The position numbers and the translations under genes were made by a program. From positions 186,001 to 250,000 of the forward strand of contig JAHLKG010000023.1 of NCBI GenBank assembly GCA_025526995.1: 64,000 nucleotides of DNA. The letters are read 5' to 3'. Positions within the stretch are counted from its first letter, which is position 1. Every line of letters begins with the position of its first letter. Under the pieces are notes generated by a model that was not told where the DNA came from, made no database searches, and saw only the letters and a program-made list of their open reading frames with translations. Below are positions 1 through 64,000 of the stretch, one piece after another. This DNA is from Powellomyces hirtus. Its lineage: Eukaryota; Chytridiomycota; Chytridiomycetes; Spizellomycetales; Powellomycetaceae.

Positions 1-58
1 AAGTAAGGATCTAATGTAAGGACCAAACATTGGGTACGCAAGTCTCAACATTCCAATA
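1..58 (-). repeat. LTR fragment of the copia-1 family
   Basis: These bases match the last 58 bases, in + strand order, of the LTR copies ending at 1425, 1770 and 6197, and finish with the same CCAATA terminus. The LTR body lies left of the window. It abuts, and interrupts, the chromodomain of the adjacent Ty3/gypsy fragment. Confidence 0.85.
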
Positions 59-1059
59 GTTGTAACCTGTCCATTTGACTAAGACCTGCTCGGTTTTCCT
101 GTGCCATCTTGCATTTAGGATCTTGTCCCCTCGGTAGGTTTCCTGACTGTTCTCGTCCTTCTCGGGCTCTGGTGGAGTGGTGACCTGTCTGTACGGTGTA
201 CCACCCGGGTCATGGTAACGTCTCAGAATGCTGACGTGAAAGACTGGGTGCAACCCGGTGAACTCCTTGAGTAGTTTGAGCTTGTAGGTGTCAGGATGTG
301 GGCCCTTGTTGCGTACTGTGAATGGCCCAATCCATTGCTCAGCTAGCTTTTTGTTCCTTGTAGTGACGCTGGTGATTGCAATACCCTCTCAATGGAGTAA
401 GACCTTGTCACCCTCTCAGTATGTTTCTGTGTGCTTTTTTGCGATCGTAGTACTTTGCCTGCTGGTCCTGTGCGTCCCGGAGCCGTTGCTGCACAATGCG
501 GCTCACATCGGCAAATTCCTTAATCCGTCTCTCCACGGCGGTTCGCGCCGATTGCCTTATCATCTCTCCCGGGTTAGGTGCTACCCATTGGTTTGGTACC
601 CGAAGAACACGGCCTAGGTCAATCTCGAAAGGAGATAGTCCCGTTGACCTCTGTGGCGTTTGTTTGTAGTTGTACTCGAGTGTGGGGAGTAAACTCTTCC
701 AGTTGGAACCGGCGTAGCCCAGAAAGGGACGCATGATTCCCTTGATCGTCTTGATGGCGTTCTCCGCCTTGCCGTCAGTCTGTTGGTGTTGTGCCAACAA
801 GAGTTCCTGCTTGACGTCGAGTGCCTGCATGAGGTACCGCCAGAATTCTGAAAGCCACTTGAGGTCCCGATTGCTCACGATGGTGTGGGGTAACCCCATA
901 TGGAGAAATGCCTGTTCCAGAAAGAGTTGAGCCATCTCCTAAGCTGTAGCGCGCGTGTTAGTAGGTAGGAGTATCACGCGGCATGAAAGGTAGTCAACAA
1001 TGAGGAGTACGGCATCCGCCGTCTTGGTCAGTCTCTCGCCGGTGTCTTGCGAAGGGTTC
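59..1059 (-). mobile_element. Ty3/gypsy (chromovirus) integrase C-terminus and chromodomain, fragment
   Basis: Read on the minus strand this is the C-terminal half of a Ty3/gypsy integrase followed by the start of a chromodomain. It is a paralogue of 59247-60270. The open stretch 408-935 contains the integrase core end (QQTDGKAENAIKTIKGIM, with the catalytic glutamate), and 59-253 contains LHPVFHVSILRRYHDPGG and the chromodomain start KILNARWH. The two stretches are in different frames and the chromodomain is cut after KWTGYN by an LTR, so it is a dead fragment. It lies between two LTR copies of an unrelated copia family. Confidence 0.9.
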
Positions 1060-1425
1060 TATTGAAGATATCGACGTTTCCAGTACTTTATCGGAAATGC
1101 AGAGGATTGGCCAAATTCGATGCAGCCTCCAGTAGAGTTTATAAAGGGGGCTTACAGAGCTCTTCTGTGATGCAGATGACGGTGTATAATAGTCAGATGC
1201 ACGGAGATGTAATGTATGTGAATGTATTCTATGTCTTAAAGTCTTATCGGTAATGTTTTGCTTGGAGCGTTCTAATCTACTTTTTCTCCAATCACGTGAT
1301 CACACGTGATCCAATTCAGCTCTTAGCGTTACCAGTATGGCGGTCACACATTCTAGTCGGAGAATCCAAGTAAGGATCTAATGTAAGGACCAAACATTGA
1401 GTACGCAAGTCTCAGCATTCCAATA
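1060..1425 (-). repeat. Solo LTR, copia-1 family (copy A)
   Basis: A 366-base copy of the LTR also found at 1426-1770 and 5831-6197. It starts TATTGAAGATATC and ends CATTCCAATA on the + strand. It carries the conserved LTR sequences ATCACGTGATCACACGTGAT and TCTTATCGGTAATG. No internal region is attached on its left, so it is a solo LTR joined head to tail to the next copy. Confidence 0.85.
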
Positions 1426-1770
1426 CTTCCAGTACTTTATCAGAAGTGCAGAGGATTGGCAAATTTGATGCAGCCTCCAGTATACATTGAAAAAGGTTTA
1501 CAGAGCTCTACTGTGATGCAGATGATGGTGTACTGTTGTCAGATGTACGGGGATGTAATGTATGTGAAAGTATTTTTTGTGTCTTAAGTCTTATCGGTAA
1601 TGTGTTGCTTCGAGTGTTCTAATCTACTTTTTCTGCAATCACGTGACTACACGTGATCCAATTCAGCTCTCAGCGTTACCGGTATGATGGTCACACGTTC
1701 TAGCGGAGATTCCAAGTTAGGATCCAATGTAAGGACTAACGTTGAGTGCGCAAGGCTCAACATTCCAATA
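1426..1770 (-). repeat. 3' LTR of copia-1 (copy B, truncated)
   Basis: 345 bases matching LTR copies A and C but missing the outermost bases that contain TATTGGAGATATC. It ends with CATTCCAATA at 1770 and is followed by the element's polypurine tract. Confidence 0.85.
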
Positions 1771-1783
1771 CAACCCCTCTCCA
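1771..1783 (-). promoter_or_regulatory. Polypurine tract of copia-1
   Basis: Immediately inside the 3' LTR, the minus strand reads GGAGAGGGGTTG. A purine-rich run at this position is the usual plus-strand primer of an LTR retrotransposon. Confidence 0.6.
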
Positions 1784-1809
1784 AGCAATCGATCCGCGAT
1801 GAAGGGATT

Positions 1810-4037
1810 TTACTCATTCGGGAGCTCCATCATGGACGCTTTTGTCATTGGTGTGATGGTGTTACTGTAGTGCTTGATGCACATGCTTTTGTGATGGTAT
1901 TGGAATGCCAGGGCCGGTAAGGGCTTTGTAAGGGAATTGGCGACCATTTCAGCAGTCGGTAAGTACTCCAGATGAATGTCGTTATTGATGTGATCATGGA
2001 TGAAGTGATGTCGAATGTCAATGTGCTTGGTATGGACGTGATGCACGGGGTTCATTGCCAACAAGATGCATGACTGATTGTCTTTGTAGATCGTTGTGGG
2101 TCGAGAATTTCTTCGAGATATTCACGGATTTGGAGTTCTTGCAGAAGTGAGCAAAGCCAGATTGTTTCTCGAGTGGCCAAAGAAAGTGCCATGTATTCAG
2201 CTTCGGTAGATGAGAGAGCAACGGTGGGTTGGCACATCGAAGCCCAAGTGACAGGGCCCGCATTGCCAATGTAGAAAGGGTAGCCGGTGATCGACTGTTG
2301 ATCAATGATATTGTTTCCCCAATCGGCATCGCTGTAGCCGTGAAGGGTTACGTTGTTTCCTCCAATGCAGAGGCTGTAATTGGATGTTCCCCGTAGGTAG
2401 CACAGGACGTGCTTTGCAGCTTGCAGATGTTGTGGCGAAGGGTTCCTTGCGAAGCGAGAAAGCATACTGACCGCAACAGCAATGTCAGGGTGCATGCATA
2501 TCATCAGGTACATGAGAGAACCAACGATTTCGCGATATTCTCCTTCTTGCGGGTTAGGTGAAGTCTTTGTATTTTCGACTTTGTAGGGTTCGAGCTTGGT
2601 CTGGTCCATCGGAGTGTTGACGGGCTTGCAATCTTGCATACCAAAGCGCTCGAGAATGTCATTTACATATGACTCTTGATTGAGGTAGATGACGTGCCTT
2701 GAGTAATCGCGTCGAACTCTCATTCCAAGGTAGTGGTTGACTTCGCCTAGGTCTGTCATGTTGAACTCGTTGTGCAGGGATGTCTTGATTGATGAGATTT
2801 CCGATTCGGTCTTTGCGAAAATGAGGAGATCGTCAACGTAGACGGAGATGTACTGTGATGAGTCACTTTCAGGTAGAGTTCTGATGTAAACGGCATTGTC
2901 ATTTGCCAGGCGCTTGAATCCCAAGGAGGTCAGTTCCTTGTGAAGTAGGGAGTACCATTTGCGCAGGGCTTGTTTCAGACCGTATAGGGCCTTTCGGAGT
3001 CGAAGGATGGTCCCAGGCGGAAAGCCAGAGCCTTCAGGGGCATAGATTAGGATGGTCTCGGTAACAATCCCATTCAGGAATGCGGTTACTACATCCATTT
3101 GATGGCATTTCAAGCCTAGGCTGGCGGCGAGAGCAAGGAGGACGCGTTGGGTAGCAATCTTGGCAACCGGAGCGTAGGTTTCATTGTAGTCGATACCGTA
3201 GCGTTGTTCGAAGCCTTTCACTACAAGCCGGGCCTTGTATCGTTGGGGTTGACCATTCAGGTCTCGCTTGATCTTGAATACCCATTTGGTGCGGATGGGC
3301 CGTTGATTGTGCGGTAAGGATTTGGGGTTAATGACTTCCCATGTTTCATTGGTATGAAGGGACTTCAATTCGGCATTTACGGCCTTGGTCCACTTCGGCG
3401 CGTCGTCTGATGAGAGCGCTTGTTTGTAGGTTTGGGGTTCTTCGGTACTTGCAGCCGAAAGAGCAATTGCCGTCTTCTCGTTGATGTAGTCGGTGAAGAC
3501 CGTCAAATGATTGACATTTTTGAGCGGTTCCCATGTATTATCTTCGTCTTCAAATCCTAGCCATTTGCAGAGGAATTCGGAGCCTTCCGGGCCATCACGT
3601 GAGTCAAGAATCTCTTTGACTTCGTAGAGTTCTTCGAGCGGGATGTAGTCTTTCGCTAGTTCGAGTGCTGCGGTTTCGTTGAACGTTACATCGCAAGAAA
3701 TGACTATTTCTTGACAGTTGTCATCCCAACAGCGGTAAGTGCCATCAAATTTGTAACCAATGAGTTTCAGATGTGTGGTGCGCAGTGCCAACTTTGAGAC
3801 TTGTTTTCTCTTGACGAGATGCATGAAGCCATTGGCCCAAATCACACAAAGGTGAGAAAGTGAGGGCTTTTTGCTGTTGAGCCGTTTGTACGGCAAAATG
3901 TTGTTATTGGACTTGTGGGGATGGCGATTCCGTAAGTAGACTGATGTAGCTGCTAACTCGGTCCAGAGTTGTTTTGGGATGCCGTATGAGTGTTCCAATG
4001 AACGAATGGTGTTCAACAGGGTGAGGTTGAACCTTTC
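1810..4037 (-). pseudogene. pol: copia-1 pol: integrase end, chromodomain, reverse transcriptase, RNase H
   Basis: The main open frame (2052-4016, 654 codons) starts inside the integrase C-terminus (IPKQLWTELAATSVYLRNR). It is followed by a chromodomain at codons 131-178 (YEVKEIL, FLCKWLGF, NTWEPLKN), then a Ty1/copia RT with RYKARLVVKGF, QMDVVTAFLNG, ALYGLKQA and the catalytic YVDD at codons 393-396. RNase H shows SDADWG and STEAEYMAL. A one-base shift near 2100 moves the frame; 1810-2064 continues with HVHTKHIDIRHHFI and SLTKPLP, the normal end of copia pol. Upstream, a second frame gives SNSVAERFN, which reads across the deletion joint near 4037. The integrase catalytic core is missing, so the protein cannot integrate DNA. 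Confidence 0.9.
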
Positions 4038-4330
4038 AGCTACACTGTTGGACTGTGGGGAATGTCATTCGTAGCGCCATCGCAGTCTTGAATGACGGCG
4101 CTCTCATCTTCAAAGGTTACTCTCTTTCCATCTTTGGCGAGAGCGGAGACCGAGATGAGAGTTTTGGCGAGTTTCGGAACGTAGAGAACATCAGTGAGAG
4201 GTACATCTCTATCTGGAAGCTTCAAGATAGCGTTTCCTTTCGCTTTGGCATCGAGAAAGGCGTTGTTTCCAAATCTGACGCGCGTTGAGTGCTCTTCGTA
4301 GGATTCGAGAATGGAAATGTCATTCGTCAT
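4038..4330 (-). pseudogene. copia-1 protease region
   Basis: Reads HMTNDISILESY, LYVPKLAKTLISVSAL and KDGKRVTFE, the typical Ty1/copia protease that follows the D-S-G active site. The active site itself (LDSGCS) lies at the end of the gag frame and is separated from this stretch only by a TAG, in the same frame. It stops at 4040, where a deletion has fused it out of frame to the end of integrase. Confidence 0.8.
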
Positions 4331-5716
4331 GTGCTATGAGCAGCCCGAATCCAGGTAAGCCAATGTAGTGGCGTTATGTGCTTCTGCAATGTTGGCATTA
4401 GCAGCGGGTTTTAAGGCTTCGACTGCCTTGGCTTTGAGAGGACAATTGAATGGGGTATGTTCATTCGAATTGCATAACCAACAGGGGAAGTTCTGTCTCT
4501 TCTTCGAGTCTGTGGTCTTCTTCGCGTCGGTCTTCTTGTGACTTGAGCCGTCTTTCTTTGAAGGTTGGGCTTTGAGCGCAATGTTTTCGCTCTTCTTGAC
4601 GAATCGGTTATTTTGGTTACTCTTGTTACTTCCGTTATCCAGACGCTTGGCAGCTGCCATGAGGCCATGGAGATCCTTGAAGCTTTGAGTTCTGACGAGC
4701 TCTGCATGATGTTCATTCATTCCACGAAGGTAAAACCACTTGTAGATTTTGAACGGCACCTTCAAGGGGATTTGACTTGTGATCTCCGTGAATGAGGTAT
4801 TGTACTGCAAGATGGAATGACTTCCTTGTCGGAGTCTTTCAAGTTGAGTGAGCAAAGTTTCCTCGTGATCGCTTGGTTGGTAACGCGAGAGGAAGGGAGG
4901 CTTGAAGGATTCCCAATCCGTGATGGGCTCCACCATTCCTTGTTCGGCATCTTTCTGGTGATTTCGATACCATTGTTTTGCTTCGCCAGAGAGCTTCGTG
5001 AAGATGAATGAGAGTTGTTCTTCTTCAGATACAGGTTTTAGGCAAAAGACTAGAGTAAGTTGATCGACGAAGTCGGCGAGTTTTGAGAGATTTCCCGTCC
5101 CGTCGAATGTAGATACTGCATCGATCGCAGATTTGAAGTATGCGAATGATGTACGTTGTGCGTCCCGATCATTGCTCTTTCTGCTGCTCGTAGTTGTTGT
5201 GCTCTCCGTTGGGGAAGACGGACGAAAGTGAGGGGCAACTGGGGCTTCAACTTCGCCGTGAGTAATGTGTTGATGTAGAAAAGGGTACTCAAGGCCCGCT
5301 TTTGGGCTTCTCATCGGTGAAACTGCCATAGGATGACCACCGATATGAGGCTTTTCGTACTTCTCGGGTTGTTGATGGGAAGTTGATGTAGCGAGAGGGT
5401 TTGAACTAGTCAATAAAGCCCTCTCCAACCTGTCCATCCGATGGTCCAGCTTTTTGTCGATTTCCATCTTGAACCTCTGCAGAATTTGCATGACAATGTC
5501 AGTCGGTACTTCGGACGGTACTATCGCCGAGTCTGCGTGAATTTCTCCATGATTCATCTCATCCACATCGGCATCTGCGTCGTGGGAATCATGGTAGATC
5601 GAGGCATCTATATTAACGTCTTCTTCAGCGTCAGGACCCCGTTGGGCTTCTCGTGTGGCTTGACGGGCTTGTTGGCGGGTCTGCACTCCTTGAATGGGAG
5701 ATCTTGCAGTAGGCAT
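4331..5716 (-). pseudogene. gag: copia-1 gag with CCHC zinc knuckle
   Basis: A 460-codon frame from an ATG at 5716, about 100 bases inside the primer-binding site. It has a low-complexity N-terminus, a central capsid-like region (SFIFTKLSGEAKQWYRNHQ, near codons 235-255), a basic linker and a CCHC knuckle CWLCNSNEHTPFNC near codon 415. It ends with the protease active-site segment LDSGCS and a TAG at 4331-4333. The frame stays open past the TAG, so gag and protease were once continuous; the TAG is either a nonsense change or a readthrough codon. Confidence 0.85.
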
Positions 5717-5816
5717 CTTGACGGTGTGCTCGGTACTTTCTTGGCACTTGAATTTGACGGAAGACTTGTAGTTTACAGGTTTTACAAAGGGAGAATGAGT
5801 CGAATTCGACCGGTCT

Positions 5817-5830
5817 CAGGGCTCATAACC
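5817..5830 (-). promoter_or_regulatory. Primer-binding site, copia-1 (initiator tRNA-Met anticodon arm)
   Basis: The minus strand directly after the 5' LTR reads GGTTATGAGCCCTG. This is complementary to the anticodon stem-loop of fungal initiator tRNA-Met (CAGGGCUCAUAACC), the half-tRNA primer used by copia-type elements. The same 14 bases occur in a second copia element at 54294. Confidence 0.8.
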
Positions 5831-6197
5831 TATTGGAGATATCGGCACTTCCAGTACTTTATCGGAATTGCAGAGGATTGGCCGAATTCGATGTGGCCTC
5901 CAGTATACTTTGTAAAGGGGGTTTACAGAGCTCTTCTGTGATGCAGATGACGATGTAGTGTTGTCAGATGCACGGAGATGTAATGTATGTGAATGTATTT
6001 TTATGTCTTAAAGTCTTATCGGTAATGTTTCGCTTCGAGCGTTCTAATCTACTTTTTCTCCAATCACGTGATCACACATGATCCAATTCAGCTCTTAGCG
6101 TTACCGGTATGGCGGTCACGCGCTCTAGTCGGAGAATCCAAGTAAGGATCTAATGTAAGGACCAAACGTTGGGTACGCAAGTCTCAACATTCCAATA
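5831..6197 (-). repeat. 5' LTR of copia-1 (copy C)
   Basis: 367 bases, the most complete LTR copy. Its ends are TATTGGAGATATC and CATTCCAATA on the + strand, a TA...TA terminus instead of the usual TG...CA. The primer-binding site begins at the adjacent base, which fixes the inner boundary. Confidence 0.9.
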
Positions 6198-6199
6198 TT

Positions 6200-6507
6200 G
6201 AAAACTTCGGGGCTATCTTGAAACAGCTTATTTATAGTCTCAAACCCAAACCTACCTCTCGGGTGCAGCTAGAATTAGAAGTAGAAGATATCTGGGCTGC
6301 AATTGAGCCCAGCATCTTGCAGAATCTTGTTAAAAGCATGCCGCAACGCATGCAAGCGGTGCTCGCAGCTGAAGGAGGGCCGACGTGTTATTAGATAGAC
6401 TAGATCAGCCTTGTGACTGTGATGATATGCGGATATCGCGTTTCCGAGTCATGTGACTGGGAAAATAATCTAGGGGGGGGGGTCCGCGTCTTTCTGACAG
6501 GGGACTG
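6200..6507 (+). mobile_element. Tc1/mariner transposase C-terminus and 3' terminal inverted repeat
   Basis: Codons 6200-6394 read ENFGAILKQLIYSLKPKP, then EDIWAAIEPSILQNLVKSMP and end GGPTCY. This is the C-terminus of a Tc1 transposase just after the catalytic DDE residue. Downstream, the minus strand from 6507 starts CAGTCCCCTGTCAGAAAGAC, followed outward by TA, as expected for a Tc1 inverted repeat at a TA target. The 5' part was separated by the copia-1 insertion and is not in the window. Confidence 0.85.
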
Positions 6508-6514
6508 TAGTTTC

Positions 6515-6722
6515 ACTGCAAGCAAAACCTTCTCGTTAAGACTTAAAACAAAAAATATACATTTCATATGTCGACCTCCATGCATCCTACAACGTTACAT
6601 TTTCATCTGCATCACAGAAGAGCCTTGTAAACCTTTACAAAGGCAGTACTAGCAGTTTAGTTGAATCTTGACAAATCCTCTGCATTTCCAATAAAGCACT
6701 GGCAACGGTGATATCTCCAATT
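6515..6722 (+). repeat. Decayed LTR of the copia-1 family, opposite orientation
   Basis: Read on the + strand this resembles the reverse complement of LTR copies A to C: TTAAGACTTAAAAC, CATCTGCATCACAGAAGAG, AAATCCTCTGCATTTCC and the end GATATCTCCAAT. It is much more diverged than the others, so it is probably the oldest copy. Confidence 0.7.
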
Positions 6723-7248
6723 ATTAGGCAGCGGCTAGTAGGGACGGCTGAACTTGCCTACAGCTTCTTCAGCTCGGAATTCCGGGTAGCTGCAGGGCTT
6801 TTTGCAGACAAGATTTAGGAAGTTTGGGATGAAGAGGGGTAGGTACGTGTGCAAATGTATTCAGGCAGTTATATGGAGTGTTCGATGGTGGGGTGTTCTC
6901 TGATAATGCCTGGTCTCGTAAGGCATAAAAAAACTGTCATTTTTGGCCAGACCCAGAAGAGCAGCCATGGCACGGAGGACGAGTGAGGCACGCGGTCTCG
7001 GGGTCTTTTCTTGCGGTGCGCTTTTGAATCTGTAGCGACTTTGAAGCCAGACGATGATGGGAAGGAGGATGAGGAAGAAAGAAGATTGGCGCCGGAGAAC
7101 CCTTACTTACCCTTGTCTTTTATGTTGTCCGCATGATGCATCTGAATTGGTACAACCCTATGTTGCGTATCAAGCATCAGGAAGGAGACAAACATAACTC
7201 TATCCAACGGAAATGTTCAAAGCTACACTACAATCTAAACATTCCCAT
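6723..7248. other. Intergenic, no gene seen
   Basis: No coding stretch with supporting signals. It probably includes the 3' untranslated region of HPT1 on its right side. Confidence 0.5.
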
Positions 7249-8021
7249 CTACGCTAGCCCTTGCTCCGCAGCTCGTTTCTCATGATCATCTATATCTATC
7301 GCATCCCACGGGTACGCAATCCACAGATCGTCCACATGGGCTGCCGCAATATAGCGCACATCAGACGGCAGTTCGCCGCGCTTCTTCTTCTTTTTATCAT
7401 GCACGACAAACACGCTGATGGTGACGTCCTGGGCCAGGTCTTTGCGGAGATGCTCGTAGGCGTATTGGAGAGTTGTTCTGGGTTGTAGAGAAGGTGTTTT
7501 GGTATGATTATATGTGCTTGTTTATTGGGTTGAAGAAGGTCTCTACACGCGTACCTTGTGTCGTCGACTTCGTCTACAATAAGAGCATTCTTGATGCTCA
7601 ACCCCCATTCATGTGCGCTTGGCCATTGGGTGCGTTTCACCCCCTCGGCCGAGATTTCTTCAGCGTCATCATCATAGAGCTTTCCAAATTCAACGCAAAA
7701 ACAATAAAAGTGAGAAAGCCGCGTGTCGCCATTGTTCCGCACTCGTGTGCCCGGGTTTTCCCTTAAATGTGTCACCCAGTTCACACAACCAGAACTCCAA
7801 GGAGGACCTGCCACCATTATCCATACCTGCAGACCGACGACACGGATCGGGACGGTAACTCCAAAGCGCTTCTTCAGCAACGTGCGTAGAATTCGGGCGG
7901 GAATGAGGCCACCACCACTGATTGCGACGAGGACGTCGGGGGCATGGGCAAACGCGGGCACTGAGTGTGCGATGAGGTTATGAATGTGGCTGTAGGAGTA
8001 GTGTTGTTTACTCGTGGCCAT
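7249..8021 (-). CDS. HPT1: Hypoxanthine(-guanine) phosphoribosyltransferase, HPT1-type
   Basis: Purine-salvage enzyme that joins hypoxanthine or guanine to PRPP in the cytosol. Three exons, 7827-8021, 7555-7679 and 7249-7477, give 182 residues with all phases consistent (GTATGG...AAAG and GTACGC...CCAG introns). The N-terminal part has ISGGGLIPARILRTLL, the loop that binds pyrophosphate in this family. The PRPP signature is NALIVDEVDDTRTTL, whose DDTR/TTL is split by the second intron. The C-terminus has DLWIAYPWD, matching the base-binding region of fungal HPT1/XPT enzymes. The VDEVDDTRTT form and the length favour HPT1 over bacterial-type HPRT; a xanthine-specific paralogue cannot be ruled out. 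The start is the first ATG, with no upstream exon needed. Confidence 0.93.
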
Positions 8022-8161
8022 TTTGTTGCAGACGTTTAATGTGTGTTTTGTTTCTTTTTGGTTGGTTTACTGATTGACTGTCACAAAAGTGGCTTCGTGT
8101 TTACAAGAATGCAAGGGTTTTCAGGCCCCTGCACCGTTTGTCCGAGGACGTAAGTGCCGTG

Positions 8162-8211
8162 CGGCCAGGCCAGCGTCAACTGGCCAGGACAAGGGGGGGG
8201 GGGGGGGGGGA
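8162..8211 (-). other. Hairpin and G/C homopolymer 3' of Fanzor
   Basis: Just after the Fanzor stop (minus-strand sense) come an 18-base C run and a GGCCAG-CGTCAA-CTGGCC perfect stem-loop. OMEGA guide RNAs of Fanzor and TnpB usually overlap the gene's 3' end, so this is the first place to look for one, but no RNA is demonstrated here. Confidence 0.3.
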
Positions 8212-8225
8212 ATAACTATAACTAT

Positions 8226-10895
8226 TTACTCAGACTCAGACTCAGATCTACTCAGATGGGCTGGCCTGCCATTCCCGTCAATCATGGAACGGACAATAAG
8301 ATCAAAGTTCCTGACGCTTGCCATGTCTCGGTTCCAGTACAGGTATGGCAATCCTGTTCGAGGACTTGGCGGCCATCCCGCAGCGGCGCATTCTGCACAA
8401 CCGAGCTGAGAGAGAGAGAGAGTTTAGGCACCCGAGAACACCAAAAGACTTGCGCTAACACACTCACCAAACCATAGACTTCTTCAAGAATGTGCTCCCG
8501 CCACGGCCGTGCAGAGGGGCGCTTTGGCAGGACGTTCCTGGAAAGGCGAGTGTGACAGTGCGGGCAGAAGGAAGAAGTTCTGAACTCATCGATGAGGAAG
8601 CAAGGTATGTGGTGCTTGTTGAAAAGCTTTCGGAAACCTGCAACCTTTGTCGGAGCGTGAAACTTCTTGTGCCTGGCACGTGCCTCACTTTGCCAATCGC
8701 CCAACACGACCATGAGCTTGGGGCTAAAGTATGCCCGCATGCGCTGAATCAGCAAGTCTTCAGACCGCTGACGAAGCCGAAATGCATTGACCTTCATGAG
8801 TGACCAGTTTTCGCTTTTACGGAGGGTTGCTAGAGGTGTGGAGACAGTCATTAGTCGACAGACATTGACAACATTGACAAGATCTTGAAGTCGTTGATGT
8901 TTAGTCCCTTGACATCACATCTGGCCACATACCGCCAGCATAGAATTCTGAGAGAAGGGGATAAACGTCTGCTTGCCATGTAAGCCAATCTTGAAAGCTG
9001 TTCACGTTCATAGTGGCGTACGAAGGGGTTTCTCGTTCGATGTCCTCAATCCGTTGCCGCGGCCCCACAAAGCCTGATGGATATGGAGCAGGCCTTGATC
9101 CGAGAAACAGCTGGTGGCGACGCGTCTTTCTTTCCCTCGTGTCATTCGCTCGCTGGGATGATGTGTACCGCATAGTCCTGCAAGCGTTGGCACCCTGAAC
9201 GCCGGGTTGATGCAACTCCTTCATGAACAGAAGATCGCGCTTGTTGGGGTCAATCAAGATGATCTGGCGCCTTGATGCAGCGGCATCAACTTGTTGAAGG
9301 CGAGTAAGATTTGCGGGATGATCGATGTACATCCGTCTCAGCTCGGTTTTCCTCATCGCCTTAGTCATCCTTTTTTTCGGGCCACCTCTGCCGGCTTTAG
9401 ATGCAAGAGGTGATTTGAGCATGACAGATATGCCTGTGCCGTCTGTCGATATGGTGCCATCAAACTGGTGCGTGCCCCGTATGGGCACGGAAGATTCGGC
9501 TTGTCCTCGAACCTGATATACGGTGCGACCCCATTGATGGAAGGCGGAATGCGAAAGATTGAAGCACTCTCCCCAGAGCCGGTGGTGCTGACCTTTAAGG
9601 CTGAGCTTGCGGTGCGACTTCAGGAGGACTACATCCCGGAGCAACTTTGTGTCAATGGTCGTGTATGCCAGTATATGACCACGCTGCAATGGAAGCGCGT
9701 TGAAAAGAGCGAACTCCCAAGTTTCAAATCGACGGGCAAGATTCAGATAGGCACGCACGTATCTCTTGGGATAAATGACAACGTCCACATCCACATTAAC
9801 ATCAGACTCTCTGTTTCCGGCCCCAGTCCACAAGTTGAAAGCACGGTCAGGCAGCAGTGCCCAGACTTCCTCGAGGACTTCGAATTCCAAGGATGTCAAG
9901 TTGGACTGCAGGTTGGCAAGTGTGTCTTGGGATTGCCACGCAGCTTCAGGCGAGAGCGTGTATTTTTTGACGATTGCAGCCGCCCTCCAGAGCCGATGGA
10001 TGGCCGCACGCGCATTCGGTCGTGACCATGGTCGCCGGGCCAATATTCGAGTCAGCTCCTTGACACCCAACCGCCAGTTGATGCAAGATCGCACCTTATC
10101 GCAAAAATGCATTTTGATGTTGGTGTTGATGTTGGTGACAATGCTGGTTGCGGTGAAGTTGATCCCATTCTGAATATAGGACCCATGAGTGGAGGGAGCA
10201 AATCTGGCAGCCGTTGTGAATTGCTGCATGATAGGTCGGAGACTTGTCGTGATTGCTACCTTTCTTGGCGCGCGAGGGTTGTATGCAGGGTTTTGGAGAA
10301 GTGTGAGAACAATCTGTACATGTTTGTCGTCGACGACTGGAAAGACAGCGTTTGGCGCAATCTGCATCAGCCAGAACTTGATAGCCCATGTCCCATGTTG
10401 GGCATGTTGATGCATTGCTGCGACGTATGACCGTAATCTCGACAACTGCGCAGCCGTGCCAATCCAGGCCGCATCAAAATGGCCCTTGTTGCTGACCACA
10501 CTAGACGCGGGAGGATCTCAAAGCTTCCTCCTCCTCATTCTCTGTCGGATCGCGGGTCGGTCAGAGGGAGATTTGGGAGGCTCCGAGCTGAAGGACTCAT
10601 CGTCGTCGCTGGAAGAGGAGCTTGGGTCTCCCGGATCGTCGTCAGCAAACAGATTCCGAAGTAGGCTGGCAGGAACTCGACGGACAAAGGGTGGGGGTTT
10701 GACAGGCGGTGGGGGAGGTGCAGGAAACGGAGCATTGGCATCCTGTGGACAGGGCGGCCTGGAAAGCGACAATGCATTAACATGCTGTGAGATTGGCTGT
10801 GGACTCATAATAACAGCGGCATCTTACCTCTTTCTTCTTCTTTTCTTCGGGGGCCACCTGTCATCGTGATCGGGGAATGATGTTGTGCGAATCAT
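8226..10895 (-). CDS. Fanzor (eukaryotic TnpB-like RNA-guided nuclease), one in-frame TGA
   Basis: Fanzor proteins are eukaryotic relatives of TnpB that use a guide RNA to cut DNA, usually from within transposons. Four exons, 10828-10895, 8933-10758, 8468-8829 and 8226-8405, fit in phase to 812 codons including the stop. Exon 1 ends in the basic PPKKRRRKR, a likely nuclear localisation signal. Landmarks: STDGTGISVML near codon 465; RuvC-I ILIDPNKRDLLF with Asp about codon 526; VVLGDW near 676; RuvC-II LIDEFRTSSFCPHCH with Glu about 713 and the first zinc-finger Cys pair; second Cys pair GCAEC near 757; RuvC-III YWNRDMASVRNF with Asp about 779. All three acidic residues are present. The only defect seen is a TGA at 10518-10520 (codon 103, LRRRK region), which a CGA to TGA change would explain. 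No alternative intron removes it. It could be a pseudogene, an allele or a sequencing error. Confidence 0.88.
8861..8903 (+). repeat. Hairpin-forming repeat, copy 1 (in Fanzor intron 2)
   Basis: Matches 10902-10944 at 37 of 43 positions in the same orientation. The core AACATTGACAA ... TCGTTGATGTT is an imperfect inverted repeat around GATCTTGAAG. It lies inside the intron between the second and third Fanzor exons. Confidence 0.6.
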
Positions 10896-10901
10896 GCTCT
10901 T

Positions 10902-10944
10902 GACATAGACAACATCAACGAGATCTCGAAGTCGTCGATGTTTA
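10902..10944 (+). repeat. Hairpin-forming repeat, copy 2 (just 5' of Fanzor ATG)
   Basis: AACATCAACGA ... TCGTCGATGTT pairs with one mismatch. It starts 7 bases upstream of the Fanzor start codon, so it would lie in the 5' leader of the transcript. Confidence 0.6.
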
Positions 10945-11303
10945 ACTTAATGGCGAGGTACACTGGAATGCACACAGAAATGTTGTCAATCAATGAAATG
11001 GTCAAAAAACGCGAAATCAAATAACTCTGTCAATACCTGTCCAAATGGGCCGAGACAGCGATATTCCTACTCGCCAGGGCCCACTCTACGATGGGGTAAT
11101 GCGGCGGGGATCTGTGTTGGGTTGGGAAAGCGAAATGCGCACAGAGATGTTGTCCGTAGTCAAAAAAAAAACCCGTCAAGAAAAGTAGGGGAAGATTGTA
11201 ATAAGAGGAGTAGAGTAAACAAGTATGAGGCGGGAAGCGGATATATTTCTAAACGGTTAGAGAGGTACTCCAGTATTTATACTTCCTGCGTATTGCGCTT
11301 ATA
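10945..11303. other. Region upstream of Fanzor
   Basis: No coding signal. Two loosely similar stretches contain TGCACACAGAAATGTTGTC (10970s) and TGCGCACAGAGATGTTGTCC (11130s), which may be a short direct repeat. Confidence 0.35.
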
Positions 11304-11466
11304 GGGCCAATTATTAAGCCGCTATGCCGCTTTTTCTTATCGATCATGGATACAGATGATCCATCTCTGTGCTGGGGGAAATGGCTGTGCATTATGGCAG
11401 GGCTGCGGCGCGTTTTTCATATGATACACTGTATAATAAGCGGCGGAGCGGCTTAATAATTGGCCC
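11304..11466. mobile_element. 163-base MITE with 27-base terminal inverted repeats
   Basis: The left end GGGCCAATTATTAAGCCGC and the right end's reverse complement are identical over the first 20 bases, and 25 of 27 overall. Each end is followed outward by TA, and the symmetry continues as CTTATA/TATAAG. No coding capacity. TA flanks suggest mobilisation by a Tc1/mariner-type transposase. Confidence 0.7.
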
Positions 11467-12812
11467 TATAAGCCCCAGCATTGGGCGCTTTACCCAAAAA
11501 GGAAGTATCCAGGACGCCGAATGGGAACGGCACTTGTGAGAATGGCTCAGTCACCATTGACTCATCGCCGAGACGAACTGCACACGTCTCAGAACTGCAC
11601 TGACAGTCGACGAAGTTCCCTCTCCCGAGGAAGCCTCTGTGAGGATACTGACTGAGACTTGGCCTAAAGCCTGCAAAGTACATTCATTCACTTGTATTCG
11701 CCAACATCACTGAATTCAGCTCATTAACCCTGTAAACTCTTCAAACAAGGCTCTCTCACAAAAGACAGCAGCACCAAGCTACGACTCGATCACCAAAGCA
11801 CGAGCCACAAAAGGCCATCTGCCATGGAAGGCAAAAACAACGTCGGGAGCTGCTCCACCATTCAATCCCACTCTCCCCACCGCCCCACTCACATTGGGGG
11901 ATGTTTACCCATCAAATACTAGTCACCCAGCCCCCCATCCTTGCGGTCTTCCCTCGGAGTCTTCAAGGAGTCGACAATTAACCCGCAGTCTTCTCAGGAG
12001 ACGACCTTTGACATTACCTTTGCCGGGGGGCGGGGCCTCCCTCACCTCCCTCACGGGGGAGGCCACCCCCCCCCCCCCCCCCGGCGGCAAAACACCTAGC
12101 GAGTGCAAGGATATTTTCGACTGGCCTGGCAAGGTACTGTTAGTTAGTCGCTCTGCTCACCTTGGGCACGTTTCCATCTATTTCTGCTCTTCTCACCGCG
12201 TCTCTCACACCTACAGTGTTCTATGGCTTCTGCTGGGGCGGTTCTGCTCCTGGGCCGGGTGCCCCTCGGGCCTGAGCATCGAGGAAGAACCTCGAGGAAG
12301 AACCACGAGCGGAGAACATTCGACGTCTACTTCTAACACCTCATCCGATCCTTCAATGACAACATCATAGTCGCGTGTTTTGGTGCAGATGAGGGAAGCC
12401 AAATGCCAGGTACAGATGAGGCAAGCAATGGGTGAATTGGTGGCACACATGGGTGCAATTTGTTGGCGGCTGTTGCAGATGTACTAAACAAAAATAAATA
12501 AATAAATTAATATATTATGTAAATGAATATGTTATGTAAATGAATCTGCGCAATTGGAATACTGGTGTAAGAATTCCCTGTCACGATTCCCTGTGTATAA
12601 ATTCATCGCGGCTGTCGAAAACCTGTCAAAATTCTTTCACGATTTAGGCCACCGACAACATCAACGACTTGCCGTAGTCTTCAACGTTTGCAATCATCCA
12701 CGACATCGACGACTTGCCAAAATCTGCAACGTTTCCAACTTCTCTGACCCTCGGCAACGTCAAACATCTCTCTACCTTTCCAATCTTTCTTTACGCGCGC
12801 GCTCTACCGAAA
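11467..12812. other. Long non-coding stretch before the 303-residue ORF
   Basis: Open frames at 11894-12370 have no family signature and run through a C/G homopolymer near 12068-12083, so I do not call them. A TATAAAT at 12596-12602 lies about 215 bases before the ATG at 12813 and is a plausible promoter. The 12650-12735 part holds two copies of the hairpin-like repeat. Confidence 0.4.
12654..12734 (+). repeat. Hairpin-like repeat, copies 3 and 4 (degenerate)
   Basis: Two adjacent units, GACAACATCAACGACTTG (12654 on) and GACATCGACGACTTGCC (12702 on), each followed by a CAACGTTT segment. They resemble copies 1 and 2 but pair less well. They sit in the putative 5' leader of the ORF starting at 12813. 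Confidence 0.45.
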
Positions 12813-13724
12813 ATGCCCCCCAAAGCAGCTCTCGACCATGCACTCTGCCATGTAGATCCTGCAGGCATACAGGGAGTGGCTTATGACGGCGGAATGTACG
12901 ATTGGTCACTTTCCGATTGTAACACCTGGGGAGCTGTTTTGGGAAAGATATTGGTGGAATGGCTTTGTTGCCTAACCGGAGTCTCCAGCCCCCCGCCGGA
13001 TGCTCTAAAGCTGCTGTACGGGAGGGTTCCTGGCATTGCCCGTCCCCCTGGTTCCCAAGCGCCAGGATGGCTTACGGCTGCTGTCTCGCCGAGGCCGGGT
13101 CACTGCGAAGGTGGAGGCAACACCATCCCCCATATCCCACTACCAACCCAGATCGGTCAGTCGCTTCACACCATCTTCGGTGCTCTAGATGTGGTCCCCT
13201 CTGCCAGGGCAGAGCGCATAGGGTTTTACAGAAAAGCCACAGATGTGGGCGCACATATCAAACCCGCTCCTCTTGAAGGAATTGTTGAAACAGATCCCGC
13301 AGACGGTGTCACTCTGAAAACGGTGCAATGGGTTCTTACGGGGGCTGGCCCCAGGAGCAAGACCTGGAATTTCCACAAGTGGGATAACCAGAATAGGCAA
13401 CAAGCAGTGGCCATCTTGGAATCGGCAAGGGCCACCATCGAGGCCATCTACGATGCCCACATCTGCCTGCAGGAAGTACTGCTCACCAGCGATTCGCCGG
13501 TACTCAGTGCTCCGTTAGCATATCACCACTTTCGAGCCATTAACGCCATCGCTCGTCTGCAAGAGAGCCTTACCATTATCCAGCTCAACGGCAACTTTGT
13601 GTTCATGGCGGACATGAACAACGTTGATATATGCGTAGCCTTCGGGAATAGCAGTGCTATACCACCTTCAGGGTGGGCACCCTCTTGTCAACTTCCGCAT
13701 CGCTGGTTTATGGATCCCATTTAA
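12813..13724 (+). CDS. Uncharacterised 303-residue protein
   Basis: A single-exon frame from ATG 12813 (context GAAAATGCC) to TAA. I do not recognise a family. The sequence is balanced in composition, not repeat-derived, and contains WSLSDCNTWGAVLGKILVEW near residue 30, a proline/glycine-rich middle, VETDPADGVTLKTVQWVL, and a helical C-terminal part (QAVAILESARATIEAIYDAH). No signal peptide or transmembrane helix is evident. It converges with the dioxygenase gene at 13899-15119 and has hairpin-like repeats at both its 5' and 3' sides, so it may be cargo of the same mobile unit. A TATAAAT lies 215 bases upstream. Confidence 0.5.
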   Translation: MPPKAALDHALCHVDPAGIQGVAYDGGMYDWSLSDCNTWGAVLGKILVEWLCCLTGVSSPPPDALKLLYGRVPGIARPPGSQAPGWLTAAVSPRPGHCEGGGNTIPHIPLPTQIGQSLHTIFGALDVVPSARAERIGFYRKATDVGAHIKPAPLEGIVETDPADGVTLKTVQWVLTGAGPRSKTWNFHKWDNQNRQQAVAILESARATIEAIYDAHICLQEVLLTSDSPVLSAPLAYHHFRAINAIARLQESLTIIQLNGNFVFMADMNNVDICVAFGNSSAIPPSGWAPSCQLPHRWFMDPI

Positions 13725-13818
13725 GTGCATTGGTTATGTCTCTGTGTTAGTATTAGTATAAAGTCTTTCAATATATTCCGGTTCACCACATATGTCCGTC
13801 TGTTGGCTGATCTACGTA

Positions 13819-13885
13819 AGCGACGATTTCAAGAAGTCGCCAACGTCTGCCATCATTGACGATTTCGAGAAGTCGTCAACGTCTG
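13819..13885 (+). repeat. Hairpin-forming repeat, copies 5 and 6
   Basis: Two tandem units: GCGACGATTTCAAGAAGTCGC and TTGACGATTTCGAGAAGTCGTCAA, each able to fold into a stem of at least 7 pairs, each followed by CAACGTCTG/AACGTCTG. They lie between two convergent genes, where they could also serve as a transcription end signal. Confidence 0.55.
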
Positions 13886-13898
13886 TGATAACGGTCCT

Positions 13899-15119
13899 TT
13901 ATGTCGGAATGCCAGTCAAAATCAACTGGTGCATCTTGAAGACAATCGTGAAGCGTTCAATGCCTTTCCACTTCCGTACAAAGTGCTCCAGCGCGAATGA
14001 ACGGATGAAGATAATGTCGCCGCATTGGAAAGGGAACTTGAGTTGCAAGTCGGCGAGGCAGAATTCTCCTTCACGAAAGTCACCGAGACATACAACGGCA
14101 CACCAACCGTAACGGGAGTCGCGCAAGTCACGGTGTTTCTTCACGTACTCGTTTATGACAAGAACCATCATTGCGAACGTCTGGTTGCGGGTGTTTGGGC
14201 CCCAAAACCCGATGCCCGACCGTGGCATTCGTGCCCATGCCTTTCTGTAGGCCGCTGCCATCTCGGGATACAGTGCGGCAAAGCATTTCGTAACGAGTAA
14301 GCACATCATGCGCACGGGAGTGGACTGGATCCAATCTTGCGTGGCTTTGATTTGTAGGTTGCTGCTACGGGACTCGCGCGACACTGTGGGGACCTTCGAA
14401 GCTTGCGCCTGCCAAACACCGAGGTGATAAATGACGTGCAGTTTGGGCTGGTCATCAAAGGTGACATGACGGTTATCAGGTTTCACCATTGGCAAGCTGC
14501 CAGGGGGGTAATTGCGCAAGAAACGTCATAACTCAATTGTCAGATGATCGCAGAGGATTTCGGGGAGTGCGCCAGGTATGTAACAGCACAAACGGCTCTT
14601 TTTGCAGTCGGCGGCAATAAACAGGGTCCTCGGGATCTCAAGATAGCTTTGGGCTTCTTGTATGCTCTTCTCGAACTCCTCTTCGGGTGATAAAGGCTTC
14701 CCCGAGACTGGCGATATCGTTGATGACCGTGCTTGTTGTTTATTCTGTTGCTGCGCCAGATCATCCAGTGAAACGGTCAACTGCTGATCCCACGCCGTCC
14801 TTCGTGCCAGAGCGTCCTCCAAACGGCGTATAACGCAGTTGTAGAACACCGGGAATGGCTTGTCAGAGACAATCAGCGCAGAATTCTCGTGCGTGGGGGA
14901 CCGTATGCTCCACGGCTCTTCCCCCATGCTGCACTCGAGTGGAACCCCATTCACCAAGGCGTCCGTTCTGCGCCATTCATCAGAGGCAAATCCATCGCAC
15001 AGTTCCTGGGAGTACGTTGGATGAAAGCCGAGGTTGCTCTTGCATCTTTGTCGCTTGCGCTTGCCTTGGGCCATCCTGTTCCATGAGAATAGCATTAGAC
15101 TCAAGAATGTCGACGCCAA
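13899..15119 (-). CDS. TET/JBP-like 2-oxoglutarate/Fe(II) dioxygenase, one in-frame TGA
   Basis: The C-terminal part has the double-stranded beta-helix pattern of fungal TET/JBP proteins, which oxidise 5-methylcytosine or thymine in DNA. It shows the iron-binding HRD in NEYVKKHRDLRDS, then WCAVVCLGDFREGEFCLADL, CGDIIFI, the distal iron ligand in ALEHFV, and the 2-oxoglutarate arginine in GIERFTIVF. Upstream is a basic start (GKRKRQRCK) and an acidic linker EEEFEKSIQEAQ. A TGA at 14526-14528 interrupts the frame between the two parts; the same frame continues on both sides. ATGs at 15095 and 15074 are possible starts; a 5' exon in 15168-15422 (ATG at 15422) is possible but not shown. Enzyme class is fairly sure, the substrate is inference. 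Confidence 0.7.
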
Positions 15120-15572
15120 CCTCCAACCTCTGGAGCCTCTACATTACCTCTTTCACAATCTCGCTGTCTACCCTGCTGATTGCCGCGGAAATTCAAGCAA
15201 GATGGTGTGCAAGGTGGCAACCAAGATGGCGATCTCGTTGGAAGAGGTACAGTCCCCTGTCCGAAAGACGCGGTTGGAAATCAACGCTAGCAGCATTGGA
15301 TGGAACCATGATCGGAAGTCAAAGGGCCAAACTGTTGATGTCATTATGCCGTTGTTTGATTTTATTTGTGCGTGCGCGAAGTCAATGGGCCACCAGGATA
15401 CACTCAAATCTTCGTATCTCATAAACCCATTTTTCGACTAACCAAATGCAGTTATCACCACTTTACAGACTCGCCAGATCATCACCAAACGCGCGACTAA
15501 GCTCCATGTGAACTTGACAGGGACAGGGTGGAAATAGACTCCCATAACAGAACAGACTCTTCAAACTGACGG
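15120..15572. other. Upstream region of the dioxygenase and LC8 genes
   Basis: Contains a minus-strand 84-codon frame with an ATG (15168-15422) that could be a first exon of the dioxygenase or nothing, and a Tc1-type inverted-repeat end at 15250. Nothing else recognised. Confidence 0.4.
15250..15273 (+). repeat. Orphan Tc1 terminal inverted repeat
   Basis: CAGTCCCCTGTCCGAAAGAC and the following GCGG match the Tc1 end at 6484-6507 with one difference, and TA precedes it. No transposase or second end was found nearby. Confidence 0.6.
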
Positions 15573-15582
15573 TATAAAAAGG
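15573..15582 (+). promoter_or_regulatory. TATA box of the LC8 gene
   Basis: TATAAAAAGG 145 bases upstream of the LC8 ATG. Confidence 0.55.
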
Positions 15583-15629
15583 ACTGCAGCCATCTTTTCG
15601 ACCCACTTTGTACTTCCCTCACCCAGACA

Positions 15630-15712
15630 AAACACATACAACACACACACACACACGCACACACACACACACACCATGCAACACACACACACAAACACAC
15701 ACACACCCGCAT
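15630..15712. repeat. (AC)n microsatellite in the LC8 5' leader
   Basis: Interrupted CA repeat ending six bases before the LC8 start codon. Confidence 0.8.
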
Positions 15713-15717
15713 TCACC

Positions 15718-16029
15718 ATGTCCGACCGCACCGCCGCCATCCACAAGGCCGACATGTCGGAGGAGATGCAGCAGGATGCCGTCGACTGCGCGACTCAAGC
15801 TATGGAAAAGTACAACAATGAAAAGCATATCGCGGCCTTCATCAAGCAAGAATTCGACAAAAAATACAACCCCACGTGGCACTGCATTGTCGGACGGAAT
15901 TTTGGGTCGACCGTGACCCATGAGATGAAGCACTTTACCTGCTTTTATCTGGGACAGTTTGCGATTCCGCTCTTTAAGGTATGGATGATACTACTGTTAT
16001 TCAACGAATATTCCTTTCAGTCTTACTGA
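15718..16029 (+). CDS. DYNLL: Dynein light chain LC8
   Basis: LC8 is a homodimeric hub that binds short linear motifs and forms part of cytoplasmic dynein. Two exons, 15718-15978 and 16021-16029, flank a 42-base intron and give 89 residues, exactly the usual length. The core motifs [39 protein letters not shown] and FYLGQ are all present. The last exon encodes only three residues' worth of sequence (S, Y, stop), matching the family's LFKSG-type end. It lies between a Tc1-like repeat end and a low-complexity tract. Confidence 0.96.
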
Positions 16030-16044
16030 TCTCTTCTTTTTCAG

Positions 16045-16238
16045 CCCCCCCCCCTGCCTCTTCTCCCTCTCCCCCTGCCCCTCCCCCTCCCCCCTCTCGG
16101 GGTTATCCTCCTCCTCCTCCTCTCTCCCCCCCTGCGCCTCCCCCGCCTCCTCCTCCTCTCTCTCCCCGGGCCCCTCCTCCTCCAACAACAACGACAACAA
16201 CAACAACAACGACAACAACAACAACGACAACAACAACG

Positions 16239-16269
<31 letters not shown>

Positions 16270-16370
16270 CGACGACGAGAATGAGGACGACGACGACGAC
16301 AAGGAGGACAATGACGACGATGAGGAGGATGATGATGATGACGACGACGACGACGACGGCTACGACACAC
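16045..16370. repeat. Low-complexity tract 3' of LC8
   Basis: A pyrimidine-rich CCT/CCCT tract (16045-16180) followed by (CAA/CGA)n and (GAC/GAT)n. One + frame stays open from 16022 to a TGA at 16439, giving Ser/Pro-rich, Asn/Asp-rich, then the non-repetitive end YDTPPLTADNLFGASDSEGE. Its status as coding is unproven. Confidence 0.6.
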
Positions 16371-16504
16371 CACCACTCACCGCCGACAACCTTTTTGGGG
16401 CGTCGGACAGCGAGGGTGAGGGCCGTCACCTCGCATGGTGAAGTGCTTTCTTTTGTTCTGTTTTTCTTTTTCCTTCCCGCGTCGAGTGGTGGGAGGAAAT
16501 GAAC

Positions 16505-16925
16505 ATTGGCCTATTATCGTTCCCTCACTTGTATATCTGATTGAAATATATTTCTTCTCACAAATTACAATGTCCAGCTTCAGTGGGTTGTAGTCAGATG
16601 TAGTAGTTGTGGTTTGGGTTGAAAGGTTTTGTTGATTGTTGGGTGTCTGTGTCTGTCGAGGGGGAGTTACTCGAAACCCGCTTGGAGGGTTTGTGGAGAT
16701 GCAAGTCCTATCTTCTTTTATATCTGCAGGCAGCGCAGACGTGTTCCAGGCCTTTCCAGATGTTCCAGACGGCAGTGTGTCAGTCATTGCACAGCCCTGC
16801 CAAGCGCCGTGATCGCTTCGCTACACGTGACACGCTCACATGAGACGGCTTCACCACACGTGATGGATCGGCTCTTAAAGAAGGTAATAAGCGCGTCCCT
16901 AGACGTTCGACGATCAAAAGATCCA
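16505..16925 (+). repeat. Dispersed repeat shared with 50119-50585
   Basis: Two anchor blocks are shared: GGCCTATTATCGTT plus CTTGTATATCTGAT at the start, and GCCCTGCCAAGCGCC, CCACACGTGATGGATCGG and TTAAAGAAGGTAA at the end. In the second copy a Harbinger-like MITE interrupts the last block. Both copies lie just downstream of a host gene (LC8, TAF12). 16926-17189 holds no gene I can support. Confidence 0.65.
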
Positions 16926-17189
16926 AACGGGTAAGGGGGGTCGAGAAAGTATGTACTGTATATATATCCACAGCAAGCAAAAACAAGGCATATGAAGTCC
17001 CAGCTTCTGTTGCGCCGTCGAGAAAGGCTGGGGTTTTGGTACAAGAGCAGTAGGGCTATGCAAAAGCTGTACACACAAGATGGTCGCCAGCCGGTTGGGT
17101 TCTTGAGGGAATGTCAGGCCCCTCTCGCAAGCGCATCCAGAGTCCCTGGATCCAAAAGGGAAATCACAAGAGCAAATCTCCCTCTGTGT

Positions 17190-20100
17190 CTACCCATTGA
17201 CAACACACCTCCAAGTCGGCCAGTAATTCTTGCTCGCAAGATCCATGTCGATAGTCACAACCTTATGCACCTGTTCCAGACTTACGAGTCTGAATCTAAA
17301 GCTTCTCGAAACAGTGCTTTTAATGACCTGACCGTCTTTAGCGTTTCGCGGGCCCGTGGTGGTATCGCCAATGGTGTTGCCCGTGGTCGCGCAGATTTGT
17401 TTGGAGACGGTTGCGAGGTCCTGTTCTTGCCATCCTTCGGTGATGGGGTTGACGAGCGGGACCCGGGTCTGCCAGTCGGCGCCTTCGACGACAGTGAGGA
17501 AGTCGTCAAGGTTGGTAATTTTGTGGCCATCCTGTTTCGTACGTGAGTAAACAGTGTCTAATGGCCCGGTGAGCGGCCCACGAGAATTTGAGGGATTGCT
17601 ACGTACCACTTCCACGACAAACCAACACGCAGACAAATGATCTCGCTGTGCGGGACTCCCTGAATACAGGAGAGAGATGTAGCAACCACGAGGGATACGT
17701 TTCACATGGAAGAACAGACTGCGATGCGGCATCTGGAAAATCGCACCGCCCCACTACAAAATACGACAAAGCATCTAGTCAATTTGAATCCTCCCCGCAT
17801 CGGTTAATGTCCTTAAGTGGACGTACCTGTACAGCGTCCACAGCCGGAGCGCCCGACAACAAAATTCTTGGCAACGTCAACTGCATCTCCTCGCCCTCCC
17901 TCAAGATCGTAAGTCCAACAGGGTTGGGTTCGTTCGTGTCGGTGACAATATCCATGAGCGGGCCGCGCATGCTCGTCGCCGGTGTACCGTCCGCTGCCAG
18001 GATCAGATCGCCTTCTTTCAGTTTGGTGTCGTCGTCTTGGATGCCTGCTATGGCGGGGACGCGACGCACAGTTATTACTGTATACCGATCGCCGCCGACG
18101 ACACCGCCAATTTCGGTTTCGGCGAGGGGCTGCAGATCGGCGGGCGTGTCCTGCAGGTCACTGCCGAGCTCTTCAGCTCGGGCCATGGTGATTTTGTGGA
18201 TCCATCGTTCGGACAGACCGAGTTCTCTGGCCTGGAAAAGAAACGCAATACCATACCAGAAGAACATCTAAATATATGGAACTCCGATGCATGGGCTTCA
18301 CTCCATGCTACAAGTACCTTCCAAAAGTAGGTTTCCGTCAACTCAACATCCACACATCTCAACATGGGCAAGGGCGGTCCTTCGTTCGCTGGCTGGTTGA
18401 ATGACCGCGCACCTTCCCTGACTCGCAGGGCATCCAAGATCTGGCGAATTTCGCTGCCTGGTTCAAAGCCCATGCCGAGGTAGCTGCTGCTGTCGGGCGT
18501 CGCGAGCCAAGCGCCGCGCGCGCGGCCGGTCTCGTCGACCAGGACACCTGCTTCTTCGCACATGGGTTTTTGTAGACTGGAAGAAAACAGAGAAGGTGGT
18601 GTGAAAATGGTGGCGGAGAGAGAGTGGGGGAAGCGCCGGGGGAGAACGTTACGTGATCGCGTCGTCCCAGTTCATGGTACGGGTTTTTGGCGGTGTCGAG
18701 TCGCCAAACATGAAATACCCTTTTGCTTTCACGTGCGTTGTTTGGACTCGTGGAATGTGCTATTGGTCGCAGAAAAACAAAGCGCAACATGAGAAGCCAG
18801 GTCTGGTGGAGAGTGTTTTTGCTCAACTTACGGTGATGACATTGATGGTGACAAGATGAATCTCGTCTCCGGAGGTCATTGCCGGCAAGGGGGAAAACTC
18901 CAGAGTCTTGACCGGCAAGGGCGGCTGTGGCAAACTCGGTCTCCTCTCACCTTCCGCTTGCGCACTCAAAAAGCTCTTATCATATCTCACAAAGACCACA
19001 TTATGCATGGGATGCATCCATGCAATCTTGGCGGGGGCAACCAAATTGTTAGCGAACGTAACAAACAGCCGGCCCAATGAGGTGGGCACCGTAGATCTGT
19101 CGACCATGACGAGTCCGATCTGGTGATCGACGACAAGTCCGACACCGTCTGACCATTTGGCATTGTGGCCGTCGATGCCAAAGGGGGCGTGGGATTCGAC
19201 GACACAGAGGGAGGGCATGACGGCGTTGGCGATGCGAGAGTGCTTGTTTTTGTTGGGGTTGATGTGCACGTAGGAGGCCGTGCGCGGGGCCGGGAGGAGA
19301 GGGAGGGTTGTCGTGCGGAGATCAGAGTAGGCCCAGATTCCTGCCGGGTCGTCCCGAACGGCCATTCTGAACCGGCCCCATTTGTTCTCCACGACTGCAA
19401 TCTTTACAATGTCCACATTCTTCTTTGCCAGCGAGTAGTATCTAACAGGGACCCGTTTCCCCGCGGGCAAGTCTTTCATGACGTTGATAAAGTCATCAAT
19501 GGTAGGCACTTTTTTGTGCGCTACCGATGTGACAATGCTGTATGCTGCAACGCCCGCTACGCCAAGCATGTGTCCGGCATCCGCAACAAAGACACCTCCG
19601 ACGGGATGATGGTACGATCTGGCCAGCTGGTAGCTCAAGGGATGGACGATCGACCCCCCGATTTCAACATATCTATCAGGTGTGATTCTGTGGAGCGAAT
19701 CAACAACGACATCGACTTCGATAAACTGTTTGTCACGGAAGACCGTAAGTGTGATTTTCGGTTTCTGGCTTTCGGGGAGGGAGTAGTTGTGGTCGTCCCA
19801 TATGGCGGAAGCATCGTCGAGGACCTCGGCGAGCTCGACAAAATGGTTGACGAGCTTGTCGCCAATTTTGATGATGAGATCGCCAGTGAACAGAAGTCCG
19901 TCGGCGGGCCCGCCGGGAATTGTGTTTTTGATGGCGAGAAGACCCCCGAGGTCCGGTGATTTGGATCGGAAACGGGTTTCGAATTCAACGGGAAGGCCGA
20001 GACGGCGGGCTTCGTCATATTGCTTTTGACTATGCAGTGGCAAGGCGCGGTTCAGCTTGCTCAAACAAAGTAAAGAACGCCCCACCTTTCACAACAACAC

Positions 20101-21422
20101 TTACATAAACTCCACCTGCAATGTCCCACGCGGTATTGGCTTATTCGCAATTAGCAAGTCCAGGGCGCGCGCGACGCGATGAAGCGGGAGGAAGAAACTG
20201 GACGCGGCATGAGTCGATCCGCCTACGAATAGACTGACATTCAATTCACCGGCATGAAATCAGTTTCTGTCGCTCTATGCGAAGGGCTTTTTTACCTGCG
20301 TTCAGCGCCACAGCTTTGCCGTCAATGTCAACTACCGGTGATCCACTGGACCCGCCGGATGTATTGGCGGAGGCTTGTATGTAAAACCTGCATGGCACAA
20401 TCAGAACGTGAGAACTGGCAGATACACTATTTCCATGCTAAACTGCAATAGACCCACGTATTGAAATCGCAATAAGTGCCTGTCCCCTAGGGACGCAGAG
20501 ATCACCGTTAGGAAAAACAAGATGGGCAGAATGAGCTGATGACAGCTCACTTACATAGTTGGCTGCTGGTCGATCGATTCGCGCAATGATTCCCGATAGC
20601 ACAGCCAGTTTTTCTCCCGCATCGGATCCAGGGACTCGTACGGAAAGACCCACGCGAGCAGCATCCGGATCGAGCGGGATGGCGGAAAGTTTCATGAATT
20701 TGACTTTGGATTTGTCAAAGCGGAGAAACCCTGCATTGCCGCGGATGCTCAGCGCTGTTTCCGGAAGACGAGCAAGGTTTTCTACAGAAGTATCATACCA
20801 AAGTCGTGTACGGGATCCCGCCATGCCGGCCAAGCAGCTACCTCCTCAGAATTTCGGAAGCTGACTTTACCAACAAACGGCGCGTCTGGCGATCGGAGCG
20901 AACAGAGCGTTCAGAGACTGAATAGACCGATGCGCCATCCCACCGGATGTGCTATCTTACCGGTCACGACGTGCTTGTTGGTCAAAATGATTCCATTTTC
21001 AACATCAACAATGAAACCCGTCTACAGATTAGGTTGCGTTCCGGCCCGTGCATGTTAGTCTCTAATGATTCCAATTTCAAAGGGCAGTTGCAAGACTTGC
21101 ACTCTCTTACAGCCGTATATGATCCCACTTGCCATGTGTCAAAGTTCCGCGTGACTATAAACCGAATGGAGACAACCTGAGAAGCAGGTAGTTTCGCCGC
21201 ATCAATTTACAACTCCCATCTATGACACCCCAAGCTCGCATGATTTACCGAATCGATGACGCTCTCCAGAGTCTGCTTCCATCTGTAACTTTCATCATCG
21301 ACGCTTTCTTTCATGCTTGTTTTTCTGGCGCCAATAGCAATAGAAGCAGGTCGGCCTTCGATTCCCGGGACATGGGCGGTGGCCACGCCGTCAGGTCCTC
21401 CAGCTCGTGGAGAATCAGCCAT
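17190..21422 (-). CDS. NMA111: Nma111-type HtrA serine protease (PDZ-containing)
   Basis: Nuclear HtrA-family protease; in yeast it acts in heat stress and apoptosis-like death. Fourteen exons keep phase throughout: 21249-21422, 21111-21176, 20961-21021, 20799-20885, 20555-20730, 20458-20486, 20296-20387, 20105-20222, 18832-20029, 18653-18759, 18318-18576, 17827-18231, 17607-17732, 17190-17531, giving 1079 residues. The catalytic triad of the N-terminal protease is visible: His in LTNKHVV, Asp in PVHDFGF (split by an intron), Ser in [15 protein letters not shown] segment follows ([31 protein letters not shown]), then the second, degenerate protease half and further PDZ-like sequence ([13 protein letters not shown]). 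Start is the ATG giving [10 protein letters not shown], just before [17 protein letters not shown]; a longer N-terminus is possible. Length fits fungal Nma111 (about 1000). Confidence 0.94.
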
Positions 21423-23813
21423 GAGAGGATTAAAGATAGGTAGGGTTGGCGTATCCCGGCGCCCAGATGCTAGCCCAGTGCTATTGAAATCGACTACTGC
21501 AGACGACGAGTATCGACGCGATCGAGGAATTCCGGAGCGGTGAGATCCAGCTGGGACAGGGACAAAGGAGACGATCTTGATGCGGTGCGCGGTAGAGGGC
21601 GAGGCGTTGTCCGAAAGTACCAAGAGGAGTCTAGTGAGAGTGGGTCCTGTTCTGGATTGGCAGCTAACAGAACGGCTCCAAGACATGAAGCATGTGTGAT
21701 TGAACCCTCAAGTATGAGAAATCGCCGAATAACTTTTTGTTCAACGCTTGTGCCCCTAACGTCATTTCGATTCACAAGACCTAAAAGGGTTGGCACTTCG
21801 CGTCAACGCGCTTCAACGGCTTATGTCATGGATCCATCCAACCAAGGTAGGTTGGCTGGCTGGAATGTCTTTCGTCGAAAGCAGCTAAGCCTCGAAAGGT
21901 CTCCCAAGCATAGTCGCACAAAGTGTTGCACAAAGGGGACTCGGACCTGCGTAATCAAATTGTCCCAAGCACGAAACGCACCGGGCGCGAATTGGGCGAC
22001 AGCCGTGGCCGCTTGGTGCATCACACAAGGGGCCACTAGCACGCGGCTTTGATTGCGGTGACACAAGCCGCGCGAATTCCACACACATCTCCACGGTCTC
22101 CACGGCTGCGGGGTCGTCTGCGTTATGTTGTGTGACATTGGGTGGGACATTCTTGTGACCCAAGGCCCCCAACGCCAACTGTATGAGTGGCCGTAAGTGA
22201 GGCGTACACCTGCACATGGCAGCCTTCTTTGTCCAACAAGACAAGGCATGATCTAGCTCCGGGAATCTGGTACAACGCATGCTGTTACAGAATGACGGCC
22301 CACCCCTGCCCAATTTTCCGGTTAGCCTCTCTCCTGCGGTGCCTTCTCCCGGATTCCGCCCATGCCCGGTTGATGCGCCTCCCTCGCTTTGGCCGTTTTC
22401 CTTCTCCACTACCCCTTCTTTTTCCTTTCCTTTCCCTTTGGCCCTTTCCCCATGCACGCGTAGTATCCATCTTCCTGACGTGCGTTACGCCATTGAGATT
22501 GAGACTTGCATCGTAATAACGGCGGGCAGAGCCGTATGCATCTTTCGTCCGCCGGCCATCACAGCGCCATTCCAAACGTTGTGTTGGGGTTGGATCGTAA
22601 TCTCGCCTCTTTCCTCCATCTCGCATCTTTAAGCTGCCAGCAACCTGGACTTTGTCCCACCACCCTCAACTGAATTCCATCTGTATACAAGTACAGAACT
22701 CTTTGTGCCGCCCCCTGTCACCCATTCTTTATTCATTTCGCGGCTCATCCGATCTTCCGTTTCTTCTCGTCAACCTTTCTGTCAACACTTGCGTTGCTTG
22801 TGGTAGGTGCCTCTCCCTGCTTTCCCCTGTCGAGTCCGGTGCATCATCCCTCCGTGGTTGGGCTATTGCTTGCTGTTCTCGGTGGTGCAAGCCGTGCATT
22901 TCCAGCTGTGTGTATATCTTGCTTGCTGGCTTGACGAAAGAAAGGGTTGGTTGTTGACGCGAAGCGGAGAAGGCGAAGGAAGAGGAGGGGATGGAAGAAT
23001 GAGCTGGGATGGGCGAGTCCAGCAGGACAGGAGGCGGGGAGCGGGGAATAAGGCTTGCAAAGTATACAACACACGCGTATTGATGGCTGGCTGCGGTGAT
23101 TGAGAATGAATGACTGCGCCCACGTAATAAACCGTGAAAAGGTTGCGGGGCCAAACACAACGAGCATGTGGGATGGGACTGAAAGAGATGGAAGAGCTTT
23201 CCTTCGGACTCCGGAAGTTGGGACTTTTGACGATGAAGAGGCCAACAAAGGAAATGGCAGTCATGAAGGGACTCACTCGGCTTGGGATGGATGATGAGAA
23301 ATAAAGGGAAACCCCACTGGCACCGCGCTCCATCCTCGCACAACCACCCCTGCCTGCATGGCTGCTTGTTGTTTACGTTTTGCTTGTCACTTACCCATCA
23401 TACTTCTACCCCCCTCCCAGCCCTCCCCTTCCTTTCCTCCATCGATCCTGGGCTGGTGTTGCTGTTGTCTTGTTACGCTCGAGACGCACGCACGCACACA
23501 CGCACACACACAAGATCCCCTTGCTCTCATATCCCCCCCGCCCCCCACACGACCCAATCGAAGCGCTGGCGCTGGCTGGCGTTACGCACCTGCACCTCCC
23601 TCCGTCCCCAGTCTTCTCCTCTCTTCTGACCCTGCGCGGGTGTGACAAAGATACAAGAGCCGTCCTTCGGTTTCCCTCCTCACTCGAAACAACCAACCCC
23701 ATTCACTACTCATCCTCGTACCCTGATTCAATCCGCCCCGCATCTTGCCTTCACAACCCATCACCGCCCAGCACCGCCATATCTAACTCGCCGCGCGCCA
23801 CCACTGTCACAAC
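21423..23813. other. Large intergenic region between NMA111 and the NDT80-like gene
   Basis: 2.4 kb holding the divergent promoters of NMA111 (-) and the NDT80-like gene (+). Several long frames exist (for example 21885-22457 on the minus strand), but they begin at GTG, lack family motifs and overlap each other. Polypyrimidine stretches at 22370-22450 and 23380-23460 probably belong to a long 5' leader or promoter of the transcription-factor gene. Confidence 0.5.
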
Positions 23814-25807
23814 ATGGCTGCAGTCTCTGTTGAGCAGGCCAACCTGCAACAACCTCAGGACAGCCCAAGCGCTGAGCAACGCACTCTTCATAACCCAATT
23901 CACTATCAACAACAGCAGCCGCAACAAAGAGCGTACCCGGAGCAGACTGCTGCCTATCCTCTAGGCCCTTACTCTCCTATCAAGTCGGACCCGGCGACTT
24001 TCATGTAAGAAGCTCCTTGTCGCGTTGGTGTGGAACGACGTCAAGATCGTCTGACATGTATATTTTTTGCATGTTCCCAGGCCGCACCCATACATCTCCA
24101 CGCATTCTCAACAACAGTCTCACGACTCGCAGCACGACGGCTACCTGCCGCCACCCATGTCAGCCGGATACGATGCTCCCCGGAAGCTTTCCATAGACAC
24201 CACCGTTGTCAAACCAAGTTTTGAGCCCAACTACGCACCCACATCGCCCGGTTATTACTCGCTTCCTCCCATGGAATCGCCAACGCGCAGGCGCCGCGCC
24301 GATCCTTTGGAACCCTACTCCATCAACGTGGGCCCTTTCTTCAAGCCCACCAAGCAGATTTACAACCTGTACAGCATCGATCGTGCCAGATTGTAAGTGC
24401 TGTTTCCTCACATCCCGGGTTACAATGTTCTCTTTTGGTTGACCTATCGTTATCAGGTTCTCTCTCCGAATCAATCCAAAAGTCGACCGTGGATTCTTCT
24501 TGGCTGACAGCGACTGGACGTGCTACCGACGCAACTACTTCCAAGTGTCTGCCTCGTTCTCTGCGTGCGACACGCACGGTCAGGAAGTTGAGCTTCCCTG
24601 TCTGATGGAAATGGAGAACAACCTTTACACCGTCACTGGATTTGCATTGGGAATCTCGGCCCGCGTCGGAAACGGAGAAAAGACGATCGACCTTATACAA
24701 CATACCCCGAAGAGAGACAAAGGTCCCCAGCTCGTTCCTCAACCTCGCCCCGTTCGATCCGGTGGCAATCCTCATCAGTACAACGGCATCGGGACGAACA
24801 ACTTAGTTGCCACATTCGAACGATTGCAATTCAAAACTGCGACGGCGAACAATGGCAAGCGACGAGCAGCGCAGCAGTACTACGTGCTGAACCTCGATCT
24901 GTTTGCTCAGTTGGACAATGGCCAGCAGTTCAAGGTTGCTTACATTGAGTCTGCACCTCTCGTGGTTCGCGGTCGAAGCCCTGGTCACTACGCAGATGGA
25001 AACCTGGACGCACTTCGAGTGTTCCCAATGGATGCCTATGGTCGCCGGTCCGACTACTACGGCTCGCCCATGTCCCCGTACATGGCATCATCCATGTACT
25101 CTCCTGCTACTCCAGGAGGTGCGATGGTTTCCCCTCCCTCTCCCGCCGGCGGGATCCCAATGCCGGGACATTATCACGGGAACCCTCACCAGCATTTGTC
25201 ATCCATGTCTGCTCCAGCCGGTCCCGACATGAGCAACTACCACCCACTCCAGTATGCTGGCAGACCAGGAGCGGAGCACATGAACCCTTTACACCCCGTC
25301 TGGCACCGTGCTAGGGCAGATTCGCTTGCGAACTCGGAGGCATCGTACACTACGAATGCCACGAACATGACGGCATCGTCGTACAACTCGCTCGAGTTCG
25401 ATGACATGGAACGAACCACCATGGGAGCCCGAGGAAAGACTTCGATCTCACCCGTTACACCACCCGGCACAGCCCACCCTTCGCCCGTGTCGGCATCACC
25501 AGTCGTCAACCGCCCCGCCCATCAGACGCACCATCATCAGCAGGCCCAGCATCCAAAGTACCACTATTCTTCGTCGCCCAAGCACGGTCGAATGTACAGC
25601 CAGTATTCGTCGGTGCCGAACTGGGTGGACGATGCCAATGCTCACCCTTCTTCACCCAACCCGATGACCCCGACGAGCGACCTGAACCATATGATGGTCG
25701 GCTTTGGCTTCCGCGGCCAAAACAAACAAGCGCCTGCGGCGGAACACCACCACGAGAACGTTCGTCACCACGACGGAGTTCGCGGTGACGAGTCTCTCCG
25801 CGGATGA
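23814..25807 (+). CDS. NDT80/PhoG-family transcription factor
   Basis: Ndt80-fold factors bind DNA through an immunoglobulin-like domain and control meiosis, nutrient response or incompatibility in fungi. Three exons, 23814-24004, 24081-24392 and 24457-25807, give 617 residues. The DNA-binding domain spans about residues 148-345: FFKPTKQIYNLYSIDRARL across the second intron, LRINPKVDRGFFLADSDWTC, YRRNYFQVSASFS, then the conserved end SAPLVVRGRSPGHY. The N-terminus is glutamine-rich; the C-terminal half is Pro/Ser/His-rich and probably activating. Start ATG context CAACATGG is good. Whether it is the Ndt80, XprG or Vib-1 type cannot be told from sequence alone. Confidence 0.92.
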
Positions 25808-26826
25808 ATGTTTCTCGTCGAACTCTGTGAACAGTTCCTGTACATACTTTTATTGGACATTATTCTCCCTCTCAGCGGACTTTCACGCTTGTCTCATCGA
25901 CACGGCAGGGCCGTTGAAGACACTCACACAACCCTGACGGCTTTTGATCAATGCTTGGTTTCCAATCCCTACGGCTTTGATCATCGCTTGATTTCGGTTA
26001 TCCTTTTTTTTACATGTAGAGTTTTTACACAAGGGTTTCTTTTTTTCGGACGGTCATAATTCTTTTTGTAGAAAGAGCATCATATAGGCGAGCACGCGGA
26101 ATAGCGAGCAGCGCAGACACCCACCTTTTGTAGTTTTTGCTTTCGTTTATGTCCGCATTTTTTTTTTCTGAATATCATCAATGTTTCTTTGAACCTCTGC
26201 TGGCTGTGTGTTCTGTCATTCTGCGTGTGGATGGGTGCACTTCGGAGCCTCGTGCGGGGGAGGCCTAACAACTTTCACGAGGGTGTGTCACCGACCAAAG
26301 GTGACTGATAGGTACGACGTGGTCTTACACAGTGTATATCTTAATCTCTTGAACGCGGGGCAAGAGTGCGCATGTGCACAAACCTTGTAGCGCACGAGAC
26401 CGTGTTGGTGTTGGGTGTTCAAGTTTGTTGTGTTGTGTCCAGGTTTCACAAGTATAATCCCTTTTCAAAATCGAGCGGTTGCACACATATCGGGCGGGCA
26501 TTCCGGGTTACTGGCAAAAAGACATTCCGCGTGGTACAATGTTCCTGGTCGCTTGGAGAATTGACAGGTTGCGCAAGACGATTCTGCTCTCCTGGGAGGG
26601 TTGCTTATGCCAGCAAGTTGTACAATGTCATACGCGTGTGTCATCAGTCACGATGTGCTATTGGGCAATCGTTCCTCCCCCGTCTCCTGCCCGGTCTCCG
26701 TCTTTCCGTCAATTTTCCTAACCCTTCTGCTCCAAAGCAACCTTCAGAAAGCACCTCAACACCAAGTTCAAACCAACGCTCCCACCACCAACAACACCCA
26801 AGCTCTAGGCCTAGTCCCTGTTCAGG
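25808..26826. other. Intergenic, no gene seen
   Basis: 3' region of the NDT80-like gene and promoter of the next gene. T-rich runs near 26000-26170; frames here have no motifs. Confidence 0.5.
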
Positions 26827-27700
26827 ATGCTCTTTCAGCAAACCTGCCTCTGTTTCCTCATCGCTCTGTTCGGCATCACCGTCACTGCCGAGCGCAATGC
26901 AAAAGAATCGGCTCTCCTGGCTCGCAAGCTAGTCGCGAGTGCGAAGCTGGGTGATATTGGAACCATTATGGCTCATAACCCGACTGATGACACCGACATT
27001 GTTGGTAAATATATAGAAAACATGGGGCCTGGGCGGGAGATGTTGAAACCATTGATTATTTGGCACAGGCTTACCCTTCAGCACCCCCGAGTACATTGCC
27101 GACGATTGCCCATCCAGCGGTGACATCCTAGTGTACCTCGTAACTTGGGGCGTACGTTCACTCCCACACTGACAATGCACAACGTTCGCTTCCGCCATAC
27201 TGAGAGTGAACCCTTCTCTCTTTCTTGTAGACGCATGCTCGCAACGCGCGTGTCAACCCGGCCGCCTCCATCACTATCGCCCACCCCGATTTCATCAACC
27301 CGCCTAAAGACTCTCGCGGAAGCTTGGACGAGGCCCGTGTTGCCATTGTGGGCAACCTGGAACGCATCAGCGGCGAGGAGGATGTGAGTGATGTGGCAAA
27401 AGAGTACATTTGACGCAACGTCTTCTGGCCTCCTTTCTCATCCATCGCACCCCTTAGATCGATGCGGCGCGCAAATGCTTTCTAGCCGCCCACCCCGACG
27501 CGGCCACCTTCCCGCATTCGTCCGCGTACTTCCGCCTTAAAGCCACTGGAATCCGTTGGATCGGCGGATTTGGCGATAGGCATTTCAACGGCTGGGTTCC
27601 TGCAGAATGGTACCATGACGCCTCCATCGCCGATGAAGTCACTGCTACGCCCTTGAACCTCCAGCCGCGAGCACACCCGCGGCGTCGCACCACTATTTGA
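26827..27700 (+). CDS. CREG-like secreted FMN-binding split-barrel protein
   Basis: The family shares the pyridoxamine-phosphate-oxidase fold; human CREG1 is a secreted or lysosomal glycoprotein, and fungal members are poorly studied. Four exons, 26827-27004, 27069-27151, 27231-27383 and 27458-27700, give 218 residues. Residues 1-21 form a signal peptide (CLCFLIALFGITVTA). Then come ESALLARKLVASAKLGDIGT, LPFSTPEYIADDCPSSGD, LVYLVTWGTHARN, AARKCFLAAHPDA and the FRLKATGIRWIGGFG strand-turn-strand that is typical of CREG. Introns have good GT/AG ends. Cofactor binding is uncertain because many CREG proteins have lost it. Confidence 0.85.
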
Positions 27701-28414
27701 GTTTGGTCTAACGTTGGTGAAGTCGGACAGTTTTATTTCTTGTTTTTTTTGTACGGCGTATTGGAAATCTTATGCGGGGGCTTTCAACATGGCGTTGCGA
27801 AGTTGACCTTCGAAGCCTCATCTACGTTTAGCAAGTAGTAGGATTTCTAAATCAGTAATCAACATCAGAGCGCATCCTCCTTTCCTCCGAAAAAACTTAT
27901 CACAGCAGCATCGCCTGGGTCCCGAGTGCAAAGTCTATCTGCCATCAATCATTCACTCTTACTAGACACAGGACCGTGAAGAATGTACCGTTAGTTACGC
28001 CGCAAATCATATTGGCGAGTTATCATCATAGTTTAGGCCAGCTAGTTAGATGACAAATAATTGGACGATGTTCGATTGGGATGGTTGGATCCCTTTGCAA
28101 TGATATAGATAGTAGGTTGGTTTGTAACTTTTCTGTGGTCTGTTTGTGGGTATTTGAAGGATAAACCATCGACATGGAGTGGATGGTGAGAGGGATAATG
28201 TCAGTGTGTCTTGCGCCACGCGCCTCGCGCATCCATTTCAGGAAGGAACTGCCAGGTCAGTCAGTCAGTCAGTCAGAGCGGCCCCTTCTGCGCGTTGTTT
28301 CGTTGCTTGCTTGTTGACGGTCATCTTCACCCCACTGTCATCATCTACACTGCTGTTGCTTTTCGCTTCTTCACTCACTCAATCACTTAACCGCCCTCAA
28401 AACACACATCAACC
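27701..28414. other. Intergenic with (GTCA)n microsatellite
   Basis: No gene seen. A short CAGT/GTCA repeat occupies 28253-28277 in the likely profilin promoter or leader. Confidence 0.5.
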
Positions 28415-29279
28415 ATGTCTTGGCAACAGTACGTTGACTCCAACCTTCTCGGAACCGGAAAGGTTCAGAAGGCCGCCATCCATGGTCTCGACGGCTCGCT
28501 CTGGGCAACCTCGGCCGGATTCAGCGTATGTATTCCCACCACAGCTCGCCTCATTGAGGCCTCTCTCTACAATCACCCGCCATAACTCCGCTGATGTGGC
28601 AACGCGGGCTGGGAAACCTCTCTGTCATAGCTTGTCAGCTGGAGTTTGCGCCACTCATCTTGCAAGTGCCTTTTGTCTCATCTTTTCCCCTCGCTTTCTA
28701 CGATACAGGTCGGACCTGCTGAAGCTGCTGCTATTGTTAAGGGTTTCACAGACCCTTCGGGCCTCCGCGCGTCTGGAATCTTCATTGTTGGTGAAAAGTA
28801 CATGACCCTCCGCGCTGACGATCGCGCCATCTACGGCAAAAAGGTAATGCAAAAAGCTGGACAAATGAAGACTACAACCTTTATATGAAGGGGATGGACG
28901 GTGGATGTTCTTTTGATAACGAAAAGCCAATGATTTCGTCTGCGGGGGAATCCAAACGTGTCAAAGGCGTGAGGCGGAACCTCTCCAAAGCACGGATTGG
29001 CTGACCATCTGGTTCCTTCTTTCCACCCCGACAATCAATAAATCTTCTAGGGACAGAACGGTGTGTGCATTGCCAAGACAAAGCAGGCCATTATCATAGG
29101 TGTATATGAGGCGCCGGTTCAGGCTGGTGAGACAAACAAGGTCGTTGAAGGTCTGGCTGACTACCTGATTAGCGTCAACTACGTGAGTCCAAAACTGCTT
29201 TTTCGTCTATGGCCAAAGTGAAACGGTTTGCTGACTGTTTCTCTTTGCCTTCGTATCCCACAACAAAACAACAAAGTAA
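28415..29279 (+). CDS. PFY1: Profilin
   Basis: Profilin binds monomeric actin, polyproline and phosphoinositides and feeds formin-driven actin assembly. Exons 28415-28525, 28709-28843 and 29051-29182 give 126 residues, the usual fungal length. It begins MSWQQYVDSNL, the polyproline-binding N-terminus, and has IHGLDGSLWATS, GEKYMTLRADDRAIYGKKGQ, and the C-terminal helix VVEGLADYLISVNY. The stop codon appears to lie alone at the start of a fourth exon (29277-29279), after an intron GTGAGT...CAAAG; without that splice the frame runs 13 codons further, to a TGA at 29222. Confidence 0.95.
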
Positions 29280-29725
29280 GCGAAACGAGTTGGCAAGAAT
29301 GAATGGGACTATGGAATATCCACCGATGTCGCGGTTTCCCACCGTTGAATCTGTGTCTGCCCGACGTTTGCGCGAAACATCATACTTTCGTTTCCGTTGC
29401 CGGGATACCAGCGTGCCTCTGTCGACATTAGAGAGGAAATTTCGTTGTTTCTTGAGTTCTTTCCTGCGTCCTTTCACACGTTACAAAAGAATAATACACA
29501 TTTGTTGCAACCTCATCGGTCTTGCACTTGCAAAGCAGTGTGGCTGCGTTTGTGTGTTGTGGAGCGTGCTGATGCTGCATCTTCAAAGGACAGTGACGGG
29601 AAATTCGTGAATTGTGTCGTATGATATGATAGATAAGAAAAAAAACCCCCCCAAAAACAAGCGCTTCACTCCAAACGCCCTCCCACGTCCCTCTCCAGAA
29701 ACCCATCCATCAAACCCCTTCTCCA
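29280..29725. other. Convergent 3' region between profilin and RasGEF genes
   Basis: No coding signal. Should hold both 3' untranslated regions. Confidence 0.5.
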
Positions 29726-32700
29726 CTACCCACCGCCTTTGGGTCCATCATCCATGCCCTCCTCATCGCTCAGCTCCTCTTCTTTGGGTTCGACCTTCAA
29801 GCTCCAATCATACAGCTCATCATCATTGAACAGCTGCATGCTGCCCAACCCGCTCAAAAAGTCACGGATGCCGGACACGGGCACGAGCGGGTAGGGCACG
29901 GCCTGGTACTTTTGGATTGACTGGGTCAGGATCTGGTACACTTTGCGCCGCTTGTCGAAATTGATGAGAGAGGTGTCGGGCAGGAAATCCGGGTTGCCGA
30001 GTTCGGTGAATGTGAGGTCGGTTAGAGAGACGCCTGGGGTGGGGGGCCCAAAAAAAAAAAGGAGGGAGAAAAGAAAAGAGAAAACCAATAGTGAGAAAAA
30101 AAAATAACACCCTTTGCCCGACCATGTTTGCCGATGACCACAGTGAGGAGGGGGGGGGGGGGGTATAGTGAATGCGGGAGAAAGTAGAAAAGCACCATCG
30201 TCTTTCTTGCTCTACTCTTTCTCTCCTTTTGCTTACCCAGGAACGGCACGGCGGGGGGCGCCAGTTCTTTCAGCACTTTCCGGTAATTGGCGTACTGCCC
30301 CTTTGGACTGACGGTCGACGCGGCGTCTTCGTAGGCTTCGTACAGTTTGGGGTATTTTTCACGGAATGCCTGGAGAGAGATAGAGGTATAGAGAGAATAA
30401 GAAAAGAGAGAATCGGGGAAGCAGCGGGATCAGCGGGGTTATGTGTGAGTGTGTGGAAAAGAAAGTGTTGGGAGAGGTGCGCGCGGGCGGGGAAAAGGGA
30501 GAGTGGAGAAACAAGTTAAAAGGTCTCCAAGGAGACGACACTCCTACTTACGTCCCACGTCTTATGCAACCGGTTGACAGCCGCAGTGGACATCGCGGCA
30601 TTAAGGGCTGTGATGCCGTTAAAGTTGTTGAGTTCGTGGCAGTGCTGTAGACGCCAGGCCGGGTAAAAACAAGAAACAAATGGGAAAGGGTTAGGGTTTC
30701 AATGATGATGGGTGCCGGCCGGCAGTATCGAGTGGGATAGATAAGCACAGGTAGAAATGGGGGTGACAGCACAAGGGGTGGATGGCAGGTGGCGGAGTGG
30801 ATAGGGATGTGGGTGGGACATAACGTACCACGGCCATTTGAGCGAAATATTTGAGTGCGTCGCGCCGGGCTTTCAGGTCGTCGTTGCGGATGATGCAGTT
30901 GGCGATCCAGATTGTTACCTGGGGTTTGTGGGCACGTGAGGGGGGAAACCAAATTGAGGTTTTTGCGGGAGAACGCAGGGAAGGGTGACGGCAACAAACG
31001 AATGCAACCAGAACCCCTCAGTGATAGTCGATTGCAAAAGGTGCCTGCACGTACCACATTCGTATGCCGGATCATTTCTCCCAACCCCGTGACCCCGGCC
31101 GTCTCATTCCCTCTCCCCAACCCCATTTCCTTGCGCCTTTTCTCGCCCCAAATCTGGTCCAAGCATTCATGGGGCTTGATTTTCGCGAAATGCGATTGGT
31201 CCAGTATCGCGAGTTGCCGCGCGAGTTCCAGAGGGTCGAGGTCGGCGTACAGAAGCGTCGAGGTCAGGAGGCTCAATATGTCAGTTTCCGGGGGGAGCCG
31301 CGGGAGTTTGGGGGCCGGGCCTGAAATGAGCGGCGTGGGTGGCGGTAACGGCGGGTTGGTGGATTGGTTGAGCTGCGCGGTGGAAAGTGAGAAAGGAATG
31401 TGAGAGTATGCGCGGTGGGAGTTTGGGAAGCAAGGGCCTTCCGTGGACGTGTGATTATTGCGTATGCGGGTGTTGTGCTGTGTGAGCTATCTATTTATCC
31501 CCAACGCACCTTCACTTCGACCAAGTGCATTAAATCGCGGCCCCACGCCTCCGAATCCTTGCACAGGGTATCGGCACAAAAGTCTCTCAGCTTGAACACG
31601 CCGACATGGTGATCGCCGTACATAAAGTCATCATCAAACAGCATTTCGAGCCAGGTTTTGAGCACGGTGCAGACGCGTTGTTTGACGGGGAAGATTTTGC
31701 GTTGCAGGTACGTGTCGTATTGCGAGCGCGACAAGGCGGGCGGTGCCGTGAGCGTGTACCGCCGGAACAGAAGGTCGAGCAGCTCGGACGTCGTGGTGAA
31801 CGAGTGGTGCGTGAGGAGGAGGTTGGCGGTGAATTCGGGGTCTGAGCGGCGTGGGGGAGACGAGTGGGGAGGGGGACAAAAGCGTGGAGGTAAGTAAAGG
31901 CGGGTGAGGGTAAGATTGGAAGGGGGACAAGTGAGGGATGCGCTTTACCGTAGTGTATGTGGGACGTCATCCACTCGACCAGTTTTGTCAATTTGCCACC
32001 TCTCACAACCAATTTGGAGTCACCGGACGACTCCAACACCAACCCATCCAGATCATCTCTCAACAATTCCATTTCCTGGGCCTGGACATCGACTTCGGCC
32101 GAGGGCGCGGCCATGGTGTCTTCATTATCGTCACCCGGGTCACCTTCCTGGGACGGCAGCAGGACCTGGCGTTCCCACAACATGAAGAGGTGTTTGACAT
32201 GTTCGTTTTGGGCGACATCGCGTTCCCATTTTTCTTGCTTTGTGACCTTGTCGTGCGAGGTGCGCCGGATCTTCATTGCGGATTCTTTGCCGATCGTCAC
32301 CAGTTTCTTGACGGCTAGCAGGCAGGGGATTGTGGACCGCACCATTTCTTCCGCGGCGTTGGGAGGCGGCATCACCCCGCTGGCGAGTTTGCCTTTCATC
32401 GTGACGTTGCGCGCCGCGAGTCGCACTTCGCTTAAAGCGGCATACCACATGTCCGCGACGGTGATGGGGAACGCGCCCGTGGTGGAGACGTCGTCCGGGG
32501 CGCCGATCGCGACGCCTTTGGATTTCAACACGGCGGCGTCGTCGGCGTCAAACAACAGGTCTTCGGGGAAGTCGGCGAGGAGGTCGTACCCCCTCACTTC
32601 GTCAATCAGGACCTCGGCGCGGTGAGCGGCGGTGGACGTGAGGCTGACATACTGGTGCTTGAGATGGTTCGTAAACGCCAGTTTGATTTCCTTCATCGTG

Positions 32701-35700
32701 TCGACGAGCGCGCGGACCAGGTCGTCGAGCTTGGTGAAGAAGGCTTGGTCCGCTGCTTGTTCTTGCTGCGCTTGGCGCGCTTCCTCGGCTCGTAACGATG
32801 CGGCATCACCCACGCCCTCTGTTCCTCCTCCAGCTGGCCCCACTCCATTACCCCCGCGAACAGTGCGGGCCGGGGTATGTGTGTCCCCCCACGTGTTGAG
32901 CGAGTTGAGGGGTCGCGAGGAGGACGATTGTTTAGAGATTTCTTCCAAGACTTTGAGATCGTTTTGCCGCTTGTATTCTTCGTACGTGAGGCTGGCGGGG
33001 ACCGAGGATTTCGCGGGTTGTTGCGAGGAGGGCGAGTCGGTGGTGGTGGCGGTGGTGGTGGTCGTGGGGTTGGAGCTCTTGTCCGCGTGCGTGGACGAGG
33101 GGTGTTGCTCGTCTTCGGTCTCGAATTGGGTGAACTGAAACAAAATGGATATAGACGGGGTCAGGAAATTGACTATATAATATAATACCTACGTGCTGGC
33201 GGAGTTGTTGGGGAGAGGCAGGGGGGGTCATGCAGTCATGCTCATGGACCACCTACCTGCACTTCCAAGGGGCGATCGACCAACTGAAAAATGCCCGTCA
33301 AATTCGCGACGTCGGTGATTTCGCGACACGTTCTAGCGAGATCGGTGGCGGCTTTAATCATATCGCTCATGGCATGTTGCGGGGGCCAGACGCCGATGGC
33401 AATGCGGGTGGTGAGCATCAGCTGTTTAGGCAATTCGCCATTCACCATGCGGGCCAACTCCTTCATCTTCATCCGCACTTTGGTCGCTGCAAAGAGGGTG
33501 TGTTCAGGGGACGCGGACGCGGACGCGCGGAGAGCGGCGGGTGTGAACATGGTTGCTGCGGACCCGGCCGTGATGGTGGATGACGGGGAGGGCGGGCGCA
33601 TTGTGGACGAGGAGGTGGAAGTCGTGGTGGTGTGAGCGTGCGGGTTGGAGGAGGCATAGTGGGCTTGCTGCTGCTGTTGCTGCTGCGTCACCGCTGCGGC
33701 CTGTTTTTCCGCGGATTCGATGGCACGCACGATTTCCCCGGCGTGGTGGATGGCTTTGGCGGAGATGATGATGTAGTGCGGTTTTTTGTTCTGGTTGGCG
33801 GCGATGAGGAGCTGGATCACGTATTGGAAGACTTGCACCCACAGCGCGTCCAACTCGGTGCCGCGGTCCGGGATTTGTTCCGTCAGTTCGGCAACGACTT
33901 CGGGGTTTTGCCCAATGAGTTTCTGAGGAAAAATGGAGAGAGTGCGGGTTAGCTAGGTAAGGAGGTATGCCAACACGGTGAGGGGAGGGGAGAAGGGAAG
34001 AACCAGTGGCAAAGGGAAGGGGCGGAATGGGAGAACGTGACCGACAGGAAAACATCAAAACCTTACATCGAAGTTCATACCATGTCGATACCGATTTGGC
34101 TGTCTCGACAGCCTGTTCTGGTTTCTTTTTGTATTGCCAGGGTCTCTCAGCTGCGAAGTCGGATTCTGATTCTGATTCTGCTGTTGCTGTTGCTGCCCAC
34201 CACCACCTGCGGTACTGGTCCCATTCTGACTCTGCTCCGCGGCACTCCCACTACTGTCATCACCCTCACTCAACGAAAACAGGCTCGCGGACGATTTGGC
34301 CAAGCTCCCGTGGCTCTTTCCGACGGGCGAGGTGGGCGACATGGGTGACATGGGGTGGGAGGTAGATTGGGCCATGATGGCTTCGAGAGTCACGATGGCT
34401 TGGTTTTCGTCCGAGGAGAAAAAGGACATTTTGTCTTTAAGCGACATCCGCCGCCCGCCGCGGTTCAGGGTCGTCGTCGTCGTCGGCGCAGCAGCGGCAG
34501 TCCCGCCCGCCACGAGTGTACCCGCGGAAGACGACGATTGGGCCGAGGCGGGCACCATGGTCATGATCGTCGATGTCGCGGTCGCCGACGCGCCCGTCCC
34601 GCCGGCAGCCGTGACCAGCTTGTTGAAATTGCCCGGGCACCCCGTCCAGACATTGTAATCCATAGCGACGCGCTTGAGGTACACCAAACCTTTCTTCAAC
34701 CAGTGATCCGTGTCCGGATCGACTGCACAGCCGCGGCGGACCAGGATGCGCACACAGTCCTCGCGCCGCATCCACGCCGCGTACATGACGGCGGTGCGGT
34801 GCGTGCGGCTGGGGCCCGAGGCGAGGTCGATGGCGGCTCCACAGTCGAGAAGATGCTCGATGATGGACGGGTGGCCTGCGATGGAGGCGGCGATGAGAGG
34901 CGTCATGGCGTTTTGGTAAGTCCACCCCGGTGCTGGGTCCGGGAGGGTGGGTGACGAGGTGGGTGGTGTTGCTGATACGCCTCCGGCTTGCGGGTCGGCG
35001 CGCCCGCGATGGCCGTTGATGAGACAGTGCTTTTGCGCGGTGAGTTCCTTGACGACGTCCCGTTTCCCGGCGTAGGCCGCCCACACCAACGCGGTATTTC
35101 CAAAGCGGTCGACGGCGTTCAGATCGACACTGCGCGCGAGCAGGGCTTCGACGATATGCAGGTGGCCTTTTGCTGCGGCTTTCATGAGCGGGGTGGAGCC
35201 GAGCTCGTCGGGGTGGGTGAGGTAGTGTTTGGGCACGAGCGGGATTTGGTCGGCGGCGATGCCGAGGTAGGCTGCATCGTGCAGCGGCATGCGGTACGTC
35301 GGGAAGCGAAGCTGGGCGTGCGGGTTGGGGCTGGGCGGGTGCTGCTGTTGGAGCGCGGCGTGTTGTTGTTGTTGCGCTTCGTGTTCCAGGCCGTCCGGGT
35401 CAGCGAGGTTGGTGAAGTAGATATTGTCCCCGTCGCTGCCGTTACTGAAATGAGGGTGCTGCGGCAGCTGGTTGCTGTGGGTGGGGATCTTGTGCCGCAG
35501 CGGTCCGCTCGTGGGACTCGCGCCACCACCACCCGCACTGCCGCCCGCTGCATTGTGGGTGTCCGGCACCAACAACTCGAGATTATTCGCGATCCTCTTC
35601 TTGACCACATCCGCATTCACAGTATTCGTGGTCCGTCCGCTTTTCCTCCTCCCCTGCCCCGCCGCCGCACTCTGTCCACTCCGTTCCTCCTCCACCGGCC

Positions 35701-36398
35701 CGACGACACCGCCATGCTTGACCAACACGTTCAGCAAGTTCGTGAATTTCATCCGTTGGGCAATCACGGTCGGAGTGACGCCGCCCTTGTTGGCGGCATT
35801 CGCGTCCGCGCCCTTGAGGAGGAACAGCGAGGACAGCACGAGATCTTTCATCGAGACCGAGAGGTGCAGCAGCGTGTTGCCGAACGGATCGAGCGCGACG
35901 TTGATGGATTGGATAATGGCGCCCGCGTGGTGGTACGCGTGGTGCGCGAGTTCTTGTTCGTCTCCTTCCTGTTTTGCGCGGGGCGGGGAACGAACGGGAA
36001 AAGGGTTGGAATGAGATAGGCGTAAAGCAGCTGGTAGGAGATTCCCTCAACCCGCTACTCACATATATCAGTCTCTACCCACCTGACACAACTCCAGCAA
36101 CGTCTTCCCCGGCGCCCCGGCCCCCTCTCCCTCCAGAGTCCCCATCGCCGCGCGTCTGGTATCAATCGCCAAGGCCGACAATCCCGCCAACGCAGCTGCC
36201 ACGGGACTGCCCACTGCATTGGCTGAATTTGAATTTGAATTTGAATTAGAATTCAGGAGCGTGGCGGTACTGCCATCCACCCCGTTGCTGCTGCTGGTGA
36301 GGCTGTTGACGGTACTGCTGCTGGTCGCCGCGGCGCTCGTATTGCTGTAGTTCCAGTCACGCGCTGAGATGGAGGTGTCGCTGCGACCGGGCGGCCAT
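29726..36398 (-). CDS. Ankyrin-repeat Ras guanine-nucleotide exchange factor (CDC25-type), 5' end unresolved
   Basis: Activates a Ras-family GTPase by exchanging GDP for GTP. Ten exons are in phase: 36083-36398, 34067-35968, 33257-33922, 31949-33134, 31510-31841, 31055-31372, 30829-30918, 30552-30644, 30237-30369, 29726-30033 (about 1781 residues). Exons 1-2 carry ankyrin repeats (DPFGNTLLHLSV, TPLMKAAAKGHLHIVEALL, NTALVWAAYAGKRDVVKEL, TPLIAASIAGHPSIIEHLL). The RasGEF N-terminal motif is in exons 4-5 (LTKLVEWMTSHIHYDPEF, LLTHHSFTTTSELLDLL). The catalytic domain follows: DPLELARQLAILDQSHFAKI, TIWIANCII, LNNFNGITALNAAMSTAAVN, PFLGVSLTDLTFTELGNPDF, INFDKRRKVYQIL. The first exon listed needs two bases from an upstream exon that I could not fix; candidates lie in 36565-37000. 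Ankyrin repeats on a CDC25-type GEF are an uncommon combination. Confidence 0.9.
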
Positions 36399-37341
36399 CT
36401 GTGTCCATGGAAAAGAAAAAAGGAACTTTTAGATCATCTCTCCCAATGTATGTGTGTTCTTTCATTCGTCTATTTATTTGATGAACCAACGGGCATCGGC
36501 AAGAAACAAGGGTGGGGATAGAGTCCTCTCCCTCCGTTCCCAATATCCACTCTCACTCTGTCTCTCACTTACCCCTCCTTTGCCCGATCTTTGGGAAGAA
36601 ACGACCACCGTTTTGACGGCCCGCCAAACATAACTGTCTTGTGCTATCAAGCGGTGGGGGTGTGGTGTATGGGGGGTGGCGAGTTATCGAATGAATGAAT
36701 TGATCAAGTAGCCAGTGTGCGGGTGAGAAGAAGGTGGAAGTGCGTGTGCGGTGTGGCGAATGATGCGCAGCAGAAAGCGAGAACAGTATTGTGGGCTGGG
36801 TACCGAAAGAAATGGACGGTAAATACGGGTGTCTCACGGGGTCGGCGGAGAGTTCGCTTACCTGATCTTGGATGTACGCGTCGTCCCTCCAATTGATCAG
36901 GTGTTACTTCCAACGAAAACCTAATATCAAATCTCTCAACACTGTGGAACGCAAGTCAAGGCGGGAACTCACGACGAACGCCGGGGCGGCGCCGCCCATC
37001 GTCAAAAAGCGACAGCTAACACTTGGGCCACATCGGCAGGTTGTTTTTTTTTTTTTGGTCAGTCTGTTGGCAATTGGGGAGCCCTGCTGGGCGGTGGGCT
37101 GTCTCAAAAAACATCTGGACACCTCCTGCCCGCGCATGGGGACCGTCATTTTCAAGCGGGGAAAGGGGCAAGAGCGTAGATGGTGGAAAAAAAGACACGT
37201 TGCGTGGAATATTTATTTACAGTTGCGCAGGAAAAAAAACACCCCCCCCCCCCCCCCCAAAAAAAGTTGAAACCTATAATACAAAGACAGAGTGTTTGCG
37301 ACGAGAGGATAAATAAGTGTAGGTTGTTTTCACTTCCGCAT
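36399..37341. other. Probable 5' exons or leader of the RasGEF gene
   Basis: A minus-strand ATG at 36999 (MGGAAPAFV, then GTGAGTTCC) and a donor CAG/GTAAGC near 36860 look like exon parts, and another possible donor is near 36585, but no combination gave an open frame joined to 36398. A 14-base C run and A run lie near 37244-37265, between this gene and the next. Confidence 0.35.
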
Positions 37342-39759
37342 TTACATAGTGGCAGCAGCATGGAAGTCCAAAAGACTGTAAGTCGCGGGGTCGACCCGGA
37401 CGGGACCCGCGCCCCACCCGCCTTGCTCTTCTGGCGCAGGGACCTGGAACGGGAGGAGGTAGGCGATATCGAGGAGGTCAAGGTGCGGGTTGCGTTTAGG
37501 GTCTGGTATGGATTCGTCCAGGTCTGCCGCGTCGTTGCCGTCGTTCGTGATGATGTTGTCATCCTGTTCGGGGGGCGATTGGGCGAGGGTTTCGCACATG
37601 GCGCCGACGTAGGTGGCGATCTCGGCATTGACGGTCCGTTCATCGACCTCGTATCTGTATCGGTCAATGACGCGTCCAAGGTGGAGGTACGACAGGGCGT
37701 TAGGTTTGGTTTCCAGGAGGTCGGGGAGGGAGTCGAGGGTAGTGAGGACGCCTACAAAGCGACATAGGTCCACGACCGGTTGCAGGCGGGCGATGAGCGG
37801 GGTGCGGGGCGAGGACGGCACGTATTTCCCCGTGTCTCGTATCCAGTCGCGGAGTGGGGTGAGGTTGAGGTGGATTCGGAGTGCGGTTGATTTCGAGCAC
37901 GGGTGGTGCGGGGCGGTGGAGGTGAGGATGGTGTTGAACAGAGTGGATGCGATAAAGTGGAGAACGTTGTGGATGACGAGGTTGAGGATGTGCGGGTGGG
38001 TGTGGGTTGCGTGGAGGTGCTGTAGGGTTCTGTTGAGGATCGCGGTGACGATTTGCGGGTGGGCGGGCGGTCCATGAGTCGGGTGGGCAGATTTGGGCTT
38101 TGTGAAGGTGGTGCTGTGGTGCGGGCGGAGGAGGGAGCGTGCGGGGTTGGTGGTGGTGGTGGAGGTGGTATGGGTGATGGCGCTGAAGAGATCGCCGGTG
38201 GATTTATGAGTGGGTGAGGTGGGAAAGCTGGGAACGACGGCACCGCCCAGGCCCACGGGCAAGAGCTGAAGTGCGGAGCCAAAGTGTTTTCTCCTAGACA
38301 TTCTCGACAGCAACGAGTTTTCATACTTGACCCGTGTCTCTTTGCGAGTTCTGCGGGGTGAGAGGGACGAAGTTGATGACGATGTGCGGACAATGATGGG
38401 GTCGTCGAGATCGCCGTCAAATCCAATGATGGCTTCTTCAACGCACCCAGCAATTCTGGCCTGCACGGCGCGGACAAAGATGACATACAGCTCGCCGACG
38501 AGCTCTGCGATCATGGCCTGGGCGGCCGAGGTGGTCAGGACAAGGTGAGTGTCCCATTTGAGATGATGCAGGAGAAGCGTGAGGTTGGACATCCAGTAAG
38601 CGACGAGGAGTTGATCGTCCCTGTTGGACCGCACGACTCCACAGACGCGTTCGACGACGGCTGCGAGAAACTCTTGCAGGATGGATTCCGAGCAGTGGTA
38701 CCCGGCAAACCGCGCGCAGAGGTACAGCACGTTGGCGGCCTGGTGGGGTTTCATTTTCTTCTTTTTTCCGCGGGATTCCAGCCACAGCAACCATATTTTG
38801 ATGACGGCAACGTTCAGCATGGCTTCCATAGAGTCGACATCGAAGACGAGCATTTCGCTGGGCAGACAAATGGAGTAGGAGAACCGGGCAGCCTCGTCGC
38901 CGCCATCGTCCGCTTCGTCCATGTCATCATAGTCGCTCAGGTGGATGCTGGCCGCAATGGTGCTCTCTTGTTCGGTGCTCCATTCGCTGCCAACGACACT
39001 CTCAAGGTCGTCCAGGTCGTCATCGGGTACCGAGTCCAGCAACGCCAGGATGGTTCTCGATGCGAGGGTTTGTGCTTTGCCGATGAGGTCTTTGATGGAT
39101 TTGCCGGACGCCGATCGGTGGTCTTTGCCGGCGTGGTGGGAAAGGAGAATGCGCGTTGTCAGCGAGTGGTTATTGGTGCAGGACCAGAAGAGCGGCGTCC
39201 AGCCTGTGGCGTCAGGTGCGTTGACCGACGCGCCGGCTCCGAGCAGGACTTTGATGATATCGTTGAAGGCAAAAGCGCTGGCGTAAGTTAGAGCCGTGTT
39301 GCCGTCAGTGTCCCGCGCGTCCAGATCTATGAGAGCTTTGCAGTTGGGGTTTTGGACAATGTTTGTTACCTGCAGCGGGGAAATTTATGGTTAGAGACGC
39401 GCGCGCAGCAAGGGGGGCGATTTTCATGAATGCGGTACCCTCTCGAGGTCGTCGGCGAGAACCGAGTGCATGAGCAACGCCGTCATCCTAGTGCGTTTCT
39501 GTGCCTCATCAAGTGACGAGTCGTTTAGGACGGCCATTTCGTCTTTGAAAAGAGCCAACTCCTGCCCAACATGGTTGTCTGGTGGCATGTGCGTTCTGCA
39601 GGAGGAGGAGGAGGAGGAGGAAGGGAAGGTAGTGGTGGGCAACCGAGGAGCAGCAGCGTCCTGGTCTGAAGAGCCGGCTGAAGTGTAGCCCGAGTCGGTG
39701 GCCTTTGGATCTTCTTCTTCTTCCTCTTCTTCTTCTTTGGCTGCGCCGGTGGCCTTCAT
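37342..39759 (-). CDS. Ankyrin-repeat and DIL (dilute) domain protein
   Basis: DIL domains form the globular tail of class V myosins; stand-alone DIL proteins with ankyrin repeats also occur in fungi. Two exons, 39439-39759 and 37342-39369, give 782 residues, no motor domain. After an acidic N-terminus (EEEEEEEEDPKAT) come ankyrin repeats near residues 115-190 (DTDGNTALTYASAFAFNDII, DATGWTPLFWSCTNNH). The DIL region begins near 280: QAANVLYLCARFAGYHCSES, VAYWMSNLTLLLHHLKWDTH, and ends with NLVIHNVLHFIASTLFNTIL, STALRIHLNLTPLRDWIRDT and LQPVVDLCRFVGVL. A low-complexity insert of about 90 residues (Thr/Pro/His) splits the domain. Start: ATG at 39759, because the upstream part of the frame has only non-ATG starts. 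A cargo-adaptor role is inference. Confidence 0.88.
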
Positions 39760-40615
39760 TTGACAAGGTTGCCCGCAGTAGGAATTGAGTTGGGGGAGTT
39801 GCGGGTCGCGACCAACAAACAAGACCAGGCAGGCAGCAGGGAACGACCAACAGCTAAACTTGTAGAGATAGAGCGATGGCTATGGCAATCTCGCGATACA
39901 GACGATCGACTATAGAAAATAAATAGTTTGCTGAGAAAAAAGCGCCATGGGGAAAGCGGGGGACGAAGGATCTGAACGTTGGGAAGGTGGGTGTGTGCAC
40001 GTGATGTGCGCAGAGCGAGACGCGTTTCAAGTGTGCATCCCATATCGAGTATGGGGAATGAGGAGTGAGTCATGATGAGTGAGTCATGAGGCTTGTTGGC
40101 TGCGGCGTGGCGAAGAGGCCAAGCCACAGGACGCGCGAGCGAGTGAGTGCTGGATATAGGATGGGATGGCCTGTCGAAAGTGACTGACTGAGTGACTGAC
40201 TGACTCTCTCTCTGAGAAAGAAGGAAGGAAGGAAGGAAGGGGCTCAGGAGAGTCAATCAAGCGAGTGAGTCAATCAATTGGGGGCCATCCTTTTGTAAGC
40301 ATCCCTTCAATCCATCAATCCATCAATCAATCCATCAATCCCATCAGAGAAGTGAAAGGAAGGAAAAGGGTTAATGGGATATCGGATGGGAAAGGGCGCA
40401 AAGGAAAGAAAGAGGGCAAGAGGGCAAGAGGGGAAGGGAGAGTCTGTCTGTCTGTCTGTCTGTCTGTCTGTGCGCTGCGAAGGGAAGAGAGAGACTGTCA
40501 CGCTGACCCGCAACTGCACTGCACTGCTTTTTCCTCGTTCCCCACCTACCCACAGATCGCATCAACCCACTCAATCACTCAATCCATCACTCCATCAATC
40601 ACTCATCATTCAACC
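39760..40615. other. Divergent promoter region with microsatellites
   Basis: Between the ankyrin-DIL gene (-) and the Stc1-like gene (+). Contains GAGTCA-type and CAATCCAT-type short repeats and a (GTCT)8 tract at 40443-40472. No gene seen. Confidence 0.55.
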
Positions 40616-42389
40616 ATGTCCGCCGCCACCACCGGCTACTCGTACGTAAACCCAAACAAGATCAAGAAGAGGAAGAAACCCTTCGATCCTGCCTGGCTTC
40701 ACGCCCCAAAGACAGACATCCCCGGCTACCAAGAAGAACTGCTCTGCGCCGGATGCGACGAGACCCTCTCGCGCGACTCTTACTCAGACACACAGCGCAG
40801 ACGAGACTACAAGCGTCGCTGTATAAAGTGTGTGGCCGAGTACCAAGGCTCTTGGGCTGACTTTAAACTCTCCCGAGAGTATCGCATCCACCGTGCCGCC
40901 ATACCCCAAAAACCACCCACCGGCCTGCCTCAACCTCCTGGTCAGGGCAAAAAAGTTGCGCCCCACAAGAGATGGGCCAACTACATGGCCATGGAGACTC
41001 GAGCCAAGCATGAGGCCGGAAATTCAACGAGCGGATGGGACACCCCCGATGACAAGGACAACCACCAGGACCAGCGCCCCACCGTCGTCGGCAGCGCCCA
41101 ATGGAACAGTGCCCAGAAGACCAAAGCCCACACTCCCACTCCTCTTCCCGCGCAGCAGTCTCCTGGCTGGGGCGATCCCGACATCTTCCAACTAACAAAG
41201 GGCATGGACGCCATCTCTGTCACCTCGAGCAGCCGCGACAAAAGCATCTCTAGCGGTAATGCTTCAAAACAGACGGCCGCCGCTCCCAGCAAGCCTGATC
41301 AAGCCATGGCTCAGGCCCAAGCACCGACTTCAGCACCTCCTCTCGCGTCAAAGGACCGGCGGAATCAGCAGGCTCGTCTAGGACATCTAGGCTCGGACGC
41401 CATCACCGTCGCCAGCATCAGCACCAGCCAAAGCAGCATCGCCCCCATCATGTCTGATCAGAAGAAGAGACAACAACCTCCTGCTGCTGCTGCGGCAGAG
41501 TCAACCGCCCAATCCGGTTCCGCTACTTTGCTCAAGAACGATTCATCCCCGACGGCTCCCGCCCACGACGACGAGCGCGTCCCCGCAACCCGGGTCATCC
41601 AAGGAACCCGCTCTCTGATCCGCCTGGACCGTCTCACGGACGTCAAGAGTAAGTTCTCACTACAGCTACCCACCGAGAAAAAACCGTTCATCATCATCTT
41701 CTTCTTCTTCTTTCAAACCAACTCGCCACTCCCACATCACCCTGTCTCTGTGACAGAGCGCCAGACCATTTTAGCGACCGCCATGGCTCTGGGCCTCGGC
41801 CTCATCATGCGTTCCGGCAGTCAGGGATTCCTCCTCGCTGAAGGCCCTACAGACTCGATGGCCGACTTTTTGAAATCCTTCAAGGTAAAATTATCAGCCC
41901 CAGTCCATTCGATATCCGAGCCACAAAAAAGAGCCATCTGGTCGCCCAAAACTCAGTTCTTTGCGACTTTTCTTTGTTTGCTCCTGCCTCACAGAATGAA
42001 AAGACTGTCGTCGTAGTCAGGGCCCAACAAACGTTCACTTTCTTTAACGACACTGACAACAACAGCACACAGAATACCTTTGCTGCTGCTGCTGCTGCTG
42101 CTGACGGGAAAACGGGCCGTAAATTGGTCGAACGTAGGACCTCCAACAACCGCGGCGGAGAGGTCACAACTCCGCTCTTGGAAGACGTGAACACCGCTCA
42201 TGAATTCATGCGCAGGTAAAAGTTTAACCAAAACAGCCCTTCCACAACGAACATTGAACCAGAATCTTTATTTACATCTCACCAACATGTTGATCTTGCT
42301 GCAATCATCCATCCATCCCCCATTCCCCCAGGCTCAAGGATCTCGGGCTCTTTGAACTCTGGCAAGACCATCTTGCCCACCGTATTTGA
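40616..42389 (+). CDS. Zinc-ribbon (Stc1-like) protein with a possible RWD-associated C-terminus
   Basis: Four exons, 40616-41648, 41757-41884, 41995-42215 and 42332-42389, give 479 residues. Residues about 43-78 form a C-x2-C ... C-x2-C ribbon (LLCAGCDETLSRDSYSDTQR, then CIKCVAEYQ). The spacing and the D-x-(Y/F)-S-x-x-Q-R core resemble the Stc1 domain, which in fission yeast links RNA interference to the Clr4 methyltransferase complex. The middle is Ser/Pro/Ala-rich and disordered. The C-terminus (SGSQGFLLAEGPTDSMADFL, AHEFMRRLKDLGLFELWQDH) faintly recalls the DUF1115 region of RWDD2 proteins. Both assignments are tentative. A GCT repeat encodes an Ala run at 42081-42102. Confidence 0.72.
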
Positions 42390-42945
42390 ACGAAACGCGT
42401 GCTCTGGACAGCAGTATACGAGCGCGTTCGTTCGCCCTTTTCACATTTTTTTTTTTTTTTTTTTTTTTACGAATGCAAATATAGTCCCTTCCCTCCCCCC
42501 CCCCACCACCCCTTGAAAACCCTTCTCGCTTTCATTTTTTTTTTACTCTAACCCTAACCCTAATTCACCGTGACGGACCCCAATCGAGAAATTGATTTAA
42601 AAATATTTGATTCAACGTAGTTGGGTCTTCTGCCCCTCCCCGCGCTCACGCTTTCACGTGCTTTGCCCCCAATCAGTCAGTGTAACACTACAAACAGTGC
42701 GTTCGAACCAGGGAAAAACCCCCCGGATGGGTGGATTGTATTCTACGCAACCCTTTATCTATACGTGGTAAAAGCTAACACAAGACATTGCTAAGCAAAT
42801 GCAGAGGCATGGGGGGGGGGGGACGGAGGGACGGGAAATGCGGGTGGAGAAAAAAAAAAACAGAAGTTCAGGATGTCTGTCTGTGTCTACAGTAAAAACG
42901 TGGGGGGGGAGGCGAGTAGGTGTTTTTGTCTATCCAACGCCATTC
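42390..42945. other. Intergenic with poly-T and telomere-like repeat
   Basis: Convergent 3' region. A T run at 42449-42469, C runs near 42497, and a short telomere-like repeat. No gene seen. Confidence 0.5.
42547..42564. repeat. Short interstitial telomere-like repeat
   Basis: CTAACCCTAACCCTAA, nearly three units of the TTAGGG repeat found at telomeres of most fungi. Confidence 0.5.
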
Positions 42946-45069
42946 TCAACGCATTGCGGCAGCCATGGTCGCGGGGTGTTCCAAGTACATTTTCCACAAG
43001 GCGACAAACCGGGCCAAGGTGGCGCCATCGACGACGCGGTGGTCGGCATTGAAGCTGACGTTCAAGACCTGGGTGGCGCGCACAACGGGGGGGTGGGTCG
43101 TGTCATTGTGTTCGGATGCAAAGCGGGGCAGGGTCTGGATGCGGCCGACGGCGCCAATGCACAGCTGCGACGCGACGAGGACGGGGTGCAGCAGCGTGCC
43201 GCCGATATTGCCAATGTTGGACAGCGTGATGGTGCCGTCCGCGAGGTCGTGCGCCGACAGGGCGTTGCGCGCCCCGTCGTGTTTGAGGCGCTCGAGGTCC
43301 GCCGCGATGGCAAGGATGGATTTGAGGTGCGCGTTTTTGACGTTGGGGACGAGGAGGCTGCGGGGGGAAATTAGACAAGCAAAAGAAACGAAAAAAGGTT
43401 GAGTTTTTGTTTTTTTTTTTTTCCTCATACACAGCGCATTGTATTTTGTGTTTTGTGTTGGGTAAACTTACCCCTGCGGCGTATCCATGGCCACTCCAAT
43501 ATTATGTGCGGCGCGGTACTGCAACTGTGCTTTCGCGGGGCCCTCTTCCGCATGGATCAAGCGGGCGTTCAAGATCGGGAACTCGTTGAGGGCCATCGAC
43601 AGGGCCTTGATAAAGATGGGCATGTACGAGATTTTCTTGACGGGGGGCAGCGGGGTGATGGCGGTGGTGGTGGCGGTGTTGCTGCTGCTGTGGTAGGGGT
43701 TGCGTTTGAGGTGGGCGTTGATGGACGCGCGGTACGCGGTGGTAGCGTCGAGGATGATTTCTTCCGAAAAGCCGAAATGCGGGATTTGGAGCGAACGCGT
43801 CATGGATTTGAACATGGCTTTTTGGATGGCGCCGAGAGGGACGGTGGTGTCGCCGGTAATGGGGGCGGGGGTGGGAGCAGGAGCAACCTTGGCGTGGGGT
43901 GCGAGGACTGCAGCTGCAGCTGCTGCCGTTGTGGGTGGGGGTGGGGTAGCGGTCCCCGCCACAAACGCCAAAATATCACCCTTCAAAATCCGGCCCCCGG
44001 GTCCGGTGCCCCTCACATTCGCCAAATCCACGCGATTCTCCCGCGCAATCCGCCTAACCGCGGGAGTCGCGAGCGTGTACGCCTCTTCCATCGCGGCGGT
44101 CGTGCTATCCGCCGTCACGGCCGCAACCACCGTCCTGCCCGCCGCGGCCATCGCATCCACGGCCGGTGAAGCTGCTTGCTTGATCGAATCCACCACTGCC
44201 GCCACCGCACCGGCGCTGCTGCTGCTGCTGCTGCTATCGTCAGCAGCATCGGACGTGGTGATATCAACCAACGGCTGCCCAACCCGCGCCACATCCCCCT
44301 GCGCGTAATGCAGCTTCTTGATCACCCCGTCGTACCGGGACGTGATCTCCACCGCGGCCTTGTCGGACTGGACTTCGGCAATCGGCGAGAATTGTTCAAC
44401 CCGGTCGCCTTCCTTGACAAACCTGAAAAGTAAACAAAAAAAAAATATACAGAAATCAGATATGTTTTTTTTTTGTCAACCTGGACTTTGCCATTCAATG
44501 GCCTTTCTGTTTTCTCTCTTGTCTTTCTCTCTCTCACATACCATTGAATCACCTCGCACTCGGTAATCCCCTCCCCGATATCCGCCAACAAAAACGGCAC
44601 GTCTTTGCGCTGCACCCGCGTGCCCACATGGAAGGACCTGGCCGCTGGAACGGTCGTGGTGGTCGTCACACCACCTTGGCTGCATGTGAATGCTGCAGGC
44701 CTTGCCGTCTGAAAATAGATCCAAAGTATGTAACAGTTTAGACCCTCAACGTTTACACACCGGTCGATTTCCCCCCCGGTCGCAGGCTGGCAAACACCTA
44801 CCAAGATCCTCGCCGCAGAACCGCGCGCCAAGATGGTCAATGGCCGCGAGACGGTGCCCACACCCAGTCCCCGCGGCTGCCACACACACAAAAAGAGAAA
44901 GAGATCAGTCGACGCACCACACACAGCACAAAGGTTTTCTCTCTCCTCTCCTCTAACGTCACTCCGTCCCTCTAATTCCCGCCTCATTCCAAACGCCCAT
45001 GACACGCACCTTTGGACCCGCCGCCCGCATAAGCGTAGCCGCAATCGATGCTGTTGTTCTGCGCTGCAT
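42946..45069 (-). CDS. DBT: Branched-chain 2-oxoacid dehydrogenase E2 (dihydrolipoyl transacylase), mitochondrial
   Basis: Core of the mitochondrial complex that degrades valine, leucine and isoleucine; it moves acyl groups from lipoyl-lysine to CoA. Five exons, 45010-45069, 44802-44876, 44542-44708, 43472-44422 and 42946-43357, give 554 residues. Residues 1-20 (MQRRTTASIAATLMRAAGPK) are a mitochondrial presequence. The single lipoyl domain has LLADIGEGITECEVIQWFVK and the lipoylated lysine in SDKAAVEITSRYDG. The E3-binding domain is ATPAVRRIARENRVDLANV with GTGPGGRILKGDI. The catalytic domain has DTPQGLLVPNVKN and the active-site DHRVVDGA. ADIGEGI and QSDKAAVEI favour the branched-chain E2 over pyruvate or oxoglutarate E2. 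The gap between the domains is Ala-rich. Confidence 0.94.
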
Positions 45070-46073
45070 TGAAGAGGATGTAGTGTGTGTACTATGCTTG
45101 TTGCGTGGGTTGTGATGGGATGCGCGGTGCGATAAAGGGGAACGAAAACCTTGAACCTCAACGGTTTAGTTTTGTTGGTTGGGGATGGGAGGGGTTTGTT
45201 GGCAGTAGTGTGCGTCTACACGTGTCGCGTGTTCTTTTTGCTTTGTCGCCCATGTCGCACACACTTACAACTAGAGTATCACTCCCAACAACAAACAAAA
45301 AAAAAAAAAAAAAAAAAAAAACATCCACAATGCGCAACCAGCAGAATGACAACACACAACAACTATTTTTGTAGATTTTACGTATGCGGGTTGTTGAGAC
45401 GGCGATGATTTGGCTAGGGGACGAGATTAAGTATGTTTTTTGGGTAGGTACAACAAAATAGTAAGCCCATATAATGTAAAATAACAAGAAAAAATGAGTG
45501 ACAAAAAAAAAGGGAGAAGAAGAAAACAAAAAATAACGGGTTGACAAAGTGATGTTTTCCAATCGTGGGTTCCTCCATCAGAAACCGATCTCCGCCCTCG
45601 CGTTCTCGGTCCTACGTCGGGTTTTGTAGCAGCAAGATTGGTAGTTGCCAACAACATTTTCGTCCAGATATCCCATTGAGCCCCAGTCACATCCGTCGCT
45701 CCATTCGTCAATTTCCGAGTACTCATGTCGCCGCAATTGATTTTCAGCAAGGAACCGCAGCAGATTAACGGTCGAGAAGGCGAATGACAAGCCAAAAGTA
45801 ATCGGCGCCCATGCTAGTAATGCTTCTTGACCCAACCACTTGCAACCGCCCAAGGGATACTGCTCATCCGCAAGCTCGTACGTACTTCCTCTCCGCCTGT
45901 TTCACAGCCCCCTTCTCTTTCTCCCCAAGGCCTGTCCTTCTTCCTTTCTTCATTCCGGCCCTGGGTTCCCGTGTTGTATGTAGATGGCCCGTGAATCTGC
46001 CGATCGTTTCTGCCAAAATGTCGAAACCGCCATCCTCGCTGATATCAGTTTCCGATATCTGTCGGATGTGATA
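45070..46073. other. Intergenic; one unexplained hydrophobic ORF
   Basis: Between E2 (-, starts 45069) and MO25 (-, ends 46074). On the minus strand 45578-45880 reads DEQYPLGGCKWLGQEALLAW followed by a hydrophobic stretch PITFGLSFAFSTVNLLRFLA, then an acidic tail, looking like a small membrane protein or last exon, but no start was found. A 23-base A run lies at 45298-45321. Confidence 0.35.
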
Positions 46074-47677
46074 TCAGAGATCGTGTATTTGTTTTATCAA
46101 GAACGCCTTTTCGTCGTTGAATTGCTCGTCATCTGTCAAGAAAAAAGAGTTACTATATGAGCGAGTCGCAGATGCATTTTGAAGTCACAGACACAACACC
46201 CACCGGCTCGGTCGTTGTGGAAATTGGAAAGGAAGGTGATGAGCTTATCCCGGTTCTTTTGTAATATGTCTAGGATAGATTTGTGCTTGTTGGGATTTGC
46301 GACAAACACCTAGTTTTCAGGAGTAATAGACCGGATATGATCAACTGAATGGTCTCTTTTGACAGCTTTTCTTGTAGTTGCAACTCACCTTGAACACGTG
46401 GAACGCTTCGAATTGTATATTCCGACTTTTGTCTCGCAACAGATTCATCATAAGTTTAAGGTTCTCCGCGTTCGATATGTATTTCGTCATGATGGTAAAG
46501 TTCGTTCGATCCAGAAGCAACTCGCCCAGGAGCTAAAGAGTTTTGTTCGCGATCGCGATGAGTTACATGATGGCAATATCTGTGAAGAGAGCGGACCAAT
46601 GACATACCTTCAGGGATTGTCGTTTTGTTACGTAGTTGGAGGAGTTCAAGAGCTGCGTGTATTGTTCGAAAAACTGCACAGTCAAGCGTCAGTCACTTCT
46701 GAGCTACACATGTACTCATATGGCAAAGTGCTCATTACTTGATCATAGTTTTTCGTCAAAAAATCAGCTACGAGTGGCTTGTGTTTGGTGAGCAGATCCT
46801 ATAGAGACAGACACACTCGTTAGCACCGCGGGCGGATCCTGTCCCAAACTTTTCGACAGCTCGCGTGCATCACCTTGAATGTCGCAAAGGCATCGGAAGC
46901 AACATCGAACGTCGACAACTCTACATACGTAAAGAACTTCCAGAAATGAGGTGCCTCAAGAATTGATTTTGCGAGAGATTCGTGACGAATGCACTCTCTG
47001 AGGATCATTCCGCAATTGAGCGCGATTTCCTGGTTCTCATAACCGTGTATCAATGCGACCAGGATCTCTTCGCGTGTGCCTATGTATTCTGATGTCGGGA
47101 ACCGTGTTCCGATTTGTCTCCGGAGAAGATTGTTGAAAATCTGTGCCACGTCCTTTTTTGCCTGTCGAATTTCTGGAGTCAGTTGCCAAATTCGCCCAGG
47201 AGAAAACAAAGGCATCCAACCGCACTTCAAATTCGAACTTTGCAATGTTGTTGATCATTATGGGCAGCAGGTCACTGTTGTACACTTCTTGCGACAGCTG
47301 GGCTACTTGTTCTGGGACAGGGTCACTATCTGAGGAGTTGGTCAAAATCGCGACCGCCACGTTAGAACATGAGGGCTGCGCGCACGTTGAAAAGCCACAC
47401 GTGCTCCCACTTTGTTGAACCTACCTCCGTCTCCGTACAGGATGCTTTTCATGGCAATTAGGTTTTTAGATATTTCTTCGTTGGCCTGCAAGATGTCGGG
47501 ACGCGTTAATTTGGACAGGCGCTACCAGTGGCGTCTTCACTGCGGGGAAGCAATGGCAAAGCAGACTGTTTGCGTTACCTTTTTCCTATCTGTGACATCG
47601 AGTTTTGCGACGGCATCCTTTGTGCCTCTGACGAGTTCGGCCGGTGTTTTGGGTCGTGTCTTGAAAAGAAAGCTCAT
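46074..47677 (-). CDS. HYM1: MO25/Hym1 scaffold protein
   Basis: MO25 (CAB39) is an armadillo-like scaffold that activates Ste20/GCK-type kinases; fungal Hym1 works in the RAM/MOR morphogenesis network. Nine exons, 47579-47677, 47425-47485, 47226-47329, 46874-47161, 46739-46798, 46608-46673, 46389-46532, 46204-46309 and 46074-46132, give 328 residues, the usual length. Motifs: [124 protein letters not shown], and the end [19 protein letters not shown]. Every splice junction falls where the conserved alignment continues. Confidence 0.95.
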
Positions 47678-48181
47678 TTTTGGCAGCGACTATGATGCCG
47701 GGAGGAAGAGGACAGAGGGAGCTGTGACAGGACGCAAGGTGGGGGGGGGAAGACGAGGAGAACAAATAAGAGGCGTAAGGGTACGGGGCGGAGGGACGGA
47801 AGGGAGGAATAGGCGGAAGCGGGCAGGCTGAGAAGGAGATGGCGAGAAGGACGTCCAAAGTAAAGTGAAGTGGGATGGGATGGGCGCCCAACTTAGCAGA
47901 CTTGGATGGCGTGAGAGCGTTGATGACGGTCAGCCTACATCTAGGGCGCTCGGTGCAACTCCCCCAGACTATTGTGCTTGGGCAAGTGCGTCGTCGTTCT
48001 GCGAAAAAACACTCGACTGTCGACAAGAGATCAGAGCTCTCGGCAGACGCTCATCCCAAGACCCCCCCAACCGCCTACCGTCTGCTCACTCACTGCTCAG
48101 CGTCCCATAGATCTCTCCCCATCCTCGCAGCCTCTCTCGCCCACAGTCTTCCACACACACATACGCCCATCCGTTCGGTCC
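47678..48181. promoter_or_regulatory. Divergent promoter region of MO25 and TAF12
   Basis: 504 bases between two divergent ATGs. No TATA box was evident. It must contain both promoters and leaders. Confidence 0.5.
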
Positions 48182-49804
48182 ATGCCACAGTCAACGCGAG
48201 GAGGAGGAGGGCGGGGACGCGGTCGGGGAAGAGGAGCTGCTTCAGCCGCTCCCTCTGGCGCCCTCGCAATGGCTCGCACTCCAAGCAACGTATCCATATC
48301 CTCAGATGGTGTTCCCGGAACTCCCACTTCAACCGCTACTGCGCGAGCGTCCCCCGCACCAGCCCGCCCGCCTCTCATCAGAGTAGCATCCGGACCACAA
48401 ATCTCCTCCGCCCCAACCTCAGCCTCTCCCACCACTCCAAATGCCACCGCCTCTGTCAACCTCCAAACTCTGTCTAGCATCCAAACCCCGGGTCATCCTC
48501 AATACCAGCAGTACATGGCCGCCCTTAACTACTACATGACCCAGTTTAGCGTAGGCGGTGGCATGAGCCAGGGAGCTCCAGGCGCCGCCAGCGCGAGCGT
48601 TTCCCCCGCCAGCACAACACCGAACGCTACCCCACCGGGAACCCCGCAGATGGGCACAGCGACTGCCGCGGTGGATCTGACGCGCTTGCCCAACTTACAA
48701 ATGCCCGCTAGACCGACTTCTGCAGGCAGCGCAAGTGCGGCGCGTCCTGGTAAGGAGACTGCATGCATTCGAGATAGTGACGTCCAAGGTCGACTCTTAC
48801 TCTTTTCTTGGATATGCAGCACCGCCACGGCTCGGCGCCGCCAACGCCCGTCCACTCGGCACACCAGTCGCCCAGATGTCCCAACGTCCGCACCCCTACC
48901 TGCCCGCATCAGCACCACCACACACTTCCTTTCCCCCGCCCGTTCCTCAAATGCACATGCGCCCCGGCGGCGCCGCTTCCACGCCTACGATGGCCCTCCG
49001 CTACGATCCGCGTGACCCACGCGATCCTGCCAACATGCCCATGCTATCCAAAGAGCGCCTGCGCGTCCTCGTTGCTCAGATTGACCCCGCTTTCAGATTG
49101 GAAAACGACGTTGAAGAGATGATGCTCGAAATCGCCGATGACTTTCTCACTAGTGTCACCGAAAAGGCCTGCCGTTTGGCGCGACACCGCGATTCCGTCC
49201 GCGTTGGTGTCCGCGACGCAAGAATACCCCTCGGTAAGTAATGCCCAACTTCAACTTTGCATCCTCTACTGTCCTTTCCCAATTTTTTTTTCTCCTTTTT
49301 TTTTGCAATTGCATTCATATCCTAATGAACCTTCTGCCGTTTACAGAACAGGACTGGAACATTCGCGTGCCTGGATTCGGTGCCGAGCCTGCGCCGCACG
49401 ATAAAGACGACTCTGACGCGCCAGGAGCCTCGACAACCGCTGCTACAGGGGCTGACGGCAAGGATGACGCTGCGGCCACTGCTACGGACAATGCTGCAGA
49501 TCCCGACAGCAAATCACGTCTCCACACGCAACGCGTCCAGAAAGTTCGCGAAGCCATCCGAGACGCTGGCAAACACCGCCATTCGGGAGCCAGTAGTGCG
49601 TTAGGGACCACCTTGCCCGGCACTGCGGCCGGTATCAGTATGAACAACACCAGCGCTGCTGGCCCGGCTGCAGGAGCGCAAAGTGCTTCAGCTGCCGCGG
49701 GACAACCGGGTGCCGTCGCTGGCGGCGTCCGCAAATCCACGGCTTCCAAACCGAAACCCGGGACCGCAGCAGCCAAAACCAAAGGCCGCGGTGCTGCCGG
49801 ATAG
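48182..49804 (+). CDS. TAF12: TFIID/SAGA subunit TAF12
   Basis: TAF12 pairs with TAF4 (in TFIID) or Ada1 (in SAGA) through a histone fold. Three exons, 48182-48749, 48820-49233 and 49347-49804, give 479 residues. A Gly/Arg-rich start (GGGGRGRGRGRG) and a long Pro/Ala/Thr-rich stretch precede the histone fold near residues 257-328: LSKERLRVLVAQIDPAFRLE, DVEEMMLEIADDFLTSVTEK, CRLARHRDSVRVGVRDARI, then EQDWNIRVPGFGAE, the conserved TAF12 end of the fold. The tail after it is Ala/Gly-rich and disordered. The last intron lies inside the alpha-C region, between RIPL and EQDW. Confidence 0.95.
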
Positions 49805-50118
49805 ATGCTCCTTCCCCCATGCCCATATTACTTCAATCTCCTAACGCTAGCCCCCCCCCCCCCCCCCATTCCTCTCCTCCTCCATACGGTCTCCTCTTTG
49901 CAAACCACTGTACATATTTGTATATCTTTATCATTATTTCAAAAATCGATTCGCTCAACATGTCTCTTACGAGCTTTGGGATACCTTCCTCACTCGCGCT
50001 TTATGGATTGAGCTTTTCGAGGTTTGCAAATAACGAGGATATGGCAGAGATGCAACAACCGAAGATGGGGGAACGAACGTTGGCCTTTGGGTGTTCCGTA
50101 TATGTACAGCATTTGGTG
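49805..50118. other. TAF12 3' region
   Basis: Contains a 17-base C run near 49850. No gene seen. Confidence 0.4.
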
Positions 50119-50345
50119 TTTCTTGTATGGCCTATTATCGTTTTCCTCTCTTGTATATCTGATCGAAATACATTCTTCTTATCTCCGTGAAGCCCTCTCT
50201 TCCTGTATATCTGATGGCTTCAGGTGCCCTTTCCACCGCCCATACAGTATGCCCTGCCAAGCGCCCAGCGCGTGATCCTGGCGCAATCGCTTACGTGATG
50301 CGCTTATGCGAGGCGGGAGAACCACACGTGATGGATCGGGTGTTA
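50119..50345 (+). repeat. Second copy of the dispersed repeat at 16505-16925
   Basis: Shares GGCCTATTATCGTT, CTTGTATATCTGAT, GCCCTGCCAAGCGCC and CACACGTGATGGATCGG with the first copy. It continues after the MITE at 50560 with TTAAAGAAGGTAA. Confidence 0.65.
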
Positions 50346-50559
50346 GAGCATCTTTAACGGCGGGCATTTAATTGTGGCACAGTCAGAATTTGAAGCCCGT
50401 GGTTCCCAAAGCACTGTTATAGGTGTGGCGCGGGGCGCTATTTTGTACTAAGCGTCGCTACTTTCCTGCGCCACATTTCATATTTGAAACCGGTCGGCTC
50501 CCAGCTTTAAAAATGAAGCCTGCTGTGCCACAATTAAATGCCCGCCGTTAAAGATGCTC
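50346..50559. mobile_element. Harbinger-like MITE, 214 bases, with TTA target duplication
   Basis: Terminal inverted repeats of about 35 bases begin GAGCATCTTTAACGGCGGGC and are flanked by TTA on both sides (50343-50345 and 50560-50562). The paralogous sequence at 16861-16885 has a single TTA and no insert, so it shows the empty site. A 3-base TTA duplication and GAGCATCT ends are typical of PIF/Harbinger MITEs. No coding capacity. Confidence 0.85.
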
Positions 50560-50587
50560 TTAAAGAAGGTAAACACCTGACTTTCTA

Positions 50588-51302
50588 GGGGATTGTTATT
50601 TCCACCCCCTCCGATGTGGCACAGTCAAACACGTGACAGCTCGCGATGAAATTTAAATGATTGCGCAGCGCGACACGTGACCCTTCGCCGCGTCGCGATG
50701 AACTTGAAATGATATATAAAGACCAGAATCACGAACGGCGTGTCATTTGTGACTTCCTGACCCAGAAAACCTCCTGACCTCCTGGCCATGGCTTGCACCA
50801 AAAATGGCTTGGACCTTGTGAGATGGCCATAAAGGCATATATACATTATTCTTTCCTTGGCTAGTAAAAAGCCATATCCTACAAGGGCAGACGTGCCTCA
50901 TAAGCGATTATCATAGTCCTTCATCAGCCTACCCCACAGTTGCAGGACTGCCAAGAGATCATCTCCTTGTTTGCCACAAGTTAGTTAGTTACTATAGATA
51001 GAACAAACCTCTGATAGAGAATGCAAGAGACCAGACATGTGCAGATGTTGTCAATCATGCATTTAAATTTGTGCTCTTCACATGGAATTCTGTGTGTTGC
51101 AGAGTTGTCCATAGTAGTCAAGATTGCAAATGGTGTGCTTAAACGTGTTTTCTAGGTCAGGAAGTCACAAAAGGCACGCCGTTCGTGATTCTGGTCTTTA
51201 GATATCATATAAAATTCATCACAACGCGGCGACGAGTCACGTGTTGCGCTGTGCTACTGGAGAGGTGGAAATAACCGGAGGGGGGTGAAAATAACAATCC
51301 CC
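50588..51302. mobile_element. Fold-back DNA element, 715 bases
   Basis: The ends GGGGATTGTTATTTCCACCC and its inverted copy start arms of about 150-180 bases that match in reverse over CACGTGAC...GCCGCGT and over AAGACCAGAATCACGAACGG. Between the arms sits a fragment of an LTR-like repeat (from 50818). TTTCTA occurs near both flanks, but I cannot assign a target duplication. Confidence 0.65.
50818..51010 (+). repeat. LTR-like repeat fragment (TGTGAGATGGCCAT family)
   Basis: Starts TGTGAGATGGCCATAAAGGC and contains GGCTAGTAAAAAGCCATATC and CACAAGTTAG, shared with the copies at 52311 and (reverse) 53690. Confidence 0.6.
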
Positions 51303-51369
51303 AATTTCTACCGTGGTGTGTGCCCCTTGAAACCAATAGGGTGTCGCGTTACATTGAAAAGTTCCAAAT

Positions 51370-51378
51370 TATAAAAGG
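51370..51378 (+). promoter_or_regulatory. TATA box of the nuclease-like ORF
   Basis: TATAAAAGG 128 bases before the ATG at 51498. Confidence 0.45.
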
Positions 51379-51497
51379 CAAGGGACGGGCGCGTTAGCCG
51401 CCTGGACTTTAAGTTCACACCAGGTTCCACCTTGAGAAACACACACCATTGTTGCTGAAGAAAAACGATTTAAAAAAATTCAACCCCTCACCCAAGA

Positions 51498-52340
51498 ATG
51501 GTCCGACAAATAACGTGTGCGAGTGCTGAAAACTCCGGAAATTCAAAAGCTACTTACCGCACTCGAGCTTGGAAAGACTTCCACCATACAGGTTTCCTCA
51601 GCATCTGCTTATGAGGTGAAATTGATTACTGGAGTCAATGTTAAGATGCACAACGGCTCTGCAGGTTTTTCAAACTGGGATTTTGACAAACTCAATCCTT
51701 TACCTGCCATTACCCCCTCACCAACCTTCACCAAACAATTCGCATAGGTGGAGAAATGGTTCAACTTGGACGCAGAGCCAGTGTGTCCATCTTTAATTGA
51801 TACCTACATCCTGGAAGCTGCAGAGCATGCAGGACGTGGATCTTTGCAGCAGTCTCCTTTGAATTTCTTCGGCAAAATCAGTGTCTGTCAATACAACCCA
51901 GTAAAGCATACATCTCTGTTGGGCAACATTGATAATGTCTTTGCATATGGTGATGCCGTACAAGCAAACATCCAGAATATTGTGCTGTTGGCAGAAGTGG
52001 AAAACAGCTTGACAGGTGTCATCGGAAAGCTGTTGATACAACTCCTAGCTTATATGGCAATGGTGTTTCAAGCAAAGAAAGCGGGAAAGAAACATAACTC
52101 CGGTGTATTTGGGTTCATCATAAACAGATATGACTGGATGTTTGCGCGCATTGACAATCAAGGCTCCATCTATTGGACTCTTTCATTCAGGGATCAGGCC
52201 AGCATCCTACATCATTTGCTTTTCTTCCTTACCGCCAGAATAGCCAATCCTGAGGCTTTCTTGGATGTAGACGTTGAGAATTTCAGTATGGATACTTGTG
52301 AGGATACAGATGGTCATCATGGCATATTTATACTTTATTT
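51498..52340 (+). pseudogene. Broken ORF with possible PD-(D/E)XK nuclease fold
   Basis: The ATG at 51498 opens one frame; a one-base shift moves to the frame TPEIQKLLTALELGKTSTIQ (51526 on), and a TAG at 51745-51747 interrupts it before VEKWFNLDAEPVCPSLIDTY. The second half has VLLAEVENSLTGVIGKLLIQ and IYWTLSFRDQASIL. The pattern of an acidic residue, then hydrophobic-E-V-x-N, then a helix recalls PD-(D/E)XK domains of Crinkler-type and other fungal accessory proteins, but the expected lysine is not present, so this is tentative. The tail after about 52310 is LTR-like repeat sequence, so the original C-terminus is lost. Confidence 0.4.
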
Positions 52341-52600
52341 ATTTTTGGTTAGTAAAAAGCCATATCCCAAGTTAAGGCAGACACACCTCATAAGCGATTA
52401 GCAAATCCGTCATAAGCTGAACTCCCCACAAGTTTATCCCGCGGTCTCAGTACTGCGCAGTAACACTGCCGCTACTACACTGCCATAAATCCCTAGATCA
52501 TCTCCCCATTCTCCACAAGTTAGCTAGAGATATTAGAGCCAGAGAACTTCATATATAACGGGAAGGAAAGTACCTCCCGACAGAAAAAAAATCATCCATC
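52311..52600 (+). repeat. LTR-like repeat, forward copy
   Basis: GGTCATCATGGCATATTTAT, TTGGTTAGTAAAAAGCCATA, CCGCGGTCTCAGTACTGCGC and CTCCACAAGTTAGCTAGAG are shared with the reverse copy ending at 53690. Confidence 0.65.
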
Positions 52601-53369
52601 AATATATTGACATTCCTCACTCAAAACATCACTTCTCTTCTTCTTTCAAACCTCTCGTTCATAGTCCAACTTTGAAATACACTCCTCCCACCGTGAAATA
52701 CAGGCTCCTCACAATACTGTCGGAACGGAAGAGAAGGATGACGATGAGTGAAAAAGTTGACATGTGCTGACACCTACCGTAGAATAATTGCTCGCTTTCT
52801 GCCCCCCCTCGACTGGTTCCGAGTGTGGCACAGGCTTCAGCGCCAAGGCAATTCCGCAATTGTCGTTAGGCTGCACCACAATTTCCAATCAAAGCCGCGG
52901 AGGGAGGGGAAGGAGAGCGAGTCTTGATTCTGCGGTAGAATGGTTTTTGTTGTAGAATCATCATATTTCTCATGCTTTGGGCTCTCTTGTCTATTATTTG
53001 CTTTTCTATAACGTTCATTATTTGTTTTTCAATAGCCTTTGCCAAATGATACTTTGAGTGAGGTGGAAGAAGTGTCACTGCAGGTAATAACGCTAAGGCA
53101 GATTATTACACATGATACAGAAGCAAGATGACAGCTTTCCCTGCAAGGTAAAGACAGACAGGAAAGCACATCAAAATACCTTCGACTGACTTTGTGCATG
53201 ACTCTAACTACTGGAACGCTGGAGGAAGAAACAAAGAATTTCAGAACTCTCACAAATCGGACATTCTGGAAACGTTACAAGTATATTATGTGTGAGGTGC
53301 CTATGTTTCAAGGCGGGAGGTTATGATTCGAACGAAAGATGGTGAGCGGGCAGGAAGAAGAAGGAAGAG
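52601..53369. other. Sequence between inverted LTR-like copies
   Basis: No coding signal that I can support. Confidence 0.4.
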
Positions 53370-53690
53370 AGAGAGAGGTAGTTGTTTTAGATGTAGGTGT
53401 TGGTGTATTGATGATGATGTCTCTAACTGGGAAGTACTTTCCTTCCCTTTTTATATGAGATTCTTTGGCCTAATGACTCTAGCTAACTTGTGGAGAACGG
53501 GGAGATGATCTAGGGATTCTATGGCAGTGTAGCTGCGCAGTACTGAGACCGCGGGGTAAACTTGTGGGGAGTTCTGCTTATGAGAGATTTGATAATCACT
53601 TATGAGGCGCGTCTGCCTTAACTTGGGATATGATCTTTTTACTAGCCAAAAATAAGTAAAGTATAAATATGCCATGATGGCCATCTCACA
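53370..53690 (-). repeat. LTR-like repeat, reverse copy
   Basis: On the minus strand starts TGTGAGATGGCCATCATGGC at 53690. With the forward copy it forms an inverted pair about 770 bases apart. Confidence 0.65.
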
Positions 53691-54037
53691 CTATGGACAA
53701 AGTTTTTGTACACATATTCTGGCAGTCGATTGGCAGAAACAACTTTCCTCTCCTCCGCTACTATATTTCATATACATTCCCCATACCCTATCAATGCCCT
53801 TTATTCCACTCCCCAGCCTCAGGAATCCCCTGCACCCTCTCATGAACCCTACTCATATTCACAAACTGGTCTGTTTACGTCCCCAAAACTCCATCCATCA
53901 CTGCAGACTTGAGCCTATCAATCAATCATACAATATTAAACCACATCCGATACGCTCGTACGGTGTCTGACTGTGTGCTTGGGGACCGAATTCTTGCCGA
54001 CCACAGTGTCGATTTTGTGGAGGAGGGTTGTGAGGGG
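53691..54037. other. No gene seen
   Basis: Short unique-looking stretch between the LTR-like repeat and the copia-2 LTR. Confidence 0.4.
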
Positions 54038-54293
54038 TGTTGAGATTGGACTTGTGAGATAAACCTGTCAAATCGACAGCGCTCCAAGACTCCACGTGAC
54101 TTCTACTGCGCAATGGTGCTTCATCTGACCGCGTATGCTTAGATAGCTTGCACAGCCACTTTCCTTTGTCTTCTTAGCTTAGATCTTCTTCTTCCCACCG
54201 GTTTACACTAAGAACAATCATACCATTGTCATTGAGAGTGTCGAGCTAGCTTCCCTCTGTTGCACTACACCTTAACCGGATCTACGCACAACA
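54038..54293 (+). repeat. 5' LTR of copia-2
   Basis: Proposed 256-base LTR from TGTTGAGATTGG to ACGCACAACA. The end is fixed by the primer-binding site; the start is inferred from the TGTTG/CAACA terminal symmetry. Confidence 0.65.
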
Positions 54294-54307
54294 GGTTATG
54301 AGCCCTG
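54294..54307 (+). promoter_or_regulatory. Primer-binding site, copia-2 (initiator tRNA-Met anticodon arm)
   Basis: GGTTATGAGCCCTG, identical to the copia-1 site and complementary to the initiator tRNA-Met anticodon stem-loop. Confidence 0.8.
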
Positions 54308-54374
54308 TTAGCCCGCTCAATGCTTAAAACAACAAGCACCCTGCATCCTTCTTCACGTTGTTCAATACTCAACC

Positions 54375-54948
54375 ATGCCATTGTCCCGTAGCCCCATTCG
54401 GGCCAGGTCCGGAACAAACACTGCCCCTGCGCCGACGCAGGATTCTGCAGATGAGGGTCCTCACGGTGAAGACGACAAGAGTCGAGCCGCTCGACCTGAC
54501 AACGAGGTCGTCACCAAGGAGTATTTGGAGAAGGTGCTGTTGGAATCCCAACGCATTATCGCTGAAATGCAGGAACGCATGCTGCTGGAATCGCAGCGAC
54601 TCGCCGCCGAGTCACAAAGGGAGTCTCAGCACCTTGCAGCTGAATCCCAACGAGAGATGATGGAGAAGATGATTTCTACCTTTGCACAAATGCAAATGCA
54701 GACGGCCGCCGCTGCAAACCCTCATGTCTTCCCGGAGGACCGCCCACACTCTTGCTCATCGGAGAATTCTTCTCCCACGTCGTCCTCAATGAACTCTGCC
54801 GCAAAGGAGCTCCTTAAACAGGTTCCCAACTTTGATGGCAATATGAGTAGTCCGCAATTACTTCTCAAATTCATTGCAAAACTGGACAACTTCTTCAAGG
54901 TTGCATACCTTCCGCCACTTCTCGAAGCAAAAATGGCGGTAAGCAAAC
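54375..54948 (+). CDS. gag: copia-2 gag, N-terminal part (before the insertion)
   Basis: Starts at ATG 54375 about 70 bases after the primer-binding site. It has MPLSRSPIRARSGTNTAP, then a glutamine/glutamate-rich coiled coil (QRIIAEMQERMLLESQRLAA) and SSPQLLLKFIAKLDNFFKVA, the start of the capsid region. The Ty3/gypsy LTR begins at the next base, within a codon. Confidence 0.85.
54944..54948 (+). repeat. Target-site duplication of the Ty3/gypsy insertion, left copy
   Basis: CAAAC, repeated at 62912-62916 directly after the 3' LTR. Confidence 0.9.
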
Positions 54949-55223
54949 TGTAATGAGGCGTGGCTCACCAGCCTAAGCCTAGACACGCGTCGGGAAGGGT
55001 CCCGCGCGAGATGGATGCTAGCGTCAGCATCCCGAAGGGTACTAGACCTCAGGGATGGCCACGGATGGCCATCACGTGACCAGGGCCGCTCCGCGGCCTA
55101 GAAGAAAAGTAGGAATGCTCCGACGAGGGCGCATTCAAGACTTAGTGATCTGACAGTAGAATTAGAGATAGGGAATTCCCGAATAGAAGACTAGACTCTG
55201 GCAACGGACCTAGTATTATTACA
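54949..55223 (+). repeat. 5' LTR of the Ty3/gypsy element
   Basis: 275 bases. Differs from the 3' LTR at 55003 (C, T in the 3' copy), 55053 (G, A) and 55122 (G, A). Confidence 0.95.
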
Positions 55224-55236
55224 TGGTAGCACCACC
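55224..55236 (+). promoter_or_regulatory. Primer-binding site of the Ty3/gypsy element
   Basis: TGGTAGCACCACC directly after the LTR. It matches the complement of the initiator tRNA-Met 3' end (TGGTAGCGCC) with one G-to-A difference, which removes a CpG. Confidence 0.75.
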
Positions 55237-55251
55237 CCGTAGACAACAACA

Positions 55252-56460
55252 ATGGCACGTAGCACCAGGAACAGCCCAATGGCGGTAGGAGCACCGGAAG
55301 TCGACACACCGACCGACAACCCCGTCGCAATGTTGGCTGCACAATTGGCGGAGACCCAACATCTACTGCAGGAACAGATTGCAATGGGAGAGGCCCGCTT
55401 CGAAGCCCTTCTCTCAAGGATTCCGACTCCAGTCCAACCAGCGGTTGCAACACCGCACGTCGACATCATCCTGGCGGAAGAAAACCGCGCACGAATGCAA
55501 GCCGAGAAGGAACGCCGCGAGAACCTTCGCAAGCAGCTGACACACTTCGACAGAAAAGGGAACAGTGAAGAAATGGGGTCGAAGGTCGATGAATTCTTGA
55601 AGGTCCACACGTGCTACCTTGAGGCAACCGACTTCAGGACGCACCACCGGGACGTCGACCACATCTCGGGGTACCTCAAGGAAACCGCCGACGAATGGTG
55701 GCAAATGCTCAGAGATGCCGGCGACCAGCCCACGACATTGGAAAAATTCACGAGGGTCCTCCGCATCCGCTTCTACCCCGCCAACTTACGAAACACCGCA
55801 GAAGCAAAGATGAAGCGGCTGGTTTTCACTAATAGCATATCGGAGTATATCGTCAAGTTCAACACCCTTTGGGCCCAGATCGTGACGCTCGACGACAAGG
55901 AGCGGCTTACCCCAAGGCAAGAGCGTGACTATTTCTTGACGGGATTCTTGACCAACCACGTCGGCCAGCGCATTTGAGACCACTGCTATGCCGCGATCAT
56001 GAGGAACAACGGCGCCGAGATTCCGATCACCGAGCTACAGAACGAAGCCCTGTTATGCTACAGGATTCAAGGCTATGCGGACGATGTCGCGCGGGTAACC
56101 CCCGACGGAAGGAGACGTCAGTACGCTGCAGCCCAGCCGGCTCAGGTACATCGAGAGAACTATCAAGCACGAGAAAGGGGACGTCACACCTATGGCTCAG
56201 GTCGTCCCACGCGCGGTACGGACAACCACCAAGGGATCTCAGACCTCGAGCGCATCACCTATAACGAACGTCGTGAACGCAACGAATGTTTCAACTGCGG
56301 AGGCAAGGGGCACTATGCCCGTGGGTGCTCAGCAGGTAAAGGTAAGACTGGTGGGCATAGAACGTTCGCCGCCCCTGTAGAGATCACCGAAGAGCCCGGG
56401 GACGACGCGGTCAGCGACGGGGGCTCAGTCAACAGCTCGGATTTTCGCCCCGGGTGCTGA
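55252..56460 (+). pseudogene. gag: Ty3/gypsy gag with CCHC knuckle, one in-frame TGA
   Basis: From ATG 55252: an N-terminal coiled coil, a capsid-like region (DEWWQMLRDAG, TLEKFTRVLRIRFYPAN, RDYFLTGFL) and the CCHC knuckle CFNCGGKGHYARGC near 56287-56330. A TGA at 55975-55977 interrupts the frame after VGQRI, and the same frame resumes as DHCYAAIMRNNGAEIPITEL. CGA to TGA would explain it. The frame ends at 56460 and overlaps the pol frame, which is offset by -1. Confidence 0.88.
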
Positions 56461-59400
56461 ACGCTTGCACCGTCTCAGTACCCCAACCCCGGATGCAAGA
56501 CAAGATCCCCACGGACAGGCCGGGACCCCGCATCCACAGGAAGACATTTGTGGTTCACGGGAAGATACAAGGGCACTTTGCCCGCATCCTAATCGATACC
56601 GGCTGTAACACCCTGATCATCAGCGACACTTGGGCAGCCAAGCACGGCCTCCGGACCTACACCTCTCCAACCCCGCTGGAGGTCCGATGGGGCGATAGAG
56701 CGGGAAACTATGGTGCAACGAAGATGACCAGTGGGGACCTCTCGGTGTTCACCGAGGAGAAGATTACCTACCGGGAAGACACCGTACCGTTTGTGGTTGC
56801 ACCGATCAGGGTTGATGTCATACTCGGCTTGCGATTCATATTGGGATTGGACGTCCGAGGGCTTTTCGATCAAGAAGGCTTCCCAACAATGACGTTTTAC
56901 CACAACGGCCAGAACCTCAGCCTTCGAGCCAAATCGACTAATCGCCATTTGGAAGCACCGTCTGCATGTGCCGCCCGCCTGCTCTCCCCACGAGAGATAC
57001 GACCCTGCAGATTCCAGCCGGCGAAGCCAGCACTCAATGCAGAGGGAATCTACACGGCCAAGCAATGGAAACGCTTGATGAAGAAGGGCGAGATCACTGG
57101 AGTCTTTGAGGTACACATCGTAGATGCGATTCCAGTTGTAGAGGCTCAATTCGTACAGACGGTCGACGCCAAGAAGAGGGCGATCTTGGAGGAGCGACGC
57201 CACACCAACGCCAAAGCCAAGGCGGCAGATCAAGAGGACCCGCTAGAGACGCTGGCGGCCAACCATTCACTCTGACCGACCCTACAGAAATACGTCACGA
57301 CGTTATTCACCGAGCAGTCAGGCATGCCTCCGGATCGAGGCGAGGACAATTTCACCATTCGGCTCAAACCCGGCTCGAAGCCCGTGATGCAGCCACTCCG
57401 ACATTTGAGCCTGGACGAATTGGACGAGCTCGGCCAGCAGATGCAGCGCTTAATGGACAAGGGTTGGATCTCACACTCTCGTAGCCCGTGGGGCACGCCC
57501 GTCCTATTTGCCTCAAAGAAGGACGGCGGCTTACGCTGCTGCATTGACTACTGGGCACTGAACAAGATGACCCACAAGGATGCCACGCCACTTCCGAACC
57601 TCTCGGAACTGCGCGACAGGCTTGTCAACATGCGGGTATTTACCGCGATCAACATCCGCGACGCATACCACTGCATCATGATTCAACCGGAAGATAGGGA
57701 GAAAACAGCGTTCCGAACACGTTTTGGACACTTCGAATACAATGTTCTACCTGTCGGCTTAACTAATGCACCTGCTACATTCCAGCGACTCACCAACAAA
57801 CGCTTGGGCGACAAATACGACGCCTACGTGATCTCATACTTCGACGATATTCTCATATTCAGCACCGACATGAATTCGCACATTCAGCACGTTGACGAGA
57901 TCCTCAAGACCTTGGCGGAACATTGCCTTCAAGTCAAACCCAGTAAATGTCAATGGGCTGTTGACAAAGTCGAGTTCTGCGGCCACCGAGTCGGCAAGGA
58001 TGGCCTGAGTATTGCCCCCTCCAAGGTGACCGCGGTTTGGGAACGACCTCGCCCGACCAACTCTCTGGAGCTTCTTAGCTTCATGGGCCTCGTCAACTAT
58101 GTCAAGGAATACATCCCCGAATATGCACAGATTGCCCTACCACTAACGAATCTGCAATCCGGCAACCGCCCATGGCAGTGGGGTGACGAGGAGGACCGAG
58201 CGTTCAATCGCTTAAAGGAATTATGCTCCTCGGCACCCCACCCTAGCGTACTTTGACCCGGCGCTCAACATCTACTTGTTCACGGACGCATTGGGCTATG
58301 CTTACGGCGGATGGCTGGCACAGCCGGCCAAAGGGGATTTCCCTTACCCCCACCCACTACCAACCACCAAATGGGGCTTAGCCAACCTTCCGCAACTTCG
58401 CCCGGTGACATACTACTCCCGCAAGATGCAACCCGCCGAGACTCGATACCCCGTGCATGAACAAGAACTGCTGGGATTAGTCAAATCCATACGCGCCAAC
58501 CGCCATTACCTCATCGGCCGCCCATTCCGCGCGTTTGTCGACCACAAATCCCTGATCTACCTCCAGGAACAACCCCTCCTGTCACGTCGCCAAGCCGGCT
58601 GGGTCGAGTTCCTCCAACAGTTCGATTTCTCAGTGGAATACCTCCCCGGCACATGGAATTCGATCGCCGACTTCCTCAGTCGCGACCCGACTTACGCCCC
58701 CAAGTGTGCGACCTGCCAGGCCAAGATCGACATGGTCACCGCCATTGTGCAGACGGAGAAGCCCGTCACGACGCACATGCCGACCGATGCGGACTGGACC
58801 CAAGCGCTCGCATTGGATGATTTCGGCCAAAACATCTTACTAACCATCAACAGTCCACCGGAGAACCTATCCGGCCATGCACGCCGATTCCGGACAGTGG
58901 ACTCCCCTCTGCACCGCTTCTTGATGTACCATGACCGTCGGTACGTCCCCAACAGCTTGCGGGGGCCACTCCTTCAGATTCATCACGACTCCCTCGCGAA
59001 CGGCGGTCACTCCGGTGTCCAACGAACGCTCGCCAAACTTCTGGAGTCGTACTATTGGCCTCACATGGAGCGTGATGTGTACCAATATGTCCGCACCTGC
59101 CCTGCCTGCCAACGTCACAAGCGAACCGCGCCGATCGGTTTCCTCCGCAGCTTACTGATCCCCGACGCTCGTTGGCAACAAATCAGCATGGATATATTCT
59201 TCCCCACGTCAGGCTCTAAGGGGGGGAACCTTGGGTAGAGCCCGACGTGACAAAGAACCCTTCGCACCACACCGGCGAGAGACTGACCAAGACGGCGGAC
59301 ACCGTACTCCTCATCGTTGACTACCTTTCATGCTGCGTGATACTTCTACCTACTAACACACACGCTACAGCTCCGGAGACGGCTCAACTCTTTCTAGAAC

Positions 59401-60383
59401 AGGCATTCCGCCACACGGGGTTACCCCACACCATTGTGAGCGATCGGGACCCCAAGTGGCTATCAGAATTCTGGCGGTACCTTATGCGGGCACTCGACGT
59501 CAAGCAGGAACTCTTGTCGGCATGACACCAACAGACCGACGGCAAGGTGGAGAACGCCATCAAGACGATCAAGGGAATCATGGGCCCCTTTCTTGACTAT
59601 GCCGGCTCCAACTGGAAGAGTTTACTCCCCACCCTCGAGTACAACTACAACCGAACGCTGCAGACGTCGACGGGACTATCCCCTTTTGAGATTGACCTAG
59701 GCCGCGTTCCCCGGGTACCGAACCAATGGGTAGCACCAAACCCCGGAGAGATGATAAGACAATCGGCACGAACCGCCGTGGAGAGACGGATGAAGGAATT
59801 CGCCGACGTGAGTTGCATCGTGCAGCAACGGCTCCAAGACGCACAGGACCAGCAGGCAAAGTACTACGACCGCAAGAAGCACACGGAAGCATACCGAGAG
59901 GGTGACAAGGTCTTACTCCATTGTGAGGGTATCGCGATTACCAGCGTCACCACAAGGAACAAAAAGCTGGCTGAGCAATGGATTGGGCCGTTCACAGTAC
60001 GTGGCAAGGGGCCGCATCCTGACACCTACGAGCTCGAACTACCCAAGGAGTTCACCGGGTTGCACCCAGTCTTTCATGTCAGCATTCTGAGACGGTACCA
60101 TGACCCGGGCGGTACCCCGTACAGACAGGTCACCGCTCCGCCTGAGCCCGAGAAGGACGAAGACGGTCAGGAGACCTACCAAGTGGACAAGATCCTAAAC
60201 GCCAGATGGCACAGGAACACCGAGCAGTTCTTAGTCAAGTGGACAGGTTACGACAGCACCCAGAACACGTGGGAGCCGTATGCACACGTGAAGGGGACGA
60301 CCGCACTGGAAGAATGGCTTCGGGAGCACCCCGGAGAGGACCGCGGCCAAAAGCTAGCAGCCAGGCGACGTAAGAGAACCTAG
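56454..60383 (+). pseudogene. pol: Ty3/gypsy pol: protease, RT, RNase H, integrase, chromodomain (several breaks)
   Basis: Protease: ILIDTGCNTLIISDTW near 56590. A TGA at 57273-57275 precedes RT: PLRHLSLDELDELGQQMQRL, FASKKDGGLRCCIDYWALNK, the catalytic SYFDDILIF near 57840. A one-base insertion near 58240 shifts the frame before RNase H (FDPALNIYLFTDALGYAYGG, VDHKSLIYL). The integrase zinc finger is HHDSLANGGHSG...CPACQRHK; the DDE core shows MDIFF, then a TAG at 59236 with lost sequence, SDRDPKWLSEFW and, after a TGA at 59523-59525, GKVENAIKTI. The chromodomain is near 60190-60340: DKILNARW, FLVKWTGYDSTQNTWEP. Domain order and chromodomain identify a chromovirus. Confidence 0.92.
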
Positions 60384-60419
60384 ATAGCGAGCTGTACCGT
60401 AAATTAACAAGAGATATGC

Positions 60420-61210
60420 TACTTGAGGTAGAGGACATTATAGCGCGAGATCTCGGCATCATTGGACGATGGCCGAAGGCTGCTGGGCAGCATACCTCGC
60501 TGGGCGAGATGCCGGCATCGTTGGACGATGGCCGAAGGCTGCTGGGCAGCATACCTCACTGGGTGAGATGCCGGGATCGCTGGGCAATGAGCCGACGGCT
60601 TGCTGATGCAAGGTGACCGGCACCAGATTTGCATGGCAGCGTACCTCGAGACCCGCGGGGACCATGGCCGTGGTACATACCTACGCGAAGGGGAAGAGAA
60701 GGGCTTCGGCCAAGATACCGGCATTGTTTGACGATGAGCCGAAGGCCGCTGGGCGGCATACCTCACTGGGTGAGAAGGGTGATGCTGGGCATCGACCGGC
60801 TGCCGATGCAAGGTGACCGGCACCAGATTTGCATGGCAGCGTACCTTGAGACCCGCGGGGACCATGGCCGTAGTACATACCCATGCGAAGGGGAAGAGAA
60901 GGGCTTCGGCCAGGATACCGGCATTGTTTGACGATGGGCCGAAAGTCGCTGGGTGACATACCTCGCTGGGCAAGATGCCGGGATCGCTGGGCGATGAGCC
61001 GAAGACTGCAAGGCAGTAGACCTCACGAGGTGAGATGCCGGCATTGTTGGACGATGGCCGAAGGCTGCTGGGCAGCATATCTCGCTGGGCGAGATGCCGG
61101 GATCGTTGGACGATGAGCTGAAGACTGCAAGGCAGTAGACCTCACTAGGTGAGATACCGGCATCGTTGGACAATGGCCGGGGAACCGCTGGGCGGTCTTC
61201 CCAACGGGGA
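60420..61210 (+). repeat. Imperfect tandem repeats in the Ty3/gypsy tail
   Basis: A unit of about 60 bases built on GATGCCGGCATCGTTGGACG and GGGCAGCATACCTCGCTGGG occurs many times. It alternates with a larger block containing GATGCAAGGTGACCGGCACC and CCCGCGGGGACCATGGCCGT, present at 60604-60740 and 60808-60940. All lie between the end of pol and the antisense gene. Confidence 0.85.
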
Positions 61211-61445
61211 AGTGTGATGCAGGGCATCTACCATGAGCACCATAGCCGGGAGGAAGCCGAGTGACATTGGACACAGCGGACGCATACGAAATGCTATAAG
61301 GCTCAAGGGAGCACAGCGATGAGAAGGCAAGTACAGCGATGAGATTGTGGTACTGAATTTGATTATACGGGCCGAAGGCCAGGCCCCAAAGGAGCAACAG
61401 ACAACAAGTGAAAGTATGTACAAGAAGGAGGGGGGGGAGAACTAA

Positions 61446-62177
61446 TCAACCAATCTTGGTGAAGGAGAATTGGCACCGGTCGCCCAACCCGCACCGGAGG
61501 GGGGTGTAATTTGCCACTTTCATCTCGCTGTGGAGAGAGCTGAGTTCGTCAGGTAAGACAGCAGCAGGCCAAAGAGTACTACTTACGCGCGGACGTGGCC
61601 CATGCAGTGGAGATGGTTGCATGGAAACATGCAGAGGTCCGCTCCGACATGGTTGCAGCCAGCGAACTGGCACCCAGCGGGGATGGCCGCAAAGAAGAGA
61701 ACCCGGCCACAGTCGGGGGCGCCGCACGTCAACTGGCCCTGAGGGCCGTCATTCTGGAAAGCAAAGGAACGAAGGAACCACACCGTTAGGAAGACATCAG
61801 GCTGCCTCTCAGCAAAGGGGGGGACATACCGTGTCATCGGCCGCCGCCACGATGCAGGGCCGGCACACCAAATGGTGGCATTCCAATGTGAACATCTTGC
61901 TCTTGCGGAATTGGTTGCACTTCCAGCAAGTGGGCAAGTTGGCCGACCTCTCGGGGGTGGACTTTTCATGGACCGAGGGGGCCTGTAGACAACAACGGAA
62001 GACGGGGAACATGAGACGAGTTGCCACAGCCAAGGATGAGCACCGACCCCTACTCACCCGGGCGGGCTGGGCCCGCTTGGTTGCGCCTTTTGCAAGTTGT
62101 TGGGCAGGCCGGCGCTTGCCCATGGTGGTGGTGGTGGTGTCGGGGGGGGGAGGAGAGTTGTTGGGGGTGTCAGCCAT
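61446..62177 (-). CDS. Antisense four-exon gene for a Cys-rich RING-like protein inside the Ty3/gypsy element
   Basis: Exons 62058-62177, 61830-61982, 61587-61753 and 61446-61527 join in phase to 173 residues. All introns have strong signals: GTGAGT...CTACAG, GTATGT...TTCCAG and GTAAGT...CCACAG, 59 to 76 bases each. The N-terminus is Pro/Thr-rich and basic (MGKRRPAQQLAKGATKR). Exon 2 has a RING-like half, LPTCWKCNQFRKSKMFTLEC then HHLVCRPCIVA. Exon 3 adds LTCGAPDCGRV, CQFAGCNHVGADLCMFPCNH. The last exon adds LRCGLGDRCQF. The pattern suggests a treble-clef zinc protein such as an E3 ligase, but I cannot name the family. The gene runs opposite to the element's genes, so its introns are not spliced from the genomic retrotransposon RNA. 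A TTTAAAAAGG box lies at 62283-62292. It could be a captured host gene or an element-specific antisense gene. Confidence 0.72.
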
Positions 62178-62178
62178 G

Positions 62179-62222
62179 GTGTGTGTGTGTGTGCGTGTGT
62201 GTGCGTATGTGTGTGTGTGTGG
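62179..62222. repeat. (GT)n microsatellite in the antisense gene leader
   Basis: GTGTGT repeat with a few interruptions, starting two bases upstream of the antisense ATG. Confidence 0.8.
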
Positions 62223-62282
62223 TGTGAGTTCATCAAGCTACAAAGAAAAGAAGAGCAAGAGGGGGAGATCCAACGGGCAGTA

Positions 62283-62292
62283 CCTTTTTAAA
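62283..62292 (-). promoter_or_regulatory. TATA-like box of the antisense gene
   Basis: Minus strand TTTAAAAAGG about 106 bases upstream of the ATG. The plus-strand stretch 62300-62627 holds no gene I can support. Confidence 0.35.
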
Positions 62293-62627
62293 GGCTTGAC
62301 CTGCTTGGGAACGCTCGGAAATTCAGGTGTTAGTGTTTCATCCCTTACGGAGCGCAGCAGATGTTACTTATCGAAATCCGTATGGAGGAAGCTACTCGTG
62401 ATTCATCTAGGGCCCCTACGAAGAGAGAAATAGACTTTCCGACGACTTTGCGCACCACGAAGGGCGGAGACTACCCGTCGGAGACTACCGCGATGCGACC
62501 CGCTCCAGGGTCACCTCCCCAGCCTAATCTTCCCACAACCACGTCAGCATCCGTTAACCCGCCGCCACCCGGCTTAGGCAAGCTTCGCCTCGCTGAAGAG
62601 ATTCGAGCCTAAGAGATAGTCGCGAAT

Positions 62628-62636
62628 CTAAGGGGG
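62628..62636 (+). promoter_or_regulatory. Polypurine tract of the Ty3/gypsy element
   Basis: CTAAGGGGG directly before the 3' LTR. Confidence 0.65.
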
Positions 62637-62911
62637 TGTAATGAGGCGTGGCTCACCAGCCTAAGCCTAGACACGCGTCGGGAAGGGTCCTGCGCGAGAT
62701 GGATGCTAGCGTCAGCATCCCGAAGGGTACTAGACCTCAGAGATGGCCACGGATGGCCATCACGTGACCAGGGCCGCTCCGCGGCCTAGAAGAAAAGTAG
62801 GAATGCTCCAACGAGGGCGCATTCAAGACTTAGTGATCTGACAGTAGAATTAGAGATAGGGAATTCCCGAATAGAAGACTAGACTCTGGCAACGGACCTA
62901 GTATTATTACA
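62637..62911 (+). repeat. 3' LTR of the Ty3/gypsy element
   Basis: 275 bases, 272 identical to the 5' LTR, followed by the CAAAC target duplication at 62912-62916. Confidence 0.95.
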
Positions 62912-62916
62912 CAAAC

Positions 62917-64000
62917 TCACATCCACCGCTCACATCTGGTGGAGGACCCAGGAAGGCCAGGGGACCGCCCCTCAAACATGGAACCATCTCAAAACAACGC
63001 TACGCCTGAGATTCACACCACCAGCGTTCAGCTCGATGATCCGTGATAAACTGGATGATCTTTTGCAGACCACGTTGGTCATTGCATACAACAATGTGTT
63101 CAACAAACTTGTCATGCAGATCCCCGACATGAACAAAGGAGAAATCGAGCATCGCTATCTCAAGGGACTCAAGCGTCCTATCTACTCGGCCATCATCTCA
63201 AAGGATCTCTTGGACCTGGACGCCATGCAGGAAGCCGCAATCCGTCAGGAACAGCTTACCTCAGAACGGGGCGCTCGTGTGCCCAAAACCGAGTCTCACG
63301 TTGAAGCCCATGTGATGCATGGCAATTCAGACGCCAACGCAAATGAACACGCGCCTCGAAAATCATGGAAAAAACAACGTCGACGCTCAGTTCCAGGATC
63401 TCCCTGCCTCCTCTGCGAACAAACCGGTCACTGGATGAAGGACTGCCCGAAAATGAAGGACGCGTGCGAGTTCCTAAAACAACATCAGCAAGAACCCGCT
63501 GCTGAAGCAAACCTCGTTCTGGCAACTAACCACAGATCCTCGCATTCAATCGCCCTTGACTCTTGCGCAACGCACCACACTATCAAGGACGCTATCCTCC
63601 TTACTGACCTGCAACCCATCCCGGCAGTCCAAATCAGCGTCGCAAACGGCGAAAACCTTATCGCTCGCGAAGCAGGCACGCTCACCATCAGTAATAACAA
63701 CACGGACGAAGCCATTGTCTGCGTCGACGTGCTCTATGTACCTGAAGCGAGCCGCAACCTGGTTTCTACATCGCCACTGAACCGGGACGGTTACGAAATC
63801 ATGTTCTCAACTAACGGTTCGTCCATCTTAAAGAACGGTCACGTTATCCTACCGCTCCGCCACAACGGAAACCTGCCATTTATCGATGGCTATGTTGAAA
63901 CCACCGCCGCTGCTTTTGCGACCGAAGCTGCAAAACAGGACCGCAATGTCTATAAACTATGGCATCAACGCTTTGGACACATTGGACAACGAGCGCTTCA
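62917..64000 (+). CDS. gag-pol: copia-2 gag (rest), protease and start of integrase, truncated by the window
   Basis: Resumes the gag frame at the base after the target duplication, with no stop to the window end (frame of codon 62919). It has the capsid end (HIWWRTQEGQG, NVFNKLVMQIPDMNKGEIEH), a CCHC knuckle CLLCEQTGHWMKDC, the protease active site IALDSCATHHTI, LYVPEASRNLVSTSPL and the pre-integrase HHCC start YKLWHQRFGHIGQRAL. The usual D-S-G is D-S-C here, as in several copia lineages with D-S/T-x-A-S-x-H. Gag, protease and integrase are one continuous frame, the normal copia arrangement. Confidence 0.9.

Follow-up and report, generated by a model that had tools for sequence, protein, structure and literature searches.

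A probable decayed Fanzor1 gene in a Spu-1-like mobile element of a chytrid related to Powellomyces hirtus

The minus strand of the window (the whole stretch of 64,000 nucleotides that was analysed) carries a four-exon gene, the right end of an element and a predicted guide region; a MITE-like inverted repeat lies on the 5′ side of the gene (Table 1). Spliced, the gene gives 811 residues plus one internal TGA (written X). A first-pass annotation had proposed four exons in phase, and this was borne out: the three introns are bounded by GT/AG, the frame is continuous across them, and all the motif blocks quoted in that annotation are found in the model.

Table 1. Coordinates of the features at the Fanzor locus (window positions)
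Feature	Position	Strand	Remarks
Exon 1	10828..10895	-	Start codon and a basic, NLS-like patch, PPKKRRRK; AG/GT boundary in phase 2
Intron 1	10759..10827	-	69 nt, GTAAGA..CAG; identity 69/69 in C1, 67/69 in C34
Exon 2	8933..10758	-	N-terminal extension, REC/WED region, RuvC-I
In-frame TGA, codon 103	10518..10520	-	Exon 2, before the conserved core
D526 codon	9251-9249	-	RuvC-I, exon 2
N528 codon	9245-9243	-	RuvC-I, exon 2
Intron 2	8830..8932	-	103 nt, GTATGT..TAG; contains dispersed repeat 8867-8902
Exon 3	8468..8829	-	VVLGDW block, catalytic Glu E713 (8587-8585), first zinc-finger CxxC
Intron 3	8406..8467	-	62 nt, GTGAGT..CAG
Exon 4	8226..8405	-	Second CxxC, RuvC-III D779 (8327-8325), stop codon
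Right end of the element, with predicted two-stem omega-RNA scaffold	8102..8193	-	Found again at 15 other genomic places
Predicted guide region, the 16 bases just past the right end	8086..8101	-	By analogy with SpuFz1
MITE-like inverted repeat	11297..11473		177 bp, 39-nt arms, 92% complementary; also present in the C1 copy

For introns 2 and 3 we tried 64 combinations of donors and acceptors. The minimum was two stops, namely the TGA and the terminal stop, and the splice model used here is one among several combinations with this number. The model holds, with GT/AG at all three introns common to the window and to the sister copy C1; a second sister, C34, keeps GT/AG at introns 1 and 2 and has lost the GT of intron 3. 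In the more diverged C19 family the frame is interrupted at the place of window intron 2 and continuous at the place of intron 3. The first exon of C19, MSNQKSPPRKKQRT, also ends in phase 2 at AG/GT, and that of the C4 copy starts with MADGGESPRKRQRL and has the same AG/GT end in phase 2 (sequence read by eye). Since the window, C19 and C4 have equivalent first exons, the NLS-like first exon is common to three families, and intron 1 and the NLS exon of the window are thus supported by two diverged Fanzor families of the same genome. Introns and NLSs in Fanzors have reportedly been described by Jiang and co-workers in 2023. A dispersed repeat of 36 bp occurs twice at the locus, in intron 2 and in the 5′ region of the Fanzor (10908-10943); it matches at 16 places genome-wide when up to 3 mismatches are allowed (control, 0), and the six closest are both places in each of the three sister copies.

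Fanzors are the eukaryotic counterpart of CRISPR effectors. To place the window protein we ran phmmer against proteins of solved structure and obtained SpuFz1, the Fanzor1 of Spizellomyces punctatus, with an E-value of 3.8e-78 over query residues 90-806, followed by the Fanzor1 of Parasitella parasitica (E 6.3e-34); up to E 10, only two other proteins matched (1.2 and 2.9), neither of them related. The alignment with SpuFz1 holds 232 identities in 625 aligned pairs (37%). We took SpuFz1 numbering from the printed alignment, and its offset agrees with published residues such as H21, T22, K25 and N604. In SpuFz1 the Mg-coordinating residues are given as D383, N385, E541 and D606 (PMC10432273); they correspond to D526, N528, E713 and D779, so that all four metal ligands are kept. 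The first-pass annotation was right that all three RuvC acidic residues are preserved; they are D526, E713 and D779. One correction concerns the catalytic Glu, which is E713, in DEFRTSS, equivalent to SpuFz1 E541. VVLGDW is a conserved block, and none of its residues is among the metal ligands listed in the section of PMC10432273 drawn on here.

The order of the motifs agrees as well with what had been claimed for the locus. The Fanzor/TnpB motif D-X(125-275)-[TS][TS]xx-C4 finger-X(5-50)-RD, as given in part of PMC3627910, spans D526 to D779 and was carried by 0 of 2000 shuffles of the window protein. Among the features that the consulted text of PMC10711439 describes, the Fanzor hallmark of a RuvC-II Glu relocated to six residues before the zinc finger is found as E713-FRTSSF-CPHC, and the TDG motif of the Fanzor1 WED domain is present at residue 461. 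The same source has DPG 'near exclusively' in RuvC-I of Fanzor1, typical rather than universal; C19 has DPG and the window DPN, which does not exclude membership of Fanzor1, since the prototype SpuFz1 is also DPN. When scanned with Pfam, the spliced model, exon 2 and two frames nearby gave no family at E ≤ 1, OrfB_Zn_ribbon included. Two deposited relatives behaved alike (P0001, no matches; P0003, two weak unrelated rows), so the library is insensitive to this branch of Fanzors. The proposed Fanzor identity was nevertheless confirmed by homology, through SpuFz1, although the Pfam profiles gave nothing. The match to two solved Fanzor1 proteins, the four conserved ligands and the adjoining right end that resembles an omega-RNA together argue strongly that 10895-8226 (minus strand) encodes a member of Fanzor1, an OMEGA-type family of RNA-guided DNA endonucleases.

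To find its closest relatives we searched about 5.8 billion proteins and scored the 7999 candidates that shared most words with the query. Among these, the relatives are three hypothetical proteins, two from Powellomyces hirtus CBS 809.83 (P0001 and P0002) and one from Geranomyces variabilis (P0003), with identities of 82%, 84% and 37% over 75%, 57% and 86% of the query, respectively. P0001 resembles the window protein in its NLS exon and N-terminal extension; all three differ in being deposited without function, and the Powellomyces models are short (557 and 481 aa). They share the precomputed Pfam label PF26935.1, which may be a new family of the Fanzor branch. A full-text literature search found no paper that names both Powellomyces and Fanzor; supplementary tables, which could list such proteins, lie outside that search. 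An order of RuvC and zinc finger shared with TnpB would also fit a bacterial TnpB present through contamination or recent transfer, but we rejected this origin, whose probability we regard as negligible: the gene has introns, its Glu is relocated to the Fanzor-typical position six residues before the zinc finger, only chytrids are represented among the three protein matches, there are multiple copies in the genome, and the context is fungal.

The Fanzor element extends past the gene to 8102, its last 92 bases being 8193-8102. All the copies that keep the right end (window, C1, C34 and the remnants C1:386k and C11) stop at one and the same base, 8102, in ...TTGTA. Searching the genome with 8060-8300 gave 20 pieces: the window itself, 15 other right ends and four matches to exon 4 only. 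Of the 15, the C1 and C34 genes account for two, another two adjoin remnants of exon 4 (C11 and C1:386k) and 11 are without a Fanzor coding match; as two of these 11 (C40 and C6:1201k) are identical over 1,627 bp, the independent gene-less right ends number ten. In the 13 right ends examined, the flanking bases past the end differ, apart from the identical pair. The pair L061/L062, identical over 1,627 bp on two contigs, would be either a recent duplication or an unmerged assembly. In ghost L061:709-1587 (about 880 bp; also L062), the right end is copied in inverted orientation at the left end.

We aligned 17 right ends for folding, including those of C4, C5 and C19 that the 8060-8300 search had missed, and left out the C1 end, which is partly deleted, the C6 duplicate and a C23 fragment. 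The alignment forms two hairpins with 14 pairs, in which 95.4% of the cells pair, against 28.6-63.4% when one side is displaced along the other. Its covariation score of 0.165 was reached by 0 of 500 shuffles; changes on both sides occur in 2 of the 14 stem pairs, a count equalled by 116 of 500 shuffles. Folded alone, the window right end has a z of -2.54, and five others lie between -0.62 and -2.91. A model built from the 17 ends had 8193-8102 as its sole window match at E ≤ 1 (E 1.5e-24), this sequence being itself part of the model. The pattern of stem 1 gave 25 matches at up to 2 mismatches, against 7 in the reversed control, and 13 at up to 1 mismatch. A stem-2 pattern was discarded for counting right ends, with one unrelated match and known ends missed. 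Rfam over 6000-14000 returned no match at E ≤ 1. Of the 17 aligned copies, 16 have TA as the last two bases of the right end; a TA target duplication, along with terminal inverted repeats, is expected of Spu-1-type elements. A conserved right end that could be used as a scaffold, and that is common to gene-less ghosts, is thus present, and by analogy we consider it with moderate confidence to be an omega-RNA scaffold. Directly before it, at 8193-8210, lies a long C/G homopolymer run whose length differs in the sister copies.

These traits can be set beside those of SPu-1, the element of SpuFz1 (PMC3627910, PMC10432273; PDB 8GKH). In the parts of these papers used here, SpuFz1 has a 75-nt two-stem scaffold, a guide of 14-15 nt and 134 ghost loci (PMC10432273), and it is a single ORF in an element with terminal inverted repeats of 30-33 bp. 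The window protein matches it over the whole core, and both loci have a two-stem right-end scaffold that adjoins the guide (predicted in the window), as well as gene-less ghost elements of about 550-880 bp. Unlike SpuFz1, the window gene has three introns, a long N-terminal extension and a nonsense codon, and its protein departs from SpuFz1 at three of six TAM contacts (Q130, R291 and Y345); unlike SPu-1, the window shows no clear left inverted repeat. P. parasitica Fanzor1 (PDB 9CF0) belongs to the same family as the window protein but is far more distant, and has a RuvC insertion domain according to the portion of PMC11423790 cited here.

Direct matching revealed no left inverted repeat in the window, and the left-end motif of the ghosts, AAAGAAGRRGGACTTGCATCC, was found at just two places with up to 2 mismatches allowed, both exact. 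As the left ends of the ghosts vary, no target motif could be read from them. Homology with the sister copies fades at 11504-11547, beyond the MITE-like inverted repeat, and short stretches of 11546-11877 match the 5′ part of the C11 Fanzor remnant, in the orientation opposite to the Fanzor. Farther on, at 12813-13724 (plus strand), there is an open frame of 303 codons with no Pfam match. On the other side, the predicted guide lies 5′ of a phosphoribosyltransferase gene (PF00156, E 7.3e-10; exons joined by eye), with the start codon 80 bases off. This guide has no second exact match in the genome; allowing 1 or 2 mismatches adds 10 matches, which is below the 22 that the reversed control gives. 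The locus would thus aim at its own insertion site.

We then considered the other Fanzors of this genome (29.3 Mb in 60 contigs). A search for Fanzor copies gave at least 30 match pieces, which were grouped by hand into at least ten places: the window, C1, a split C34, C19, a split C5, C4 and four fragments. C1 and C34 belong to the family of the window, with about 93-94% DNA identity. In C1, three stops fall in the main match piece and a fourth in the piece after it; there are also frame changes, and part of the right end is deleted. In C34, the frame changes within the N-terminal extension, the main piece contains two stops and the intron-3 donor is lost. C34 is moreover split by about 17 kb with LTR-type repeats, the outermost of 259 bp and 95.8% alike, and GCACG stands at both junctions of this stretch. 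C19 and C5 form a second family, 96% identical to each other in DNA, and the C5 copy is interrupted by about 14 kb, each junction of which carries a 375-bp repeat. The Fanzor of C4 (L038:3708-6552) has its RuvC-III Asp replaced, YWNRG instead of YWNRD, and its exon pieces are otherwise without stops but seem frame-shifted. We rejected it as an intact copy on account of YWNRG and a frame change read just before the third matched block. A ghost-like left part abuts its right end.

The C19 Fanzor (L035:4203-6774; G000:C19:652702-655273) has 793 residues once three introns are removed. Its stops are confined to two short intron-like stretches: GTAGCC...CAG, of 57 nt and absent from the window, and GTAAGT...AAG, of 63 nt and at the place of window intron 2. 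The spliced frame is uninterrupted from start to stop and carries DPG, DEYRTSS and YWNRD, that is, the D-E-D triad. Its protein is 47% identical to the window protein, matches SpuFz1 with an E-value of 7.3e-96 and has its nearest deposited relative in the Geranomyces protein (40% identity). C19 is like the window in the design of the first exon, the intron at the intron-2 place and a right end of the same kind; it differs in having DPG rather than DPN, no intron 3, one extra intron and a stem-2 sequence of a second class. From these features, C19 is apparently an intact Fanzor1 and a candidate new nuclease.

The window copy itself lacks a full-length open reading frame. The single TGA at codon 103, which the first-pass annotation gave as the only visible defect, is indeed present and is specific to this copy: the alignment has a sense codon in both C1 and C34, as does the deposited relative P0001. 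The window copy is probably a pseudogene owing to this stop. The dN/dS between the window and C1 is 0.68 over 803 codons, and five comparisons range from 0.49 to 0.89, values that fit mostly relaxed constraint; in the N-terminal extension the ratio exceeds 1 (1.74 to 3.14) on just 6 to 10 changes, too few for a conclusion. The gene could still be productive if exon 1 were spliced to an acceptor past the TGA (an AG ending at 10501 or 10492), and both acceptors are in frame, lead to no internal stop and would use the consensus GTAAGA donor of exon 1. The NLS would then be joined in frame to the core in a product of 725 or 722 residues whose N-terminus would be short, like that of SpuFz1, which has about 20 residues ahead of the homologous core. 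We hold such continued production of protein to be quite unlikely. The intron would have to be 327 or 336 nt, whereas the other introns have 62-103 nt; neither acceptor looks as strong as CTTTCCAG, that of intron 1; the N-terminal extension is normally coding, as it exists in C19, P0001 and P0003; and the joins are not special, since 17 in-frame stop-free ones exist in all. The window copy is mainly a marker of decay, and shows that introns conceal Fanzor genes from simple ORF calls.

With a TGA before the core in the window and C1 and C34 broken in other ways, the Spu-1-like element appears to be decaying. The gene might instead be a domesticated host gene with a function in the cell; its introns, NLS exon and adjoining metabolic gene could be read in this manner, but the several dispersed copies are variously decayed, with a common right end and different flanks, and constraint is weak, so that we find domestication very hard to credit. 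We conclude that the locus is, in all likelihood, a decayed Fanzor1 gene within a Spu-1-like mobile element of a chytrid related to Powellomyces hirtus. By analogy with SpuFz1, an intact copy would enter the nucleus, and the nuclease would bind an RNA that covers the right end and about 15 bases of the host sequence flanking it, and would cut double-stranded DNA wherever this flank is matched beside a short motif. Cutting would favour the return of the element to emptied sites, or aid gene-less ghosts in trans. From the same analogy we infer the transcription of the omega-RNA, the length of the guide, nuclear import and cutting.

A more elaborate possibility is a two-tier OMEGA system, in which the apparently intact C19 Fanzor1 serves ghosts in trans with two classes of omega-RNA, one like that of the window family and the other like that of the C19/C4/C5 family, while the decaying sisters supply guides and the splice bypass may keep the window gene partly alive. 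We regard this as speculative and rather unlikely. To our knowledge, the natural role of Fanzors is unsettled. This genome has, in 29 Mb, one copy that is apparently intact, several that are broken in different ways and about ten independent ghosts, and would be a tractable setting in which to ask whether Fanzor cutting keeps such elements alive.

Finally, an LTR retrotransposon occupies window positions 1-6200, with LTR copies at about 1059-1770 and 5830-6197; from its motifs, we take it to be Ty1/copia-like. Close relatives of it are found upstream of the Fanzor on C19, and also within the stretch of about 17 kb that separates the two parts of the C34 copy. As the LTR element of this kind at C19 lies directly upstream of the 5′ region, the C19 copy may have lost its left end.
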